From: Mucilaginibacter straminoryzae
Lineage (GTDB): Bacteria > Bacteroidota > Bacteroidia > Sphingobacteriales > Sphingobacteriaceae
Length of the DNA: 64,000 bases
Direction of reading: 5' to 3'
Assembly: GCF_022953055.1 (NCBI RefSeq)
Contig: NZ_JALJEJ010000006.1
Span: forward strand, 186,001-250,000
The position numbers were made by a program, and so were the translations under genes. Below are positions 1 to 64,000 of this stretch, piece by piece. The number at the start of each line of letters is the position of its first letter. Positions within the stretch are counted from its first letter, which is position 1. The notes beneath the pieces are model-generated. The model was not told where the DNA came from, ran no database searches, and was given only the letters and a program-made list of their open reading frames with translations.

Positions 1-3000
1 CCGGTAGAAAATTGGCCGCAAAGTTTGCGCACCTCTGTCAGTCTTTGTTTATCATCAACCTTTCCAATACTGATTGCCTGGGGGCCAGAAACCATCCAGA
101 TCTACAACGATAGTTACCGGCCGATATGCGGGGCCAAACACCCAGAATCAATGGGCCAGAACTTTCGTATCTGCTGGGAAACGGCATTGCCGGTGGTGGG
201 CGATGCCTTTGCCCGTGGCGAGCAGGGCGAAGGTACTTATATCAGCGATCAGCGCATGTTCCTTGACCGTTATGGTTACCTGGAAGAATCATGGATGACT
301 TTTTCCTTCGCCCCGATCCGTGATGAATCTGGCGGGGTAGGCGGAATTTTCCACCCCATTACCGAAACCACGGTAAAAATGCTGAGCGCCAGGCGTACCC
401 AGGTACTTCGCGACTTGGGCGAATCCATCAGCAAAGTAAAATCGCTTGCGGAAATTGGCCGCGTTACGGCTGAAAAGTACCAGGACTATGTATTGGACAT
501 CCCGTTCCTGATGCTTTATGAGATTGATCACCAGCAGGGTATAGCCAACCTGATCAATCATGCCGGTTTGGAAGCCGGTACGTTAATGGTTCCAGATACT
601 ATTGATATTAAGGCTGATACCGCCTGGCCGGTACAGGCACTGCTTCAGGACGGTATGATTCAGGAAGTTACCGACCTGGGGAGCCGTTTCGGCGAATTTA
701 CTTGCCAGCCGTACGATATCAGCCCCTCTACCGCCATGCTGGTACCTTTGCGGTTAAGCGGTCAGGAAGAATTATTCGGTTTTATTATCGCCGGGGTTAG
801 CGCCTGCCGTGCCCTGGATACCGATTACAGCAACTTTTATAACCTGTTGGGGAATACCTTCAATACGGCAATCTCCAATGTTTATGCCTATGAACAGGAA
901 CAAAAGCGAGCCGAAGCCCTCGCCGCGATTGACCGTTCAAAGACAGCATTTTTCAGCAACGTAAGTCACGAGTTCCGCACACCGCTTACGCTGATGCTGG
1001 GGCCACTGGAAGATCTGTTAAGCAAAAATAATTTAGATCAGGAAAGCCGCTCGTCGGTAGATGCTACGCATCGGAACGCCCTGCGATTGCTGAAACTGGT
1101 AAACAATTTATTAGATTATAGCCGCGTAGAGGCCGGCCGTGCCCAGGCTGCTTATCAGCAGGTAAACCTTTGTGAATCTACTGTCGATCTGGCCAGCAGT
1201 TTCCGTTCCATTATCGAAAAAGCAGGCATGAAGCTGAACGTAGACTGCCACCCACATAAGGATGAAGTGTACGTTGACCGGCAGATGTGGGAAAAAATTG
1301 TATTGAATCTGCTTTCTAACGCGTTTAAATATACCCTTGAAGGTTCAATCACCATCAGCCTTGCGCAGGTAGGCCGGTCGGTAGTATTGAAGGTAAGCGA
1401 TACCGGTGTTGGTATCCCTGAAAAAGAACTACCACACATGTTCGAACGTTTCCACCGTGTAGAAAACTCTGCCGGTCGTACGCACGAAGGCACGGGTATC
1501 GGTTTATCACTGGTGCATGAACTGGTGCATTTACACGGCGGGCAGATCACTGTTGATAGTGTGGAAGGCGAAGGAAGTACCTTTACGGTGCAAATTCCGG
1601 TCGGCAAACACCACCTGCCGCAAGAGCATGTGCTGGATACTGCTAAAGAAACAGACTCTTCGGCACTGAAGGGCGCATTTATACAGGAGGCTTTTAGCTT
1701 ACTTCAGGATGAAGGCAAAAACATCGCTCCGCAAGCTGTTATTACCGAAACGGGCGATGTATCCGGCCACCGGGACATTTCTGAAGATAAAGATACCCAT
1801 GTGCTGATTGTAGATGATAACGGCGATATGCGCGCTTATCTGAAGCGGTTGTTAGACCCCTACTTTACCATCACTACCGCCAAAAATGGCGCAGAAGCAT
1901 TGCAAATCATTAAATCTACCCGTCAAGATCTGATACTAAGCGATGTAATGATGCCGGTAATGGACGGCAAGGCGATGCTACGCGTTTTGCGTAACGAACC
2001 GGAAACCAGCACCCTGCCGGTTATCTTCCTTTCTGCCCGTGCGGGTGAAGAGGCACGTATAGATGGCCTGGAAGCCGGTGCAGATGATTACCTGGTAAAA
2101 CCTTTCTCTGCGGCAGAGTTGCTCACTAAGGTACGCGCACAGATCAAGATCATCAAAGTGCGGGGGCATGCCGAATATCAATTGCGACGTGTGCTGCGCG
2201 AAGCACCAGTTGCCATAGCCATTTACCGCGGTGCAGATCATGTGGTAGAATTGGCGAACGACCGTATGCTGGGCTATTGGGGGAAAATAGCTGAACAGGT
2301 GATTGGCACCAGCTTATTCACCGCGCTCCCCGAGCTGGAAACGCAGGGATTTAAAGACGTTATGGATAAGGTACTGCAAACCGGCGAGCATTTTGTTTCG
2401 CAGGATATCCCGGTTGATTTTATCCACGGCAACCAGATCAAGACGCTGTATATCAACCTGACGATCGAATGCCTGAAAGACGAAAACGGCCAGGCTACCG
2501 GACTAATGGCCGTTGCCGCAGATGTTACAGGTACTGTAATGGCCAGCAAAGAACTGGAGCAAGCCAATGCGGCTCTTGCCAAAGCGAATGACACCCTTAA
2601 CCTCGCGATGGATGCTGCCGGTATGGGTATCTGGCGAACAGATTGGGGCACCGATGAATTAATTGTTTCTGATCGCGCCCGGCTGATCCACGGCATCCCG
2701 TTCGGTACAAAACTATCTTTCCATGAAACGCTTGAAGTGGTAATACCAGAACACCGGGAACGTGTTTACCAGGCCATCGCCAAGGCTGTAGAAAATAAAG
2801 GCGGCTTTTCAGAAGACTACCAGGTGCAGCCCGTTGACGGTGGAAAACGCAAATGGCTGAATACCACCGGCAAGGTTGAATTAGACGAAAACGGAGAGGT
2901 AAAATTTGTTATCGGCACCATACTGGACATCACAGAGCGTAGAGAAGACGAATTACGCAAGAACGATTTTATAGGCATGGTAAGTCATGAACTTAAAACA

Positions 3001-3621
3001 CCGCTTACCTCACTTAATGGGTACGCTCAACTATTGCAGATGCATGCCCGCAAAACCAGCGATAGTTTTGCTAAAGATAAACTGGACAAAATGACCAACC
3101 AGTTTAGAAAAATGACCACCATGATCAATGGTTTTCTTAATGTTTCGCGGCTCGAATCGGGCAAGATCCAGCTGAACAAAGAACCGTTCGAAGTGAGTCA
3201 ACTGGTACGTGAAATGATCGAAGAAACAGAATCATACATGACGTCGCACGAAATCACTTTCAACTCCGTCGGCGAAATGATGATCACTGCAGACCGTGAT
3301 AAAATCGGCTCGGTATTATCTAACCTTTTGGGCAACGCTATCAAGTATTCGCCAAATAACGCCCCGATACAAGTATCTTGCAAATGCGCTGATGGTGAAG
3401 TGATTGTTTCTATCAAAGACCATGGGATCGGCATAAAGCAGGTCGACCAGGAAAAATTGTTCGACCGCTACTACCGGGCCGGTAACCACCAGCATGTTGC
3501 CGGTTTTGGCATCGGCCTTTACCTGAGTGCAGAAATTGTTGAACGGCATAACGGCAGGATCTGGGTAACAAGCGATCTTGGTCATGGATCAGAATTCAGT
3601 TTCTCGCTCCCGGTGGCGTAG
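1..3621 (+). CDS. Hybrid histidine kinase with two kinase modules (5' partial)
   Basis: Sensor kinase that should autophosphorylate on histidine and pass phosphate through an internal receiver. The frame is open to base 1 and reads PVENWPQSLRT before the first possible start (a TTG at 25); this is the interior of a PAS-type sensor region, so the true start lies outside the window. Counting from base 25, the order is a PAS-like region (to about 130), GAF (about 135-290), HisKA with His315 in SHEFRTP, HATPase (about 420-530, with DTGVGIP), receiver with Asp640 in SDVMMPVMDG, two PAS domains (about 720-970), a second HisKA with His988 in SHELKTP and a second HATPase ending at the stop. Two complete transmitters in one chain are unusual. 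No transmembrane segment is visible, so it is probably cytosolic. No partner regulator lies next to it. The ligand is unknown. Confidence 0.93.
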   Translation, partial: PVENWPQSLRTSVSLCLSSTFPILIAWGPETIQIYNDSYRPICGAKHPESMGQNFRICWETALPVVGDAFARGEQGEGTYISDQRMFLDRYGYLEESWMTFSFAPIRDESGGVGGIFHPITETTVKMLSARRTQVLRDLGESISKVKSLAEIGRVTAEKYQDYVLDIPFLMLYEIDHQQGIANLINHAGLEAGTLMVPDTIDIKADTAWPVQALLQDGMIQEVTDLGSRFGEFTCQPYDISPSTAMLVPLRLSGQEELFGFIIAGVSACRALDTDYSNFYNLLGNTFNTAISNVYAYEQEQKRAEALAAIDRSKTAFFSNVSHEFRTPLTLMLGPLEDLLSKNNLDQESRSSVDATHRNALRLLKLVNNLLDYSRVEAGRAQAAYQQVNLCESTVDLASSFRSIIEKAGMKLNVDCHPHKDEVYVDRQMWEKIVLNLLSNAFKYTLEGSITISLAQVGRSVVLKVSDTGVGIPEKELPHMFERFHRVENSAGRTHEGTGIGLSLVHELVHLHGGQITVDSVEGEGSTFTVQIPVGKHHLPQEHVLDTAKETDSSALKGAFIQEAFSLLQDEGKNIAPQAVITETGDVSGHRDISEDKDTHVLIVDDNGDMRAYLKRLLDPYFTITTAKNGAEALQIIKSTRQDLILSDVMMPVMDGKAMLRVLRNEPETSTLPVIFLSARAGEEARIDGLEAGADDYLVKPFSAAELLTKVRAQIKIIKVRGHAEYQLRRVLREAPVAIAIYRGADHVVELANDRMLGYWGKIAEQVIGTSLFTALPELETQGFKDVMDKVLQTGEHFVSQDIPVDFIHGNQIKTLYINLTIECLKDENGQATGLMAVAADVTGTVMASKELEQANAALAKANDTLNLAMDAAGMGIWRTDWGTDELIVSDRARLIHGIPFGTKLSFHETLEVVIPEHRERVYQAIAKAVENKGGFSEDYQVQPVDGGKRKWLNTTGKVELDENGEVKFVIGTILDITERREDELRKNDFIGMVSHELKTPLTSLNGYAQLLQMHARKTSDSFAKDKLDKMTNQFRKMTTMINGFLNVSRLESGKIQLNKEPFEVSQLVREMIEETESYMTSHEITFNSVGEMMITADRDKIGSVLSNLLGNAIKYSPNNAPIQVSCKCADGEVIVSIKDHGIGIKQVDQEKLFDRYYRAGNHQHVAGFGIGLYLSAEIVERHNGRIWVTSDLGHGSEFSFSLPVA

Positions 3622-3706
3622 CTTCAGATTTTAAAAGCTGGGGCTGGCAGAAAAGATTCTGCTTACAATACAAATGAATCTTTAAACTAAAAAGCCGCTA
3701 TTTGCT

Positions 3707-5218
3707 TCATCGTAACCTATTAATTTTTTTTCTTATTTCTATAGCACCAGGATTGAGTGAGAGCGCTTGCTGATACATGGCAAGTGCATCTGCCTTCTTA
3801 CCGGCGGCAAGTAAAGCGTCTCCATAACTGTCATAGCGGTTAAAATCTTGTGGAAAAAGTAGCAGATTGATCTTGAATGTTTCCATTGCTTTATCAATAA
3901 GCCCAGACCTCATGAAATCATATCCCAGTTGATTCATTTGTTGCGGCGTGAATCGGTAATTTGCCGTATCGAGCCTCATTTTGTTTAAATGAATAAGCGC
4001 CATCTCAGAATTTCCGGTCAGCAAATCGTGTCCATACAGGCGTACTGCCGACGACCGGAGATCAACCTTTTTCACAGGTTGCCCCTTTAGAACACACAAC
4101 ACATTCAAAAATTTTTGAAGGAATGACGCCCCTTCGGTATTGTCGAACAGTATAATGGTACGATCATTTCTCAGGTCGATATAATATTGAACATAAATGC
4201 CGCGATTATAGCCCGAATGCCCGATTATGGTGTCATTGCCAGCAATATGAGTCTCCCAGCCAAACCCGTAAGCGCTCCCATCACCGCCCAAAGCCTGGTT
4301 ATTCTCTGTATAACACCGGCCATCGTTCAATGTCAATGGGGCAATGGCTTCGTTCAATAGGCTGCGGTTGAATAGCTTCCCTGAGATCAGCGCCTTTTCA
4401 AAGCGCAACATGTCGCCGGTGGTCGAAATGATGTTCTGGTCACCATAAGTAGCGCCCATCGTGTGCGTATCGTAATAGAGTTGTTTTTCAAAGGGCTGTT
4501 TCCGTTCAGCAGCAATACTATCAACATCACGGGGAACCACCGTATACATTGGCCATATCGTTTGATTTTTTACCGGAAGTTCCTGGAGGCCTGCTCTCAG
4601 GTAGGAATGATACATGTGCGCCGGCTTGAAGATATTTCTTTGAAGGTAATCAGAAAAGGTTCGACCGCTGATCTTTTCTACCAGCAAGGCTAACAGTTGA
4701 TAACCGGTATTGCAATAGTCAAACTTAGTTCCGGGTATAAAGTGTAATGGCTTTTTGGACAGCTGTAAAGCCGGTATAAGGTCTGTATTTTTAATGATCC
4801 TTTCCTGATCACTGCCAAGCAGGGTATCATAGATCTCCACGTCCGGTAACCCCGATGTATGCGTTAATAAATGCCGGATCGTAATTTCAGGATAAGGGAA
4901 TTCATTTAGATATCTTTTTACCGGATCATTCAGCTTCAGTTTTTTGCGTTCAACTAACTGGAGAATTGCTGCGGATGTAAATACTTTAGAAACAGATGCG
5001 GTTTGAAATTGAGCGTTAGTATCAAGGGATTTACCTGCCATTACATCTGCATATCCAAACGCCTTGTGATAGATGATCTTACCATGATCTGCAACCAGGA
5101 TACAACCATTGAAGTAGTTTTTCTGACCGAACATACTATCTATCCTGCTCGCTAACTTCTGGGCAAACAGATGCTGCTGAACGGCAGCGATTAAAATGGC
5201 TAACACTAATTTTTTCAT
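3707..5218 (-). CDS. Serine hydrolase, beta-lactamase/penicillin-binding family, with C-terminal TPR
   Basis: Exported serine hydrolase of the class C beta-lactamase/DD-peptidase fold (503 aa). A signal peptide ends at FAQ (about residue 20). The three family motifs are present: SxxK as SVSK (Ser75, Lys78), YxN as YCN (Tyr168, Asn170), and HSG near residue 335 in the KTG position. The last 100 residues look like tetratricopeptide repeats (AMETFKINLLLFPQD, then ADALAMYQQALSLNPGA), a common add-on in Bacteroidota members of this family. The substrate cannot be told from sequence; esterase, peptidase and DD-peptidase are all possible. It is divergent from a membrane-tethered regulator gene across 80 bp, so it is a likely target. 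An exact -7-like TAGGTTTG (5230-5223) lies directly upstream. Confidence 0.88.
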   Translation of the reverse strand: MKKLVLAILIAAVQQHLFAQKLASRIDSMFGQKNYFNGCILVADHGKIIYHKAFGYADVMAGKSLDTNAQFQTASVSKVFTSAAILQLVERKKLKLNDPVKRYLNEFPYPEITIRHLLTHTSGLPDVEIYDTLLGSDQERIIKNTDLIPALQLSKKPLHFIPGTKFDYCNTGYQLLALLVEKISGRTFSDYLQRNIFKPAHMYHSYLRAGLQELPVKNQTIWPMYTVVPRDVDSIAAERKQPFEKQLYYDTHTMGATYGDQNIISTTGDMLRFEKALISGKLFNRSLLNEAIAPLTLNDGRCYTENNQALGGDGSAYGFGWETHIAGNDTIIGHSGYNRGIYVQYYIDLRNDRTIILFDNTEGASFLQKFLNVLCVLKGQPVKKVDLRSSAVRLYGHDLLTGNSEMALIHLNKMRLDTANYRFTPQQMNQLGYDFMRSGLIDKAMETFKINLLLFPQDFNRYDSYGDALLAAGKKADALAMYQQALSLNPGAIEIRKKINRLR

Positions 5219-5222
5219 GGTG

Positions 5223-5230
5223 CAAACCTA
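5223..5230 (-). promoter_or_regulatory. -7 element (TAGGTTTG) for the serine hydrolase gene
   Basis: Read on the minus strand this is TAGGTTTG, an exact match to the Bacteroidota -7 consensus TAnnTTTG, ending 5 bases before the start codon at 5218. No TTG is found at the usual -33 distance. Transcription from it would give an almost leaderless mRNA. One exact octamer can arise by chance, so confidence is low. Confidence 0.3.
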
Positions 5231-5253
5231 AGAGCCACATAATCGAACCCAGC

Positions 5254-5276
5254 TATAGAAAAGCTTTAGAAAAGCT
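5254..5276. promoter_or_regulatory. 11-bp-period direct repeat, candidate operator of the CadC-like regulator
   Basis: TATAGAAAAGCT (5254-5265) is followed by TTTAGAAAAGCT (5265-5276): TAGAAAAGCT twice, offset by 11 bp, one helical turn. OmpR/ToxR-type winged helices typically bind head-to-tail repeats with this spacing. It lies in the 80-bp gap between the divergent hydrolase and regulator genes. Binding by the neighbour's product is inference. Confidence 0.4.
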
Positions 5277-5298
5277 GAAGAATTTGTGATATTTGGGT

Positions 5299-5991
5299 AT
5301 GGAGCAACGTTTTATCTTAAATGAACGCTTTCTGGTCGACCCTGCTACAAACCTGATCACCGATAAACATACAGGGACGAATAACCGGCTCGAAACCCGT
5401 TTAATGCAAGTGCTATGTATTTTAACGGCAAACGCAGGCCGGACAGTTTTGCGGGAAGAACTTGTTGAAAAAGTTTGGCAAAACTATGGCGGTGGAGACG
5501 AAGGACTTACACAGGCTATATCTGCATTGCGAAAAGCGCTACAGGACACCAACAAAAAGATCATACAGACCGTTCCCAAAAAGGGCTACCTATGCAGTGG
5601 AACAATTACAGAAGTATCGCGTCACTTGCCTCGCCGTTCGTCATTGAACGGTGCTATTATTGTTAAGGCGAGCGCCACGGCCGCAGTTCTGCTGTTGCTC
5701 ATTTACTTCTTTGCAAATACCCATTGGAAAACTCCGCAAGGCGATAACCAAGCAATTAGTAAAAGCCTTACTGCCAGCGAAAATATTTTTGATCAGGCCG
5801 GTGCCATAAACTCAGTTACCTACCATGATAATCGGAACGCTTATAAATGGGTTTCCAACGGCGATGCTGAACCAGAGTTTTACATTAACAATCTGCGTGT
5901 CCCAATTGGACAGTGGGAAGCTCACATGCCTATTATAAATCATCTAAAACATAAGTTACAGGGAAAATTGCATCGCCAAAAAATGTTCTGA
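5299..5991 (+). CDS. CadC/ToxR-type membrane-anchored transcriptional regulator
   Basis: One-component regulator. Residues about 10-105 form an OmpR/PhoB-type winged helix: GRTVLREELVEKVW, then ISALRKALQD and the wing signature IIQTVPKKGYLCSG. Residues about 115-140 are a single hydrophobic segment (AVLLLLIYFFA), followed by a 90-residue tail that would sit in the periplasm. There is no receiver domain. The layout matches ToxR/CadC proteins, which sense outside and bind promoters from the membrane. I take the ATG at 5299; a TTG two codons earlier (5293) is possible. The periplasmic part resembles nothing I recognise. The divergent serine hydrolase and the direct repeat between them suggest local control, perhaps in response to an envelope signal. 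Confidence 0.85.
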   Translation: MEQRFILNERFLVDPATNLITDKHTGTNNRLETRLMQVLCILTANAGRTVLREELVEKVWQNYGGGDEGLTQAISALRKALQDTNKKIIQTVPKKGYLCSGTITEVSRHLPRRSSLNGAIIVKASATAAVLLLLIYFFANTHWKTPQGDNQAISKSLTASENIFDQAGAINSVTYHDNRNAYKWVSNGDAEPEFYINNLRVPIGQWEAHMPIINHLKHKLQGKLHRQKMF

Positions 5992-6020
5992 TTAAACATT
6001 AGCCAGACAAGTGAGGTGGA

Positions 6021-6064
6021 GTGTGTCTACCACTTTGCCGGGTTTAAGACAAAGTAGACTACAC
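6021..6064 (+). terminator. Imperfect hairpin after the CadC-like gene
   Basis: GTGTGTCTA pairs with TAGAC-T-ACAC and, after a CCA bulge, CTTTG pairs with CAAAG around a 12-base loop. It starts 30 bases past the regulator stop. There is no T-run directly after it (a short one follows about 15 bases later), so terminator function is doubtful. Confidence 0.3.
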
Positions 6065-6266
6065 CGCAGTACAGCTGATTTTTGTCAATCGCTTGCTTGG
6101 CTTTTTTCCAACTATCTTTTGAATTGGGGCTGGCTCGTTTTCTCAATTTTACTTTACCACTCAATACACTAAGCTATCGATCATTTCCTCTATTGACCGG
6201 ATTAAATAAAGCTAATCACTTCATAAACACAACAAAAAGGCATTCCATATTCCGACACGCAATTTT

Positions 6267-6292
6267 GGAAACGTTCCCGGAAACGATTGCAT
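6267..6292. promoter_or_regulatory. Tandem GGAAACG motifs, possible LacI-family operator of the pectin locus
   Basis: GGAAACGTTCC (6267-6277) is a near palindrome of the LacI-operator type; CGGAAACGATTGC follows at once, repeating GGAAACG 12 bp downstream (6279-6285). They lie 240 bp upstream of susC. LacI-type sites with a central CG and GGAAACG arms are common in sugar operons, but no LacI gene is in the window. Confidence 0.3.
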
Positions 6293-6529
6293 AGTTTTTA
6301 TTGCCCATATCCTTTTTTTATTCAACACAGCTCTTTAATCTTGCTAAAAGATTTTGGCCTTTACTATATCAGAATAGCAGTTTAATCGCTCAAAATCTGG
6401 ATTACCAATATAAACTTTACAATTACTGAATTTTTTTTAAAAAGCACATCTGACTGCACTGGCCGCGCTTTGCCCATTGCTGCCGGGAAGCTTTTGCTGT
6501 TAGCCAATTAACAACCAATATATCAGATT

Positions 6530-9500
6530 ATGATTAAATCTTTACTTAAAGTTTGCATCCTGATGCTGCTCTCAAAAGTAGCTTGGGCGCAAACCCGGCA
6601 AATCACCGGCCAGATCATAGATCAGGAAACTAACGACCCTATCGTAGGGGCCAGTGTGCTGATTAAGGGCACTACCCGCGGTACGCAGACCGACATTAGC
6701 GGACGGTTTAAACTCAGCGTACCTGAAGGTAACACCACACTCGTTATCCGCTACCTGGGCTATAAAGCCAAAGAGGTAAATGTCAGCGGTAACCAATCGC
6801 AGGTGAATATCAAGCTACAGGGCGATGCACAACAATTGAACGAAGTTGTGGCGGTGGGTTTCGCCACCGTAAAACGTCGTGACCTTACCGGTTCGGTATC
6901 ATCTGTTACTGCAAAGCAACTGCGCGATATCCCGGTTGCTTCTGCGGGTCAGGCCTTACAAGGGCGTTTAGCAGGTGTGCAGGTAACCTCGTCAGAAGGT
7001 TCGCCAGATGCTGACATTAAGATCCGCGTACGTGGCGGCGGTTCCATCACGCAGGATAACTCTCCGCTGTACATCATCGATGGGGTGCAGGTAGAAAACG
7101 GTTTGAACAGTATTTCGCCCCAGGATATTGAGTCAATCGACGTGTTGAAAGATGCAGCTTCCACCTCTATCTACGGTGCACGTGGTGCAAATGGCGTGGT
7201 AATTATTACCACCAAAGGCGGCCATGAACAAAAGACCACCGTAAACTACAACGGATATGTGGGTGTTAGTAATCTTGCCCGCGAATTAAAAGTGTTGAAC
7301 CCTTATGATTTCGTAGTTTACCAGTACGAGCGTAACCGCTTCAGCCCGAGTACAGACAGCACCCAGTACATTAAAAATTACGGTCGCAGCTTCGATTCTT
7401 TATCAAGGTTCAAAAGCGTACCGTTTGTAGACTGGCAAAAGAAAGCCCTTGGACGCCAGGCACTCCAGCAACAGCATAATATCAGCATCAACGGCGGTAC
7501 CAGAACAACCCAATTTAACCTTAGCTACACCAATGACCAGCACGAGGGAACGGTGTTAAATTCAGACTATGTGCGTAACCTGCTCAACTTCCGTTTCGAT
7601 CATAACGTTTCAGATAAATTTAAGGTAGGCTTCAACGCCCGCTATAATTCGCAGGTAGTAAACGGTGCAGGTACTTCAAATGCCAGCGGTTCCACCTATA
7701 ACAACCTGCGCAACGCCGTAAAATATCGTCCGTTCAACCTTAACGGTGCGGCAGATGATGTGATAGACCAGGCCTATCTGGACGAAACGAACGCTGCCGG
7801 TAACAACTTAGGTGTATTAAGCCCTATTTTGAACGCCAATTCGCAGTACCGAAAAAACTACCAGACTGTTACCAACTTAAACGGGTACATCAATTATACC
7901 ATCAACAAATATTTCTCTTTCAAATCAACCCTCGGGTTTGATTTCACCAATCAAAAGCAGAACAGCTTCGACGATGTGTACACGGCCAATGCGCGGATTA
8001 ATGGTAACGGACAGCCTTTAGCAGGTACGCTAAATACCAGTATCAACACGATGGACTTGTCTAACGTGATCACTTTTAACAATGCTGCCGCTAAGTCAAA
8101 ACACCACGACATCAATGTACTGATCGGTAACGAATTTTATAACTACCATACCGAATCACTAAACAACCAGTTTAAGCTATTCCCTATCGGTATAGACCCG
8201 GTTACGGCGCTTAACCAGTTGAATTTAGGTACCATTGTACCTTCTTACCCGCAAAACACCTACGCTACCAGCCATTTGTTATCCTTCTTTGGCCGTGGTA
8301 ACTATACGCTGGATAAGAAGTACTATTTTACCTTTACCCTGCGTGCAGACGGTTCGTCTAAATTTGCACCCGGTAAACAATGGGGTTACTTCCCTTCCGG
8401 ATCATTTGCCTGGCGTGTTTCAGACGAAAGCTTCATGAAAAACGTGAAAGCCATTTCAGATCTAAAACTTCGCTTAAGCTACGGTACATCGGGTAATAAC
8501 CGTATCGCAGATTACTTGTTCACCCCTGCTTTCAGTGCCAATAGCTTTTACGGTTTAAATGAAAGTACTACTGCGGTAGGTTTTGTTCCGAATTACCTGC
8601 CTAACCCTAACCTGAAATGGGAAACTACCGTTTCTAAAAACGTCGGTGTAGACTTTGGCATCCTGAACAACCGTATACAGGTTTCTCTTGATGCTTACCG
8701 TAACACCACCAATGACCTGCTGATCAACGTACCGGTAGCGACCAGTTCTGGTTACGCCACCCAATTACGTAACGTTGGTAAAACGCAAAATCAGGGTGCC
8801 GAAGTTCAGTTAAATGCTACCATTATCCAGAAAAAATCATTCACCTGGACAACCAACTTCAACGTGTCTTATAACGAGAACAAGGTACTGGCATTGGCAC
8901 CGGGACAAACTTCTTACTTACAAGGTTCTGGCTGGGGTGTATCCGGCCAACCGGCAGATTTCATTGTAAAAGTGGGCCAGCCTGTGGGTAGTGTATGGGG
9001 TTACGTAAGCGACGGGTTCTATAAAGTTGACGACTTTAATTATAATGCCGCCACCCAAACCTATACCTTAAAACCGGGCGTAGTTGATCCCTCAAAAGTA
9101 ATTGGTGTTGCCCAACCTGGTTTAGTGAAGTTTAAAGACGTAAATGGCGATGGTGTAATTACCGATGCTGATAAAACTGTGATCGGCCATACCATCCCCA
9201 AGATCACCGGCGGTTTGAACCAACAGTTCACCTACAAAGGGATCGACCTGAGCGTGTTCGTGAACTTCCAGTTAAAAGGTCAGGTACTAAACGCCAATAA
9301 AATTGAATTCACCAACGGTTACACTACCAACACCAACTTACTGGCCCAGGTAGCTGATCGCTGGAAAACTATCGACGGAAGTGGCAACCTGGTACAACGC
9401 GTAACAAATGGGGTGGTAACAGGTATCGCGCCGGATCAGTTAGCTGCGCTAAATGCAAACGCTAAATATTCTATACCGGTTACGGGTAGTGCAGCCTTCT

Positions 9501-9772
9501 ACCCTACTTCTTCTGCGGTAGAAAATGCCTCATTCCTGCGGTTGAACAACATCACATTAGGCTACACGTTCAGGGGCGAATTCCTGAAAAGAATTAAAGT
9601 AAGCAAACTAAGGGTTTATGCTACCGGCAACAACCTGGGGCTGATAACCCCTTATACCGGTTACGATCCGGACGTAAACGCACGCCGCGGTACCCCGGTA
9701 ACGCCCGGCGTAGACTATTCTGCGTATCCGCGCAGCCGTACCTATCTGTTTGGTGTAAATCTTAGCTTATAA
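6530..9772 (+). CDS. SusC/RagA-type TonB-dependent outer-membrane transporter
   Basis: Outer-membrane importer of oligosaccharides, 1080 aa. After a signal peptide ending VAWAQ come a carboxypeptidase-regulatory-like domain (about 22-110, ITGQIIDQETNDPIVGASV), the plug (about 110-235, with GRLAGVQVTSSEGSPDADIK, SPLYIIDGVQV and GANGVVIITTKGG) and a beta-barrel to the C terminus, ending in an aromatic/leucine beta strand. Length fits the family. It opens the pectin locus and is followed 9 bp later by susD. With the downstream PL1, CE12 and CE8 enzymes, the cargo is probably pectin or rhamnogalacturonan fragments. No STN domain for anti-sigma signalling is seen, so control is likely through a separate regulator. 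Confidence 0.95.
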   Translation: MIKSLLKVCILMLLSKVAWAQTRQITGQIIDQETNDPIVGASVLIKGTTRGTQTDISGRFKLSVPEGNTTLVIRYLGYKAKEVNVSGNQSQVNIKLQGDAQQLNEVVAVGFATVKRRDLTGSVSSVTAKQLRDIPVASAGQALQGRLAGVQVTSSEGSPDADIKIRVRGGGSITQDNSPLYIIDGVQVENGLNSISPQDIESIDVLKDAASTSIYGARGANGVVIITTKGGHEQKTTVNYNGYVGVSNLARELKVLNPYDFVVYQYERNRFSPSTDSTQYIKNYGRSFDSLSRFKSVPFVDWQKKALGRQALQQQHNISINGGTRTTQFNLSYTNDQHEGTVLNSDYVRNLLNFRFDHNVSDKFKVGFNARYNSQVVNGAGTSNASGSTYNNLRNAVKYRPFNLNGAADDVIDQAYLDETNAAGNNLGVLSPILNANSQYRKNYQTVTNLNGYINYTINKYFSFKSTLGFDFTNQKQNSFDDVYTANARINGNGQPLAGTLNTSINTMDLSNVITFNNAAAKSKHHDINVLIGNEFYNYHTESLNNQFKLFPIGIDPVTALNQLNLGTIVPSYPQNTYATSHLLSFFGRGNYTLDKKYYFTFTLRADGSSKFAPGKQWGYFPSGSFAWRVSDESFMKNVKAISDLKLRLSYGTSGNNRIADYLFTPAFSANSFYGLNESTTAVGFVPNYLPNPNLKWETTVSKNVGVDFGILNNRIQVSLDAYRNTTNDLLINVPVATSSGYATQLRNVGKTQNQGAEVQLNATIIQKKSFTWTTNFNVSYNENKVLALAPGQTSYLQGSGWGVSGQPADFIVKVGQPVGSVWGYVSDGFYKVDDFNYNAATQTYTLKPGVVDPSKVIGVAQPGLVKFKDVNGDGVITDADKTVIGHTIPKITGGLNQQFTYKGIDLSVFVNFQLKGQVLNANKIEFTNGYTTNTNLLAQVADRWKTIDGSGNLVQRVTNGVVTGIAPDQLAALNANAKYSIPVTGSAAFYPTSSAVENASFLRLNNITLGYTFRGEFLKRIKVSKLRVYATGNNLGLITPYTGYDPDVNARRGTPVTPGVDYSAYPRSRTYLFGVNLSL

Positions 9773-9781
9773 TTAAAAGTC

Positions 9782-11560
9782 ATGAAAAAATTTAGATATA
9801 GCATTTTAGGGTTATTGTGTACTGTGATGCTAACCCTTTTAAATTCGTGTAAAAAGTATCTGGATGAACAGCCTGTCTCTGCATTTTCTACAGAAGCAGC
9901 CTTCTCCAACGTTAATACCGCAACAAGCGCTGTTCTGGGCATATACGCTCGTTTAGCCGGCGACTCTGGCTACGGTATCCGCCTTAGTATGTATTATACC
10001 GTGGATGCCGACGACTTTGTAGGCCCTGCCAGTAACGCCTCGCCGGATAACGACCGCCGCGATATTGCACGTTACCAGGCTACCGCGCAAAACGCACAAA
10101 TAGAAGCACCGTTTGAAAACCTGTACACCGGGATAGAGCGCGCTAATATCTGTATCAAGTATATCCCGCAAATGGCAGCTTATACCAGTGGCAGCGCGAG
10201 CGACCAGGCCGCTTTGAAAAGACTATACGGGGAAGCGCTCACACTACGTGCCCAGTTTTATTTTGAACTGATGCGCAACTGGGGAGATGTACCTGCACAA
10301 TGGGAACCATCTGCCGACCAGCCTACGCTTAATATTACCCGGACAGACCAAAAAGTGATTTATGACCGTATCCTGAACGACCTATTAACTGCAGAAAGCC
10401 TGGTGCCGTGGAGGACAGAAGTGGTACGTGACGAGCGGATTACCAAAGGTGCGGTTAAAGGCCTACGCGCTCGTATTGCGCTATTCAGGGGTGGTTACCT
10501 GCTAAACACCAGCACCGGCCAGGTAGACCGCACTTCAGACTATCAGAAATATTACCAGATCACCCGTGATGAATGTAACGACCTGCTTCAGCGCCGTGAC
10601 CAGCATACCCTGAACAGCAGCTTCCAAAACTTATTTAAGAACTATGTGGATGCGCATACGCTTGACCCTACGGGTGAAATTATGTTTGAAGTTGCTATGG
10701 CCGGTGGTTCCGGCATAGCCGACAGCAAACTGGGTTACTATGACGGCCCGCGCAGCGTGAACGGCAGCACCAGCTTAGGTAATTCCAGCATTACTGCGGT
10801 GCCTACCTATTTTTATGCGTTCGACCAGAACGATGTACGCCGCGATGTGACCATCTGCCCTTACTTCTTCAATTTTGATGGTACGAAAACCTTGCAGCGT
10901 TTAATCGGCCTGCCTAGCGGAAAGTTCCGCCGCGACTGGATCACCAATCCATCTATTCCGGTTAACTCTGCGTCGCAATACTTCGGCATTAACTGGCCTA
11001 TCCTTCGTTTCGCAGACGTGCTGCTGATGTATGCAGAAGCTGATAACGAACTGAACAGCGGCCCTTCTGCTGCGGCAATCTCAGCATTGCGCGAGGTTCG
11101 TTTGCGTGGCTTTAACGGCGATGCAACCAAAATCGGCACCATCCCGACAGACAAGACAGGATTTTTTACCGCACTTGCAAATGAACGTTTGTTTGAATTT
11201 GGTGGCGAAGGTATCCGTAAGTTCGACCTGATCCGCTGGAACTTGTTCAACTCAACCTTAACCGCTACACGCGCCAACCTTACCGCCATGTTTAACAAGC
11301 AGGCACCATATAACAACCTGCCGCAAACCATGACGTACCAGAACGCGCAGCAGACCATCAATTATGGCAGTTCGCTTTATGCGCCATCACCGTCAACAGT
11401 ACCAACAGGTTATACAAGGGTTAACTGGGTAAGTTCACTCACCACCACTTACATTACAAGCGTGGCGCAATATTTCAAGCCAGGCCATAGCGAGGTGTTG
11501 CCAATACCGCAGCCTTCAATAGATGCCAATCCGTTGCTAACTCAAAATTTTGGTTATTAA
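9782..11560 (+). CDS. SusD/RagB-type glycan-binding lipoprotein
   Basis: Surface glycan-binding partner of the SusC-like transporter (592 aa), forming the lid of the import complex. The signal peptide ends in a lipobox with LNSC, followed by KKYLDEQPVSAF, the standard SusD start. The helical body carries TPR-like segments (LYGEALTLRAQFYFELMRNWGDVP) and the C-terminal RagB/SusD signature (WPILRFADVLLMYAEADNE, then ERLFEFGGEGIRKFDLIRW). The start is the ATG 9 bp after susC. A strong hairpin follows 17 bp past the stop, separating it from the pectate lyase gene. Confidence 0.95.
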   Translation: MKKFRYSILGLLCTVMLTLLNSCKKYLDEQPVSAFSTEAAFSNVNTATSAVLGIYARLAGDSGYGIRLSMYYTVDADDFVGPASNASPDNDRRDIARYQATAQNAQIEAPFENLYTGIERANICIKYIPQMAAYTSGSASDQAALKRLYGEALTLRAQFYFELMRNWGDVPAQWEPSADQPTLNITRTDQKVIYDRILNDLLTAESLVPWRTEVVRDERITKGAVKGLRARIALFRGGYLLNTSTGQVDRTSDYQKYYQITRDECNDLLQRRDQHTLNSSFQNLFKNYVDAHTLDPTGEIMFEVAMAGGSGIADSKLGYYDGPRSVNGSTSLGNSSITAVPTYFYAFDQNDVRRDVTICPYFFNFDGTKTLQRLIGLPSGKFRRDWITNPSIPVNSASQYFGINWPILRFADVLLMYAEADNELNSGPSAAAISALREVRLRGFNGDATKIGTIPTDKTGFFTALANERLFEFGGEGIRKFDLIRWNLFNSTLTATRANLTAMFNKQAPYNNLPQTMTYQNAQQTINYGSSLYAPSPSTVPTGYTRVNWVSSLTTTYITSVAQYFKPGHSEVLPIPQPSIDANPLLTQNFGY

Positions 11561-11576
11561 ACTATTAATCCTTTCA

Positions 11577-11604
11577 AAAGGCTACCTGTATCCGGGTAGC
11601 CTTT
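11577..11604 (+). terminator. Hairpin between susD and the pectin enzymes
   Basis: AAAGGCTACC pairs perfectly with GGTAGCCTTT (10 bp) around an 8-base loop, followed by CCTAATTTT. It lies between susD and the lyase gene, so it is probably an intra-operon attenuator or 3' stabiliser giving more SusCD than enzyme. The T-run is short. Confidence 0.6.
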
Positions 11605-11619
11605 CCTAATTTTATACCA

Positions 11620-12957
11620 ATGAAAAGATTTGTCTTTATGCTGTTATCCGCCCTATTGTACCATCAGGCGGATGCTTTAAGCAAAGACTCTGTTCTGGCA
11701 TTTCCGGGGGCAGAAGGCTTCGGAAAATTTACCAGCGGGGGCCGTGGGGGAAGAGTTTATATGGTTACCAATCTGAATGATGCCGGTCCGGGTAGCCTCA
11801 GGGAGGGGATCAAACAAAAGGGACCGAGAACGATTGTTTTTGCCCTATCTGGTACTATCGCACTGGAAAGCCCACTGGTGATCAAAAACGGCGACCTAAC
11901 GATCGCGGGGCAGTCTGCCCCGGGCGATGGCATTTGCCTGAAAAACTATACCACCACGGTAGATGCAGATAATGTGATCGTTCGTTTTATGCGTTTCCGG
12001 ATGGGTGATGAGCGCAAACATCCGGATGATTCCTTTAACGGTAAAGGGCACCATCATATCATCATCGACCACTGTTCCATGAGCTGGTCTATTGATGAAA
12101 CAGCCTCTTTTTACTGGAACCGTAATTTTACCATGCAATGGTGTATCATAGCAGAAAGCCTGGAAAATTCGTTCCACCCAAAAGGTCCGCACGGCTATGG
12201 CGGGATCTGGGGCGGCGAAGGCGCTACATTTCATCATAATTTGTTGGCCAGCCATACCAGCCGCAACCCACGCTTCAGCGGTTCTGAGACCGTGCCTAAC
12301 AAGCCGGACGAACTGGTAGATTTTGTTAACAATGTCATCTTCAACTGGGGAAGTAACAGTACCTATGGCGGTGAGCGCGGCAGGTATAATATGGTGAATA
12401 ACTACTACAAAGCAGGGCCCGCTACGGTTAAAACGTATAACCGTATTGTTAACCCCTGGATGCCGCTGGGCCAATATTATATCAACGGGAATATTTTAGC
12501 AGGGAATGCAAAAATCACAAGCGATAACTGGCTTGGCGCGCAGGGCGAAAAAGGGGCATCAGTAGCCGCCGCGAAAATTGACGCTCCCCTGCCTGTTGTA
12601 AATATAGCTACACAAAATGCTGCTGATGCATACCAGTCTGTACTGCAAAAAGCTGGGGCTAACCTGCATCGCGATGAGGTGGATCTACGGATTCTGAAGG
12701 ATGTAGTGAGTGGAAAACCAACTGAAGGCAGCGATCATGACGGCATCATTGATTCACAAAAAGACGTAGGCGGATGGCCGGAATTGAAAACGCTGCCCAC
12801 CCCTGCCGATCAGGACCAGGACGGCATACCAGACGATTGGGAAAAACAACACGGACTGAACCCGGCCAACAGTGCTGACGCCGCAGGTTACAATTTAGAC
12901 AAGCAATACACCAACCTGGAAGTTTACCTGAACAGTTTGGTTAAAGATGTGATATGA
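11620..12957 (+). CDS. Pectate lyase, polysaccharide lyase family 1 type
   Basis: Cleaves de-esterified polygalacturonan by beta-elimination, using calcium. A signal peptide (to about residue 20) leads into PGAEGFGKFTSGGRGG, the usual start of Bacteroidota PL1 enzymes, then a right-handed beta-helix with IIIDHCSMSWSIDET, GGIWGGEGATFHHNLLASH and SRNPRFSG (candidate substrate arginine). The C-terminal 60 residues (DQDQDGIPDDWEKQHGLNP) are a calcium-binding, dockerin/thrombospondin-3-like tail common in these secreted lyases. Its stop overlaps the acetylesterase start by ATGA (12954-12957), indicating coupled translation. Probably periplasmic or surface exposed. Confidence 0.92.
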   Translation: MKRFVFMLLSALLYHQADALSKDSVLAFPGAEGFGKFTSGGRGGRVYMVTNLNDAGPGSLREGIKQKGPRTIVFALSGTIALESPLVIKNGDLTIAGQSAPGDGICLKNYTTTVDADNVIVRFMRFRMGDERKHPDDSFNGKGHHHIIIDHCSMSWSIDETASFYWNRNFTMQWCIIAESLENSFHPKGPHGYGGIWGGEGATFHHNLLASHTSRNPRFSGSETVPNKPDELVDFVNNVIFNWGSNSTYGGERGRYNMVNNYYKAGPATVKTYNRIVNPWMPLGQYYINGNILAGNAKITSDNWLGAQGEKGASVAAAKIDAPLPVVNIATQNAADAYQSVLQKAGANLHRDEVDLRILKDVVSGKPTEGSDHDGIIDSQKDVGGWPELKTLPTPADQDQDGIPDDWEKQHGLNPANSADAAGYNLDKQYTNLEVYLNSLVKDVI

Positions 12958-13718
12958 ACAAAAAATTGATCACCGGTTGCCTGTTACTGGCAGCTGCATT
13001 TGCATTAGCGTTTACACTTGCCCCTTCAAAGGCAACTATTTATATGATCGGCGATTCCACCATGTCTGTCAAGGAGAAAAAGGCTTACCCCGAAACAGGC
13101 TGGGGAATGCCTTTCGCTAATTTCTTCGATTCGACGATTACGATTGATAACCGGGCGAGGAACGGGCGCAGCACACGCACTTTTGTAGAAGAGGGTTTGT
13201 GGAAGCCCGTCGCCGAAGGCATGAAACCAGGCGATTACCTGCTCATCCAGTTTGGCCATAATGACGAGGTTCCCACCAAGAAAAGCTATACTACGCCAGA
13301 AGACTATAAAAAATACCTGCTTGAATTTGTGAATACCGCCAGGCAGAAAAAAGCTGTCCCGGTACTGATCACACCGGTAGCACGCCGCACTTTTGACCAG
13401 GATGGAAAGCTAAAACCTTCGCATCCGGAGTATTCCCAATACGTGCGCGATGTCGCCAAGGCAAACAATGTTTTATTGATAGACCTTGATCAGCAGAGCC
13501 AGAATTTGCTTAGGGAACTCGGACCGGAAAAGTCTGTTCTGCTATTTAACCACCTGGCTCCCGGCGAACACCCAAATTATCCAGACGGTAAACAGGATGA
13601 CACCCACTTTAACGAATTGGGCGCCCGCCGGATGGCCGAACTGGTACTGGCAGATTTGGTAAAGATTTTACCGGATTTAGATTCACACATTGCACGTAAT
13701 AAACCGGTTATGAAATGA
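12954..13718 (+). CDS. Rhamnogalacturonan acetylesterase (GDSL/SGNH, CE12 type)
   Basis: Removes acetyl groups from rhamnogalacturonan so lyases can act. 254 aa with an N-terminal signal or anchor (residues 4-22). SGNH blocks are intact: block I IGDSTMS (Ser35), block II with NGRSTRTF around Gly71, block III FGHND (Asn103), block V DDTHFNELG (Asp215, His218). GDST rather than GDSL is normal for CE12. It sits between the pectate lyase and pectinesterase genes with 4-base overlaps on both sides, so the three products are co-translated. Fold is certain; acetylesterase function is inferred from family and context. Confidence 0.9.
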   Translation: MNKKLITGCLLLAAAFALAFTLAPSKATIYMIGDSTMSVKEKKAYPETGWGMPFANFFDSTITIDNRARNGRSTRTFVEEGLWKPVAEGMKPGDYLLIQFGHNDEVPTKKSYTTPEDYKKYLLEFVNTARQKKAVPVLITPVARRTFDQDGKLKPSHPEYSQYVRDVAKANNVLLIDLDQQSQNLLRELGPEKSVLLFNHLAPGEHPNYPDGKQDDTHFNELGARRMAELVLADLVKILPDLDSHIARNKPVMK

Positions 13719-14677
13719 AACGCTTACTATTAATTCTGGCTTGCTTCTTCTGGCAGTTTGCTTTAGGCCAGGGCAGAAAGATCATAGTCGCCGCAGACGG
13801 AACCGGTGATTTTAAAACTGTTCAGCAAGCGCTCGATGCCGTAAAAGATAGCAGTGCAACACCCACCACTATCTTTATTAAAAAGGGCATCTATAAAGAG
13901 AAGCTGAGACTTCAGGCTTCGAAAATAAAAGTGACCATGATCGGTGAAGACCGCGATAGAACCATCCTTACTTATGATGATTACCATGAGCGTAAAGACA
14001 GCACCGGCAAGGCAATAGGTACGTCTGGCTCGGCAAGTTTTTTTATCTACGCCAATAATTTCACCGCGCTAAATCTCACCTTTCAAAACACTGCAGGGAT
14101 ATCCGCCGGACAGGCTGTTGCAGTATGGGTGGGCGGCGACCGTAACCGGTTTAAAAACTGCCGTTTCCTGGGTTTTCAGGATACGCTGTATACCTTCGGC
14201 GCGGGCTTGCGCGAGTATTTTGAAGATTGCTACATCGAAGGTACTGTCGATTTTATCTTCGGTGCTGCCATTGCCTGGTTCGAAAGATGTAACATCCACC
14301 TGATCCGAAGCGGCTATGTTACCGCTGCATCTACCCCGCAAAACGTTCCTTATGGGTACATTTTTAATAAATGCCGCATCACCGGCAATGCTGAAGAACA
14401 AAGCTTTTACCTCGGCCGCCCGTGGCGGCCATATGCTGCCGTAACCTACCTCAATTGCTTTTTGGATAAACAGATCAAAAGCGAAGGCTGGGATAATTGG
14501 CACAATGCAGCTAATGAAAAAACAGCACGTTTTGCCGAATACAACAGTAAAGGGCCGGGGGCGAGTGCGGCGGCAAGAGTTAGCTGGAGCAGGCAGTTAA
14601 CAGATGACGAAGCCAAAGCATACAATGTAAAAAATATCCTTAGCGGTGCTGACGGCTGGCAGCCTGCTGCTTTTTAG
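13715..14677 (+). CDS. Pectinesterase (pectin methylesterase, CE8)
   Basis: Hydrolyses methyl esters of polygalacturonate, producing the substrate for the upstream pectate lyase. Signal peptide to about residue 19 (ALGQG), then VAADGTGDFKTVQQALDAV, the family start. Active-site residues are present: Gln133 (AGQAVAV), Gln155 and Asp156 (GFQDTLY), Asp179 (DFIFG), Arg235 and Trp237 (LGRPWRPY). 320 aa is normal for bacterial CE8. Last gene of the locus; it faces the PhyH gene on the other strand with only 19 bp between stops and no clear terminator. Confidence 0.95.
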   Translation: MKRLLLILACFFWQFALGQGRKIIVAADGTGDFKTVQQALDAVKDSSATPTTIFIKKGIYKEKLRLQASKIKVTMIGEDRDRTILTYDDYHERKDSTGKAIGTSGSASFFIYANNFTALNLTFQNTAGISAGQAVAVWVGGDRNRFKNCRFLGFQDTLYTFGAGLREYFEDCYIEGTVDFIFGAAIAWFERCNIHLIRSGYVTAASTPQNVPYGYIFNKCRITGNAEEQSFYLGRPWRPYAAVTYLNCFLDKQIKSEGWDNWHNAANEKTARFAEYNSKGPGASAAARVSWSRQLTDDEAKAYNVKNILSGADGWQPAAF

Positions 14678-14696
14678 CAGGAAGGTTTCGCTCGAC

Positions 14697-15659
14697 TTAC
14701 CCCTTAATAGACTTGTACAACCGCAGCAAACGGGCAGGCATCATTTTGGCTAACCGTCTTTTTAGCGGATTAGATGTATTGACCACATCGCCAAGGTATT
14801 TGTTCGGCACATGCTGGCCGGTAGCAATGTCGACGATATCGCGTAAGAAGATCTTCTTCAGCAGCATATCAGTAAACAGCGGCGTATAATAGGTACAGTT
14901 TTCAAAGTAATAATGCGATACCTGGCTATGGCGTGTCGTCCCCGCTTTGTTAATTACTTCACCGCCGTGCAACAAATTCGCTGCCCAGATCAAGGCCTGG
15001 CCTTTTTTAATCAGCAGCTTCTCTTTTTGAAGGCCCAAGCCTTTAGTCACCTCTTCTATAAAGGTTTCATAATAGTCGTTATAATTCATATAGCCGTTCT
15101 TCATCTTTAGGCTGTCCGACGCTTTTACGCCCATGTCGGCCATATCGTAAAAAGGCAGTTTATGGCTTCCCGGATAGTAGTGCAGCGGGCCGTTATCTTC
15201 GGTCACGTCTTCCAACGCTACCCATACACCACACATAAAACGTTCCGGTATAGAACTGAAGTGGATCATATCAGAATGAGTTTTCTGCTGCGTTCCGCGA
15301 TCGAAATTCAGAGTTTGAAACGGGATAGGTCTGCGGCGGTAGAGCAGCTCCAGCTTATCAAGTATGGGTTGATGGACGGCCACCTGTTTTACATGCTCAT
15401 TAAACTGCCAGGCATCCTGTATACGGTGCGGCGAAAAATGTACCTTTTTGTTCTTTTCCGCGTATTTCTGATGCGCCTCTACCAGTTCATTTTTTATCCC
15501 CTCAATAACGACATCATCTAATTGCGGATCAAAAATCACATAGCCATTAGTAGCGAAGTTTTTTACAAATTCTTTGTCTTGATCACTTAACCCGGAAGCA
15601 GCTAATTCTTGTTCAAAAAACGGCGATTCGGTCCAGGGTAGATTATGCTTAATTGACAT
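14697..15659 (-). CDS. Phytanoyl-CoA dioxygenase (PhyH) family protein
   Basis: Fe(II)/2-oxoglutarate-dependent oxygenase fold, 320 aa, cytosolic. The metal triad is visible as His128-x-Asp130 (KTHSDMIHF) and distal His231 (NLLHGGEV), with Arg243 (TTRHSQ) placed to bind 2-oxoglutarate. DNGPLHYYPGSHKLPFY is the PhyH signature after strand two. The substrate is unknown: the family hydroxylates lipids, ectoine, aminoglycosides and many natural products. It stands alone, with an unrelated permease gene upstream on the same strand. Confidence 0.85.
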   Translation of the reverse strand: MSIKHNLPWTESPFFEQELAASGLSDQDKEFVKNFATNGYVIFDPQLDDVVIEGIKNELVEAHQKYAEKNKKVHFSPHRIQDAWQFNEHVKQVAVHQPILDKLELLYRRRPIPFQTLNFDRGTQQKTHSDMIHFSSIPERFMCGVWVALEDVTEDNGPLHYYPGSHKLPFYDMADMGVKASDSLKMKNGYMNYNDYYETFIEEVTKGLGLQKEKLLIKKGQALIWAANLLHGGEVINKAGTTRHSQVSHYYFENCTYYTPLFTDMLLKKIFLRDIVDIATGQHVPNKYLGDVVNTSNPLKRRLAKMMPARLLRLYKSIKG

Positions 15660-15731
15660 GTGACAGATTTAAGCACTAAAATTAATCAAATATAAGCACA
15701 AGTCACCTTAAACCCATCATCAAAACGAAAA

Positions 15732-15753
15732 GCCCTTTGAATTTTCAAAAGGC
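15732..15753 (-). terminator. Terminator after the FtsX-like permease gene
   Basis: On the minus strand GCCTTTTG pairs with CAAAGGGC (8 bp, one G-T pair) around AAAATT, followed by TTTTCGTTTTG. It starts 40 bases past the permease stop and fits an intrinsic terminator. Confidence 0.6.
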
Positions 15754-15792
15754 ATAATCGTCTTTAAAGAAGTTTAATAAATGTCGCCCCAT

Positions 15793-18225
15793 TTACTCGC
15801 TCCTTAAGCTTTTAACCGGGTTTACCAACGCCGCCTTTATTGCCTGGAAACTTACGGTGGATAGGGCAATAACTAAAGCGGTAAGCGCAGCCAGTACAAA
15901 GGTCCACCCGCTGATGTCCACCCGGTATGCAAATCCCTGTAGCCACCGGTGCATGGCAAACCAGGCTATCGGGCTGGCAATCACAGTCGAAATTAATACC
16001 AGTTTTACGAAATCTACTGAAAGCAGCGTAGTGATATTAGCCACCGTAGCACCCAAAACTTTACGGATACCGATCTCTTTGTTACGCTGTTCAGCGGCGT
16101 AAGTAATCAGGCCGAACAAACCAAGGCAGGCGATCAGGATGGTAAAGAAGGCAAAGATGACGAACAACTTTCCGGTGCGCTGGTCTGATTGATAGATCTT
16201 ATTAAAATCGTCATCAAGGAAAGAGTATAAAAACGGTTGCCCGGCCATTTTGCTATCCATTGCGTGATAGGTAGCTTCAATCTGCTTCATCACTCCGTGC
16301 ACATCTGCCGACTTGATCTTAAACACAAACCGGTCTCCGCCATTGGCCAAACGCATAACCATTGGCGCTGGCTTTTCCCTTAAAGAACCAACGTTGAAAT
16401 CTTTCACCACACCGATAACCTGGTGGGGAACAGCTCCGGCTTTATTATCATAATCGTACAATTTCTGCTGTAAGGGATTTTTATATCCTAACAGGCTTGC
16501 GGCTGTTTCATTAATCAATACCCCGCTCGAATCTGTGGGCATATAGCGCGAAAAGTTTCGCCCGGAGGCCATTTTCATGCCCATTGCCGGTATAAAATCA
16601 GAATCGATGATCCAATCTGTAAATACCATGGCCCCGGCGGCATTCATGGATGCATCTTTTGAAAAAGCATTATGATTATAGTCATTTGCGTTTGAAGTAG
16701 GCAAGGCCCCGGAACGCGCACCCGCTACCACACCAGGTATTTGTAACACTTCTTGTTTAAATGCTTTCGCATGGCTGCCTAACGCATACGCATTCTTAAT
16801 TACTACCATCTGCTCGCGGTTATAACCTAAATCTTTATTGCGGATATAGTTGAGCTGGTTGTAGATCACCATGGTGCAAACAATCAATACAATTGCGGCT
16901 GTGAACTGAAATACCACCAGGCTGTTTCGAAGCCAGCTGCCTTTAAACCCGGCGGATAGCCTGCCTTTTAACACCTGTATAGGCTCGAAAGCCGACAAAA
17001 AGAACGCAGGGTAAAGGCCTGCCAATATGCCCGTGATGATAGCGATTGCCAGCGCTGCCGCGAAGAGACCGATATTATTAAACGAGCCAATCGTAATGTT
17101 CTTTCCGGCTAACTGGTTCAAATAAGGCAGGCATAAAACAGAAATGGATACGGCAATTACCAAAGCGATCAGGCTGGTAATTACAGACTCGGTAAGGAAC
17201 TGGGCGATCAGGCTGTACTTATCCGAACCCAGTACTTTTCTTACCCCAACCTCTTTTGCACGGCCAGAAGAACGGGCGGTAGACAGATTGGTAAAATTAA
17301 CACAGGCAATAGCAATAATGATGATGCCTATGATGCTGAAAATATATACATAACGCACATCACCAGAGGGCTCTGCCTCGTCCGTAGCATTAGAATATAA
17401 GTGAATTTTTGTTAAAGGAATAGAACTGTAGGTAAACGCGCCACCGTTTTTTTCCAGATCTGCAAAAGAACTATGCGCAATATTCACCAACTGGGGTTCG
17501 GCGTACTTATGGGCCATGGTTTTCAGGTAACCATTTAATTTCTCGCCGATTACCCCGGGGCGAAGCAGTACGTAAGTGGCAAAGTTATTATTCAGCCAAA
17601 AGTCGGAAGTGCTTTCAGGTATGCCTACCGTCGTCTTCAGAAAGTTAAAGTGGACGTGTGAAGTAGCAGGCATGTCTTCAATTACGCCTGTTATCTTGTA
17701 AAAAGTAGTGTTATCAACTTTTAACGTTTTACCGGTCACATCGGTGCTTTTGAAATATTTTTGAGCAACTGAAGCCGATATGATCATGGTATTCGGCTGG
17801 TTTAAGGCAGTTTTAGCATCACCGTTGATCAGGTGCAAAGAGAAAACCTTAAAAATATTCGGATCGGCGAAAAAAGCGTTTGGTTCTACAAAGGTTTCAT
17901 TTCCTTTTAATACCAGCATATTTCCGCCGTTAGTGATCCGGGTAACCTGCTCCACATCCGGGTAATCGCTCATCAATTTACCTGCAAGTGGCGCCGGGGA
18001 ATCCCGTGATACTTCGCCGCTCCCGTTGATCCTGATAAAGCTGTTGACACGGTAAATGCGATCAGCATTAACGTTGTACTTGTCGTAGCTTAATTCATCG
18101 ATCACAAACAGGCTGATCATTAGGCATACGGCCAAACCTATCGCCAGTCCAAACACATTAATGGCAAAATAACCTTTGTGCCTGGCCATGTTGCGAAAAG
18201 CTATTTTGATGTAGTTGCGTATCAT
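15793..18225 (-). CDS. FtsX-like ABC transporter permease, MacB/SalY type, duplicated
   Basis: Inner-membrane permease of 810 aa with the layout typical of Bacteroidota: N-terminal membrane segment (INVFGLAIGLAVCLMISLFVI), MacB periplasmic core (about 45-245), three-helix FtsX domain (about 285-430, with ARSSGRAKEVGVRKVLGS), a second segment and core, and a second FtsX domain (about 680-805, with AAEQRNKEIGIRKVLGATV). The paired RxKEVGVRKVLG motifs are the coupling helices that contact the ATPase. No ATP-binding subunit is adjacent, so it must be encoded elsewhere. Such proteins export peptides or lipids or transmit mechanical force; the substrate is unknown. Confidence 0.9.
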   Translation of the reverse strand: MIRNYIKIAFRNMARHKGYFAINVFGLAIGLAVCLMISLFVIDELSYDKYNVNADRIYRVNSFIRINGSGEVSRDSPAPLAGKLMSDYPDVEQVTRITNGGNMLVLKGNETFVEPNAFFADPNIFKVFSLHLINGDAKTALNQPNTMIISASVAQKYFKSTDVTGKTLKVDNTTFYKITGVIEDMPATSHVHFNFLKTTVGIPESTSDFWLNNNFATYVLLRPGVIGEKLNGYLKTMAHKYAEPQLVNIAHSSFADLEKNGGAFTYSSIPLTKIHLYSNATDEAEPSGDVRYVYIFSIIGIIIIAIACVNFTNLSTARSSGRAKEVGVRKVLGSDKYSLIAQFLTESVITSLIALVIAVSISVLCLPYLNQLAGKNITIGSFNNIGLFAAALAIAIITGILAGLYPAFFLSAFEPIQVLKGRLSAGFKGSWLRNSLVVFQFTAAIVLIVCTMVIYNQLNYIRNKDLGYNREQMVVIKNAYALGSHAKAFKQEVLQIPGVVAGARSGALPTSNANDYNHNAFSKDASMNAAGAMVFTDWIIDSDFIPAMGMKMASGRNFSRYMPTDSSGVLINETAASLLGYKNPLQQKLYDYDNKAGAVPHQVIGVVKDFNVGSLREKPAPMVMRLANGGDRFVFKIKSADVHGVMKQIEATYHAMDSKMAGQPFLYSFLDDDFNKIYQSDQRTGKLFVIFAFFTILIACLGLFGLITYAAEQRNKEIGIRKVLGATVANITTLLSVDFVKLVLISTVIASPIAWFAMHRWLQGFAYRVDISGWTFVLAALTALVIALSTVSFQAIKAALVNPVKSLRSE

Positions 18226-18450
18226 ACGGCAAATGTTAATTGTGGTAATTGCCTCAACTACAGAAAAGGCTGTTCCAAAACAACAACAAACAGATTTACA
18301 GTCGATTACATTAAATCGAAATAACTAAGTGTATCAAAAGCGAACGAACGCACGCCCGTTAGCGTACAGTGATAAATTCATCAGATCACTATAACTGATC
18401 CCTCAAACTCAGTGCAACACCAATTTTACCGCTGATACCTTTAACGCCAG

Positions 18451-19566
18451 TTACGCCACCTTTCTCTTTAGCCAGGCCCTTACCGGCTCGTCATATAGCT
18501 TTAAACAGGCGTAAGCCACGGTAATAGAACCGAAGAAAACCAGCAAAGCCCAGGGCAACGCAGTAGTAAAGCCTACGCCCGGATGGTTGCTTACCCAACC
18601 TGTATAGACATAAATAAACGCATAGTGTGTAATGTAAATGGGGTAAGAAATATCGCCCAGAAATTTACAGATCTTAGCTTCGCGCCCGGTTTTTACCGTG
18701 CCACTGGCACCCATATACACGATGAGCGGAAAAAGAGCGATGATTACAACAGATTCATACAAACCGTTCAGCCAGAGTTTTTCTGCCCCGCCCAAACGCG
18801 GCATACACAAAATTGCGACCAGCAACACGCTGCACCATAAAAATGAATTTTTGATATGCGTAGGTTTAGCAACCCTGAACAATAATAAACCACCAAAAAA
18901 GGGGAACATCATGCGGGTAAAACCTATTTTAAGCTGCTCTTCATTTAACGACCAGCCACCGATCACATCGCCGTATTTTCCCAATACAAGGTGATTTACC
19001 AACGCGCCTGCAGAGATTACCACTAATAAAGTCAACGCCCATTTAGGCAGTTTCCTTAACCCCAGCGCGTAAAGAATATTTGCAATATACTCAAAGAATA
19101 ACGACCATCCGGGCCCATCCAGCGGGTGCATTTCCTGCCATCCGCGGATATCCATAGAAATGGGTACCGGGATAAGTGTAAATCCGATCAACATTACCAC
19201 CAGCATGCGCCACATCGGGATGGTATGGATGAGCGGAAACGCTTTTGAATCGCCGAAGTAGAAACAGATCGCCCCGATGATCATCCCCATAATTACCATC
19301 GGTTGCAACCGCTCCAGACGCCTCCTGAAAAAGCCGCCGATAGTCAGCTTAGTCCAGCGGTCGTCATACGCATAACCGATCACAAACCCCGAAAGCAGGA
19401 AAAAGAAATCGACTGCCAGGTAGCCGTGGTTGATGATCAGATCGAGATGGTCTGGTGCATGGGGTTCGCAGATGTGGAAAATAACCACCATTAAGGCGGC
19501 AACGCCGCGAAGGCCATCCAATATGGCATAGTGCGGCTTTGTAGCCAGTGTTCGGTTATCGGTCAT
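18451..19566 (-). CDS. Acyltransferase 3 family membrane protein (OafA/YrhL type)
   Basis: Integral-membrane O-acyltransferase, 371 aa, about 10 transmembrane segments. The N-terminal signature ILDGLRGVAALMVVIFHICEPH contains the R-x10-H arrangement thought to be catalytic; HGYLAVDFFFLLSGFVIGYAY follows as in family members. There is no C-terminal SGNH domain. Members acetylate or succinylate sugars of lipopolysaccharide, exopolysaccharide or natural products; the acceptor is not evident. It has no operon partner: 225 bp separate it from the permease gene and a terminator lies just upstream. Confidence 0.9.
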   Translation of the reverse strand: MTDNRTLATKPHYAILDGLRGVAALMVVIFHICEPHAPDHLDLIINHGYLAVDFFFLLSGFVIGYAYDDRWTKLTIGGFFRRRLERLQPMVIMGMIIGAICFYFGDSKAFPLIHTIPMWRMLVVMLIGFTLIPVPISMDIRGWQEMHPLDGPGWSLFFEYIANILYALGLRKLPKWALTLLVVISAGALVNHLVLGKYGDVIGGWSLNEEQLKIGFTRMMFPFFGGLLLFRVAKPTHIKNSFLWCSVLLVAILCMPRLGGAEKLWLNGLYESVVIIALFPLIVYMGASGTVKTGREAKICKFLGDISYPIYITHYAFIYVYTGWVSNHPGVGFTTALPWALLVFFGSITVAYACLKLYDEPVRAWLKRKVA

Positions 19567-19623
19567 TAAGGATTGAAATAATTGGTTTCAATCGTGAATA
19601 TACTGGCAATATTATTAAAACAC

Positions 19624-19653
19624 AACAGCCCCTGGTTTTCACCAGGGGCTGTT
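19624..19653 (-). terminator. Strong terminator after the glycine-zipper gene
   Basis: A perfect 13-bp stem (AACAGCCCCTGGT with ACCAGGGGCTGTT) and a 4-base loop. On the minus strand it is followed by GTGTTTTAATAAT. It starts 40 bases past the glycine-zipper stop. Confidence 0.85.
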
Positions 19654-19692
19654 ACGGTAACTTAGAAATCAATCCTTTTATAAATAAACAGT

Positions 19693-20085
19693 TTAGTAAC
19701 CTCTGCGGTAATTGCTAACATAGCGGTTATCATAATAACGGTGCTGTGTATTGCGGGTATTATAATACCTGGTACGGTAAGCGCTTTCCTGACGGTTGTT
19801 GGTATAATAACCGTTGCGGTACCCGGCACGATAAGCGGCTGCCCTGCGGTCCTGGTTCTTTTGGTGCTCGTTACCGATAATATAACCGCCACCGGCACCA
19901 ATTGCTGCACCTATCAAAGTACTTTTTACATCCTTACCAACTAAAGCGCCCAGCAAAGCACCACCGGCACCGCCTATAATTGCGCCTTTAGCTTGTGAAC
20001 TCATTGGTCTATTTTGCGCATGAACGTTAACACTGGTTAACATTACTACTGCTATCATTCCGAAAACAAAAATTAGCTTCTTCAT
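19693..20085 (-). CDS. Glycine-zipper domain protein with Tyr/Arg/Asn-rich tail
   Basis: Small exported protein, 130 aa. Signal peptide ending VNVHAQ (about 24). Residues about 33-72 are a YMGG-like glycine zipper (KGAIIGGAGGALLGALVG, then LIGAAIGAGGGYIIGNE) that inserts in or associates with membranes. The tail from about 80 is rich in Tyr, Arg and Asn (RAGYRNGYYTNN, RYYDNRYVSNYRRGY) and probably disordered. Similar proteins are abundant envelope or stress proteins; no function is established here. Monocistronic, with a strong terminator. Confidence 0.8.
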   Translation of the reverse strand: MKKLIFVFGMIAVVMLTSVNVHAQNRPMSSQAKGAIIGGAGGALLGALVGKDVKSTLIGAAIGAGGGYIIGNEHQKNQDRRAAAYRAGYRNGYYTNNRQESAYRTRYYNTRNTQHRYYDNRYVSNYRRGY

Positions 20086-20215
20086 ATCCCTATTGTTTTA
20101 ATTAACTAATTACACATATCTGATACTTTTTATCGCACAAGGTTTAACCAGTTATAGTCGGACAGCCATGTGTCGTCAGAAATGTTACAATAGCGACTTC
20201 ATGCGGAAGCTGCTT

Positions 20216-21490
20216 TTACCTGAGGGATATCGCCCCGTGCTGATAGTAAGCCTTAATAGATTTACGTAGAAAGCCACCATCGTCATCAGCGGTTTCGTTA
20301 GCTGCTGTTACGCCGTCGCGGCGGGCATCCATAAAGCTGGTGCAATCATTATTACCCTTGCCAAAAAGAAATGCTACTACGCCCGCCTGTGTATACTGCG
20401 TTAACTTCTCCTGGTTACCGCTTTGCAACACCGGCTGTAAAAAATATTCTGCGCGGTTATCCTGGTAATGACCGAGCGTGTTGTTACAAGTTTTGGTAAT
20501 GCTGTTGCCCATCGGAATTTGCCAAAGCATTATTTTTTTGCCTGTACTTAAATGCAATGCTTTAAGGAAGCGATGAAACCTGTCGAAATCGCTCATGGTA
20601 GTACCGGATGCAGCTTGCGTGGTCCAGCTTGAATTGAGGATGCCTTTCACCAGCAGATCATAACCGGAATCCCTGTCTGAAAATTCAGAAAAGATAAGGT
20701 CGAAATTTGCGTCTAAAGATTTATAGTAAGCGGCCGTTGCGGCAGCCGTTTGCTCGGGGTCCATTTTATCGCGGATCAGATCGTGCGCTGTCGCCCAGGG
20801 CGAAGCGTGCCAGGCCAGCAATACGTTTGGTGCATACTTATCACGTAAGCTTACGATAGCTTTCGCCAGTCCTTTTGCATCATTGGTAAAACCCTTCACC
20901 TCGGCATTATTGCTTGCGCTTACTTTAACAGTGCCTTTTGAGGGGTCGTTTTTAAACATCTGGAAATACCCGAACAGATCTGGTTCGTAATGGATAATTA
21001 CCGTTTTACCGTAGGCCTTGCATAATTGCAGCAGGAATTTAAAATCATCGAAATATTTGTTCATCACCTGCGTATCGTTCAGGTTGGTAAAACCCGGGTC
21101 TTCATAACGGTTTTTCGCAGGCACGATGTTATAATAGCTAAACACGGGGATCTTGCCGGCCTTAGTGGCCTGGTTTAGGATCTTACGCCCGAATTCACCG
21201 TCGGGGTAGTTCCAGGTTCTCCAACCGTTGCTAAAAATATCCCCAGCCAGGTATTGGTATTCATAATCGCCTTCCTGTATAAACTCGCTGCTGCGGTCGG
21301 GGTCGCCATCAGTACCGAAGCCCAATCGCTTTGGTAAACCAGAGGGTACGGTTGCGGTATCAGCAATATTAGCTGTCACAGCGATGGTAGCTGGGGTGAC
21401 GCCATCAACGGGGGCTGTCTGCAGGTCATCCTTTTTACAAGCGGCAAATAGCAGCACCGCAAGTGTAAAAAGCAACAATCTTTTCTTCAT
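20216..21490 (-). CDS. Lipoprotein with glycoside-hydrolase-like barrel, function unknown
   Basis: 424 aa lipoprotein: signal peptide with lipobox FAAC at about residue 18, then a Thr/Ala-rich linker. The body alternates predicted strands and helices as in a TIM barrel: PVFSYYNIVPA, KTVIIHYEPDLFGYF, NVLLAWHASPWA, FDLIFSEFSDRD, KIMLWQIPMGN, GVVAFLFGKG. The acidic residues at strand ends (Glu in HYEPD, Glu in FSEFSD) are spaced like acid/base and nucleophile of a retaining glycosidase, but I cannot assign a family. DDDGGFLRKSIKAYYQ ends it. It could act on surface glycans. No functional neighbour. Confidence 0.55.
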   Translation of the reverse strand: MKKRLLLFTLAVLLFAACKKDDLQTAPVDGVTPATIAVTANIADTATVPSGLPKRLGFGTDGDPDRSSEFIQEGDYEYQYLAGDIFSNGWRTWNYPDGEFGRKILNQATKAGKIPVFSYYNIVPAKNRYEDPGFTNLNDTQVMNKYFDDFKFLLQLCKAYGKTVIIHYEPDLFGYFQMFKNDPSKGTVKVSASNNAEVKGFTNDAKGLAKAIVSLRDKYAPNVLLAWHASPWATAHDLIRDKMDPEQTAAATAAYYKSLDANFDLIFSEFSDRDSGYDLLVKGILNSSWTTQAASGTTMSDFDRFHRFLKALHLSTGKKIMLWQIPMGNSITKTCNNTLGHYQDNRAEYFLQPVLQSGNQEKLTQYTQAGVVAFLFGKGNNDCTSFMDARRDGVTAANETADDDGGFLRKSIKAYYQHGAISLR

Positions 21491-21721
21491 GCGTTCAAAT
21501 CATTAGGGTGTCATATTTTACGCAAGAGTTAAATTTATTGTTACATAGATTTGCTTTATATCCACACAGGTTAAATCTTTTAAATCATTAAGAGAGTTGC
21601 CAAATACCATTGAACCTCAGGATGGGAGCTTTTCAATAGCATTAAAGAATATACTTTTTCTTTTTAATTAAAAACCTATTGTACAACAACAGGTTACTTC
21701 AATAAACAATTATACATCGCC

Positions 21722-22729
21722 ATGAATGAAAAAGATAAATTGACCCGCCGCCAGGTAATTGGCGGGTTAGGTGCGGGCCTGGCAGCAGCCACGGTGGCAC
21801 CGGTATTCCCTGCAAATGCAGCACCGACGGAAAACGCCTTCGAGCCGCAAAGACTATCAGACCCTACATCTAAATATCCTAAACCACCATTCCAGGGGCA
21901 ATTACAGCCATGGCCGGGTTTAGCCAGTAAAATGAATCCAAGGCCAGACCATGGCGAGACCAGTTATAAAGGTTCAGGACGATTAGCCGGACGAAAAGCG
22001 CTGATCACCGGCGGCGACTCCGGGATGGGCCGTGCGGCCGCTATTGCCTATGCACGTGAAGGGGCAGACGTAGCGATCAACTACTATCCAACCGAGGAAC
22101 CGGATGCCCGTGAAGTCGTGGAATTGATTAAAGCCGAAGGACGCAAAGCGGTAGCTATCCCCGGCGATCTTCGAAGCGAAGCTTTTTGCCAGAAACTGGT
22201 AGCAGACGCCGTAAAAGGATTGGGTGGATTGGATATTATTGTCAGCAATGCAGGCCGACAGCAGTCAAAGCAATCTATCCTGGATATCACCACCGAGGAT
22301 TTCGATGCCACCATGAAAACCAACATTTATGCACCGTTCTGGATTATCAAAGCCGCCTTGCCGCATTTGCAACCGGGTTCAGTCATCATCGGTACCACCT
22401 CTGAACAGGCTTATGATCCTTCACCAGATCTGTACGATTACGCGCAAACAAAAGCGGCAACCATGAACTATGTAAAATCATTGGCGAAGCAACTGGGCCC
22501 TAAAGGTATCCGGGTAAATGGTGTAGCCCCTGGCCCTATCTGGACGCCTTTACAAGTAAGCGGCGGAGCGACACAGGAGAAACTGAAGAACTTTGGTGGG
22601 CAAACACCAATGGGTAGGCCCGGGCAACCGGTAGAACTGGCCTCTATTTATGTACAATTAGCTGCATCAGATGCCAGCTATGCCACTGGGCAGGTATACG
22701 GTGCAGCAGGCGGCGGTGGCCAACCATAA
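21722..22729 (+). CDS. Tat-exported short-chain dehydrogenase (SDR)
   Basis: NAD(P)-dependent oxidoreductase, 335 aa. The N terminus has a twin-arginine signal (TRRQVIGGLGAGLAAATVAP), then a proline-rich linker and the Rossmann fold: TGGDSGMGRA (cofactor loop, about 96-105), SNAGRQQ (NAG), catalytic Tyr240 and Lys244 in YAQTKAA, and GPIWTPL. The C terminus YGAAGGGGQP matches the YghA/glucose dehydrogenase-like branch, which often has the extra 50-residue N-terminal arm. Substrate unknown. Periplasmic location is inferred from the Tat signal; SDRs of this branch are often soluble, so the signal is worth testing. Confidence 0.88.
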   Translation: MNEKDKLTRRQVIGGLGAGLAAATVAPVFPANAAPTENAFEPQRLSDPTSKYPKPPFQGQLQPWPGLASKMNPRPDHGETSYKGSGRLAGRKALITGGDSGMGRAAAIAYAREGADVAINYYPTEEPDAREVVELIKAEGRKAVAIPGDLRSEAFCQKLVADAVKGLGGLDIIVSNAGRQQSKQSILDITTEDFDATMKTNIYAPFWIIKAALPHLQPGSVIIGTTSEQAYDPSPDLYDYAQTKAATMNYVKSLAKQLGPKGIRVNGVAPGPIWTPLQVSGGATQEKLKNFGGQTPMGRPGQPVELASIYVQLAASDASYATGQVYGAAGGGGQP

Positions 22730-22736
22730 AAGCCAA

Positions 22737-22763
22737 GAGCGCACCTTACAGTGCGCTTTTTTT
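22737..22763 (+). terminator. Terminator of the SDR gene
   Basis: AGCGCAC pairs with GTGCGCT around CTTACA, followed by TTTTTT. It starts 9 bases past the SDR stop and runs up to the stop of the convergent DUF1835 gene, which it may also serve. Confidence 0.85.
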
Positions 22764-23529
22764 ATATTCCTATGGATTGCAGGTAGGCGTCCAGTTCGCT
22801 ATCGCCCATACCATATATCTTCTCTTTCGCCCAGAATTGTTTGTATATCTCTGCCCTTTCCGTAACGCCGCTATCATAAATATCCTTTAGCGTTTGCTGG
22901 ATGTGGTTAAGGCCGTTCTCATTCTTTTGCAAGCGTTTTAAATGCGCCTCCAGCGCCGGTTTCAGCATGTGCATATTCCCCCAGAAGCCTATGCTTTGTA
23001 TAAATTGCTGCAATGCCGGCCCTTCCTGCTTCACATAAACATCCCAGGCTTCAGCTGCCAGCTTAAAATCATATTCGGATAATTGCACCCGGCTCTCATA
23101 CAAATCCTCCAGCTGGTCGCCAGTCAATTGCCCCATCCCGCGAAAGTCTTCTACACCGGGATAGTTATCCGGGCAGATGAGCGATATAACCGGTTCATCC
23201 AGGTCTATCTGGCGGCTTAGCAATTGCATTACACCTAACAGGTTCACCTGGCAATGCAGATCAAACTCAAACCAAAGGTTTATTTCTGTATACGGATTGC
23301 CCAGCTTTTCCAACTGGCCTAATACATTTGCACGGTATTCATCCGGCGTTGTGTGAAAGGTTTCACTGATCCACTGCGCACGGGTATTCCAAAACTCCGC
23401 ATCAATGGCAGCACTGAGCGGCCCTTCAGAAAATACTTCGCGCCAGATAATGGCGTCGCCTTCAATACCAGAAGTGTTAAAACCGGCGGCCGTAGCATCG
23501 CCGTTTAAAATATGCAGGATGGCAGACAT
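22762..23529 (-). CDS. DUF1835 domain-containing protein
   Basis: 255 aa soluble protein. The N terminus MSAILHILNGDATAAGFNTSGI, then GDAIIWREVFSEGP, is the DUF1835 signature; the middle WFEFDLHCQVNLLGVMQLLSRQ and the C-terminal half (DUF3658-like) also fit. Biochemical role unknown. Last gene of a possible unit DUF2975 - HTH - DUF1835 on the minus strand (30 bp gap to the HTH gene), though co-transcription is uncertain. Confidence 0.8.
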   Translation of the reverse strand: MSAILHILNGDATAAGFNTSGIEGDAIIWREVFSEGPLSAAIDAEFWNTRAQWISETFHTTPDEYRANVLGQLEKLGNPYTEINLWFEFDLHCQVNLLGVMQLLSRQIDLDEPVISLICPDNYPGVEDFRGMGQLTGDQLEDLYESRVQLSEYDFKLAAEAWDVYVKQEGPALQQFIQSIGFWGNMHMLKPALEAHLKRLQKNENGLNHIQQTLKDIYDSGVTERAEIYKQFWAKEKIYGMGDSELDAYLQSIGI

Positions 23530-23559
23530 AGCGTAAAGATAGACAATTCCAATCCGTAT

Positions 23560-23766
23560 TTATTCGTCCCGGTACTCTAAGATATCTCCCGGCTGGCAAT
23601 TCAATATTCTGCAAATGGCTTCGAGGGTTTCCAGCCTTACCGCCTTGGCCTTACCGGTTTTCAGGATAGAAAGGTTAGCCATGGTAATGCCTACTTTTTC
23701 GCTAAGCTCTGTTAATGACATTTTTCGTTTAGCCATCATCACGTCAAGGTTTACTATAATGGGCAT
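23560..23766 (-). CDS. Small Xre/HTH_26-type regulator
   Basis: 68 aa, essentially one helix-turn-helix domain of the Cro/C1 (YozG-like) type: KRKMSLTELSEKVGITMANLSILKTGKAKAVRLETLEAICRIL, read in two halves, covers both recognition helices. It begins 2 bases after the stop of the DUF2975 gene, the standard arrangement in which this regulator and a DUF2975 membrane protein are co-expressed. Probably controls its own operon; the palindrome at 24775-24801 is a candidate site. Confidence 0.88.
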   Translation of the reverse strand: MPIIVNLDVMMAKRKMSLTELSEKVGITMANLSILKTGKAKAVRLETLEAICRILNCQPGDILEYRDE

Positions 23767-23768
23767 AA

Positions 23769-24725
23769 TCAGATGGTTAAATCGTGTTCTTCCTGAAGTT
23801 TCTTTGCCTGCCTGAAGGCTTTAAATAAAAGCAAAAATACTAAACCTGCGCCTACCCAACGGGATGCGTTACCCCAATCAAAACCGGCCATCCTGATATC
23901 ACTATTGAAATACGTATGGAAAATGATCCAGGCTAAACCGTCAGTAAAAAATCGCAGAAATGGATATACCAGTAAGCTGACGGCAATAATCAGCAAACGT
24001 CTCAAATTAACATTTGTAAACGATGCGCCCCTGGAAACATCGACGATAAACTTTAAAAACAAGGCAATAAGGTAAAGAAAGTATACAATCAACCCAAACG
24101 AGACCGGCATAATGATCCACCTGGCGACATTAAAAAAGGATTCGCTTACAGGTATACTAATACCGGCATGCCGTTCGAGCTGCCAATACTTAACGGGTTC
24201 TTCTGTATAGGTTAGTAATTGACAGCCGCTATTATCTTTTAATTTAGAAATTAACGGCTTGTAGAGGTATGGTTTACCGCTCTTTACCTCAAAACTAATA
24301 CTGTCTGTTTTGTACTCGTCAATGTACCGGTTTAATATCCATCCATTCAGATCTATAAAATAGCGGTGAATTCCCAATTTCGTATGATTCCACTGCATCA
24401 TGCTACGCGCGTCTAAATACTGTGACTTGGAGAATGAGATGCGAGATACCGGTGAAAGACCTGATTGTATGCCATTAATGGTATAGTAGCGCTTATTTTT
24501 TTGTTCTTCTAACTTTTTCTTGTATTGATAGTAAGGGAGCGTGTCTGAGACAGCATATGAATTTTTGTGACCACTAACTTGGTAACAGTTAGATTCAGCC
24601 CAACCTGAAAACGGGTCGCTCTTTTTTATCAATATTAACGGCAAAACTCCAAGTACGATATACGCTAACACGGCAAATAGTATTAACGCATTCACAATTA
24701 AATCTGTGTTAAAGGTTTTTTTCAT
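23769..24725 (-). CDS. DUF2975 domain membrane protein, partner of the HTH regulator
   Basis: 318 aa. One N-terminal membrane segment (IVNALILFAVLAYIVLGVLPLIL), a soluble part of about 150 residues, then three segments (about 190-215, 235-255, 285-305) forming the DUF2975 region with FLKFIVDVSRGASFTNVNLRRL, the typical loop. Most DUF2975 proteins are near 160-200 aa; this one has an extra extracytoplasmic domain. The role is unknown. It is translationally coupled to the HTH gene downstream, so the pair may work as sensor and regulator. Confidence 0.75.
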   Translation of the reverse strand: MKKTFNTDLIVNALILFAVLAYIVLGVLPLILIKKSDPFSGWAESNCYQVSGHKNSYAVSDTLPYYQYKKKLEEQKNKRYYTINGIQSGLSPVSRISFSKSQYLDARSMMQWNHTKLGIHRYFIDLNGWILNRYIDEYKTDSISFEVKSGKPYLYKPLISKLKDNSGCQLLTYTEEPVKYWQLERHAGISIPVSESFFNVARWIIMPVSFGLIVYFLYLIALFLKFIVDVSRGASFTNVNLRRLLIIAVSLLVYPFLRFFTDGLAWIIFHTYFNSDIRMAGFDWGNASRWVGAGLVFLLLFKAFRQAKKLQEEHDLTI

Positions 24726-24748
24726 TGCATAAGGATTTGATGCAAATG

Positions 24749-24776
24749 AAAAGATAAATTATTGAAAAAGCAACAA
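24749..24776 (-). promoter_or_regulatory. Candidate promoter of the DUF2975-HTH operon
   Basis: On the minus strand TTG (24776-24774), 17 bases, then TATCTTTT (24756-24749), 7 of 8 to TAnnTTTG. It lies 24 bases before the DUF2975 start; its -33 part overlaps the palindrome. Confidence 0.4.
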
Positions 24777-24801
24777 TATTTATTGTTTTACAATAAATAT
24801 T
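24775..24801. promoter_or_regulatory. 12-bp perfect palindrome between ligase stop and DUF2975 promoter
   Basis: AATATTTATTGT, a TTT spacer, ACAATAAATATT: a perfect inverted repeat. It begins at the ligase stop codon and overlaps the TTG of the DUF2975 promoter. It could be an operator for the HTH protein, a weak terminator for the ligase transcript (TTTTT follows on the minus strand after a few bases), or both. Confidence 0.5.
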
Positions 24802-26417
24802 TATTCCAGAAAGGCTTTTAGTGTTTCTATCGTGTCCGCCTCTTCTTTTGGTTTATCGTGCCGCCAACGCAGGATACGCGGAAAGCGCAGGGCTACGCCG
24901 GATTTATGCCTGGTAGACTTATTAATCCCTTCAAAACCGATCTCAAAAACTAATTCGGGCTTTACTGTACGTACCGGGCCGAATTTTTCCAGTGTGTTCC
25001 GCTTTACAAAAGCATCCACTTTATTGATCTCGGCATCTGTCAGCCCTGAGTACGCCTTAGCAAAGGGAACTAACTTATCGCCGTCCCAAACAGCGAAAGT
25101 GTAGTCGGTATACAGGTCTGCCCGGCGGCCATGACCTTTTTGCGCATAGATCATCACTGCGTCTACCGAAAGCGGGTCTATCTTCCACTTCCACCAGTCG
25201 CCACGCTTACGGCCAACCTGGTAAGTGGCACTTTTTCGCTTCAGCATAATCCCCTCGGCAATCATTTCCCGCGATTGCTGCCGCTTTCTGCTTAAGCTTT
25301 CCCAACTATCGAAATCAATTAGGGTTGAGATATTGAACACATCCGGATAGGCGGTTTTAGCCTGCAAGTGCTCTAATAGTTCGCGCCGCTCGGTTTGTGT
25401 TTTCTCACGGATATCCTTTCCCTCATATTCCAGGCAATCATATGCGATTAAAGCCACCGGACTTTCTTCCAGGATTTTCTTCGACAGGTTCTTCCGGCCG
25501 ATGCGCGCCTGTAACACATTAAAAGGCAAAGGTTTTCCCTGGCGGAAACTTAGAATTTCGCCATCAAGTACGGTTCCGTCCGGCAGTTCGTTCATAAAGG
25601 GATGTAGTTCTGGGAATCTATCAGTCGAAAGGTCTTCTCCGCGGCTCCAGATAAACAACTGCCCATCGCGCTTGATCAGTTGTGCACGGATACCGTCCCA
25701 TTTCCATTCTGCCTGCCATTCCGAAGCCTCACCAAGGGTTTGCTGCAGATCTTCTACTGATTTCTGCACGGTAGAGGTTTCCTGTATGGGATAAGCCAAA
25801 AAGAAAGGATACGGCCTGGAGATATCTTCGGCTTCCTGCTGCGGCTGAATAAGTTCTCTGAAGGTATAGTCTTCCGGCCGCCAGTTGCCCATAATACGGT
25901 GGGTTAGTACGGCGGCATCCAGGTCGGCAATATCTGCGATAGCCTTCACCACCAGGCTTTGCGACACCCCTACCCGGAAAGAGCCCGTCAGTATTTTATT
26001 AAATACAAAGCGTTCCTGCGTATCCAGCAGCTGCCAGGATTGCTGCAGCCAATGGCGTTTTTCTTCGTCGCCGTAGGTGGACAGGTTATTGATCTCGGCT
26101 ATCCACTCTGTTAGTGTTTTACTGCTGCCGCCGGTATTATTTTGCGGAAACAACAGGGCAATGGTCTCTGCCAGGTCGCCTACCACATGGTAACTTTCTT
26201 CGAAAAGCCACGACGGAATTTTCAGCGCTTCGATAGCCCATAACCTGAACTGCGTGCTATTGATCTGCCTTTTCGACTTTCTGCCGGTAAAAAGCGCTAG
26301 CATGTGCATCTTATCGGTGTCGGGTACGCAGTTGAAGTAATCTTTCAGCACCTTCACCTTTTCATTGGTTTTGTTAGTCTCATCGAGTGAGAGGAAAAGT
26401 TGGGCAAATGCTTTCAT
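24801..26417 (-). CDS. ATP-dependent DNA ligase (ligase-associated repair type)
   Basis: Seals nicks using ATP, as a second ligase beside the NAD-dependent LigA. 538 aa: N-terminal helical DNA-binding domain (to about 200), adenylation domain with the nucleophile Lys239 in EWKWDGIR (motif I KxDG), GTVLDGEILSF (motif III-like), AEGIMLKRKSATYQVG (IV/V), RGDWWKWKID (V), and an OB domain with FPRILRWRHDKP. The start ATG overlaps the exonuclease stop (ATGA, 26414-26417). Bacteroidota and Proteobacteria carry this ligase with an MBL exonuclease, an Lhr-type helicase and PdeM; the first pair is here, PdeM is 5.5 kb away and the helicase is not in the window. Confidence 0.95.
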   Translation of the reverse strand: MKAFAQLFLSLDETNKTNEKVKVLKDYFNCVPDTDKMHMLALFTGRKSKRQINSTQFRLWAIEALKIPSWLFEESYHVVGDLAETIALLFPQNNTGGSSKTLTEWIAEINNLSTYGDEEKRHWLQQSWQLLDTQERFVFNKILTGSFRVGVSQSLVVKAIADIADLDAAVLTHRIMGNWRPEDYTFRELIQPQQEAEDISRPYPFFLAYPIQETSTVQKSVEDLQQTLGEASEWQAEWKWDGIRAQLIKRDGQLFIWSRGEDLSTDRFPELHPFMNELPDGTVLDGEILSFRQGKPLPFNVLQARIGRKNLSKKILEESPVALIAYDCLEYEGKDIREKTQTERRELLEHLQAKTAYPDVFNISTLIDFDSWESLSRKRQQSREMIAEGIMLKRKSATYQVGRKRGDWWKWKIDPLSVDAVMIYAQKGHGRRADLYTDYTFAVWDGDKLVPFAKAYSGLTDAEINKVDAFVKRNTLEKFGPVRTVKPELVFEIGFEGINKSTRHKSGVALRFPRILRWRHDKPKEEADTIETLKAFLE

Positions 26418-27568
26418 ATCGCACCCCCTTTGGCCTCTCCTAAATCCTTAGCCCCTCCCAAAATACCGACCTCTCCTAAATCCTCTCCAGCGGAGAGGAC
26501 TTTATTTACTTCTCCTTCATTTGAAGCCTCCCCTTTGGGGAGGTTGGTGGGGCTATCCTGGGGAGAGGCAGCTTCTTCCTCTTCTGTTCCATAGAGGGTG
26601 TGCACTTCGCGGGCGTTAAAGCCTATTTCGTTTAAATAGCGGGTAAAACTGGCGGTGTATCCATGGGTGAGGTACACGCATTCACAACCGGTAGCATCTA
26701 TTGCACTGATCAACCCGTTCCAGTCGGCATGGTCTGATAGTACAAAGCCACGGTCGGCTGCGCGCCTGCGTTTAGCACCGCGCAGCGCCATCCAGCCAGA
26801 GCAGTAGCCAAAACTGTATGGCCCAAACTTGCGCATCCAGGCAGAGCCTACGGCGGAAGGCGGCGCCAGGATGATTCCTTTACGTACTTCTTCTTTTGGG
26901 GTGTCCGGTGTAATGCGGGTAGTGGGTTGCAGTTCTATTCCATTGCGGCGCAAGGCTTCATTCGTATTTTCGATCACGCCGTGCGTGTAAACCTTCCCGT
27001 TAAACAGATCGAGGTTTTGCAGGATGCGCTGCGCTTTTCCTAAAGAATAACCGACGACAACAGTAGCCAGGTTATTCTCGAGGTTTTGCCGCCACCAGTT
27101 GTTCATTTCATCAAAGAGCTGCTGCTGTGGTTTCCATTGATATACGGGCATGCCGAAAGTACATTCAGAGATAAAGTGATGGCATTTCACCGGCTCAAAA
27201 GGCTCGCAAACACCATCTGCTTCAGTTTTGTAATCGCCGGACACTACCCAAACTTCCCCCTGGTATACCACCCTTACCTGCGCCGATCCGATTACATGAC
27301 CTGCCGGGAAAAGGGTGATCTCCACGCCGTTCTTATTAATGGTTTCACCATAGGCAATCGTTTGCAACTGAATATCCCCTAAGCGATATTTTAAAACCTC
27401 ACGTGAAAGATGGTGTGCCAGGTAATGTTTATGCCCCAAGTAGGCATGGTCTGAATGGGCATGAGTAATCACTGCGTCGTCCACGGGTTTCCAGGGATCG
27501 ATATAGAACTTGCCCTGCGGGCAATAAATCCCGCGATCAGTAAATTCCAACAGTGGCTTTCTCGGCAT
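26414..27568 (-). CDS. Ligase-associated DNA exonuclease (MBL/beta-CASP fold)
   Basis: Metallo-beta-lactamase-fold nuclease working with the downstream ligase. Zinc motif THAHSDH (His36, His38, Asp40, His41), LFPAGHVIGSAQVRV (motif III), VVSGDYKTE (motif II-like Asp), later SDHADWNGL and LTHG. The conserved protein ends near residue 328 (AREVHTLYGTEE). About 56 further residues, rich in Gly, Glu and Ala, are encoded by a palindromic repeat element (26434-26554) and do not look like a natural domain. The stop created after this tail overlaps the ligase start. Total 384 aa against about 330 in the family. Confidence 0.92.
   Translation of the reverse strand: MPRKPLLEFTDRGIYCPQGKFYIDPWKPVDDAVITHAHSDHAYLGHKHYLAHHLSREVLKYRLGDIQLQTIAYGETINKNGVEITLFPAGHVIGSAQVRVVYQGEVWVVSGDYKTEADGVCEPFEPVKCHHFISECTFGMPVYQWKPQQQLFDEMNNWWRQNLENNLATVVVGYSLGKAQRILQNLDLFNGKVYTHGVIENTNEALRRNGIELQPTTRITPDTPKEEVRKGIILAPPSAVGSAWMRKFGPYSFGYCSGWMALRGAKRRRAADRGFVLSDHADWNGLISAIDATGCECVYLTHGYTASFTRYLNEIGFNAREVHTLYGTEEEEAASPQDSPTNLPKGEASNEGEVNKVLSAGEDLGEVGILGGAKDLGEAKGGAI
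26434..26554. repeat. Palindromic repeat element inside the exonuclease 3' end
   Basis: Two perfect hairpins, CCTCTCC-AGC-GGAGAGG (26482-26498) and CCTCCCC-TTT-GGGGAGG (26527-26543), lie between imperfect inverted ends AGCCCCTCCCAA (26450) and TTGGTGGGGCT (to 26554). A 14-base repeat, CCTCTCCTAAATCC, occurs at 26434 and 26470. The architecture is that of short mobile palindromes common in Sphingobacteriaceae intergenic regions; here it is in frame within a gene. Confidence 0.75.
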
Positions 27569-27654
27569 ATTAACTAATAACCTTTTAAGCCACTATTTGG
27601 TTTCATTGTCGAGATCACCCCTTTAGAATGTCGTTTTCACACACCAACATGACG

Positions 27655-27662
27655 TAGTTTTG
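27655..27662 (+). promoter_or_regulatory. -7 element (TAGTTTTG) of the DinB gene
   Basis: Exact TAnnTTTG match 31 bases before the DinB ATG. No good TTG at -33. Confidence 0.3.
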
Positions 27663-27693
27663 CGCTTATTTTTGGTTAACCGACAAATGTGTT

Positions 27694-28188
27694 ATGGAAC
27701 TGATTATAGAGTTAAAGCAAAACGCAGACAGATTCGTATCCGCGGTTTCCTCATTTTACCAGGAAGAGTTTAACCTGGTTCCTTTTAAAGACAGCTGGAC
27801 AGCCGCACAAGTGACCAAGCATGTTTTAAAGAGCGCGCAGGGAGCATTAGATAATATCAGGGGAACAACTACCGTTCCCGAACGTCCATCTGATCAGCAT
27901 GTTCAGATGATCCGCGACTTGTTTCTGAACTTTGAAATGAAGTTTAAGTCACCAGATACAGTATTACCCGGTAATCAGCCCCAGGATAAAGACAGTCTGC
28001 TCAGCAATTTAAAAAGTACGTTCAACGACCTCCAACTTGCAGCAAGCCATGATAACCTTGATGAACTTTGCACCAGCACCCCGTTTCCGACAGTTGGTTA
28101 TCTTACGCGACTGGAAATGTTACACTTTGTTTCTGTACACACGCAAAGGCATATCAGGCAGCTAGATCATATATTGAAAGCGCTGTAA
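27694..28188 (+). CDS. DinB family protein
   Basis: 164 aa four-helix bundle of the DinB/YfiT type. The three metal-binding histidines of the fold appear to be present: His in QVTKHVLKSA and two in HTQRHIRQLDHIL. DinB proteins are putative metal-dependent thiol-using transferases or hydrolases; bacillithiol S-transferases belong here. The function is not known for this branch. It lies alone between the exonuclease (divergent) and the Prc protease (convergent), and ends inside a bidirectional terminator. A second DinB gene is at 31324-31833. Confidence 0.8.
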   Translation: MELIIELKQNADRFVSAVSSFYQEEFNLVPFKDSWTAAQVTKHVLKSAQGALDNIRGTTTVPERPSDQHVQMIRDLFLNFEMKFKSPDTVLPGNQPQDKDSLLSNLKSTFNDLQLAASHDNLDELCTSTPFPTVGYLTRLEMLHFVSVHTQRHIRQLDHILKAL

Positions 28189-28226
28189 AACAGAAAAGCA
28201 CTTCAAATGAAGCGCTTTTCTGTTTT
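28187..28226. terminator. Bidirectional terminator between DinB and prc
   Basis: AAAACAGAAAAGC pairs perfectly with GCTTTTCTGTTTT (13 bp); the inner CTTC/GAAG pairs as well. A/T runs on both sides allow function in both directions. The first bases are the DinB stop codon. Confidence 0.85.
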
Positions 28227-28242
28227 ATGGGTTATCAATCTG

Positions 28243-30375
28243 TTACGGATTTACATTGCTGGTGAGCTTATTGCCCATGCCAATATAATCTGTCAAAATC
28301 TGTCCGGCTTCTATCTTCAGGAAATCCAGGTCTTCATTTCTTGGCCTTGTCTGACCTTTTTTCAGTGGTGCTAAGCCTAAAGCGGTACGGCGCAGATTAT
28401 TACGTTCGAAAGCTTTTTGCTCATCCTCGTCGCGCTCTTTCTTCAATACCTGTTCATTAAGGGTAACACTTTTTTCGGCATCGCGCTTTTTAAAGTCGGC
28501 AATGTCTTCTAACAGGTATTTATAGCTTGCGCTGGCATTCATACGGTCTTCGTGCAGCTTGCGTAATTGTGGCAGTACGGCGCTAAAATCACCCACCTTG
28601 GTATAGGTTGATGGGTTGATCATGTCGTAAGGCAGCGCAGATGGTTCTGTATCTTCACCATATTTATCCAGCGGAATAACGGCAGGGAAGGTAATATCTG
28701 GTGTTACCCCTTTGTGTTGGGTAGACCCACCGCTTACACGATAAAATTTAGCCATCGTCAGGTTCAGTTGCCCAAATTTAGAAAGCGCACCCGGAGCCTG
28801 TTTAGTTCCCTTTTGAGTGATCTTAGCGATCATATCCTTAATGGTAGGGCTGATTACCTGATCAAGGTTGATCACGCTTTGTACGGTACCTTTACCATAG
28901 GTTTGTGTGCCGATAATCATACCGCGGCCGTAATCCTGTATTGCGCCAGAGAAAATCTCAGAAGCGGAAGCACTGAAACGGTCTACCAGAACAGCCATCG
29001 GGCCGCTCCAGGCTACACCCGGATCTTCGTCATTATCCACCTCTACCCGGTTACGTGCGTCGCGAACCTGTACCACCGGACCTGTTTTAATAAACAGACC
29101 GGTAAGATCTACAGCCTCTACCAATGAGCCGCCGCCATTCTGGCGCAAGTCCATCACTACCCCGTCCACACCTACTTTTTTCAGGGTATCAAGGATCAAT
29201 TTTACATCGCGAGTGGTACTTTTATAATTCGGATCGCCTGCGCGATAAGCGGCAAAATCAAGATAAAACGCCGGTACAGAAATTACTCCGATCTTAACTG
29301 TTTTACCATTTTCGTTATAGGTACGGATCTCTTTTTTGGCAGACTGGTCTTTCAGAATAATTTTATCGCGCACCAGTTCCACAATCTTTGGCTTATCAGA
29401 AGCAGCTTTACCTTTTGGCAATAATTTCAATCTTACGATGGTGCCCTTAGGGCCGCGGATCAACGTGATTGCGGTATCTGTACGCCAGCCTACGATGTCA
29501 ACAAACTCGCCGGTTTTACCTTGCGCAACGCCAATAATACGGTCATCAATATTCACCTGCCGGCTTTTATCTGCCGGGCCACCCGGTACCACAGTTTTAA
29601 TAGTCACATAATCATTCTCTGAAAGCAGCGATGCGCCGATACCTTCCAGTGAACGCGACATATCTATATTAAATTCAGCGGCATTTGCCGGGTTAAAGTA
29701 ATTGGTATGCGGGTCAATGGCATTAGTCAGCGCGTCCATAAAGATCTGCAGCACATCCTGTTTAGATAATTTATTAGACTGGCTAATCAGGTTCTGGTAA
29801 CGCTTACGCAGGGTTTCTTTATTCTTGGCCATATCTGCATTCGCCAGTTTCAGGTTCAGCAGATCATACTTTACGCGCTTGGCCCACAAGTTATTCATAT
29901 CTGCTTCAGAAGAAACAAAAGGCAGGCTATCACGGTCAAAAGTGAAGGTTTCGTCTTTCGAATAATCAAAGTTGTTATTCAGTTGCGACAGTGAATAAGT
30001 GATGCGTTCGTTGTAACGTTTTTTATAAACATTAAAAATGTAGAACACATTATTCAGGTTGCCTTCTTTGATATCATCGTCCAGCACATCTTGATATTTC
30101 TCGAAATCTTTGATGTCAGATGCAAGGAAATAGTTATGGTTGTCGTCCAGCGATTTCAGGTAGCGGTTATAAATAATGCGCGAAATGGAATCATTCAGCG
30201 GCACCTTTTTGTAGTTATATTTAGAGATCAGATCGGCCACCTGTTTAACCACAACGCTTTGCTGTTCATCCGGATGCAGATCGCCTGCAGTAACCGGCCC
30301 TGGAGGTGTTTTAGGGGCACCCTTACAAGCCAGGGCGGCACCCAGTATCAGTACAATATATAATTTCTTAAACAT
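28243..30375 (-). CDS. prc: Carboxy-terminal processing (tail-specific) protease, S41 family, lipoprotein
   Basis: Periplasmic Ser/Lys protease that degrades or trims proteins from the C terminus. I place the start at 30375, giving MFKKLYIVLILGAALACKG, an SPII signal with lipobox ALAC; the upstream ATG at 30414 would bury it. About 710 aa: helical N-terminal domain, PDZ (about 235-320, LEGIGASLLSENDYV), catalytic core with DLRQNGGGSLVEAV, the nucleophile region DRFSASASEIFSGAIQDYG and QTYGKGTVQ (general-base Lys), and the C-terminal Prc-specific helical extension. The similarity to E. coli Prc around both active-site segments is high. Followed by a bidirectional terminator. Confidence 0.95.
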   Translation of the reverse strand: MFKKLYIVLILGAALACKGAPKTPPGPVTAGDLHPDEQQSVVVKQVADLISKYNYKKVPLNDSISRIIYNRYLKSLDDNHNYFLASDIKDFEKYQDVLDDDIKEGNLNNVFYIFNVYKKRYNERITYSLSQLNNNFDYSKDETFTFDRDSLPFVSSEADMNNLWAKRVKYDLLNLKLANADMAKNKETLRKRYQNLISQSNKLSKQDVLQIFMDALTNAIDPHTNYFNPANAAEFNIDMSRSLEGIGASLLSENDYVTIKTVVPGGPADKSRQVNIDDRIIGVAQGKTGEFVDIVGWRTDTAITLIRGPKGTIVRLKLLPKGKAASDKPKIVELVRDKIILKDQSAKKEIRTYNENGKTVKIGVISVPAFYLDFAAYRAGDPNYKSTTRDVKLILDTLKKVGVDGVVMDLRQNGGGSLVEAVDLTGLFIKTGPVVQVRDARNRVEVDNDEDPGVAWSGPMAVLVDRFSASASEIFSGAIQDYGRGMIIGTQTYGKGTVQSVINLDQVISPTIKDMIAKITQKGTKQAPGALSKFGQLNLTMAKFYRVSGGSTQHKGVTPDITFPAVIPLDKYGEDTEPSALPYDMINPSTYTKVGDFSAVLPQLRKLHEDRMNASASYKYLLEDIADFKKRDAEKSVTLNEQVLKKERDEDEQKAFERNNLRRTALGLAPLKKGQTRPRNEDLDFLKIEAGQILTDYIGMGNKLTSNVNP

Positions 30376-30552
30376 GCTTTTTAGGGTTTCTAATTCAATT
30401 TTTGTTTCAAACATCCAGGTTTTAGTATATTTATTTTGCTAATGTAATGAAAAAGAGATAGCTACAAAGCCATCGTTCAATTACTAATAAAATATTACGA
30501 AATAATGTTTCAAATATTATAAATCGCCGTCACAAGCAATTAAAGCGCTATT

Positions 30553-31308
30553 TTACAAACCCTGTTCGTGGGTCACAACCGAGATCAGAATTTTATTTCC
30601 GCGTACATTTCCGGCAAAGTATCCACCAAGCAAGTGGCCGTTAAAACGATTGATGGTATAATCGCCTTCTACTACAAAATCGCGCACCAGCGATTTGAAG
30701 CCTTTGATGTTTCCTTTGGCATGCACCACTACTTTTTCTGCACTGATGTCGGCAATGGTGTAGGTAAAAATATTATAGGTATTCAGCAGTGGATTTTTTC
30801 TTCTTGATGTCCAGGTGTAACCAACCCCGACCCGCTCCTTTGGGAAATTCAGCTGCACCAGGCCCGGGTCTATAGGCGGCTCTGCAAGTTGGTTCCCCTC
30901 TTTAAAGGGATCCACTAATTCCCCGAGATCGTTATAAGCAAACCTGTAATTCTTATGCAATACGTCCTTTACGGCATCGTGTAACCGGCGCGATTCTTTA
31001 TCCATATCCCCCAGCATATCATCAGAATCATAATGACGCACCTCGTCGCCCAGTTTACTATCTGAGCAGATGCGGCGTACCTGCGCAATAAAGGCATATC
31101 TTTTGCCGTCGTCCAAAGCGGAGTCGACCGTAAGATCGGTACTGGTCTTATTAACAATGCTTACCATTGGGCCCTCTATCTTTTCCTCTACCGATATATT
31201 TTGCACATCGCCGTCATGGTACTTCAACCGCAGCAAAATCTTGCCATGGTCTGATTTACAGCCCGGCAGCAATAGCAATGCAAGTAAGAGCAGGGAGCAG
31301 AATTTCAT
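30553..31308 (-). CDS. Conserved lipoprotein of unknown function
   Basis: 251 aa. Signal peptide with lipobox LPGC at about residue 16, then CKSDHGKILLRLKYHDGDVQ. The rest is mostly beta strand (VSIVNKTSTDLTVDS, KVVVHAKGNIKGF, GDYTINRFNGHLLGGYFAG), in the manner of DUF6263-like lipoproteins, which I mention only as a resemblance. It follows the second DinB gene by 15 bp on the same strand and probably shares its transcript. Confidence 0.75.
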   Translation of the reverse strand: MKFCSLLLLALLLLPGCKSDHGKILLRLKYHDGDVQNISVEEKIEGPMVSIVNKTSTDLTVDSALDDGKRYAFIAQVRRICSDSKLGDEVRHYDSDDMLGDMDKESRRLHDAVKDVLHKNYRFAYNDLGELVDPFKEGNQLAEPPIDPGLVQLNFPKERVGVGYTWTSRRKNPLLNTYNIFTYTIADISAEKVVVHAKGNIKGFKSLVRDFVVEGDYTINRFNGHLLGGYFAGNVRGNKILISVVTHEQGL

Positions 31309-31323
31309 AAGAAGACGGCATGC

Positions 31324-31833
31324 TTAGAGATACCTTTCTTTGATGATCCGCAGGTGATGCAGCTCGTGCCCCGCCATTATATATAGCAAGGCGTTAACTG
31401 TCACCCTGTTTCCGCTGGCAATACCTGAAAGGGCCAATTGCTCTGCGGTAAGGCTATGGATCAGGAAAAGGTTAGCCAGGCGCAGTTGTTTAAATTCATC
31501 AGCCATGTTTTCTAAAGTACGCCCCTGCAATTCAGCATGCTCCACATAGCTATTTTCTTCAAAACCGGGTAGCGGCTGTTGCTCCCCCCGCGAAATGCAA
31601 AGCAGGCGATAGGCAAAAACGCGCTCTGCGTCTATCAGGTGGCTGACTAATTGCCTGATCGTCCATTTTCCGGGCGCATAAGCATAGTCTTGTTTCTCTT
31701 TAGAGATAGTAATCAGGAACTGGTAAGTATCTTCTGCGAGGCGATTCAGTGTTTCAACAATATCGCCAAGCTGAGCGGCAGTTTCTACATAGTTGGCATA
31801 AAATGGTGCGTATTCTGAAACGTCAGGTAACAT
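31324..31833 (-). CDS. DinB family protein (second copy)
   Basis: About 169 aa from the ATG at 31833 (MLPDVSEYAPFYANYVE). An upstream ATG at 31914 would add a hydrophobic 27-residue extension running into the divergent PdeM promoter, and is less likely. Metal-site histidines: SHLIDAERVFAYR, and HELHHLRIIKERYL at the C terminus. WTIRQLVSHLIDAE is the classic DinB_2 start. Enzymatic role unknown; expected cytosolic. Divergent from pdeM, upstream of the lipoprotein gene. Confidence 0.82.
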   Translation of the reverse strand: MLPDVSEYAPFYANYVETAAQLGDIVETLNRLAEDTYQFLITISKEKQDYAYAPGKWTIRQLVSHLIDAERVFAYRLLCISRGEQQPLPGFEENSYVEHAELQGRTLENMADEFKQLRLANLFLIHSLTAEQLALSGIASGNRVTVNALLYIMAGHELHHLRIIKERYL

Positions 31834-31918
31834 GGTACAGGGCTGGGTATTGCCCAAATATAGCACTAAGAGGTGTAAAGCTATAAGAAAAGCTAATGCT
31901 AAATTAATTGGCATTTTT

Positions 31919-31926
31919 TATCTTTG
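31919..31926 (+). promoter_or_regulatory. -7 element (TATCTTTG) directly before pdeM
   Basis: Exact TAnnTTTG match ending 5 bases before the pdeM ATG. The start of transcription would fall within a few bases of the start codon, so the mRNA may be leaderless. No TTG at -33. Confidence 0.45.
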
Positions 31927-31931
31927 CACTA

Positions 31932-32594
31932 ATGAAGATCTGTGAAGGCGCCGAACTGCCCTGGCTAGGGCAAGACCTTGTTTTACTTCCCGAAAAAGCT
32001 ATTTACTGGAAACAGCAGCAAACGCTGATTGCCGCAGATGTGCATTTGGGAAAATCCGGCCATTTCAGAAAAGCAGGTATTGCTATACCTAAAGATGTGG
32101 CGCAGGAAGACCTGGCCGTACTGTCAGACCTGATTGCGCAATACCATCCGCAGCAGCTGATCTTTTTGGGCGACCTGTTCCACAGTGATATGAATACCGA
32201 TTGGGATTGGTTTGCATTGTGGCGGCAGCAGTTCCCGCAGATGAAGATCATCCTGGTGAAAGGCAACCACGATATTATCCAGGACAGTCATTATCACGAA
32301 CTGAACATCCAAACGCCGGAGTCGTACCGGCTTGGCCCGTTCCTGATGCTGCACCACCCGGTAACGGCGGCTAAACTACCTTCAATCGAGGGTTATGTAC
32401 TTTGCGGTCACATTCATCCCGGTGTACGCTTATCTGGTAAGGGCAGGCAAACAGTCACGCTCCCATGTTTTACATTTGGTTTAAAACAGGCTATTTTACC
32501 TTCCTTTGGACGTTTCACCGGCAGGGTGGCTATCCGGCATGAGAAAGACGACCGTGTATTTGGCGTATTGCAGAATAAAGTGATTGCGGTTTAG
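31932..32594 (+). CDS. pdeM: Ligase-associated DNA damage response endonuclease/phosphoesterase PdeM
   Basis: Calcineurin-like phosphoesterase, about 220 aa from the ATG at 31932 (MKICEGAELPWLGQ). Metal motifs in order: AADVHLGKSG, FLGDLFHSD, VKGNHD, HHPV, and CGHIHPG. The GKSGHFRKAGIAIP loop after motif I is typical of PdeM. The family is found with the ATP-dependent ligase, MBL exonuclease and Lhr-type helicase; here the ligase pair is 5.5 kb upstream. The stop is 3 bases from that of lspA on the other strand, with no terminator between. Confidence 0.9.
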   Translation: MKICEGAELPWLGQDLVLLPEKAIYWKQQQTLIAADVHLGKSGHFRKAGIAIPKDVAQEDLAVLSDLIAQYHPQQLIFLGDLFHSDMNTDWDWFALWRQQFPQMKIILVKGNHDIIQDSHYHELNIQTPESYRLGPFLMLHHPVTAAKLPSIEGYVLCGHIHPGVRLSGKGRQTVTLPCFTFGLKQAILPSFGRFTGRVAIRHEKDDRVFGVLQNKVIAV

Positions 32595-32597
32595 CAA

Positions 32598-33116
32598 CTA
32601 ACCCTCCATATTGCTTTCGCTGTTTTTCATGAAATAAGGTTTGTTTAAAACAATCAGTAGCAGGATCACCCCGGTGGTGATGGAAACATCGGCGAGATTG
32701 AATATCCCCGTTTTAAAAATACCGAATTCGAGATACAGGAAATCCGTTACAGAACCATTTGCGATACGGTCATAAATATTACCGAATCCTCCGCCGAGGA
32801 TACAGCAAATTGCCGTAAGCCGCAGCCAGTCCATCCGGTAATTTTTTACCACATGTACCATTGCGCCAATCAACGCAGCCATGGGCAATACTGCCAGAAA
32901 CAACACGCGTGCATATCCGCCGATATTGTCTCCCGCACTGAGGAAAGCCCCGGTATTCTCTACCCTGGTGATCATCAGATGGTCGCCCCAGTATCTTAGC
33001 TGCACCTGCGGATACAGTTTTTCACGTACGATCTTTTTTGAAAGCTGGTCGCAACCGATGTTAACCGCAATGATAGCCAGTATCAGAATCAGGCGAAGGC
33101 CTTTATTTTTACGCAT
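32598..33116 (-). CDS. lspA: Lipoprotein signal peptidase (signal peptidase II)
   Basis: Aspartic membrane protease that removes lipoprotein signal peptides after lipid attachment; 172 aa with four membrane segments. Signature regions: CDQLSKKIV, RVENTGAFLS, and the catalytic aspartates Asp125 (GSVTDFLYL) and Asp143 (FNLADVSIT), each in its conserved context. The window encodes many lipoproteins, its substrates. Bacteroidota often carry more than one LspA-like gene; this one has all key residues. Confidence 0.92.
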   Translation of the reverse strand: MRKNKGLRLILILAIIAVNIGCDQLSKKIVREKLYPQVQLRYWGDHLMITRVENTGAFLSAGDNIGGYARVLFLAVLPMAALIGAMVHVVKNYRMDWLRLTAICCILGGGFGNIYDRIANGSVTDFLYLEFGIFKTGIFNLADVSITTGVILLLIVLNKPYFMKNSESNMEG

Positions 33117-33243
33117 ATTTAATAGAATTCTGCCGCTTGCAAGTATACAAAACGCCTATTATTTCCAGGTGTGAATAAATGGTTGTTAATTTGCGTTATT
33201 GTAAAATCCCGCCAGTACCAATTTTACTATCTGCTTAATTTAA

Positions 33244-33271
33244 TTGCCAATAATTAAAATTTTTATCTTAG
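33244..33271 (+). promoter_or_regulatory. Possible promoter of the heme oxygenase-phytochrome operon
   Basis: TTG (33244), 17 bases, TATCTTAG (33264-33271), 7 of 8 to the -7 consensus, 37 bases before the start codon. The spacing is 2 bases short. Confidence 0.3.
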
Positions 33272-33308
33272 CTTAGTATTTTATCTATTTTCATCTGCTT
33301 ATTATCTA

Positions 33309-33869
33309 ATGCTTGCCGACGTTATTAAGGAACAGACCACTGCACACCATCAGGGGTTAGAAAAAAAAATTATCTCCCGACTTAAAAGCCTTTCATCGGC
33401 TGAAGATTACATTAATTTATTGCAGCTGTTCTATTCTTATTTCGGCGGATTGGAAGACCAGATCAATCATCAGATAGATCAGTCGGTACTACCCGATTAC
33501 GAAGAACGGCGCAAAACCAGTTCCCTTTCTAATGATATTCAAGCCCTCGGCGGCAATCCCGCATCAAAAGCTGTAAACGGGGCCCTGCCAGAGATCACGA
33601 CTATCCCACAGGCGGTTGGCGCACTTTACGTTATAGAGGGTTCAACACTGGGCGGAAGCATTATCAGTAAAATGGTTTCAGATCGGCTTGGCCTCCAGGA
33701 CGGGCTTAGTTTTTTCAACAGCTATGGCAGCAAAGCCACGGAGATGTGGGAACGCTTTAAAACATACATCAACACCCAGGCATGGCAGCCCGCCGAAGAA
33801 CAGGCGATTATTGCCAGCGCGCAAAATACCTTTTTAAAATTCAACAACTGGATAGAGCAGCATGGCTAA
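33309..33869 (+). CDS. bphO: Heme oxygenase, biliverdin-forming (BphO type)
   Basis: Opens heme to biliverdin IX-alpha, the chromophore of the phytochrome encoded next. 186 aa, all-helical. The proximal heme ligand is probably His14 (TAHHQGLEKK). The distal helix signature YVIEGSTLGGSIISKMV is characteristic of bacterial heme oxygenases linked to phytochromes. The stop overlaps the phytochrome start by 8 bases (33862-33869), which argues for co-translation and fixes its role. Confidence 0.93.
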   Translation: MLADVIKEQTTAHHQGLEKKIISRLKSLSSAEDYINLLQLFYSYFGGLEDQINHQIDQSVLPDYEERRKTSSLSNDIQALGGNPASKAVNGALPEITTIPQAVGALYVIEGSTLGGSIISKMVSDRLGLQDGLSFFNSYGSKATEMWERFKTYINTQAWQPAEEQAIIASAQNTFLKFNNWIEQHG

Positions 33870-35388
33870 TAAAAACTATGATTCGGAATTTTGCGGCAGT
33901 TTACCGCTGCATAACATCAACCTGATTCAACCTTACGGCTATCTGCTGGTGTTGCAAAAAGAGGATTTTACCGTTGTACAGGTAAGTGAAAACACAGAAG
34001 AACTGCTTAACCTGCCGCCTGCGGATATCATCAACAAAAGCATAGAACGCTTTCTTGGCAAAGCCCAGTTTGAAACCCTGAAACAAAAGGTTGCTACGGA
34101 TGCTACCGGTAAGTTACCCCTAAGCTTCAACTTTGAAGTGAACACCACCAACCAGCGTATGCTGGCACTGATCCATATCAAAGAGCAATACCTGATCATC
34201 GAACTTGAAAAAGTAGCAGAAAATACCGACCGTTATTTTACCGAGGTATTTCAGGAGATCAAATATTCCATGGCCAATATCGAGCTGGCCGGCTCTGTAC
34301 AGGAGGTTTGCGATACCGCCGTCCGTGAATTAAGAAAGTTATCTGGATTTGACGGCATCATGATGTACCGGTTTGACAGCAACTGGAATGGAACCGTTAT
34401 CGCCGAGGAGAAAGATGAAAAGCTCGAAAAATATCTGGGCTATACCTTCCCGGCATCAGATGTGCCTAAACAGGCGCGCCAGCTGTATCTGAAGAACCCC
34501 TACCGTTTAATTCCTACGCGGAATTATAATCCGGTGAGGTTATACCCGGTCATCAACCCTATTACCCATACATTTATCGATCTTTCAGATTGTAACCTGC
34601 GCAGCGTTGCCGCAGTGCATTTGGAATACCTGAAAAATATGGGCGTTGATGCTTCTATGTCTATCAGGGTGATCAAAGACGGTGAATTATGGGGACTGAT
34701 TTCCTGCCATAACACCACGCCTAAATACGTTAATTACGAGATCTGCACCGTGTTTGAATTACTTTCGAGCGTGGTTTCTAACAAGATATCTTCTATTTAC
34801 AGTAAAGAAGAGTTTGACCGCGAAGCGGAGCTGCAAAATAAGCGCACCTCGCTGATTGATAAAGTTTATACCGAAAGCGACCTGGCGGCAGGCTTGCTGA
34901 AAGATAAAGAACAAAACCTGTTAGATATGTTTAATGCTACAGGTGCGGTGGTAGTAAACAATAACCAGCAAACCCGGATTGGCGAAACGCCTAACGAAGA
35001 TTCGGTGGAAAATCTGGTGATATGGCTGCAAGGCAAGAATGTGGTTAAAACTTATGCGAATGACAATTTAGCAGCCATTTACGAAGATGCTGCGGAATAT
35101 GCCGATATTGCAAGCGGTATACTGGCCATCCCGGTTGATGCCGATAAAGGGAACTATATCATCTGCTTCAGACCAGAGTTTGTTAAAACGGTAAGCTGGG
35201 GCGGTGATCCTGAAAAGGCGATCAATTTTGAACCGGATGGGAAAGCATATCATCCCCGAAACTCATTTAAACTATGGCAGCAAACCGTGCGGCAAACTTC
35301 ACTGCCATGGAGCCGCCACGAAATTAATGCAGCAGAGATGCTGCGCAGTTTTGCATTTGAATTTCAGACCAAGCAATTATACAACTGA
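33862..35388 (+). CDS. Bacteriophytochrome photosensory protein without kinase domain
   Basis: Red/far-red light sensor, 508 aa, made only of PAS (about 1-125), GAF (about 135-315) and PHY (about 320-508). Key residues are intact: biliverdin-binding Cys11 in CGSLPLHNINLIQPYG, Asp200 in FPASDVP, His253 in VHLEYLKNMG and His283 in ISCHN. The PHY tongue is complete (SWGGDPEK and HPRNSF, the WGG and PRxSF motifs). The chain stops after the final PHY helix; HisKA and ATPase domains are absent. Output must go through another protein, most simply the CheB-CheR-kinase fusion encoded 41 bp downstream. Confidence 0.95.
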   Translation: MANKNYDSEFCGSLPLHNINLIQPYGYLLVLQKEDFTVVQVSENTEELLNLPPADIINKSIERFLGKAQFETLKQKVATDATGKLPLSFNFEVNTTNQRMLALIHIKEQYLIIELEKVAENTDRYFTEVFQEIKYSMANIELAGSVQEVCDTAVRELRKLSGFDGIMMYRFDSNWNGTVIAEEKDEKLEKYLGYTFPASDVPKQARQLYLKNPYRLIPTRNYNPVRLYPVINPITHTFIDLSDCNLRSVAAVHLEYLKNMGVDASMSIRVIKDGELWGLISCHNTTPKYVNYEICTVFELLSSVVSNKISSIYSKEEFDREAELQNKRTSLIDKVYTESDLAAGLLKDKEQNLLDMFNATGAVVVNNNQQTRIGETPNEDSVENLVIWLQGKNVVKTYANDNLAAIYEDAAEYADIASGILAIPVDADKGNYIICFRPEFVKTVSWGGDPEKAINFEPDGKAYHPRNSFKLWQQTVRQTSLPWSRHEINAAEMLRSFAFEFQTKQLYN

Positions 35389-35429
35389 TTGACCGTTGGT
35401 AATTAACTAAGGCATTTTTAGAATAAGTA

Positions 35430-38400
35430 ATGAGCGAAGCCAAAACAATACCATCCACTGCAAATACCGTTAGCGGGCAAAAGTATGTGGTAGCTATTGG
35501 CGCCTCTGCAGGCGGGTTAGAGGCTATTCACGAGTTTTTTGACCACATGCCGAATAACTCGAGCTTTGCTTTTATTGTTATTCAGCACCTTTCTTCAGAC
35601 TATAAAAGCCTGCTGGTAGAGCTGGTTTCAAAGCATACCCATATGCGGGTGCTCGAAGCAGCGCAGGACATGCTGATCCAGCCGGATTGCGTTTACATCA
35701 TTCCCAACAATAAGCTGATCACCATTAAAGGCAACCGCCTGCGACTGGCTGATAAGACACATGATAAAAGCCCTAACACGGCCATAGATACTTTTCTACT
35801 GACTTTAGCGCAGGAGAAAAAAGAAAAAGCCATTGCCATTATCCTTTCAGGTACCGGTACAGACGGTACTAAGGGCATCGAGGCCATTAAAGAGTGCGGC
35901 GGTATGGTGATTGTTCAGGACCCGAACACGGCCAAGTTCGACGGCATGCCTAACAGCGCTATCACCTCGGGTAATGCAGATTTTATTTTGCCCCCTGCAA
36001 AAATGCAGGAAGAGCTTTTTAACTATATCAAGCAAAAGCCGGTAAACGTACTTACAAAAGGAAAGATCGATGATACCCTTCTGGACGAAATATTCGCGCT
36101 GATCTATAAGAATAGCGGCCAGGAGTTCAACTTATATAAAACCCCTACCATCATCCGCCGCATTGCGCGCCGCATGACCAATACGGGCACATCAAACTTG
36201 CCCGAATATGTTAACATCCTTAGATCTGACCCGGCCGAAATTGAGGCCCTGGGTAAAGATTTCCTGATCGGTGTTACGCGGTTCTTCAGGGATAAACAGG
36301 CTTTTGAATGCCTCGAGCAGCAGATCATCCCGCAGATTGTTGATGCCAAGGAAAATGGTGAAACGTTAAAAATCTGGATATGCGCGTGTAGCACGGGCGA
36401 AGAAGCTTATTCTGTTGCTATTTTAGTGTACGACTACCTGCAAAAACAGCGAAAGCAGTTAGAAGTAAAAATATTTGCCACAGATATAGATCCTTCGAGC
36501 GTAGAAATTGCTTCGAAAAATTGCTATGCGCCTGCTGCGGTTAAAGATATAGACCCGGTACTGATGGAAAAATATTTCATCAAAGAAGGGAAGAACTATT
36601 CAGTAATTGCGCCTATCCGCAAGCTGATTGTTTTTGCAAGGCATAATGTGACCAAAGCGCCGCCGTTCATCAAGAATGATCTGATCACCTGCCGCAACAT
36701 GCTCATTTACATGAACAACCTGTTGCAGCAAAAAGTGCTTTCCACGTTCCATTTTTCGCTTAATCCGGGCGGTTACCTGTTCCTGGGCTCCAGTGAAAGC
36801 GCCGCCGTATTGAAGGATGGCATGCAGGAAGTGAACGGCAAGTGGAAATTTTATAAGAAAACCGGTAGTATCAACTATGCTACACACAACACCTACCATA
36901 CCACGGGCAGCCCGGTTAGCGACCATACTGCCGATAAGATAAAAAACCTGCTGAAACCGGCGCAGAAATCAATCAAGACCATCGCCGATGATGTTAACGA
37001 ACTGCTGGCCGAAGAATTTGGTTGTGTAGGTATTTATATTGATAAGAATTACGAGATCAAAGAAACGATGGGGAATTTCAGGCGCTACCTTTCGCTCCCT
37101 GAAAGAAAGCTGGATCTGAACCTGTTGAATATGGTTCCCCGCGAGATCTCCGCCATATTGAACACTGCTATCCGTAAATCCTGGAAAGAAAACAAAAAAG
37201 TTGCGCTTAAACGAGTCCGGATTAAAAAAGACACTAAAGATCAGCTGATCAATATCTATGTAAAGCCACCTGATGCGCAATCAGCTATGGCTTATACATT
37301 GATCATGCTGCATGAATCTGGCCTGGATACCGTAGGCGATAAGGACCTGATGCAGGATAACCTGATTGACAATCTTCAGCAAAACGACTACATCCTTGAA
37401 CTGGAAGCGGAACTGACGGAGACGCGCAACAACCTTCAGATGGCGGTTGAAGAGATGGATACCACGAATGAGGAACTCCAGTCGAGCAATGAGGAACTGT
37501 TATCAGCTAATGAGGAATTGCAGTCGAGCAATGAAGAGCTGCAATCGCTGAACGAGGAACTGCATACGCTGAATACCGAGCACCAGCTAAAGATCAAAGA
37601 ACTGATAGAACTGAACGATGACCTGGACAACTACTTTAAAAGTACAGACATCGGACAGGTTTTCCTGGATAACAACCTGGTCATCCGGAAATTTAATCCG
37701 GCATCAGTTAAGATGATCAACCTGATCGAAGCGGATATTGGCCGCCCGATCAGCCATATTTCTCATAATATCTACGCCGAGAACTTTGTACATGACCTGC
37801 AGCAGGTGGTACATAACGGGGGGCTGATAGAAAAAGAAGTACAATTGAAAAGTGGCGTCCGCTGCCTGATGCGTATTCTGCCTTACATCCGTAAAGACAA
37901 GCAGAAAGACGGTGTTGTGATCAGCTTTGTGGATATCTCTGTTATTACAGAGCTGAACAACATTATATCAGGTGTATTTAATTCTACCACCAGCGCCATT
38001 ATTGCCTTTAACGCCGTTAGGAATAAAGAAGGTAAGATCAATGGGTTTAAATGCATTGCAGCCAACAATGTTGCTGCGAAAATGCTGAACCGTGATAAGG
38101 ATGAACTGATTAACCTGACGCTGAATAACGATCTGCCCCAATTAGCAGAGAACGAACTGTTTGAACGCTACGTAAATGTGGTAGAAACCGGGCAGGTATA
38201 CCAGTCTGAATACCAATCGCGCAATCAGCAATGGTACCAGGTGGTCGCGGTAAAAATGGCGGATGGCCTGGCAACCACGTTTACTGATATTACCGACCGT
38301 AAAAATGCAGAGCAAAAGCTACGCAAGAACTATAACGAGCTGATCACCGCCCGTGAAAACCTTAAGAAGCTAAACGACGAACTGGAAGATAAGGTGCAGG

Positions 38401-40289
38401 AGCGTACCCGCCGCCTTTCTGAAAGTGAAGAACGCTTCAACCTGGTTTCAAAAGCAACCAACGATACCATCTGGGACTGGAACCTGGTGACTAACCACAT
38501 GTGGCGGAGCGATAACTTCACCTCTATGTTTGGTTACCACCGTAATGAAGAGACGGAAAGCATTGGGTTCTGGTTCAACAAAATACATCCGGAAGATCGT
38601 AAGCGAGTGGAAAGCAGCGTTTACGACTCCATCAACCACAATAAAAAACAATGGTCTGCCGAGTATCGCTTTTTAAAGGCCAATGGCGATTACGCCATTA
38701 TCTTAGATCGCGGCAGTATCCTGCACGACGAGTTTGATACTCCTTACCGCATGGTGGGCTCCATAGTGGACGTGACACGCCTGATGGAGGCCGAAAAGAA
38801 ACTGAACACCAGCGAAGACCGCTTCCGTAAGGTATTTGAATCTAATATGGTCGGCATGGTATTTTCAGACGCTGATAGTACCATTTTAGAGGCTAACGAT
38901 GCCTTTCTTAATATGATTGGGTATGATCGTAAATCTCTTACAAACGGTCAGCTTAAATGGAATAAAATTACCCCGCCGGAATACCAGGCCATTTCACAAT
39001 GGGCTGTAGACGAACTTTCGGAAAAAGGCTTCTGTGCACCGTTCGAAAAGGAGTACATCCGTAAAGATGGTAAGCGGGTAAGCGTTTTGATGGGTGCCGC
39101 CAGGCTTGAGAATGAAGAAGCGAATGCAGTAGCCTATATTATCAACATTAGCGATCAGAAGGAAACCGAGCGCCGTAGAAAAGAGCTTCAAAAGCTGATT
39201 AAAAAACAACAAGACGAATTTTATAGCATCTTTTTAAATGCCCCTGCGCTAATTACCATCCGCCGGGGTAAAGAGCTGCGTTATGAGTTCGGGAATAAGT
39301 CTTTCGAAGAATTTATTGGCCATATCGACTATTTGGGCAAAACCACTGCAGAGGTTAATCCAGAGACATTCGGAAACAAGCTGAGAGAGATAGACCAGTA
39401 TGTGCTGAAAACCAAGCGTACATACATTGGTAAAGCCTTTAAAATAAAACGTAAGGACCCAATCACGGGTGAAGACGTGGGCAGCTGGTTCGATTTTATT
39501 TTCACGCCGGTATTTTCAGAGCATGGCAAAGTTGATGGCATTGCATTCTTCGGCTTTGACGTAACAGACCTGCTTAAAGCGCAGGAGGCCACCAAGCAAC
39601 TGATGCAGAAGAAGGACGAGTTTATGAGCATTGCCAGCCATGAGCTTAAAACACCGATTACCAGCTTAAAAGGCTCATTGCAGATTATGCAGCGGATGGC
39701 CGGTAAAAATTCCGACGTTAGGAATATCTATCCTTTCATAGATAAAGCAGACAAGCAAACGGCCAGGTTAACGGCTCTTGTAGAAGACCTGCTGGATGTT
39801 ACCCGTATTCAGGCCGGCAAAATGCTGTTTAATCTGGCATGGTTTAACGCGCAGGGAGCAATTACCGAATGCGTAGAAGATACGCAGGCTAACATCAACA
39901 CGCATAAGATCATTATCCAGGGTGCGGCTGATGTAGATGTATATGCAGACCGCCCGCGACTTGAGCAGGTGATCAGCAATTTCCTGTCGAATGCCATAAA
40001 GTATTCGCCAGAAGCGGGTAAGGTAATTGTTACGTTAGAGATTACTTCTGATCAGATGCTGAAGGTTTCCGTGACCGACTTTGGTATCGGTATCCCGCAT
40101 GATAAGAAAGACTTTGTATTTGACCGTTTTTTCCGTGTGCAGGAATCATCACATAAATTCTCAGGCTTAGGTTTAGGCTTATATATCTCCGCAGAAATCA
40201 TAAAAAGACATCATGGTGAGATTGGTGTTGAAAGTGAAGAAAACAAAGGCTCTACGTTCTGGTTTTCTATACCAGTGACAAAAAAATAA
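35430..40289 (+). CDS. CheB-CheR-PAS-histidine kinase fusion protein
   Basis: 1619 aa signalling protein. Order: CheB methylesterase (about 18-195; Ser26 in GASAGGLE, HLSSDYKS, GTGTDGTKG and the DGMPNSA end), CheR methyltransferase (about 205-475; WICACSTGEEAYS, FATDIDPSS, CRNMLIYM), a heptad coiled coil (about 640-730), five PAS-like domains (about 735-1385), HisKA with His1404 (SHELKTP) and HATPase with DFGIGIP and GLGLGLYIS. No membrane segment. The CheB-CheR pair may modify the protein itself or receptors; related fusions exist widely but their chemistry is little known. It follows the kinase-less phytochrome and precedes a lone receiver, so it is the likely kinase of a light pathway. Confidence 0.93.
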   Translation: MSEAKTIPSTANTVSGQKYVVAIGASAGGLEAIHEFFDHMPNNSSFAFIVIQHLSSDYKSLLVELVSKHTHMRVLEAAQDMLIQPDCVYIIPNNKLITIKGNRLRLADKTHDKSPNTAIDTFLLTLAQEKKEKAIAIILSGTGTDGTKGIEAIKECGGMVIVQDPNTAKFDGMPNSAITSGNADFILPPAKMQEELFNYIKQKPVNVLTKGKIDDTLLDEIFALIYKNSGQEFNLYKTPTIIRRIARRMTNTGTSNLPEYVNILRSDPAEIEALGKDFLIGVTRFFRDKQAFECLEQQIIPQIVDAKENGETLKIWICACSTGEEAYSVAILVYDYLQKQRKQLEVKIFATDIDPSSVEIASKNCYAPAAVKDIDPVLMEKYFIKEGKNYSVIAPIRKLIVFARHNVTKAPPFIKNDLITCRNMLIYMNNLLQQKVLSTFHFSLNPGGYLFLGSSESAAVLKDGMQEVNGKWKFYKKTGSINYATHNTYHTTGSPVSDHTADKIKNLLKPAQKSIKTIADDVNELLAEEFGCVGIYIDKNYEIKETMGNFRRYLSLPERKLDLNLLNMVPREISAILNTAIRKSWKENKKVALKRVRIKKDTKDQLINIYVKPPDAQSAMAYTLIMLHESGLDTVGDKDLMQDNLIDNLQQNDYILELEAELTETRNNLQMAVEEMDTTNEELQSSNEELLSANEELQSSNEELQSLNEELHTLNTEHQLKIKELIELNDDLDNYFKSTDIGQVFLDNNLVIRKFNPASVKMINLIEADIGRPISHISHNIYAENFVHDLQQVVHNGGLIEKEVQLKSGVRCLMRILPYIRKDKQKDGVVISFVDISVITELNNIISGVFNSTTSAIIAFNAVRNKEGKINGFKCIAANNVAAKMLNRDKDELINLTLNNDLPQLAENELFERYVNVVETGQVYQSEYQSRNQQWYQVVAVKMADGLATTFTDITDRKNAEQKLRKNYNELITARENLKKLNDELEDKVQERTRRLSESEERFNLVSKATNDTIWDWNLVTNHMWRSDNFTSMFGYHRNEETESIGFWFNKIHPEDRKRVESSVYDSINHNKKQWSAEYRFLKANGDYAIILDRGSILHDEFDTPYRMVGSIVDVTRLMEAEKKLNTSEDRFRKVFESNMVGMVFSDADSTILEANDAFLNMIGYDRKSLTNGQLKWNKITPPEYQAISQWAVDELSEKGFCAPFEKEYIRKDGKRVSVLMGAARLENEEANAVAYIINISDQKETERRRKELQKLIKKQQDEFYSIFLNAPALITIRRGKELRYEFGNKSFEEFIGHIDYLGKTTAEVNPETFGNKLREIDQYVLKTKRTYIGKAFKIKRKDPITGEDVGSWFDFIFTPVFSEHGKVDGIAFFGFDVTDLLKAQEATKQLMQKKDEFMSIASHELKTPITSLKGSLQIMQRMAGKNSDVRNIYPFIDKADKQTARLTALVEDLLDVTRIQAGKMLFNLAWFNAQGAITECVEDTQANINTHKIIIQGAADVDVYADRPRLEQVISNFLSNAIKYSPEAGKVIVTLEITSDQMLKVSVTDFGIGIPHDKKDFVFDRFFRVQESSHKFSGLGLGLYISAEIIKRHHGEIGVESEENKGSTFWFSIPVTKK
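37467..37571 (+). repeat. 21-bp coding repeat, heptad coiled coil
   Basis: Five tandem 21-bp units encode NEELQSS, NEELLSA, NEELQSS, NEELQSL, NEELHTL. They form the signalling coiled coil between CheR and the first PAS domain. Common in this protein type; the units vary at the DNA level, so they are old. Confidence 0.85.
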
Positions 40290-40292
40290 TAA

Positions 40293-40322
40293 TTGGAATT
40301 ATTTAATTAATAATTAGATTTG
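40293..40322 (+). promoter_or_regulatory. Consensus promoter of the response regulator gene
   Basis: TTG (40293-40295), 19 bases, TAGATTTG (40315-40322): exact match to the Bacteroidota sigma-A consensus. It lies wholly in the 51-bp gap after the kinase gene, 18 bases before the regulator ATG. The regulator can thus be made independently of the operon upstream. Confidence 0.65.
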
Positions 40323-40340
40323 TTTTCTGCATAACTATCT

Positions 40341-40715
40341 ATGGACGAATCAACAAAAAGAATCATCATTTTCGATGACGATGAGGACATATTGTCCATC
40401 TGCTCGTACATCCTTGAAGAACAGGGCTGGGAAGTACACACTTATACCGATTGCAATAATATTATTGAAAAGGTATCCAGCGTAAATCCGTTAGTGATTT
40501 TAATGGACAATTGGATCCCTGATGCAGGCGGTATTGTAGCAACCCAAACACTTAAGAATGATGAGGAGTTGAAAAACATCCCGGTAATCTATTTTTCGGC
40601 AAATAGCGATATCCAGTTACTGGCAGAACACGCAGGTGCAGAAACTTATCTGGCAAAACCTTTTGACCTGGATGATCTGGAGCAGATCATCAACACCGTA
40701 CTGGTTAAGCAATAA
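40341..40715 (+). CDS. Single-domain response regulator
   Basis: 124 aa receiver only. Acidic pocket at 12-14 (FDDDED), phosphoacceptor Asp56 (LMDNWIPD), Ser86 in the switch position (YFSANS), Lys106 (LAKPF). No output domain, as in CheY and Spo0F. Likely partner of the adjacent CheB-CheR-kinase fusion; it could relay to a further protein or act by binding. It has its own promoter and ends at a strong terminator. Confidence 0.92.
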   Translation: MDESTKRIIIFDDDEDILSICSYILEEQGWEVHTYTDCNNIIEKVSSVNPLVILMDNWIPDAGGIVATQTLKNDEELKNIPVIYFSANSDIQLLAEHAGAETYLAKPFDLDDLEQIINTVLVKQ

Positions 40716-40739
40716 ACAGATCTCATTTAAATGATATAA

Positions 40740-40772
40740 AAAAACCCTGTTGCCAAATGCAACAGGGTTTTT
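40740..40772. terminator. Strong bidirectional terminator
   Basis: AAAAACCCTGTTGC pairs perfectly with GCAACAGGGTTTTT (14 bp) around CAAAT. It separates the response regulator from the convergent outer-membrane protein gene and can serve both. Confidence 0.92.
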
Positions 40773-40777
40773 CCGTT

Positions 40778-43700
40778 TTATTCGTTAAGTGACGGACCAC
40801 CCGGGCCAGGGCCGCCGGGACCACCACCAGGGCCACCAAAGCCACCGCCATCTCTTCTAAAGCCTCTTTCACCAGGCTGTTGCGTAGGCGCTCTTCCGGC
40901 AAATTTCTGTAACCTTAAGGTGAACGTTAGCAAGAAGTAACGGCCAAGCCTGTTGGTATTGGTTTGTGTAATAGACGTAGCTGTAGTGTTACTGCTGAAG
41001 CCTGTATTCTGGTTAAAGGCATCGAATACAGAAGCACGAATAGTCGCTGCATTGTTCTTCAGGAAGCGGCGTTCAGCATACGCATTTAAAATATTAGGGT
41101 TCGTAACCGCAACGGTATAACCATAGTTAATTTGGTGGCTGAAATCATAGCCTAAAGTCCAGTCTTTCCAGAAATAGTTTTTACCATTGATACCCAGTGT
41201 CCAGGTTCTTACATTGGCACCGCCCTGTGTCAGGTTATTCTTTACAGAGTTATTTGTTTTATTGATAGAGTAATTGGACAGGAACTGCACGTCTACAATA
41301 TCCGTCAGATCTACGCGGAAACGCATGCCCGGCGTTAATATCAAATTCTTGGCAATGTTCTTCTGGCTGGTAAGCGCTGCGTTTACAGAGTCTACACTGC
41401 TTACGTAACCCACGTTATTTGAGTAGGTGGCGCTTCCGTTGAACATTAATGTATAACGGCGGTTAGCCCATGGCTTAGCATAAGTAAAGAAGCCATTAGC
41501 CGAATAATAACCATCGGTATTTACATACCTGGTTAAGATGGTATTCTGCAGATCGCGGTATTCTGCATTATTGCTTAACGCCTTGCTCCTTGGAACCGTG
41601 ATCACATTTGTGGAGATCTTATCATTGGTTTGCGTGAACGAAGCGTTGGCAAAAATTACATCACCTGTCTGGAAGCTGAATTTGTTGTACCTGATGTTAA
41701 AGTTGTTGGCAAATTCCGGCTTCAGGTTAGGGTTACCTTGTACAGGGTATAACGCGTTTGAGAAATCGGTAACAGGCTGCAACTGGCTAAAGCTTGGCAT
41801 ATTGTTGTTACCATTATAATTAATGCTTAAAGAGTTGCTGCGTGCAAAGTTGTAAACAAAACGGGCCGTTGGCGAGAAGTTAACAGTTGTTACGTGAGTT
41901 TGTACACCGGTGGTGATAGAATTACCATCAAGAATAGCCGGTTGTATCCCTAAACCTAATGTATAGTTATATTTCTTCTCGATCACCCGGTAGTTTAAAC
42001 CCGCGCGGTGAGTAATAAATGTATAATTGAAGTTGTTACTTAACCTAGCATAATTGGTACGTGTACCAAAAGTATTTAAGGTATCGGTTTCCTTATCGCT
42101 GGAGGTATAGGTATTATTATACGCGTAGTTCAGCTCCATAAAAGAAACTTTACCAACGGGCTCTAAATAAGACAAGCTTGTGCTCACCGCATGATTGTTG
42201 CTGTTAGTAGTAATCAGCTGGTTAAGCGGAGCAAGTGGTGTACCCGCCGAATAATTGTATATGGGGTTCTGCGACTGATCATTGCTACCGGTGCTTAAAT
42301 TCACTAACACGTTAAAATTACGGCCCTTGGTGCTGAAGCGGTGATTATACATTGCGCTTAAACCCAGGTTCGGCGCTGATGAATTCGCATAAGTTTGTGA
42401 GGTATATGCCGTGCTGGTATACAGCTGCCCCGTTGTGCGCGATGTTTGCTGGTTCAGCACATTATCGTCAGACAGGGTAAGCGTTTTTGCGTAAGTAAAT
42501 GTAGGCGTTACCTTTAAGTAATTAATGGTATCCGGCCGGTACTCAATGTTGAAGTTAAACCGGTGATTGATATTATTATCGTTCTCTGTACTAGTCTGGT
42601 TGGTGCTACTCGGGAATTGGCCGGTATTCAACTGTTGCGATACGCTATTAGTAAATGTGCTGTTATCTGCAAAGCTGTAGCTGCCGTAGGCCGCAATATG
42701 CTTACCCCATTGATCACGGTAGTTACCTCCGATAGAATGTGCATTAGTAATACCGTTCTGGCTGCTGGTTAAGCTACCGCCGCCACCGAAACGTGCAGCG
42801 TTACCGCGGCCGCCGCCACCACCGCCGCCGAAGTTGCCGCCCGCACCGCCACCGCCGAAACCACCGCTGGGGCTGCCAAAAGAGAAGGTGTTTACGTTGG
42901 TATTATTCAGATTTCCTAAAACAGAAATTTGCCTGTCGCCTTTAAAACTGAAGTAATTCAATGATCCCAGGTAACGGTTATCATTACTTTGCGGGGTTAA
43001 TGCCCCGGCTCCCGAAGCCGGCGCTGTATTTTTAGGCAATAAGTCGCTGCCATCGCCGCCGGTTGCTTGTAACGAGTAACCGTAGTTGCGGTCTTTCCTG
43101 ATGTTGACGTTCAGCACTTTATTAGGTTCCCCGGTTTTAATACCGGTTAAATTAGCCTGATCGCCGTAGTCGTCTACCACCTGTATACTTTCCAGAAGAT
43201 CTGCCGGGATGTTGCGGGTCAACGAGGTAACGTCGCCGCCCATGTAATCCTTACCATTAATACGCACTTTGGTAATCTGCTGGCCTTGCGCGGTTACCGC
43301 TCCCGATGTCGGGTCTACATCCACACCCGGCGCCTTTTTCAAGGCATCCTCAAGGGTGGCGTTAGGTCTTACGTTCAAAGCGCTTACTTTATATTCAACG
43401 GTATCTTCTTTTACCGCCACCGCGTTCACCCCGACAATCTTTACCTCGTTCAGGGTGGTGTTGGCAACTTTTAACAGAATATTACCCAGATCGGCCACAC
43501 GCATGTTAGCATCAATGCTGTAATGCTTAATCAGTGTCTGGTAGCCGATGGATTTGATAGTCAGTGTGATTTTGGTGCCGTTTATATTAGGGAAGGTAAA
43601 ACGGCCGTTCACATCTGCTGCGGCGTTTACACTATCCTTTTTATCTGAAACAAGGGTAACTACACTGCCCGGCAAGGTAGCTTTTGTAGAATCAATAACA

Positions 43701-43786
43701 GTTCCTCTAACCTCGTGCGCAACCTGCGCAGATGCATAAGAAAAGCCAAAAAATAAAATTACAAGTAATAAGGGTATACGTTTCAT
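40778..43786 (-). CDS. Outer-membrane beta-barrel protein, TonB-receptor-like, with Gly-rich insert
   Basis: 1002 aa. Signal peptide ending SYASAQ, carboxypeptidase-regulatory-like domain (about 25-110), plug-like domain (about 115-235, LEDALKKAPGVDVD, ITKVRINGKDYMGGD), then a large barrel of the OMP_b-brl_3 type. Between plug and barrel is a Gly-rich stretch (about 300-335) and the C terminus is Gly/Pro-rich (GGFGGPGGGPGGPGPGG), so the last residues do not form the usual aromatic end strand. No SusD partner. Such proteins may transport peptides, metals or unknown ligands. Not part of the light locus on the other strand. Confidence 0.85.
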   Translation of the reverse strand: MKRIPLLLVILFFGFSYASAQVAHEVRGTVIDSTKATLPGSVVTLVSDKKDSVNAAADVNGRFTFPNINGTKITLTIKSIGYQTLIKHYSIDANMRVADLGNILLKVANTTLNEVKIVGVNAVAVKEDTVEYKVSALNVRPNATLEDALKKAPGVDVDPTSGAVTAQGQQITKVRINGKDYMGGDVTSLTRNIPADLLESIQVVDDYGDQANLTGIKTGEPNKVLNVNIRKDRNYGYSLQATGGDGSDLLPKNTAPASGAGALTPQSNDNRYLGSLNYFSFKGDRQISVLGNLNNTNVNTFSFGSPSGGFGGGGAGGNFGGGGGGGRGNAARFGGGGSLTSSQNGITNAHSIGGNYRDQWGKHIAAYGSYSFADNSTFTNSVSQQLNTGQFPSSTNQTSTENDNNINHRFNFNIEYRPDTINYLKVTPTFTYAKTLTLSDDNVLNQQTSRTTGQLYTSTAYTSQTYANSSAPNLGLSAMYNHRFSTKGRNFNVLVNLSTGSNDQSQNPIYNYSAGTPLAPLNQLITTNSNNHAVSTSLSYLEPVGKVSFMELNYAYNNTYTSSDKETDTLNTFGTRTNYARLSNNFNYTFITHRAGLNYRVIEKKYNYTLGLGIQPAILDGNSITTGVQTHVTTVNFSPTARFVYNFARSNSLSINYNGNNNMPSFSQLQPVTDFSNALYPVQGNPNLKPEFANNFNIRYNKFSFQTGDVIFANASFTQTNDKISTNVITVPRSKALSNNAEYRDLQNTILTRYVNTDGYYSANGFFTYAKPWANRRYTLMFNGSATYSNNVGYVSSVDSVNAALTSQKNIAKNLILTPGMRFRVDLTDIVDVQFLSNYSINKTNNSVKNNLTQGGANVRTWTLGINGKNYFWKDWTLGYDFSHQINYGYTVAVTNPNILNAYAERRFLKNNAATIRASVFDAFNQNTGFSSNTTATSITQTNTNRLGRYFLLTFTLRLQKFAGRAPTQQPGERGFRRDGGGFGGPGGGPGGPGPGGPSLNE

Positions 43787-44136
43787 TTGCCTATTGGATC
43801 AATATCATTGTTGAATTTGTCACCTAATGACACATTCATCGTGCAAAGGTTCAATTAGTTTGGTATAATTATTTGTTTTCTATAGGATTGTTACATTTAG
43901 AACCTTAATATCTATTATAAATGTTACAATAGGGCTTTTTCGGCCATTTTTAGGCATATCATAATATTTTTTAATACTGTTTCTTAAGGAATGGTGTAAT
44001 TATCATCTGTATCATTAAAATCGTTGTTATTTACCACACAAACCAGCAGCCCTTGAACACGCAACTCATTCAATTACAAATTCTTAAAACATAATTTTCA
44101 ACCGTTCGTTCCTTTTAAACTAAAAAATAGTCAGCT
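43787..44136. other. 350-bp AT-rich intergenic region
   Basis: Divergent upstream region of the outer-membrane protein and a small hypothetical gene. I see no hairpin, repeat or full consensus promoter; a minus-strand AACCTTTG (about 43852-43859) is the nearest -7-like match for the outer-membrane gene. Confidence 0.4.
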
Positions 44137-44409
44137 ATGAATATCAGAGGCGCGAATCTGCATACCAAAGTGCATAACTGGATCGACACGATTGGTTTTA
44201 GACTGAACACGGTGAATACTGATCAGAAAAACAGGATCACCACCAGGCACTATTTTTTTGAGACCTTCAATTTTTTTGAGAAATCTAAAGACGATTCACC
44301 AGAGAAAGCGCGCTTTATGTGTTTTGACACTTATGGCGAAAAGGTAAAAGTGAAATCATTGCTCGATCTACAGGCTGCCTTCTTTGAAAATATCAGCCAG
44401 CTAAAATAA
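44137..44409 (+). CDS. Small hypothetical protein
   Basis: 90 aa, no signal or membrane segment, basic and aromatic: MNIRGANLHTKVHNWIDTIG, then HYFFETFNFFEKSKDD and MCFDTYGEKVKVKSLLDLQ. Codon use matches its neighbours and the ATG is well placed after an AT-rich leader, so I take it as real. I do not recognise a family. It is 17 bp from the stop of the convergent protease gene. Confidence 0.6.
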   Translation: MNIRGANLHTKVHNWIDTIGFRLNTVNTDQKNRITTRHYFFETFNFFEKSKDDSPEKARFMCFDTYGEKVKVKSLLDLQAAFFENISQLK

Positions 44410-44426
44410 CCGCTGTACTTCTGGTT

Positions 44427-45719
44427 TTATATTCTTCTTTTGAGCGTTAAAATAAAGCGTTGTCGCTTTTTATCCCTAAAGATATCGAGTAGCAGGCTAC
44501 GGTCATTATAAGACTTAAAGATGTTGTCGATATCCTGTATGGTCATTTCAGCTACCGGCTTAAAATTGACGGCGGTAATGATATCGTCTTTCCGTAAACC
44601 AATGTCATCTGCTGCCGAACCCGGTTCCACCCGGCTGATGACAATCGTATGTAAATCCTTGCCATCGGCATAGTATTCCAGGCCGCTCATGTCGTGTTCG
44701 AACGGCTTCTTATAATTACCTGATGGCTTCAGGTACATCATGTTGTTCTGGTAATCCATAATAACGGCAAAACGGTTCAAGATACCCAGCCCGATGCTAC
44801 CGTCGCGGTTTACCCTGTCCTTAGCAGCAACCTGCGGATTATCAAACGGCAGCGAGGTGATCACATCTTTAAATTTATACTTGCCAATATCCAGTTCATC
44901 TACCCGGCTCAGCAAGCCGTTAACCGGCCCTGTTAAACCAATGCCCAGGTTACCTTGTATAAACTTGCGATCCTGCGGCAATTTATGCAGTGCATTTTCA
45001 AGCATCAGCGGATGCCCCGCACCAAAATCAATCAGCAGCCTGGCCACATCCGGCGATTTACCATCTACGTTGACGCCAGCCTCTATGTAAGGCTTGTTCT
45101 GTTCTATCTTTATCGGAATTTTGTACCCCCGTTTAAACTCTTTTATAGAGCCGGGCCTGGCAAGTGTGATGGTGGTATCTGAAAAACTGAGCTTAACTGC
45201 CAGGCTGTTAAACAGATCGTACCCGATAAGGCCGTGAACCGGCATCCCGGCATAGTTGGATAGCCCGAACTGATCTTTATTAAGTACGGCTGCAGATAAG
45301 TTGCTACCCCTCACACCATCGATATCAAAAGTTAATCCGCTGGCGATGGATGCCTCCAGGTCTGAACCTTCTCCCAATCCTGACAACTGGATCCGGCGTT
45401 TGGTATTGATCCGGGCGGAATCGGCCATGGCAGGGTCGGTAATCACAATGATACCTACACCACTGTCTACAATAAAATTAAACGGCCCCCTGCCCCCTAC
45501 CCTCACACTAACGATCAACAAATTTCTAACCAGCTTAAAAGGCACCACCACACGCTTTTTCCCTTCGGGCAATTCAAAAAACTGCGCGTTGGCCGCATAT
45601 GCCATCACCATGAGTATCAGCAGACCAATACAACGCCGGAAACAATATGTGATGGGCTTAAACGACAATTTATACTTATAATTGGAAGTTAAAATTACAT
45701 AAACATCAGCAGCAATCAT
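44427..45719 (-). CDS. Exported aspartyl protease-like protein with PDZ domain
   Basis: Retropepsin-like fold duplicated in one chain: FIVDSGVGIIVIT (first Asp motif, DSG) and LLIDFGAGHPLML (second, DFGAG), then a PDZ domain over the last 85 residues (VISRVEPGSAADDIGLRKDDII). A membrane/signal segment is at about 30-45 (GLLILMVMAYAANAQ). The only nearby ATG is at 45719, 7 bases from the divergent gene's start, which gives an over-long leader; a TTG at 45668 (MSFKPITYCF) fits the signal better. Periplasmic proteins of this kind are widespread in Bacteroidota and poorly characterised; activity is inferred. Confidence 0.82.
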   Translation of the reverse strand: MIAADVYVILTSNYKYKLSFKPITYCFRRCIGLLILMVMAYAANAQFFELPEGKKRVVVPFKLVRNLLIVSVRVGGRGPFNFIVDSGVGIIVITDPAMADSARINTKRRIQLSGLGEGSDLEASIASGLTFDIDGVRGSNLSAAVLNKDQFGLSNYAGMPVHGLIGYDLFNSLAVKLSFSDTTITLARPGSIKEFKRGYKIPIKIEQNKPYIEAGVNVDGKSPDVARLLIDFGAGHPLMLENALHKLPQDRKFIQGNLGIGLTGPVNGLLSRVDELDIGKYKFKDVITSLPFDNPQVAAKDRVNRDGSIGLGILNRFAVIMDYQNNMMYLKPSGNYKKPFEHDMSGLEYYADGKDLHTIVISRVEPGSAADDIGLRKDDIITAVNFKPVAEMTIQDIDNIFKSYNDRSLLLDIFRDKKRQRFILTLKRRI

Positions 45720-45725
45720 AACGAT

Positions 45726-47054
45726 ATGTACAGGCAGATAAGCCGCATTTTACTTTGTATACTGGTCTTGGTTTCTACACTGAATATCGCCGAAGCCGGT
45801 GGCATCCGGAAGCGGAAGATCAGAAGATTGTTTAAACATTCCGCCATTTTTAACGACCACTTTACAGGCTTTGCACTGTATGACCTGGATGAGAACAAAA
45901 GCTTGCTTGAAATTAACGCCGATAAATATTACACCCCGGCTTCCAATACCAAACTGTTTACGTTTTATACTTCGCTGAAAATATTAGGTGATTCCATCCC
46001 CGCACTGAAATACCAGCTCATGGGCGACTCGCTATTGTTCTGGGGAACGGGAGATCCCTCTTTTCTGCACCCCGACTTAAAGGGAACCAAAGCTCTGCAT
46101 TTTTTGCAGCAGTCGGGGAAACAGCTTTATTTCTGTAATGGCTTATATCAAAATGAAATTTTGGGCAGCGGTTGGGCCTGGGACGATTATAACGATTATT
46201 ACCAGGCAGAGATTAACGAATTACCGCTTTACGGTAACCTGGTAGAGATCAGGAAAGGAAACGGCAAATTGATACAATCTGCTCCGGATTTCTTCGCCCA
46301 CCTATTGAAGGCGGATAGCAGCCTCCGGACAAATTCATTTACCGTCAGAAGAAACCTTACAGATAATACACTCATGTACCCTGTTTCGGCATCGCCGACA
46401 GAAAACTATCACCAATACGTTCCCTTTCAGACCAGCACAGCTCTAACCATTGCTTTATTGCAAGACACCCTGAAGCTAAACGTTTGTAGCCTGCACCTGC
46501 CTTTACCTGCAGATGCCCATACCATTTACGATCTGAATGCGGATACCGTCTACCGGCATATGCTTCAGCCGAGCGATAATTTTATCGCGGAGCAGTTATT
46601 GCTCAGTTGCTCGTCCGTAAAGTTTGGTTACCTCAACAGTGATTCGGTACGAAACTACTCCTTAAGCCATTTTCTGAATGACCTGCCTGACAAACCGGAG
46701 TGGCACGATGGCTCTGGCTTATCGCGATTGAACCTTTTTACCCCGCGCGACCTGATTGCGTTGCTATTAAAAATCAGGGCTGAAATTAATAATGATGAGC
46801 GTTTATTTAGTTTATTGCCTGCCGGTGGTGTTTCCGGAACGTTGAAGCGGGTATACCAAACGGATAACGGTAAGCCCTTTGTATTTGCCAAAACAGGGAG
46901 CCTCTCTAACAATTATAACCAAAGCGGCTACCTAATTACCAGGAAGGGTAAACACCTGGCCTTTAGCCTGATGAACAACAATTTTGTAGAGCCTTCGCGC
47001 ACGGTAAGAGACGAGATTGTAAAACTGATGACCTATATTCACGATAACTTTTAA
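45726..47054 (+). CDS. D-alanyl-D-alanine carboxypeptidase/endopeptidase, PBP4 (S13) type
   Basis: Periplasmic enzyme that trims peptidoglycan peptides. Signal peptide ending AEAGG (about 25). Active-site motifs: SxxK as SNTK (Ser73, Lys76), SxN as SDN (PSDNFIAEQLLLS, about 282), DGSGLSR (about 327) and KTG (FAKTGSLSNN, about 388). 442 aa, with a shorter insert between SxxK and SxN than E. coli DacB. Followed by an NlpC/P60 hydrolase gene, also a cell-wall enzyme, 90 bp on. Divergent from the protease gene with almost no intergenic space. Confidence 0.9.
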   Translation: MYRQISRILLCILVLVSTLNIAEAGGIRKRKIRRLFKHSAIFNDHFTGFALYDLDENKSLLEINADKYYTPASNTKLFTFYTSLKILGDSIPALKYQLMGDSLLFWGTGDPSFLHPDLKGTKALHFLQQSGKQLYFCNGLYQNEILGSGWAWDDYNDYYQAEINELPLYGNLVEIRKGNGKLIQSAPDFFAHLLKADSSLRTNSFTVRRNLTDNTLMYPVSASPTENYHQYVPFQTSTALTIALLQDTLKLNVCSLHLPLPADAHTIYDLNADTVYRHMLQPSDNFIAEQLLLSCSSVKFGYLNSDSVRNYSLSHFLNDLPDKPEWHDGSGLSRLNLFTPRDLIALLLKIRAEINNDERLFSLLPAGGVSGTLKRVYQTDNGKPFVFAKTGSLSNNYNQSGYLITRKGKHLAFSLMNNNFVEPSRTVRDEIVKLMTYIHDNF

Positions 47055-47143
47055 GCGATTTTAACAGCATAGCTTTTACTCCGGGATGAATAATCACCAC
47101 ATTCTCAAAACATTATTACGGCGTTTCCTGTAATTAATTGAGA

Positions 47144-47695
47144 ATGAGCCGATCCTTTATTTTATTAGTGTTAGCCGTTGTATTGGTTTGTTGTAAACAG
47201 CAAACCAATACAACTTTTTATCCGGCAGCTACTGATACCCTGAAAAAGGACAACGACGGTGTTTATGAACGTGTGCAAACAGGGAATATCCAACCTGCGG
47301 AGCTACTGACTTTTGCTCAAACATTAAAAGGCGTACCCTACAAATACGCATCCACTAACCCCCAAGAGGGCTTGGATTGTTCCGGTTTCGTCACCTATGT
47401 TTTCAATCATTTTAACATAGAAGTACCGCGTACCTCGGCAGATTTTTCGACTGTCCCTGAAGAGATTGAACTTAAACAAGCCAAACCCGGCGACCTGATC
47501 TTTTTTACAGGAACAGACAGCACATCTAAAACCGTAGGCCATATGGGTATTATCACCTTTCATAACCAGGATAGCACCCTTTTTATCCATTCTACTTCCG
47601 GCAGGGCAATGGGCGTTACCGAAACACCTTTAACCAAAGGCTACCAGGCACGGTACGTAAAAACGGTAAGGATATTTCCGCAGAATAAGCGTTAG
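47144..47695 (+). CDS. NlpC/P60 family peptidoglycan hydrolase, lipoprotein
   Basis: Cysteine peptidase of about 183 aa. I start at the ATG 47144 (MSRSFILLVL), not the TTG two codons before. Lipoprotein signal with VLVCCKQ (about 16). Catalytic Cys79 in GLDCSGFVTY, His133 in VGHMGII and a third polar residue His149 in FIHSTSG. PYKYASTNPQEGLDCSGF is typical of the family. Probably cleaves D-Glu-meso-DAP bonds, with the PBP4-type enzyme upstream and DapF (meso-DAP supply) 5 kb on. Its stop is 3 bases from that of the SNF2 gene. Confidence 0.9.
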   Translation: MSRSFILLVLAVVLVCCKQQTNTTFYPAATDTLKKDNDGVYERVQTGNIQPAELLTFAQTLKGVPYKYASTNPQEGLDCSGFVTYVFNHFNIEVPRTSADFSTVPEEIELKQAKPGDLIFFTGTDSTSKTVGHMGIITFHNQDSTLFIHSTSGRAMGVTETPLTKGYQARYVKTVRIFPQNKR

Positions 47696-47698
47696 ATA

Positions 47699-50593
47699 TT
47701 ATTTCAAAATCTCGCGGATGTCTTCTGCCGTAAGGGTTTTAATGAAGCTTTCTTCAGTAGTGATCAATGCGCGCGCGACGCTTAACTTACGTTGCTGAAG
47801 CGCCAGGATCTTCTCTTCAACCGTATCCTTCGTGATGAACTTATAGATGAAGATGTTCTTAGTCTGCCCGATGCGGTGCGTACGGTCAATGGCTTGCTGC
47901 TCAATAGCCGGGTTCCACCATGGATCCAGAATGAATACATAATCGGCCTCGGTTAGGTTCAGACCAACGCCACCGGCCTTTATCGAAATCAGGAACACAC
48001 GGGTCTGTTCGTCTTCCTGGAAGTTTTTTACCACCTCGCCGCGGTTTTGCGTAGAGCCATCCAGATAGGCATATTTAATATCGCATTTTTCCAGGTAATC
48101 GCGGTAAATACTCAGCTGTTTAACAAATTGCGAGAAGATCAGCACCTTATGGCCGCCGTCGAGCACGTTGGTGAGCGTATGCACCACGTCCTCAAACTTA
48201 CCGGAATCACCCTCGTACTCATCGTCTATCATGCTGGGGTGATTGGCAACCTGCCTAAGCTTGGTTAATCCCTGTAAAATCTGGATCTGGCTTTGCGCAA
48301 AGGTGCCATCCTCCAGACCCTGCAATAGCTCGTTCCGGTATTCCGATTTAATCTTCTCATACACTTCGGCCTGCTCATCGCTCATCTGGCAGTAGAACAG
48401 GTGTTCTGTTTTTGGCGGCAGCTCGGTTGCCACCTGTTCTTTAGTACGGCGGAGCACAAACGGCTTGATCATGGCCTGCAGCTTACGCGCTTTATCTTCG
48501 TCTTTCTTTTTCTCGATAGGCGTCACAAACTCATTGATGAAATATTGTTGACTACCCAACAAACCCGGATTAATGAAAGACATCTGCGTCCACAAATCAT
48601 TAACAGAATTTTCTACAGGGGTACCGCTCAGAATCAGCTTAAACTGTGATTTCAGCTGCTTAACTGCCTGGTATGATTTGGAAGACGGATTCTTGATATT
48701 CTGACTTTCGTCCAGGATGATATAATCAAAGAAAAAGGCTTTCAGCAGGTCAATGTCTATCCGGCTGATGCCATAGGTGGTCACCACCACATCGTAATTA
48801 CTAAAAACTTCCGACGATTTATAGCGCATTACGCCGGTATGCACCATCATGCGCAACTGCGGCGTAAACTTTCGGGCTTCGTTGATCCAGTTGTAAATCA
48901 ACGAGGTAGGCATGATTAGCAGCGAAGTTGTCTTGCTGCCCCTTGCTTCTGCCTCTTCTTTATTTTTCTGCAATAGGGCCAACGTCTGGATGGTTTTACC
49001 CAAACCCATGTCGTCCGCCAAACAGCCGCCAAAATGATACTTCTTCAGGAAATGGAACCAGTTGTACCCGGCCTTTTGGTAACTGCGTAAGCTACCGTTA
49101 AAATTAACCGGCGTTGGTATTTCTTCCAGCTCATCAAAGTCGATCAACTGTTGCAGTTTACGGTTCATGGTCACGGTGGCCAATTCACCTTCTGCCAGCT
49201 CATTGATAATGCCGATATGATGTTTCCGTAGTTTCAGGTCTGCGCTGCCATCTGTAAAGTGCAGCAGGTTACTGTACTGCGAGAACCATTTTTCGGGGAT
49301 GACAGCGATCTCTCCCGATGGCAAAACAAACTCCTTCTTCTTGTTAAGGATGTGGTTCCGCAACTCGATAAAAGGCACCTGGTAAGGGCCAAAAAAAACT
49401 ACGGCATAAATATCGAACCAGTCGTTATGCTCATTCACCTGTAAGTCTATTTTGCTGCTCCCAAACAGGTAACGCTTGTTTCCTTCCGGCTGCTCAATCA
49501 CAAAGCCCTGTCGGGTCAATTCATCGTGGTTTTGGTTCAGCCAATCCAGAATAGACAAGGAATGGTCTGTATCTTCGTTGTCGGTTACCACTTCCAGGTT
49601 CTGGAACAATGAAGACGCTGCCTTTAGACCAAGGTTTTCCAGCACCTGTAGGCGGCCTTTCTCCCACGTTACCGAACGTTTAATACGGTGGAAGATGTAA
49701 TCATCGCCCTGGTGATCTATCCTGACAGAAACCTGCCGGCCATCTCCCGCGGGAAAAACATAACCCGAATATTTAAAATACAGTTGCAGTTGTGAGGTAC
49801 CGCCCTCAACAATAATCGGTTTCAGCACGGGTACGGCATCGTACTTTTCGGTATTGATGGTGAACCCTTCTGCATGCACGTGATGCTTTTCGATCAGCGG
49901 CGCCACAAAGCGCTCCATATAGGATTGTTCTGACGAACGCGGGATGGCAATGTACCGTTTATTTAAAAATGGCTGTAATTTTTTACCTTCTATATCACGT
50001 TCGAAATAGTACAGCACATCGTCCAGCAAAAGCCACGCAGGGTGGTTACATATGATCTCGGCATTACGGAACATGAATTCAATCTTCATGCCCTGGTATT
50101 TGATGGTAGGGTAATACCTGATCTCTGTTTCGTTTCGTTTGAAATGGAACAGAATAGAGGCCGGTTCGTCTGCAATGGTCAACTTTCTGCCGGCGGGATA
50201 GCCCTCTTTGCTCATCAGGTAAATTGACTTTTCCCTCAGCGCATTCAGCACTTCGGCTACCTTTTTCTCAATCTTCGGCCTGAACATATCGAACATTTGT
50301 TCGGTAAATATCTTGCTGAAGAACTCATACGGGCGGATCGGCTTTTTATAGTAGCGCTTAATCAGGTTGCCCTGCTCTATATCTTCTAGTATTTTAATCA
50401 GCTTCAGATCCGTTTCGTCAATACAATGGATAAACTCTGTTGCCGTGTTAGAAAAAAGGCGCTGGTAGGTAAGTGAAAACTCGCCGTTGGGGTTAAGCTG
50501 TACAATGTGCGGTTCTATCACGTAACCCAGGTACTCATGCTTGGCAATAGCATAAATTAACTGGCATGGTTTAGAACTGTCGACACGTAGCAT
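47699..50593 (-). CDS. SNF2/RapA-type DNA-dependent ATPase (helicase-like)
   Basis: 964 aa. N-terminal half (to about 500) is the region found in bacterial SNF2 proteins of Bacteroidota, mostly uncharacterised. ATPase core: FGGCLADDMGLGKTIQ (Walker A, about 525-540), TTYGISRIDID, DYIILDESQNIKNP (DESQ box, about 629), LSGTPVEN (motif III), then the second lobe with LIFSQFVKQLSIYRDYLE (about 825), SIKAGGVGLNLTEAD and DPWWNPAIEQQAIDRTHRIGQ (motif VI). It moves along DNA and may remodel protein-DNA or RNA-polymerase complexes; the partner is unknown. Single gene, convergent with the NlpC gene. Confidence 0.92.
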   Translation of the reverse strand: MLRVDSSKPCQLIYAIAKHEYLGYVIEPHIVQLNPNGEFSLTYQRLFSNTATEFIHCIDETDLKLIKILEDIEQGNLIKRYYKKPIRPYEFFSKIFTEQMFDMFRPKIEKKVAEVLNALREKSIYLMSKEGYPAGRKLTIADEPASILFHFKRNETEIRYYPTIKYQGMKIEFMFRNAEIICNHPAWLLLDDVLYYFERDIEGKKLQPFLNKRYIAIPRSSEQSYMERFVAPLIEKHHVHAEGFTINTEKYDAVPVLKPIIVEGGTSQLQLYFKYSGYVFPAGDGRQVSVRIDHQGDDYIFHRIKRSVTWEKGRLQVLENLGLKAASSLFQNLEVVTDNEDTDHSLSILDWLNQNHDELTRQGFVIEQPEGNKRYLFGSSKIDLQVNEHNDWFDIYAVVFFGPYQVPFIELRNHILNKKKEFVLPSGEIAVIPEKWFSQYSNLLHFTDGSADLKLRKHHIGIINELAEGELATVTMNRKLQQLIDFDELEEIPTPVNFNGSLRSYQKAGYNWFHFLKKYHFGGCLADDMGLGKTIQTLALLQKNKEEAEARGSKTTSLLIMPTSLIYNWINEARKFTPQLRMMVHTGVMRYKSSEVFSNYDVVVTTYGISRIDIDLLKAFFFDYIILDESQNIKNPSSKSYQAVKQLKSQFKLILSGTPVENSVNDLWTQMSFINPGLLGSQQYFINEFVTPIEKKKDEDKARKLQAMIKPFVLRRTKEQVATELPPKTEHLFYCQMSDEQAEVYEKIKSEYRNELLQGLEDGTFAQSQIQILQGLTKLRQVANHPSMIDDEYEGDSGKFEDVVHTLTNVLDGGHKVLIFSQFVKQLSIYRDYLEKCDIKYAYLDGSTQNRGEVVKNFQEDEQTRVFLISIKAGGVGLNLTEADYVFILDPWWNPAIEQQAIDRTHRIGQTKNIFIYKFITKDTVEEKILALQQRKLSVARALITTEESFIKTLTAEDIREILK

Positions 50594-50777
50594 AGATGAA
50601 GCAAAAAATTAATCGAAGCTACATCAAGAAAAAATTCAAACGTAAACAGAATTTGCTTTAAGTAAAAAAGATTTGCCCTAAAATTTGTCAACAGTGGTAA
50701 AAAACAGATATTTATTTAAACAATTTGATCCTAAAAAGACACTTCTATAGAAAGTTAGCATGGTTTACATGAAACGA

Positions 50778-52391
50778 TCAGGGCATTTGCTGTAACCATT
50801 GCGAAGCTTCGTCGCGATCTGTAAAAAATTGAGCGGTTATATTGCCGATGGCGATATCCAAACTCTTTTTTGCCGACATGCGACTGAATGTACTTGGCGA
50901 GTAAATCCAGGCGAAATATTTAAGCCCAGCCTGCTCCATAGCAGGGAACCACACCGTTCCACCCCAGTCAACCGCTTCAGACCAGTTCCCTAACACGTGT
51001 GTATTATCATTCAGAACCTTGGTACAACCACTCTTTTTCAGTATCTCCAGCATGGCCAGGCACCCGCTTTTTACCGAGTCGAAATTCTGATAACCAAGCC
51101 AATCTACTTCCAGGCGTTGTTGCGCAGCATTATATTGAATCTCGATGTAATTTGCTTTATAGAAAGTGCGGTGGTCGGTGGCGTATTCTTTCAATTCCTG
51201 TTTACCGCTGATCGGCAGCAAAAAGAAAAAAGTAGAGCCCTTACCCGGTTCACTTTCAATCCAGAAGCTGCCATTGTGCCTTTTGATGATCTCTGAAGAA
51301 ATAAACAGGCCCAGGCCCAATCCCTGAAAACGCATAGAAGTGTTATCGATCCGGTAATAGCGTTCAAACAAGTTTAGCAAGTATTCGGGTGCTATGCCGA
51401 TGCCAAAATCCTGAACGGATACGATGATGTTATCCTGGTTCACTTCAGAACGAAGGACGATCTTTTTATTATCGGGCGAATACTTGATAGCGTTAGTCAG
51501 AAAGTTATTGATCACCTGCTCAATTCGCAGACGGTCACCTTTGTATGTTACCCTATCTGATCTCTCTACAACAATCTCATAATCCGGAAACATTTGCTGG
51601 ATACTTTCCACACTATCGCTCACGGCACTGCTGAAGTCAAACTCTTCCGCATTGTAGATCATTTTGCCGGCGTTAATGCGCGAAACATCCAGCAGGTCAT
51701 TGATCAGCCGCTCCAAACGGTCTAACTGCCCGGTAGCTTTGCCTACAAATTTGTAACCGGCATCCTCTGGTTGCAAACTTTTCTTCAGGATCTGGAAAAA
51801 GGCCTTGACGGTGGTTAACGGTGTCTTGAGCTCATGGCTGGCAATGCTGATAAACTCATCCTTCTTCTTTTCAGATTCTTTTTGTTCGTGAATATCCGTG
51901 TTGGTACCAAACCATTTGATAACCTCGCCATGCTCGTTTTTTAATGGCAGCGCTTTGGCCAGGTGCCACCGGTAAGTACCGTCAGTCCCTCTTTTGGTAC
52001 GGTACTCAATTTCGTAAGGCGAACTGTATTTTAGCGAATTGTTCCAGGTTTTCAATGCCCTTGGCAGGTCATCGGGGTGAAGGGCATTCTCCCACCCTGC
52101 GCCGAGCGAGACCTCAAGTGTTTGCCCAGTGTAATCATACCAGCGCTGATTGAAATAATCTACCTGCCCGGAGGAATCAGCCGTCCATACCGCTACAGGG
52201 ATATTATCCGCCAGTAGCCTGAACTGCTCCCTGCTGATCTGCAATTCTGCCGCGTTTGCTTTCGCAACGCTTTTCAGGTAGTCATTCTCCAGCAGCAATG
52301 CTTTCTCACGTGCCAAAAGCGCGCTATGCTCGGCCTTCAGCAACTCCAGTTCCCCTTGCAGCTGCAAGTATTTATCAGTATCGGACATCAA
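50778..52391 (-). CDS. PAS histidine kinase with C-terminal STAS-like domain
   Basis: 537 aa, cytosolic. N-terminal coiled coil (about 8-55), PAS (about 57-170, DNIPVAVWTADSSGQVDYF, with PAC), HisKA with His186 (SIASHELKTP), HATPase (about 285-395, DFGIGIAPE, GLGLGLFISSEI). After the kinase, about 135 residues form another alpha/beta domain (NYIEIQYNAAQQRLEVDWLG, SGCTKVLNDNTHVLGNW, FAWIYSPSTFSRMSAKKS) resembling the STAS/SpoIIAA-like single-domain proteins of Bacteroidota. A sensor kinase with this add-on is unusual. No regulator gene is adjacent. It follows dapF by 33 bp on the same strand. Confidence 0.9.
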   Translation of the reverse strand: MMSDTDKYLQLQGELELLKAEHSALLAREKALLLENDYLKSVAKANAAELQISREQFRLLADNIPVAVWTADSSGQVDYFNQRWYDYTGQTLEVSLGAGWENALHPDDLPRALKTWNNSLKYSSPYEIEYRTKRGTDGTYRWHLAKALPLKNEHGEVIKWFGTNTDIHEQKESEKKKDEFISIASHELKTPLTTVKAFFQILKKSLQPEDAGYKFVGKATGQLDRLERLINDLLDVSRINAGKMIYNAEEFDFSSAVSDSVESIQQMFPDYEIVVERSDRVTYKGDRLRIEQVINNFLTNAIKYSPDNKKIVLRSEVNQDNIIVSVQDFGIGIAPEYLLNLFERYYRIDNTSMRFQGLGLGLFISSEIIKRHNGSFWIESEPGKGSTFFFLLPISGKQELKEYATDHRTFYKANYIEIQYNAAQQRLEVDWLGYQNFDSVKSGCLAMLEILKKSGCTKVLNDNTHVLGNWSEAVDWGGTVWFPAMEQAGLKYFAWIYSPSTFSRMSAKKSLDIAIGNITAQFFTDRDEASQWLQQMP

Positions 52392-52424
52392 TAATATAAA
52401 CGCAAAAAACCTTTAAAGGTTGAA

Positions 52425-53210
52425 TTATATAGAGATTTGCCCTTCAAATACCAGCTTGGCAGGCCCTTCTAAAAAGATATTGGTAAAATGGTTTCCCTGG
52501 CGCGAGAAACGGATATTCAAGTTGCCGCCAAGTACGCGGATGGGCGTGCTGACGGTACCGCTCTGGTCATTGCGGGTTGCCATAGCCAAGGCGACTGCTG
52601 TTACACCGGTGCCGCAGGCAAAAGTTTCATCTTCTACCCCGCGTTCAAAAGTTCTGACGAAGTAGCCATCGCCCTCGGGTTCAACAAAATTCACATTGAT
52701 GCCCTTTGCACCATAGGTTTCGTTATTGCGAATTGCTTTCCCCTCGTGATACACATCTTTCGAAGCAAGATCTGAAGTAAGCTGTACATAATGCGGAGAA
52801 CCGGTATTCAACACATAAGCTTCGCCATCACGGTCGATAGTTTCCAGATCGATCATTTGCAGACTTACCCAGTCGCCTTCGGCTGAAACTTTGGCATAAT
52901 GCGGGCCGTCTACTGCCAAAAAGTTTGTTTCATCTTTAATCACACCCAGAAATTTGGCGAAGGCGACAATGCACCGGCCACCATTACCACACATACTGCT
53001 GGGTTGCCCGTCCGAGTTGTAATAGACCATCCGGAAGTCGTAACCCGGTTCGTTTTCCAGGAACATCATCCCATCGCCGCCAACACCGAAGCGACGGTCG
53101 CAAATACGTGCAATTAGCGCAGGATTGTGGTGATCTACCTTATTTTCGCGATTATCAACCAAAATAAAATCGTTGCCTGCGCCCTGGTATTTATAAAAAT
53201 GAAGTTCCAC
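52425..53210 (-). CDS. dapF: Diaminopimelate epimerase
   Basis: Converts LL- to meso-diaminopimelate for lysine and peptidoglycan synthesis, without cofactor. About 261 aa. Two catalytic cysteines in MCGNGGRCIVAFAKF and FACGTGVTAVALA; start region FYKYQGAGNDFILVDNRE. No ATG is present at the 5' end: the frame has TTG (53213) then GTG (53210), and GTG gives the usual N terminus MELHFYKYQG. It is the first gene of a possible pair with the PAS kinase. An essential gene with a weak start codon. Confidence 0.95.
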   Translation of the reverse strand: MELHFYKYQGAGNDFILVDNRENKVDHHNPALIARICDRRFGVGGDGMMFLENEPGYDFRMVYYNSDGQPSSMCGNGGRCIVAFAKFLGVIKDETNFLAVDGPHYAKVSAEGDWVSLQMIDLETIDRDGEAYVLNTGSPHYVQLTSDLASKDVYHEGKAIRNNETYGAKGINVNFVEPEGDGYFVRTFERGVEDETFACGTGVTAVALAMATRNDQSGTVSTPIRVLGGNLNIRFSRQGNHFTNIFLEGPAKLVFEGQISI

Positions 53211-53324
53211 CAAGTATAATTTTTACAAGAATAAAGATTTGCCGACTTCGCCCCGCCTAACTGCGGTTGTTTTTACATAAGCCGGACTTTAACAATTTTT
53301 AACAAAAATGCAGATAACTTATTA

Positions 53325-53356
53325 TTGTTCATACCGTCTATATGGTATTAAATTTG
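53325..53356 (+). promoter_or_regulatory. Consensus promoter of the HtrA gene
   Basis: TTG (53325-53327), 21 bases, TAAATTTG (53349-53356), exact -7 match. Transcription would start near 53361, leaving a leader of about 37 bases before the ATG at 53398. Confidence 0.6.
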
Positions 53357-53397
53357 AATATTGTTTTTCACAAGCTAAAAGAACGTAAATAGAATAT

Positions 53398-54948
53398 ATG
53401 AGAAAGATAGGTTTAACATTGTTAACAGCTTTTGTAGGCGGGGCAATGGCGATTGGTACCTACAAGGTATTTGAAAACAAAGAAGCAGCAAGCATGAGCT
53501 TTGAAGATCGCCAGAAAGTTTATTTCGCTAGCAATAAATCAGCTGCAATAACCTCATCTGCCGGTGAGGTTGATTTTACACAGGCTGCAGCAGCGGTAAC
53601 ACCAGCTGTAGTTTATATCCGTACCACTTACAGCGCACAAGCCGGTGGCGGACGAAATGAAATGGAAGATTTATTCGGCCAGATGTTCGGTCAGCGTGCG
53701 CCACGCCGCTCAACCCCGCAAATGGCATCAGGTTCTGGTGTGATCATCTCGCCCGATGGCTACATTGTAACCAATAACCACGTAGTAGAGAAAGCAGATA
53801 AGATCAGCGTGACTACTAATGATCACCGCACCTTCCAGGCTAAAGTGATCGGTACCGACCCTAATACAGATCTGGCTTTGATTAAAGTGACCGCTACTAA
53901 CCTGCCGATTGTAAAATTAGGCAACTCTGACGATGTACGCGTTGGCGAGTGGGTACTGGCGGTAGGTAACCCGTTTAACTTAACATCAACCGTTACTGCC
54001 GGTATTGTAAGCGCTAAAGGACGTAACATTGGCATTATCGGTTCTGAAAATGACGATGATGACGACAACGGGGGCTATAATCCGTTTGGCCCAACCCGTA
54101 ACCAGCAGGCACCACGTGTAAACAAAGCCATAGAGTCTTTTATCCAGACAGACGCGGCCATTAACCCTGGTAACAGCGGTGGTGCATTGGTTAACACCCG
54201 TGGCGAGCTGATCGGTATCAATTCAGCCATTGCTTCACACACCGGCTCATACGAAGGTTATGGCTTTGCGATTCCGATTAACCTGGCTAAAAAGGTACTG
54301 GACGATATTGAGAAATACGGCAGTGTACGCCGCGGTTATATCGGTGTAAACTTCCGCGAATTAAACGAAGATGTAGCACAAGATCTGGGAATTAAAAACA
54401 CCAATGGTTTATACGTGAATGACGTAGTACCTGGTGGTGGTGCAGAAGCCGCTGGTATCCGCAAAGGTGACGTGATTACTAAAGTAGAAGGTAACACTAT
54501 TTATGAATCTTCTGACTTGCAGGAACGTGTAGGCCGTTTACAACCTGGTGATAAAATACATGTAACCGTTGTACGTGACGGTGCTGAAAAGAATTTTGCA
54601 GTTACCTTAAAATCTGATGCTGGTAATACCAACCGTACAGCAGCACGCAGCAAATCTGCAGAAGAGCTTTATAATAAACTTGGTGCCAGCTTCCAGCCGC
54701 TTACCGCAGCACAGAAAGCTAAATTCCATGTTACGCATGGTGTTATTGTGACCCAGGTTCGCCAGGGCGGTTTCTTTGACGAAACTGAAACCCCGGTAGG
54801 TTCTGTAATTACTTCGATCAATAACCAGCCGATCAACAGTATTGCCGACATTGACAAGGCAATTACCAACATTAAAAATGGCATGGTAAAAATCACCGGT
54901 ATTTCTCCTGATGGCATCAGCTTCAGCAATACCTTCCAGGTGCAATAA
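53398..54948 (+). CDS. HtrA/DegP-type (Do family) periplasmic serine protease
   Basis: Protein quality-control protease and chaperone, 516 aa. N-terminal membrane/signal segment (LTLLTAFVGGAMAIGTYKVF). Catalytic triad His128 (TNNHVVEKA), Asp158 (NTDLALIKV) and Ser260 (NPGNSGGALV). Two PDZ domains follow (about 320-410, RRGYIGVNFRELNEDVA; about 420-515, HGVIVTQVRQGGFFDE). The Asp-rich loop GSENDDDDDNGGY (about 217-229) sits in the loop before the second barrel. Monocistronic with its own promoter and terminator. Confidence 0.95.
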   Translation: MRKIGLTLLTAFVGGAMAIGTYKVFENKEAASMSFEDRQKVYFASNKSAAITSSAGEVDFTQAAAAVTPAVVYIRTTYSAQAGGGRNEMEDLFGQMFGQRAPRRSTPQMASGSGVIISPDGYIVTNNHVVEKADKISVTTNDHRTFQAKVIGTDPNTDLALIKVTATNLPIVKLGNSDDVRVGEWVLAVGNPFNLTSTVTAGIVSAKGRNIGIIGSENDDDDDNGGYNPFGPTRNQQAPRVNKAIESFIQTDAAINPGNSGGALVNTRGELIGINSAIASHTGSYEGYGFAIPINLAKKVLDDIEKYGSVRRGYIGVNFRELNEDVAQDLGIKNTNGLYVNDVVPGGGAEAAGIRKGDVITKVEGNTIYESSDLQERVGRLQPGDKIHVTVVRDGAEKNFAVTLKSDAGNTNRTAARSKSAEELYNKLGASFQPLTAAQKAKFHVTHGVIVTQVRQGGFFDETETPVGSVITSINNQPINSIADIDKAITNIKNGMVKITGISPDGISFSNTFQVQ

Positions 54949-54976
54949 TTTAAGTTACTACAATTGTTTATAGCAG

Positions 54977-55007
54977 GGTCCGGCGGTATCGCCGGGCCTT
55001 TGTTTTT
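54977..55007 (+). terminator. Terminator of the HtrA gene
   Basis: GGTCCGGCG pairs with CGCCGGGCC (one G-T pair) around GTAT, then TTTGTTTTTT. It starts 28 bases past the stop. Confidence 0.88.
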
Positions 55008-55189
55008 TAATACTGTTTGCCCGGACTTTTAACTATTCGGCAAAAACAGTGCTATCATCGCTGCCTCGACTAACTACAAAATCAACAAAAAGCCACTTTT
55101 GTTAAATTTTTATTAAATATTCAGTTTAATAGATGAAAAATAAACATTGTGCGTATCTTTATGTTATCAATCTATTAAACAATACGGCA

Positions 55190-55279
55190 ATGAAAAACAA
55201 ACCTTTAAGTTACCTGATACTGCAGTTTGTTACCGCTGCAGCATTTTTAGTACTTGCATTTGTTTTTACAAGTAACTAA
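55190..55279 (+). CDS. 29-residue single-pass membrane peptide
   Basis: ATG at 55190, TAA at 55277. The peptide has a basic start (MKNKPLSYLILQF) followed by a hydrophobic run (VTAAAFLVLAFVF) and ends TSN. It is the only open frame in the 472-bp gap between the HtrA gene and the DUF1624 gene, and starts 13 bases after a plausible AT-rich leader. No family assigned. Small proteins of this shape are easily missed; a short hydrophobic frame can also occur by chance. Confidence 0.4.
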   Translation: MKNKPLSYLILQFVTAAAFLVLAFVFTSN

Positions 55280-55420
55280 ACAAAGCAAAAATTTTATTAA
55301 CAGGCGTGGCTACGAAATTTCACGTCGATTTGCGGGGTAAAGGATATATTTTACTGTTGGTTAATAAAATTAAAAATTTGCCTTTCTAATTTAATGTGTT
55401 TATTTTCAGGGTGATAACCC

Positions 55421-56587
55421 ATGAAATCAAACACAACTCAGCCTTTAGCGCGCATTTTTTCTATTGACATTTTACGCGGCGTAATCATGATTATTATGGC
55501 ATTAGATCATGTTCGTGATTATTTCACCAACGTACGTTTTGATCCGCTCGATCTGTCGCAGACTACGCCGCTATTATTCTTTACCCGGTGGATCACGCAT
55601 TTTTGCGCACCAACGTTTATTTTTCTTTCCGGGGCAAGTGCCTGGCTGGCCGGTCGTAAACGCACTAAAAAAGAAAGCGCCGCTTTTCTGTTCAAGCGAG
55701 GGTTATGGCTTATCTTTCTGGAGTTGACTATCATCGGTTTTGGCTGGCAGTTCGATATTGGGTTCCACCTGTTTTTTACACAGGTGATCTGGGCGATCGG
55801 CTGGAGCATGATCTTCCTTTCTGTACTGGTCTTCCTGCCGAATACTTACATTGCTACCATAGGGCTGATCCTGATCTTTGGTCACAACCTGTTAGACCCC
55901 ATACAGTCTGCCCAATTTGGCAGTGCCAAACCTTTCTGGATGTTCCTGCACGAATCAAATATCTACTTTTGGAGCAAAGGGCGCGGCGTTCTGCTTTTCT
56001 ACCCCATCATCCCGTGGATTGGCGTAATGGCGGTAGGCTATGCCTTCGGTACTTTATTTGCGCTTCCTGCTACCGAGAGAAAGCCCCTGTTTATTAAAAT
56101 AGGGTTAGCATGCCTGGTGGTATTTCTGATTCTACGCATCCCTAATATTTACGGCGACCCTTTCCCATGGCAGCACCAGGCCATCTGGTGGAAGAATATC
56201 CTGGCAGTAATTAAAGTCCATAAATACCCACCCTCTTTAGCCTACCTATTGATGACGCTGGGGATCTCCATCATCGTATTGGCGCTACTGGAAGGGGCAA
56301 ACAACAGGTTATCCAGGTTTTTCACCGTTTACGGCAAAGTACCCTTCTTTTACTACCTGCTGCATATTTACCTCATCCATATTTTACAAATAATTGTAGC
56401 AGTTGCGGCGGGTTTTAACGTAAAAGATATGCTCAGTGCTTTTGATAAAAGCCCGGATCACTGGGGATTTTCACTACCAGTGGTATACTTGATATGGATT
56501 GCTGTAATAGCAATATTGTATCTGCCCTGCCGGTGGTTTATGCAGGTTAAAAGCAAGCGAAAAGATTGGTGGTTAAGTTATATCTGA
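55421..56587 (+). CDS. DUF1624/heparan N-acetyltransferase-like membrane protein
   Basis: 388 aa, about 10-11 membrane segments. The N-terminal signature SIDILRGVIMIIMALDHVRDYF with the His-containing helix is that of the HGSNAT-like/DUF1624 family; CAPTFIFLSGASAWLAGRK and VPFFYYLLHIYLIH also fit. The human homologue transfers acetyl from acetyl-CoA across a membrane to glucosamine; bacterial substrates are unknown. Followed 1 base later by a small membrane protein gene. Confidence 0.88.
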   Translation: MKSNTTQPLARIFSIDILRGVIMIIMALDHVRDYFTNVRFDPLDLSQTTPLLFFTRWITHFCAPTFIFLSGASAWLAGRKRTKKESAAFLFKRGLWLIFLELTIIGFGWQFDIGFHLFFTQVIWAIGWSMIFLSVLVFLPNTYIATIGLILIFGHNLLDPIQSAQFGSAKPFWMFLHESNIYFWSKGRGVLLFYPIIPWIGVMAVGYAFGTLFALPATERKPLFIKIGLACLVVFLILRIPNIYGDPFPWQHQAIWWKNILAVIKVHKYPPSLAYLLMTLGISIIVLALLEGANNRLSRFFTVYGKVPFFYYLLHIYLIHILQIIVAVAAGFNVKDMLSAFDKSPDHWGFSLPVVYLIWIAVIAILYLPCRWFMQVKSKRKDWWLSYI

Positions 56588-56588
56588 T

Positions 56589-56924
56589 ATGGTAATGTTA
56601 CTAAAAGAGAAACTCGCAGAAATATTCAAAGCACATCGTATAGCTACGCTTTGCTTCGGCACGTATGTGTTAATGTGGGTAGCCCTTTATCTTTACATTA
56701 TTACAGACTATCTTTTCTTTGACACTGCGCATGCAGACCGCATCAATTATCTACTGCTGCTCGCGTTTTTGTTAACCCTGCCTTTTGTAATTCTGCTGAT
56801 GATTATTGCGGTACTGAGCGATCAAAACAGAAAATTCTACCTGCGCTTAAGCCTCATCTTAATTGCTCCGCTGGTATTGAGTATACTGTTAGGCGTGTTT
56901 AACGATTCGCAAAGCCCTAACTGA
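56589..56924 (+). CDS. Small membrane protein of unknown function
   Basis: 111 aa with three predicted membrane segments (TLCFGTYVLMWVALYLYII, LLLLAFLLTLPFVILLMII, LSLILIAPLVLSILLG). It starts 1 base after the DUF1624 stop, so the two are co-translated. The third codon is also ATG (56595). No family recognised. The last 8 bases overlap the stop of the convergent small gene. Confidence 0.7.
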   Translation: MVMLLKEKLAEIFKAHRIATLCFGTYVLMWVALYLYIITDYLFFDTAHADRINYLLLLAFLLTLPFVILLMIIAVLSDQNRKFYLRLSLILIAPLVLSILLGVFNDSQSPN

Positions 56925-57138
56925 AGGCCTGTCTAAAGGCGACCATAACGGCGAGGTATGTATCGCGGTCAAGGTCAAAGCCTTCGGGTTTCTCTGGCCG
57001 CACCGGCTTTCCTTTTTTAAACTCTACCGGGAAAAGCGCGATAAAATCCTGCTGTGTTATTTCGTACCGTAGCCATGGCGTTCTGTTATAAATATCCATC
57101 AGCTTCATCTCAAAGTGCCTTACTGCATACTGGTCCAT
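56917..57138 (-). CDS. Hypothetical protein, about 73 aa
   Basis: Frame open to 57315, but that would overlap the Tex start; the internal ATG at 57138 leaves 168 bp of divergent regulatory space and is preferred. The product (MDQYAVRHFEMKLMDIYNRT, then WLRYEITQQDFIALFPVEFKKG) is soluble and acidic at the end. No family recognised. Possibly a Bacteroidota-specific small protein, and possibly not a gene. Confidence 0.45.
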   Translation of the reverse strand: MDQYAVRHFEMKLMDIYNRTPWLRYEITQQDFIALFPVEFKKGKPVRPEKPEGFDLDRDTYLAVMVAFRQAFS

Positions 57139-57249
57139 CAGGTTCAAAGTTACGCATTTAACAGCATATCGCTGCTTATCCGCCCGGCTGGGTAAATACC
57201 GACAATGCACGAATTTAAGTTTTGCTATGACCAGATATTCCCGAAAAGC

Positions 57250-57257
57250 TACCTTTG
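57250..57257 (+). promoter_or_regulatory. -7 element (TACCTTTG) for the Tex gene
   Basis: Exact TAnnTTTG, 49 bases before the ATG at 57307. The closest TTG is at 25 bases, too far for the standard spacing. Confidence 0.3.
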
Positions 57258-57306
57258 CAACCTGCCGGTGCAAAACATCGCCGGCAGCTAATTGAAGATT
57301 AAGTGC

Positions 57307-59547
57307 ATGGATCATTTTATTAAGATAGCGCAGGAATTAGGCGTATCTTCAAAACAGGTGGATACGACAGTAGGTTTGCTGGATGAAGGTGCAACCGTTC
57401 CGTTTATATCCCGTTACCGCAAAGAACTTACCGGTAGTTTAGATGAGGTGCAGGTAGCCGCCATCCGCGACAGGATACAGCAATTGCGCGAGCTGGACAA
57501 GCGCCGTGAAGCGATCATTAAATCACTCACCGATTTAGGAAAGCTGACGCCAGAGCTGGAAAAGCAGTTGAACGAAGCCGAGACGATGGTAACGCTGGAA
57601 GATATTTATCTGCCTTACCGTCCGAAAAGAAAAACACGTGCCAGTGTAGCACGCGAAAAAGGCTTGCAACCTCTTGCCGATCTGCTGCTGGCCCAGGAGA
57701 AAGGCGATCCGGAACTGGAAGCCGAAAAATATATCGATACAGAAAAAGGCGTTAACAACGCAGCAGAAGCTTTAGCCGGTGCCCGGGATATCATCGCCGA
57801 AACTATCAGTGAAAATGCCGAGGCACGTGCGCAAATGCGCGAATTATTCTTGCAGAAAGGCAGTTTCCAATCTAAAGTGGTGCCGGGAAAAGAAGAAGCA
57901 GGCATTAAGTATAAAGATTATTTCGACTGGACAGAACCGGTGGCTTCTGCGCCATCGCACCGCGTGCTGGCCATGCGCCGCGGCGAGAAAGAAGAGATCT
58001 TGTGGTTGGATATCCAACCGCCTGAAGAAGAAGCGATCGATTTACTGGAGCGGACCTTTGTGAAGGCAAATAACCCGAATAGCTTGCAGGTAAAACTGGC
58101 TTTAGGCGACAGTTATAAACGCTTATTAAAACCTTCTATGGAAACAGAAGTGCGGTTGCTGACCAAAAAGAAGGCAGACGAAGAAGCGATCCGCGTATTT
58201 GCCGAAAATGCCCGGCAACTTTTACTGGCCGCCCCGCTTGGGCAAAAGCGCCTGATTGCGATAGACCCTGGTTTCAGGACGGGTTGTAAAGTGGTAGCAT
58301 TGAATGAGCAGGGTAAACTTCTTGAATATACGGCTATCTTCCCGCATACGGGAGCAGGCGGGCAGGCAGAAGCCGGAAAAACCTTGCAACAACTGGTGCA
58401 GAAATACCAGACTGAGGCCATTGCTATCGGTAATGGTACCGCAGGCCGCGAAACGGAGCAGTTTGTCCGCGGGTTGAATCTCGGCGGGGTAACCATTGTA
58501 ATGGTGAACGAAAGCGGCGCGTCTATTTATTCGGCATCTGAAGTTGCACGGGAAGAATTCCCAGACCAGGATGTTACCGTGCGCGGCGCAGTTTCCATCG
58601 GAAGAAGATTAATGGACCCACTGGCAGAACTGGTAAAGATCGACCCGAAATCAATCGGTGTCGGCCAATACCAGCACGATGTTGATCAGAATAAGTTACA
58701 GACTTCTTTGGATGACACCGTTATCAGTGCCGTAAATGCGGTGGGTGTAGAACTGAATACCGCTTCTAAACAGATTTTATCATATGTATCAGGTTTGGGT
58801 CCGCAGTTGGCGCAAAACATTGTGGAGTACCGTAACCAGAACGGTGCCTTCAAAGGCCGCGACCAATTGAAAAAAGTACCGCGCTTAGGCGAAAAGGCTT
58901 TTGAGCAGGCAGCCGGTTTCTTACGCATCCGCAATGCGGGTAATCCGCTTGATGCCAGCGCCGTTCACCCCGAACGTTACAGCTTGGTAGAGCAAATGGC
59001 AAAAGACATGAACTGCTCTGTAAAAGACCTGATGAGCGATAGTAAGCTTCGCGCCAGCATTCCGCTGAAAAAATATATCAGCGAAACGGTGGGGTTGCCC
59101 ACACTGAATGATATTATGGCCGAGCTGGCCAAGCCAGGATTAGACCCGCGCGAAAAATTCGAGGCTTTTAGTTTTACCGAAGGTGTAAATGAAATAAGCG
59201 ACCTTAAAGTGGGTATGAAACTGCCGGGTATTGTTACCAATATTACCAATTTTGGCGCCTTTGTAGATATTGGTGTTCATCAGGATGGTCTGGTACACCT
59301 GAGCCAGATTACCAACCGGTATATCAAAGACCCGAACGAGGTATTAAAAGTGCATCAGCAGGTAATGGTAACGGTTACAGAGGTAGATGTAAACCGCAAA
59401 CGTATTTCGCTTTCTATGAAAGAAGCGGCAGCCCCAACGGAAGTAAATAAAAAGAAAAGGGACGCGGGCTCTTATCAAAAGAATAAGCAAGAGCCCGAGA
59501 CGGATCTGCAAATTAAACTGGCTGCGTTAAAAAACAAGTTCAGGTAA
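57307..59547 (+). CDS. tex: Tex-family RNA-binding transcription accessory protein
   Basis: About 746 aa from the ATG at 57307 (MDHFIKIAQELGVSSKQV); the frame extends 5 codons upstream to a TTG. Architecture: helical N-terminal domain (VPFISRYRKELTGSLDE), YqgF/RNase H-like domain (about 310-430, RLIAIDPGFRTGCKVVALN), helix-hairpin-helix domains (about 490-565), and S1 RNA-binding domain (about 630-705, GIVTNITNFGAFVDIGVHQD). Tex binds nucleic acid and affects transcription; in several bacteria it influences toxin or stress genes. Its stop is 4 bases from that of the AsnC gene. Confidence 0.95.
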   Translation: MDHFIKIAQELGVSSKQVDTTVGLLDEGATVPFISRYRKELTGSLDEVQVAAIRDRIQQLRELDKRREAIIKSLTDLGKLTPELEKQLNEAETMVTLEDIYLPYRPKRKTRASVAREKGLQPLADLLLAQEKGDPELEAEKYIDTEKGVNNAAEALAGARDIIAETISENAEARAQMRELFLQKGSFQSKVVPGKEEAGIKYKDYFDWTEPVASAPSHRVLAMRRGEKEEILWLDIQPPEEEAIDLLERTFVKANNPNSLQVKLALGDSYKRLLKPSMETEVRLLTKKKADEEAIRVFAENARQLLLAAPLGQKRLIAIDPGFRTGCKVVALNEQGKLLEYTAIFPHTGAGGQAEAGKTLQQLVQKYQTEAIAIGNGTAGRETEQFVRGLNLGGVTIVMVNESGASIYSASEVAREEFPDQDVTVRGAVSIGRRLMDPLAELVKIDPKSIGVGQYQHDVDQNKLQTSLDDTVISAVNAVGVELNTASKQILSYVSGLGPQLAQNIVEYRNQNGAFKGRDQLKKVPRLGEKAFEQAAGFLRIRNAGNPLDASAVHPERYSLVEQMAKDMNCSVKDLMSDSKLRASIPLKKYISETVGLPTLNDIMAELAKPGLDPREKFEAFSFTEGVNEISDLKVGMKLPGIVTNITNFGAFVDIGVHQDGLVHLSQITNRYIKDPNEVLKVHQQVMVTVTEVDVNRKRISLSMKEAAAPTEVNKKKRDAGSYQKNKQEPETDLQIKLAALKNKFR

Positions 59548-59551
59548 AGGA

Positions 59552-60028
59552 TTATTCCAGGCTGATTTGTCTTTTAATGCTTTCTTCTAAAGAGATAAAG
59601 GTTTCTGTTCGTTGTATGCCCGGTACGCTCTGGATGTGTTCATTCAGCACTTCGCGTAAATGAGCGGTATCGTGGCATACAATTTTGGCAAAAATACTCC
59701 AGCTTCCGGTGGTATAATAAAGCTCTACAATTTCCTTAATTTCTTTCAGCTGCCTTACAGCATCATTGTATTGTGAGCCTTTTTCGAGATAAATACCAAG
59801 GAAGGCTGTGATATCAAAACCTAACTTTTGCGGATCTACCTCCAGACTGGCACCTTTTATCACACCCATCTCCTCCAATTTTTTCATGCGTACGTGAATG
59901 GTGCCGCCCGAAACGATTAACTCTTTTGCAATTTCCGTATACGGTGTGGTTGCATTGTTCATCAATATTGATAAAATCTGGATATCGAGATTATCAATTT
60001 CTAAATTTTGAGCTTTTTTGTGGGGCAT
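59552..60028 (-). CDS. Lrp/AsnC family transcriptional regulator
   Basis: 158 aa. N-terminal winged helix (LDIQILSILMNNATTPYTEI, VSGGTIHVRMKKLEEMGVI) and C-terminal RAM/ligand-binding domain (about 70-150, FLGIYLEKGSQYND, ELYYTTGSWSIFAKIV). Members respond to amino acids and form octamers. Divergent from a tRNA-like gene with 155 bp between, including that gene's promoter. No metabolic gene is next to it. Convergent with tex. Confidence 0.92.
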   Translation of the reverse strand: MPHKKAQNLEIDNLDIQILSILMNNATTPYTEIAKELIVSGGTIHVRMKKLEEMGVIKGASLEVDPQKLGFDITAFLGIYLEKGSQYNDAVRQLKEIKEIVELYYTTGSWSIFAKIVCHDTAHLREVLNEHIQSVPGIQRTETFISLEESIKRQISLE

Positions 60029-60102
60029 AAATTTTAAAAAAAGTATTTATTCACAAGTCTAATTAAAATTTGAATAAAAATAAAATTATTTCTTTGAAAT
60101 AT

Positions 60103-60133
60103 TTGCAAGAAATCACAACCTGCATTAAATTTG
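60103..60133 (+). promoter_or_regulatory. Consensus promoter of the tRNA-like gene
   Basis: TTG (60103-60105), 20 bases, TAAATTTG (60126-60133), exact to the -7 consensus. The transcript would start near 60138, about 45 bases before the mature 5' end. Confidence 0.6.
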
Positions 60134-60182
60134 TATCAAGCAACTGAGAAATAGTAGCTCTCGTTCTTAAAAATAAATACAC

Positions 60183-60294
60183 TGTTGGGTGGTGAAATTT
60201 TTGGCAGACACACCTCCTTGTCCCGGTGGCGGAGAATCTGGGAAACCCGATGCGGGCTAACCACTCTGTGAAGGTTCGAGTCCTTCCCCAACAG
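60183..60294 (+). tRNA. Oversized class-II tRNA-like gene (112 nt, about 40-nt variable arm)
   Basis: Acceptor stem 183-189/287-293 (TGTTGGG with CCCAACA), 7 of 7 Watson-Crick. D stem GTG/CAC (192-194/209-211) with a 14-base loop containing GG. T stem GAAGG/CCTTC with the canonical loop TTCGAGT (275-281). Discriminator G294, then CCT, so CCA would be added by enzyme. The anticodon stem CCTCC/GGTGG (213-229) has a central T-T mismatch; the loop TTGTCCC would put GTC at 34-36 (Asp), with C at 37. The variable region (230-269) can form CGGAG/CTCTG, TGG/CCA and CCCG/CGGG. Normal class-II tRNAs are 85-95 nt. Alternative pairings of the middle exist, so the anticodon is uncertain. A degenerate tRNA is the main alternative. 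Confidence 0.6.
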
Positions 60295-60330
60295 CCTCTT
60301 CTCATAATTTAGGTTTATAATTGGTTAGTA

Positions 60331-60356
60331 AAAGTCCCCTGCCCATCAGGGGCTTT
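60331..60356 (+). terminator. Terminator of the tRNA-like gene
   Basis: AAAG-T-CCCCTG pairs with CAGGGGCTTT around CCCAT (one bulged T), followed by GCTGTTT. It lies 36 bases after the tRNA-like 3' end. Confidence 0.7.
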
Positions 60357-60508
60357 GCTGTTTCTAAGGGTTTCGTAATCCAAATCAAGCTATCCAGAAC
60401 AACTATCGTTCGCAATCACTTTACTGTGGATGTCCACACTGTGTAATTTCGTATCGTATAAAACAAGCGTTAGGCTTTTTTGTATAGTATGTCTTATCGT
60501 ATAGAAAA

Positions 60509-61513
60509 TTGCCTGCTCTTTTTCATAACATTGCATTTTTAAAATCTACTTTTTTGAACGGTACCGGTAAGAAAATACTTTCATGGACGATAAAGGCAGC
60601 CATACTGGTACTGGCATTTGTATTTATCTACCACAAGGTTACCAGTAACCAAAACCTGGCGCAGTTTAAGCTGCTGCTAAGCCATATCGAAAGCAGTACC
60701 GCTATTGCTATCATGGGTACCGTGTTCCTGCTAATGTTGTGTAATTGGTTCCTGGAGGCATTAAAATGGCGTTTCCTTACCCGTACACTTACGCCAATAA
60801 GTATTTATAAAGCTGTAGAGGCTGTTTTCTGCGGGTTAACCTGGGCTGTTTTTACCCCTAACCGTTTGGGCGAATATGGTGGGCGGGTGATGTTCCTTCC
60901 ACCGCGAAAGCGCATCCACGGGGTGTTTTCTATGGCCGTCGGCTCAATAGGACAGATGGTAATTACTAACGTGCTGGGTCTTATCGCTATCCTTTGGTTC
61001 ATTTTTCGCTTTCTGCACGTTCAATTGTGGTTATACCTTGCGGCGGTAAGTCTTGCAATACTTGTTATTGCACTGCTGCTGATCTTTTACTTTAACATTA
61101 GCAGCCTGGTTGGGGTACTCAACAGCGTAAAGTTCCTTAAAAAGTATCACCGCTTTTTTAGCATCATGAACCGCTACCGCAAGAAAGAGCTGAACCAGAT
61201 CATGGGCTTCTGCCTGGCACGCTTCGCCGTGTTTACATTTCAATACTACCTGGTATTGCACCTGCTGATACCAGACCTTGGCTTGTTCACCATCTGCATG
61301 ATGGTGTTTATCATGTTCTTCATTCAATCCATCCTCCCCTCGCTGGATCTGTTTGACGTTGGCGTGCGGAATGTTACCGCTACGTTTTTCTTTGCCTATG
61401 TTACCCACCAGGAAATAGCTGTTATGGCTGCGGTATCCAGTATCTGGTTTGTTAATTTAATTTTGCCCGCTATTCTGGGCTCGGTGTTTGTTTTTAAAAT
61501 GAAATTCTTTTGA
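60509..61513 (+). CDS. Flippase-like membrane protein (LPG synthase TM/UPF0104 family)
   Basis: 334 aa with 7-8 membrane segments (IKAAILVLAFVFIYHKV at about 28-45, ATAIAIMGTVFLLMLC, and so on). CGLTWAVFTPNRLGEYGGRV is the GE-YGGR-type signature of lysylphosphatidylglycerol synthase TM-region proteins, which flip lipids or lipid-linked sugars. There is no ATG near the 5' end; a stop at 60485 limits the frame and the candidates are TTG at 60509 or 60554. The next gene, a glycosyltransferase, starts with TTG inside this stop (TTGA, 61510-61513). The pair probably makes and moves a glycolipid. Confidence 0.85.
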   Translation: MPALFHNIAFLKSTFLNGTGKKILSWTIKAAILVLAFVFIYHKVTSNQNLAQFKLLLSHIESSTAIAIMGTVFLLMLCNWFLEALKWRFLTRTLTPISIYKAVEAVFCGLTWAVFTPNRLGEYGGRVMFLPPRKRIHGVFSMAVGSIGQMVITNVLGLIAILWFIFRFLHVQLWLYLAAVSLAILVIALLLIFYFNISSLVGVLNSVKFLKKYHRFFSIMNRYRKKELNQIMGFCLARFAVFTFQYYLVLHLLIPDLGLFTICMMVFIMFFIQSILPSLDLFDVGVRNVTATFFFAYVTHQEIAVMAAVSSIWFVNLILPAILGSVFVFKMKFF

Positions 61514-62640
61514 TCGCTACTATTACATACCTTTCTTATTTACTTACCGGGCTGTACCTGCTCGTGCTGGTTTACATGATCCGCGGCTGGGGCGCTATAA
61601 AAAGACCTGCACTTCCAAAGCGCGAGTTTAAAAGCCGGATTACCATATTAATAGCTGCCCGGAACGAAGAGGATAATATCGGTGCGACGATTAATGATCT
61701 GCTGGCGCAGGATTATCCGCGTGAACTGACAGAGATCATTATCGTAGACGACCACTCTACAGACCGCACGGCAGAGATTATTACCAGCTATGCCAGCCAG
61801 GGCGTAAAGCTGCTACAGCTAAAGGAAGAACAGGCCCTTAACTCTTATAAAAAGAAAGCCATTGCCGAGGCGATTAAACAATCAACCGGCGAGATTATGG
61901 TGGCTACAGACGCCGATTGCCACATGGGGCCGCAATGGTTATCAACAGTCGCAAATTACTTCGAAACTTATAACCCGGTAATGGTATCCTCGCCGGTGAC
62001 CTATTACCGCGAGCAGTCCTTGTTCGAGCGGGTACAGACACTGGAATTTAGCTATCTCATCGGGCTGGGCGCCTCGTTCATTGGTAATGGACGTGCCTCT
62101 ACCTGTAACGGCGCAAACCTTGCCTATCGTAAAGATGTGTTTTTTGAAGTTGGTGGTTTTGCGGGGATAGATGATGTCGCTTCCGGAGATGATGAGCTAT
62201 TACTACAAAAGATTGCGGTAGTGTATCCGGGCCGTATCGCCTTTCTGAAAGACGCACGCGCCGTGGTATACACCTATGCCAAACCGACACTTAAAGCATT
62301 ATTGCAGCAGCGCAGGCGCTGGGCTTCCAAATCTACCAAATACAAGGATAAAAAAGTGGTGGCATTAGCCGTAGGCATCTGGCTGTTTAACGTATCGCTG
62401 CTGGTTAACCTGATGGCCGGTTTCTGGTTCCACGCGTTATGGATAGTCTTCGCTATACAACTATTGTTGAAGTTCCTTTTCGAAATTATTTTCCTGCTAC
62501 CGATTACCTTATTTTTCCGCCGTCCAAGCCTCGTTGTCTTGCTTACGATACTTTCGCCGGTACACATTCTTTATTTTGTTTATGTGGGTTTTATTGGCAA
62601 TACCAGAAAATACGATTGGAAGGGACGCACCGTGCGTTAA
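61510..62640 (+). CDS. Family 2 glycosyltransferase, membrane bound
   Basis: 376 aa. N-terminal membrane segment (YLSYLLTGLYLLVLVYM), GT-A domain (about 35-270) with ILIAARNEEDNIGATIND, IIVDDHSTDRTAE, the DxD-type metal site Asp134-Ala-Asp136 (ATDADCHMG), the acceptor loop and QRRRWASKSTKY (R-RW motif of processive-type GT2). Two or three C-terminal membrane segments (about 285-370). Start is TTG at 61510, overlapping the flippase stop. The sugar and acceptor are unknown. Confidence 0.9.
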   Translation: MIATITYLSYLLTGLYLLVLVYMIRGWGAIKRPALPKREFKSRITILIAARNEEDNIGATINDLLAQDYPRELTEIIIVDDHSTDRTAEIITSYASQGVKLLQLKEEQALNSYKKKAIAEAIKQSTGEIMVATDADCHMGPQWLSTVANYFETYNPVMVSSPVTYYREQSLFERVQTLEFSYLIGLGASFIGNGRASTCNGANLAYRKDVFFEVGGFAGIDDVASGDDELLLQKIAVVYPGRIAFLKDARAVVYTYAKPTLKALLQQRRRWASKSTKYKDKKVVALAVGIWLFNVSLLVNLMAGFWFHALWIVFAIQLLLKFLFEIIFLLPITLFFRRPSLVVLLTILSPVHILYFVYVGFIGNTRKYDWKGRTVR

Positions 62641-62716
62641 TTCTTATTATTTTAATTAAAACTGTTCAGTTAACCATAATTTATTTTCTAATTTAGTCGG
62701 AGGCTGCTAAAACTTA

Positions 62717-63955
62717 ATGGAATACTTGGACCCCACCTCCGGCGAAGACGAACTGATCAGGCTATTGCTTAAAAGACAGTCTGAACTGAATTCGCTTTTA
62801 GAGGTTACGCGTGCCATTAATAAAAACACCGCCACACCGGTACTGTTGCAAATGCTGGAGGTGATCCTTAAAAATTACCTGCAGGTAGGTAAGCTTAGGT
62901 TCCTGGTAGAAAAGAACGGTTCTTTTATTTGCGTGGCAAAATTTGGGGGCGAGTTTGAGAACGCCAACCATATTGCCAAATCCTGCCAGAAGCTAAAGAA
63001 GATAAAAGCGCCGTTGGCTTTAACCAACCATCCGGACCGTATCTTATCTAACTATCACTACTTCATCCCATTCTATCATAAAAATAAAGCCCTTGCTTAC
63101 GCACTCATCGGCGATTTTAACACCACCGGTGACATGCTCAGCAACGACCTGAACTTTATTCAGACCCTGATCAACGTAATTGTTGTAGCACTGGAAAATA
63201 AGCGGCTTTTCCGCGAACGCTTACAGGCAGAACGTTTTCAGCGCGAGATGGAACTGGCCGTAGAGGTGCAGAACATGCTGATACCCGTCCGGCTGCATAA
63301 AGATACTGCGGTAGAGATCGGCGCTAAGTACCTGCCCCATCAGGATATCGGCGGCGATTATTTCGATTTTATCCGCCTGAACGAGAAGGAAATTTTATGG
63401 TGTATTGCCGATGTGTCCGGCAAAGGTATCTCTGCTGCATTGCTGATGGCCAACTTCCAGGCAAGCCTGCGCGCCTGGGCCACGGTAGAAAATGATTTAA
63501 GCACCGTAATAGAAAAGCTGAACCAGATTGTGGTACGCAATACCAAAGGCGAACGCTTTATTACTTTATTCCTGGCCAAGTATAACGAACAGACACGTAA
63601 GCTCAATTACATTAATGCAGGGCACAATCCCTCTATCCTGTACGCTAACGGAAATGCAAAACCACTACAACTGGGCACCACCATGCTGGGGATCTTTGAT
63701 GAACTTCCATTCATTAACCAGGGCGAAATGGATGTTGAACCCGGCACCCTGATCATCAATTATACTGACGGTTTGATGGATTACGAGTTGAAGAATGATG
63801 CCGCCTGGAAAGAGGAGCATTTGATAGACTTTGTGATCCGGAACGGCGAACTTAACCCCGACCGCTTTAACCAGCTACTGATGGACCACCTTAACCTGGT
63901 AATCCGCGGTAAGCCTATTGATGACATTACCCTGCTAACTTTGAGAATTTTCTGA
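62717..63955 (+). CDS. RsbU/SpoIIE-type PP2C serine phosphatase with GAF-like domain
   Basis: 412 aa, cytosolic. N-terminal coiled segment and GAF-like domain (about 20-165, LRFLVEKNGSFICVAKFG), linker coil (RERLQAERFQREMELAVEVQNML), then PP2C_SIG (about 205-412): DIGGDYFDFIRL, IADVSGKGISAALLMAN, YINAGHNPSILY, INYTDGLMDY and PIDDITLLTLRIF, with metal-binding aspartates in place. Such phosphatases act on anti-anti-sigma (STAS) proteins in partner-switching cascades; no STAS or anti-sigma gene is adjacent. A GGAGG stands 12 bases upstream of the ATG, unusual in this phylum. Confidence 0.92.
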   Translation: MEYLDPTSGEDELIRLLLKRQSELNSLLEVTRAINKNTATPVLLQMLEVILKNYLQVGKLRFLVEKNGSFICVAKFGGEFENANHIAKSCQKLKKIKAPLALTNHPDRILSNYHYFIPFYHKNKALAYALIGDFNTTGDMLSNDLNFIQTLINVIVVALENKRLFRERLQAERFQREMELAVEVQNMLIPVRLHKDTAVEIGAKYLPHQDIGGDYFDFIRLNEKEILWCIADVSGKGISAALLMANFQASLRAWATVENDLSTVIEKLNQIVVRNTKGERFITLFLAKYNEQTRKLNYINAGHNPSILYANGNAKPLQLGTTMLGIFDELPFINQGEMDVEPGTLIINYTDGLMDYELKNDAAWKEEHLIDFVIRNGELNPDRFNQLLMDHLNLVIRGKPIDDITLLTLRIF

Positions 63956-64000
63956 TAACTTTTAACAGTTATACCAGATATTTGCGTTACACTTAGTAAA

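Follow-up and report, generated by a model that had tools for sequence, protein, structure and literature searches.

A tRNA-like RNA family of Bacteroidota genomes and viral contigs that keeps an aspartyl-tRNA synthetase identity set

tRNA-like RNAs that keep the identity of one synthetase while staying off the codon table are, to our knowledge, very rare; tmRNA, a stand-alone tRNA-like RNA with an aminoacylation identity and a large insert, is the classic case. Kissing loops of the DIS type are known as the dimer signals of retroviruses. A long variable arm resembling that of tRNA-Sec is found in the allo-tRNAs, for which the account in PMC7609411 (after Mukai et al., 2017) gives 8/4 or 9/3 stems, occurrence in Clostridia, Proteobacteria, and Acidobacteria, serine or alanine identity, and diverse anticodons, GUC among them. 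Regarding synthetase identity, PMC9976931 lists G73, G34, U35, C36, and C38 as strong aspartate determinants, joined by G10 in bacteria. Bacterial tRNA-Asp strictly conserves G1-C72 and G2-C71 according to the same source, the former of which reportedly assists in placing the 3' end in AspRS. The bacterial serine set given there comprises G73, C72, G2-C71, R4-Y69, C11-G24, and a large variable region, whereas leucine has A73.

The RNA presented here, termed TLR (tRNA-like RNA), combines features of several of these molecules. Like tRNA-Leu, it has 7/5 acceptor and T stems, a D arm of the TG-GTG..CAC type with GG, and a long variable arm; it differs in carrying G73 rather than A73, an Asp anticodon with C38, and U1-A72, and in measuring 108-196 nt rather than 82-86 nt. 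It shares G73, G34, U35, C36, C38, and G2-C71 with tRNA-Asp, but departs from it by its class II variable arm, U1-A72, a Leu-type D arm, an unfixed U33, and a position 37 that is not A. In contrast to the allo-tRNAs as described in PMC7609411, TLR is of the 7/5 type and has one anticodon. Unlike tmRNA, it possesses a full anticodon arm and an AspRS rather than an AlaRS identity, and inspection of the insert by eye revealed no tag reading frame. Copies in viral contigs carry GCGCGC, GTGCAC, and other self-complementary loops reminiscent of DIS; here, however, 22 different palindromes occur in the variable arm of a tRNA-like RNA, and dimerisation would be their presumed effect.

The window copy and its family

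The window is the whole stretch of 64,000 nucleotides that was analysed. Its relevant features are:

60183..60294, + strand: TLR, type A copy, 112 nt including G73 (from direct reading, R1 score, and homologues)
60183..60189, + strand: 5' half of the acceptor stem, 7 bp with 60287-60293 (TGTTGGG/CCCAACA), including U1-A72, G2-C71, and U3-A70
60192..60211, + strand: Leu-like D arm, 3-bp stem GTG/CAC (60192-60194/60209-60211) and a long loop holding GG
60213..60229, + strand: anticodon arm, CCTCC-TTGTCCC-GGTGG, with anticodon GUC at 60220-60222 and C38 at 60224
60230..60269, + strand: variable region, 40 nt, with a basal stem (60230-60234/60264-60268), a TGG/CCA helix (60239-60241/60261-60263), and an apical hairpin (about 60246-60256)
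60270..60294, + strand: T arm (60270-60286), 3' acceptor strand (60287-60293), and discriminator G73 (60294); the next base is C
60102..60133, + strand: promoter-like TTTG (60102-60105), 20 nt, and TAAATTTG (60126-60133), by direct reading
60163..60168, + strand: GTTCTT box of the leader, putatively boxA-like (counted in 172 leaders)
60297..60359, + strand: 3' module, TCTTCTCATAATTTAGGTTTATAATTGGTTAG plus a terminator hairpin with loop TGCCCATCA; 22-nt core; also found as stand-alone copies
59552..60028, - strand: Lrp/AsnC-family regulator, divergent neighbour (PF01037, PF13404)
60509-62640: downstream 334-aa ORF followed by a GT2 glycosyltransferase gene (Pfam search)

Direct reading of the sequence gives a 7/5 cloverleaf at exactly 60183-60294. 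This agrees with the preliminary description, which had placed a class-II molecule with a 40-nt variable region, a mismatched anticodon stem, a GUC anticodon, and G73 at these positions and had set it apart from the 8/4 and 9/3 allo-tRNAs. The anticodon stem of 5 bp contains a central U·U mismatch and closes a 7-nt loop, TTGTCCC, which places U33, G34, U35, C36, C37, and C38. Position 26 is A, the 5-bp T stem (GAAGG/CCTTC) carries the loop TTCGAGT, and CCA is not encoded. Single-sequence folding favours a 10-nt loop closed by CACC/GGTG, which we discarded because distant copies show the 5-bp stem and 7-nt loop. We also considered an anti-Shine-Dalgarno function, given that CACCTCCTT resembles the 3' end of 16S rRNA. 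The only place in the genome with its 11-nt complement, ACAAGGAGGTG, is TLR itself, and distant relatives have CCCTC there, so CACCTCCTT is the anticodon stem.

Standard tools pass over this RNA. ARAGORN reported neither a tRNA nor a tmRNA in the 64-kb window, and its search with introns allowed was blank for tRNAs over the 600 nt around TLR, so the idea of an intron-containing tRNA was dropped. Rfam gave no match at the gathering cut-off across the window and, for 60000-60420 at E<=5, nothing beyond a CRISPR match due to chance, and TLR is not among the 39 matches of RF00005 in its own genome. Given that the folding energy alone is ordinary (z 0.20), the case for TLR rests on conservation and covariation. 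R1, a covariance model built from the window copy and relatives that all bear GTC, scores the window copy at 123.8 bits (E 4e-32), as compared to at most 49.5 bits for the tRNA loci of the same genome tested alongside; the best of these are tRNA-Leu genes (38.8-49.5 bits). The preliminary description had named homologues and covariation as the check on its reading, and a decayed Leu or Ser tRNA as what might overturn it. The homologues, the R1 score, and the conservation across 235 copies described below rule out an ordinary or decayed tRNA.

A DNA search of 60 genomes, including the own genome, recovered clear homologues in 36 of 37 Mucilaginibacter genomes, the remaining one (71% complete) having a match to the 3' module only, and partial homologues in two other families. 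Many congeneric genomes hold a second copy with the acceptor TGTAGGA/TCCTACA, often in tandem and with the 3' module behind it; two copies are present in 25/39 loci of a mainly congeneric set, while the window has the first type and the module without a second copy. In an alignment of 22 copies, 94.8% of cells are paired (89.9% when shuffled) and two-sided changes occur in 9 of 28 pairs (shuffled mean 3.8), whereas sliding the partners gives much worse values. One of five measures, the number of further pair types, showed no excess (16 versus 15.7 when shuffled). Both the basal and the TGG/CCA helices of the variable region have two-sided changes in this set, the basal stem also in a second count; none was seen in the anticodon and T stems of the 22 copies.

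When R1 was run over 395 genomes of the phylum, 368 gave some match. Long matches (at least 108 nt and, with one exception at 54.5 bits, at least 68 bits) come from at least 40 of the 395 genomes, in seven families; the other listed matches measure 82-85 nt at less than 59 bits and are read as ordinary tRNAs, the best ones in the own genome being tRNA-Leu. A pattern scan of GenBank species genomes, which required GTC and C38, found at least 119 stretches, in Mucilaginibacter, Pedobacter, Arcticibacter, Chitinophaga, Terrimonas, Spirosoma, Dyadobacter, Cyclobacterium, Algoriphagus, Fulvivirga, Saprospiraceae, and an Ignavibacteriales bin, among others. Many copies are longer than that of the window, reaching 196 nt by an insert in the variable arm, and 80 of 234 distinct copies carry the motif GGRUNGACC in this insert with a covarying helix around it. 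Rfam gave nothing at the gathering score for 20 related loci, and Rfam 15 at E<=5 gave nothing convincing for a second short stretch (the best match, CopA, lies on the other strand with 25.6 bits against a cut-off of 60). A literature search, with subscription papers and preprints outside its range, returned no paper that we recognised as being about this RNA. TLR thus apparently constitutes an undescribed RNA family, a variant of the tRNA-like kind.

TLR is flanked by putative signals for its own transcription. The promoter and terminator of the preliminary description are represented by a promoter-like sequence on the + strand and a hairpin terminator at about 60327-60359; the preliminary description had called the promoter an exact consensus, and we judged the boxes by the Bacteroidota promoter consensus. 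Similar boxes are visible in the printed relatives. Of 172 leaders, 76 have the box GTTCTT(T), in most cases at a distance of 15-30 nt from TLR, as compared to 3% of shuffles. It resembles boxA of rRNA leaders and could mean antitermination; for the comparison with rRNA leaders, the own genome provides only 57 nt upstream of 16S before the contig ends.

The 3' module has an existence of its own. Consisting of ATAATTTAGGTTTATAATTGGTTAG and a terminator hairpin with a C-rich loop of the TGCCCATCA or CTCCCC types, it forms a separate multi-copy sRNA-like family in the order, with up to 14 copies per genome, often right after a promoter-like sequence of its own (L003, L076-L078, L089-L118). Its 22-nt core (at most two mismatches) is present in 105 of 201 genomes of the order. 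Four congeneric genomes also contain mini tRNA-like elements of about 60 nt (L073, L074, and L075 on the + strand, L072 on the - strand), which have acceptor, D, and T arms, lack the anticodon arm, and are directly followed by the same module.

Identity set, anticodon loop and lrp linkage

Two finders underlie the counts below. The first required G73, which is hence found in 234/234 distinct chromosomal copies by construction, and only variants with TG at 8-9, the D-arm signature, and a GGTTCGA T loop pass it. The second placed no constraint on position 73, on the anticodon loop, or on most of the T arm, and returned 239 long chromosomal parses; its counts leave out four misparses and one parse below 100 nt. 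With position 73 free, G2-C71 and G73 occur together in 235 of the 239, the other four being three parses out of register (L202, L225, L230) and one that spans two tRNA-Leu genes. Among the 235 in-register copies, U35, C36, and C38 are each invariant and G34 is present in 233; an alignment of 24 copies (A2) includes two with U34 or C34. In 97 copies from loci not chosen by the anticodon pattern, some of which came via the GTC-derived R1, G73, U35, C36, and C38 are found in 97/97 and G34 in 95/97. The base after G73 is C throughout (235/235 with position 73 free, 275/275 in the G73-demanding set), while CCA is encoded in only 21 of the 275.

The family thus carries G73, G34, U35, C36, C38, and G2-C71 of the aspartate set. 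It lacks G1-C72, which is replaced by U1-A72 in 234/235 copies, and G10 is present in only 100/235 (including the window copy), both of which count against recognition by AspRS. The preliminary description had favoured a serine-type identity on account of the long arm and G73. Indeed, G73, G2-C71, and the large arm are present and R4-Y69 is found in 188/234 copies; however, C72 occurs in 0/234, A72 taking its place in all of them, and C11-G24 in 19/234. In addition, SerRS ignores the anticodon, so invariant positions 35, 36, and 38 would be pointless for this enzyme. The A73 of tRNA-Leu is likewise missing, every in-register copy having G73 with this position left free, and U3-A70 (234/234) stands in place of the G3·U70 read by AlaRS in tmRNA. 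Seven acceptor pairs in 232/234 copies (six in two) and a T stem of 5 bp separate the family from 8/4 and 9/3 tRNAs, under a finder that required at least six acceptor pairs and two T-stem pairs. Judged by these positions, the kept set is that of AspRS and not of the serine type, and we consider it probable that AspRS recognises TLR. The mini-forms count against this reading, since AspRS could not read RNAs without an anticodon arm in the usual way. A dedicated AspRS paralogue was considered and set aside: the own genome has only three PF00152 synthetase genes, counted as a set.

Features of the anticodon arm speak against decoding. U33 is present in 195 and missing in 40 of the 235 chromosomal copies, and position 37 is T in 159, C in 47, and G in 29, but never A; the window copy has U33 and C37. 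For comparison, the 37 distinct tRNAs of the own genome, tRNA-Asp included, all have U33 and a purine at 37 (A in 29, G in 8). The family thus departs from the U33 and purine 37 of an elongator tRNA-Asp. Moreover, U·U is found at 29-41 in 95 of 234 copies, most others having C-G, and the genome encodes an ordinary tRNA-Asp within a complete ordinary tRNA set. The view of the preliminary description that a non-translational or specialised role is likelier than ordinary decoding accords with the pyrimidine at 37 in most copies and the loss of U33 in some. We are rather confident that TLR does not decode, and binding or charging by AspRS without decoding appears likely.

At 78 of 117 named loci (117 of 119; L169 and L230 were unparsed), a divergent gene within 600 bp encodes an Lrp relative; of the 39 others, 11 have less than 600 bp of upstream sequence. 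The same arrangement is seen in 24/30 loci found with R1 and 34/39 mainly congeneric loci, two overlapping sets, but four second copies located elsewhere in Mucilaginibacter genomes (L065-L068) have no Lrp in the 528-543 nt upstream. Identity to the Lrp of the window is 49-94% among the linked proteins, whereas the other Lrps of the own genome reach 26-29%; by this measure, the linked proteins are one orthologue. Given this position of the gene, Lrp may regulate TLR. When neighbours were collected for 80 of the 119 named loci, Lrp was found in 51 and no other cluster in more than 12. Three genomes of the same family (G060, G063, G066; L276, L277, L278) have a module-like unit opposite the lrp orthologue and no long TLR among the matches listed, which suggests that the tRNA-like part was lost from this locus, or came to be inserted there later.

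On the downstream side, we dropped the idea of a lysyl-lipid flippase, as the 334-aa ORF matched nothing in Pfam at E 0.001 and blastp gave no match to it in the neighbour set from the 80 loci. The GT2 gene has matches at three of these loci (37-43% identical) and one weak match; GT2 relatives stand third upstream in L151, L162, and L165.

Copies in viral contigs

A pattern scan of IMG/VR, which required GTC and C38, revealed 113 viral stretches with TLR, yielding 73 distinct complete copies in 107 contigs (no complete copy at six of the 113 loci). With position 73 free, all 73 have G2-C71 and G73, while pairs 1-72 and 3-70 are each changed in three. Their anticodon loops are CTGTCTC in 63, TTGTCTC in six, and CTGTCCC in one. 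A second scan, in which all seven loop positions were free, gave GUC in 86/86, C38 in 81/86, and A38 in 5/86, counted as matches rather than independent sequences. Among the genes up to four ORFs away from TLR, 24 contigs have a member of a terminase-like family and 14 have a member of a portal-like family. PHROGs names five of seven neighbour representatives (exonuclease, terminase large subunit, portal, PhoH-like, and thymidylate synthase), the other two being one of unnamed function and one matchless. At least a good part of these contigs are therefore tailed-phage genomes. blastn found no match in GenBank phages with the window copy as query, nor in plasmids with one Chitinophaga copy.

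Viral copies have self-complementary sequences in the variable arm. Just after GGRUNGACCA, a palindrome of at least 6 nt is found in 61 of 68 copies (19.4 expected), of at least 8 nt in 45 (5.0 expected), and of at least 10 nt in 30 (1.3 expected), where the expectations are a guide only, since the sequences are related. The palindromes are of 22 kinds, and 52 of the 61 start 3-4 nt after the motif; a control stretch gave 1/73. Chromosomal copies exhibit only a slight excess, the same lengths being found in 29, 12, and 3 of 80 (22.1, 5.6, and 1.4 expected). Differing sequences with kept self-complementarity suggest that viral copies form kissing dimers. Several viral copies (L422, L426, L427, L431, L432, and others) also have an extended D loop that contains another self-complementary or hairpin sequence, e.g. 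GCGTACGC or GGTGTACACC.

Competing explanations and biological meaning

As the best explanation, we tentatively propose that TLR is an AspRS-linked regulatory RNA. A tRNA-Leu-like body (7/5, class-II arm) would have acquired and kept the AspRS identity set, be transcribed from the promoter opposite lrp, with the Lrp protein exerting amino-acid control, and mature at both ends like a tRNA. Host AspRS would bind and probably aspartylate it, while the anticodon loop, U1-A72, and the variable arm would exclude it from decoding. TLR could then act as an AspRS- or aspartate-linked regulator, either by titrating the enzyme or as a read-out of charging, and phages would carry their own, possibly dimerising version using the same AspRS contact. 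The strongest form of this proposal, i.e. an RNA of wide occurrence in the phylum that is aspartylated, never decodes, and is tied to an Lrp/AsnC sensor, and for which phages evolved kissing-loop versions to hijack AspRS, is rather doubtful as a whole.

Charging by AspRS could also serve a dedicated aspartyl donor that feeds a non-ribosomal transfer in cell-envelope, lipid, or peptide modification, just as dedicated tRNA-Gly species feed such transfer in staphylococci. That both ends of TLR carry their part of the AspRS set, i.e. the full anticodon determinants and G73, alongside the features against decoding, suits such a donor, as do the two or more copies at 35 of 117 named loci and the complete ordinary tRNA set, which renders a role in translation unnecessary. 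However, no neighbour cluster apart from Lrp (51/80 loci) reaches more than 12 loci, most clusters being without annotation, and phages would need the same pathway; we regard a donor as unlikely. Even less probable is a decoding tRNA, be it a tRNA-Asp with a long variable arm or a misreader of Asp codons, active in special conditions or in phages. While GUC together with U33 in 195/235 chromosomal copies and most viral loops would fit, and phages often carry tRNAs, the pyrimidine at 37 (206/235) and the missing U33 (40/235) set TLR apart from the 37/37 normal tRNAs of the genome, and the U·U mismatches, lengths to 196 nt, and a normal tRNA-Asp add to this.

Two further possibilities were weighed. 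As a processing or stability scaffold, the tRNA shape would recruit RNase P and 3' trimming and define the ends of leader and 3' module, making aminoacylation irrelevant. TLR directly precedes the module in Mucilaginibacter, as do the mini-forms without an anticodon arm, the module also exists as a stand-alone sRNA-like unit, and lrp can face a module-like unit with no long TLR among the matches listed. Yet none of 24 printed relatives has the module within 80 nt downstream, and those aligned keep U35, C36, and C38; a scaffold does not need these bases, so their conservation counts against it, and we consider this role improbable, much like decoding. Least probable of all, in our estimation, is a decoy by which hosts and phages protect themselves from an enzyme acting on the tRNA-Asp anticodon. 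Anticodon nuclease, GluQ-RS, and queuine transferase are enzymes of this kind, and a decoy would be in line with U35-C36 being invariant, and G34 and C38 almost so, in both hosts and phages. It would leave unexplained why G2-C71 and G73, at the opposite end, are just as fixed.

TLR occurs in several families of the phylum beside a feast/famine-type regulator, was missed by ARAGORN and Rfam, and is present in phage contigs, where its self-complementary loops vary. Direct tests thus become possible of whether amino-acid supply is sensed by charging an RNA that does not decode, and of why phages retain such an RNA. If the regulatory reading is true, aspartate supply would be read through RNA charging, with transcription of the RNA tied to an Lrp/AsnC amino-acid sensor.
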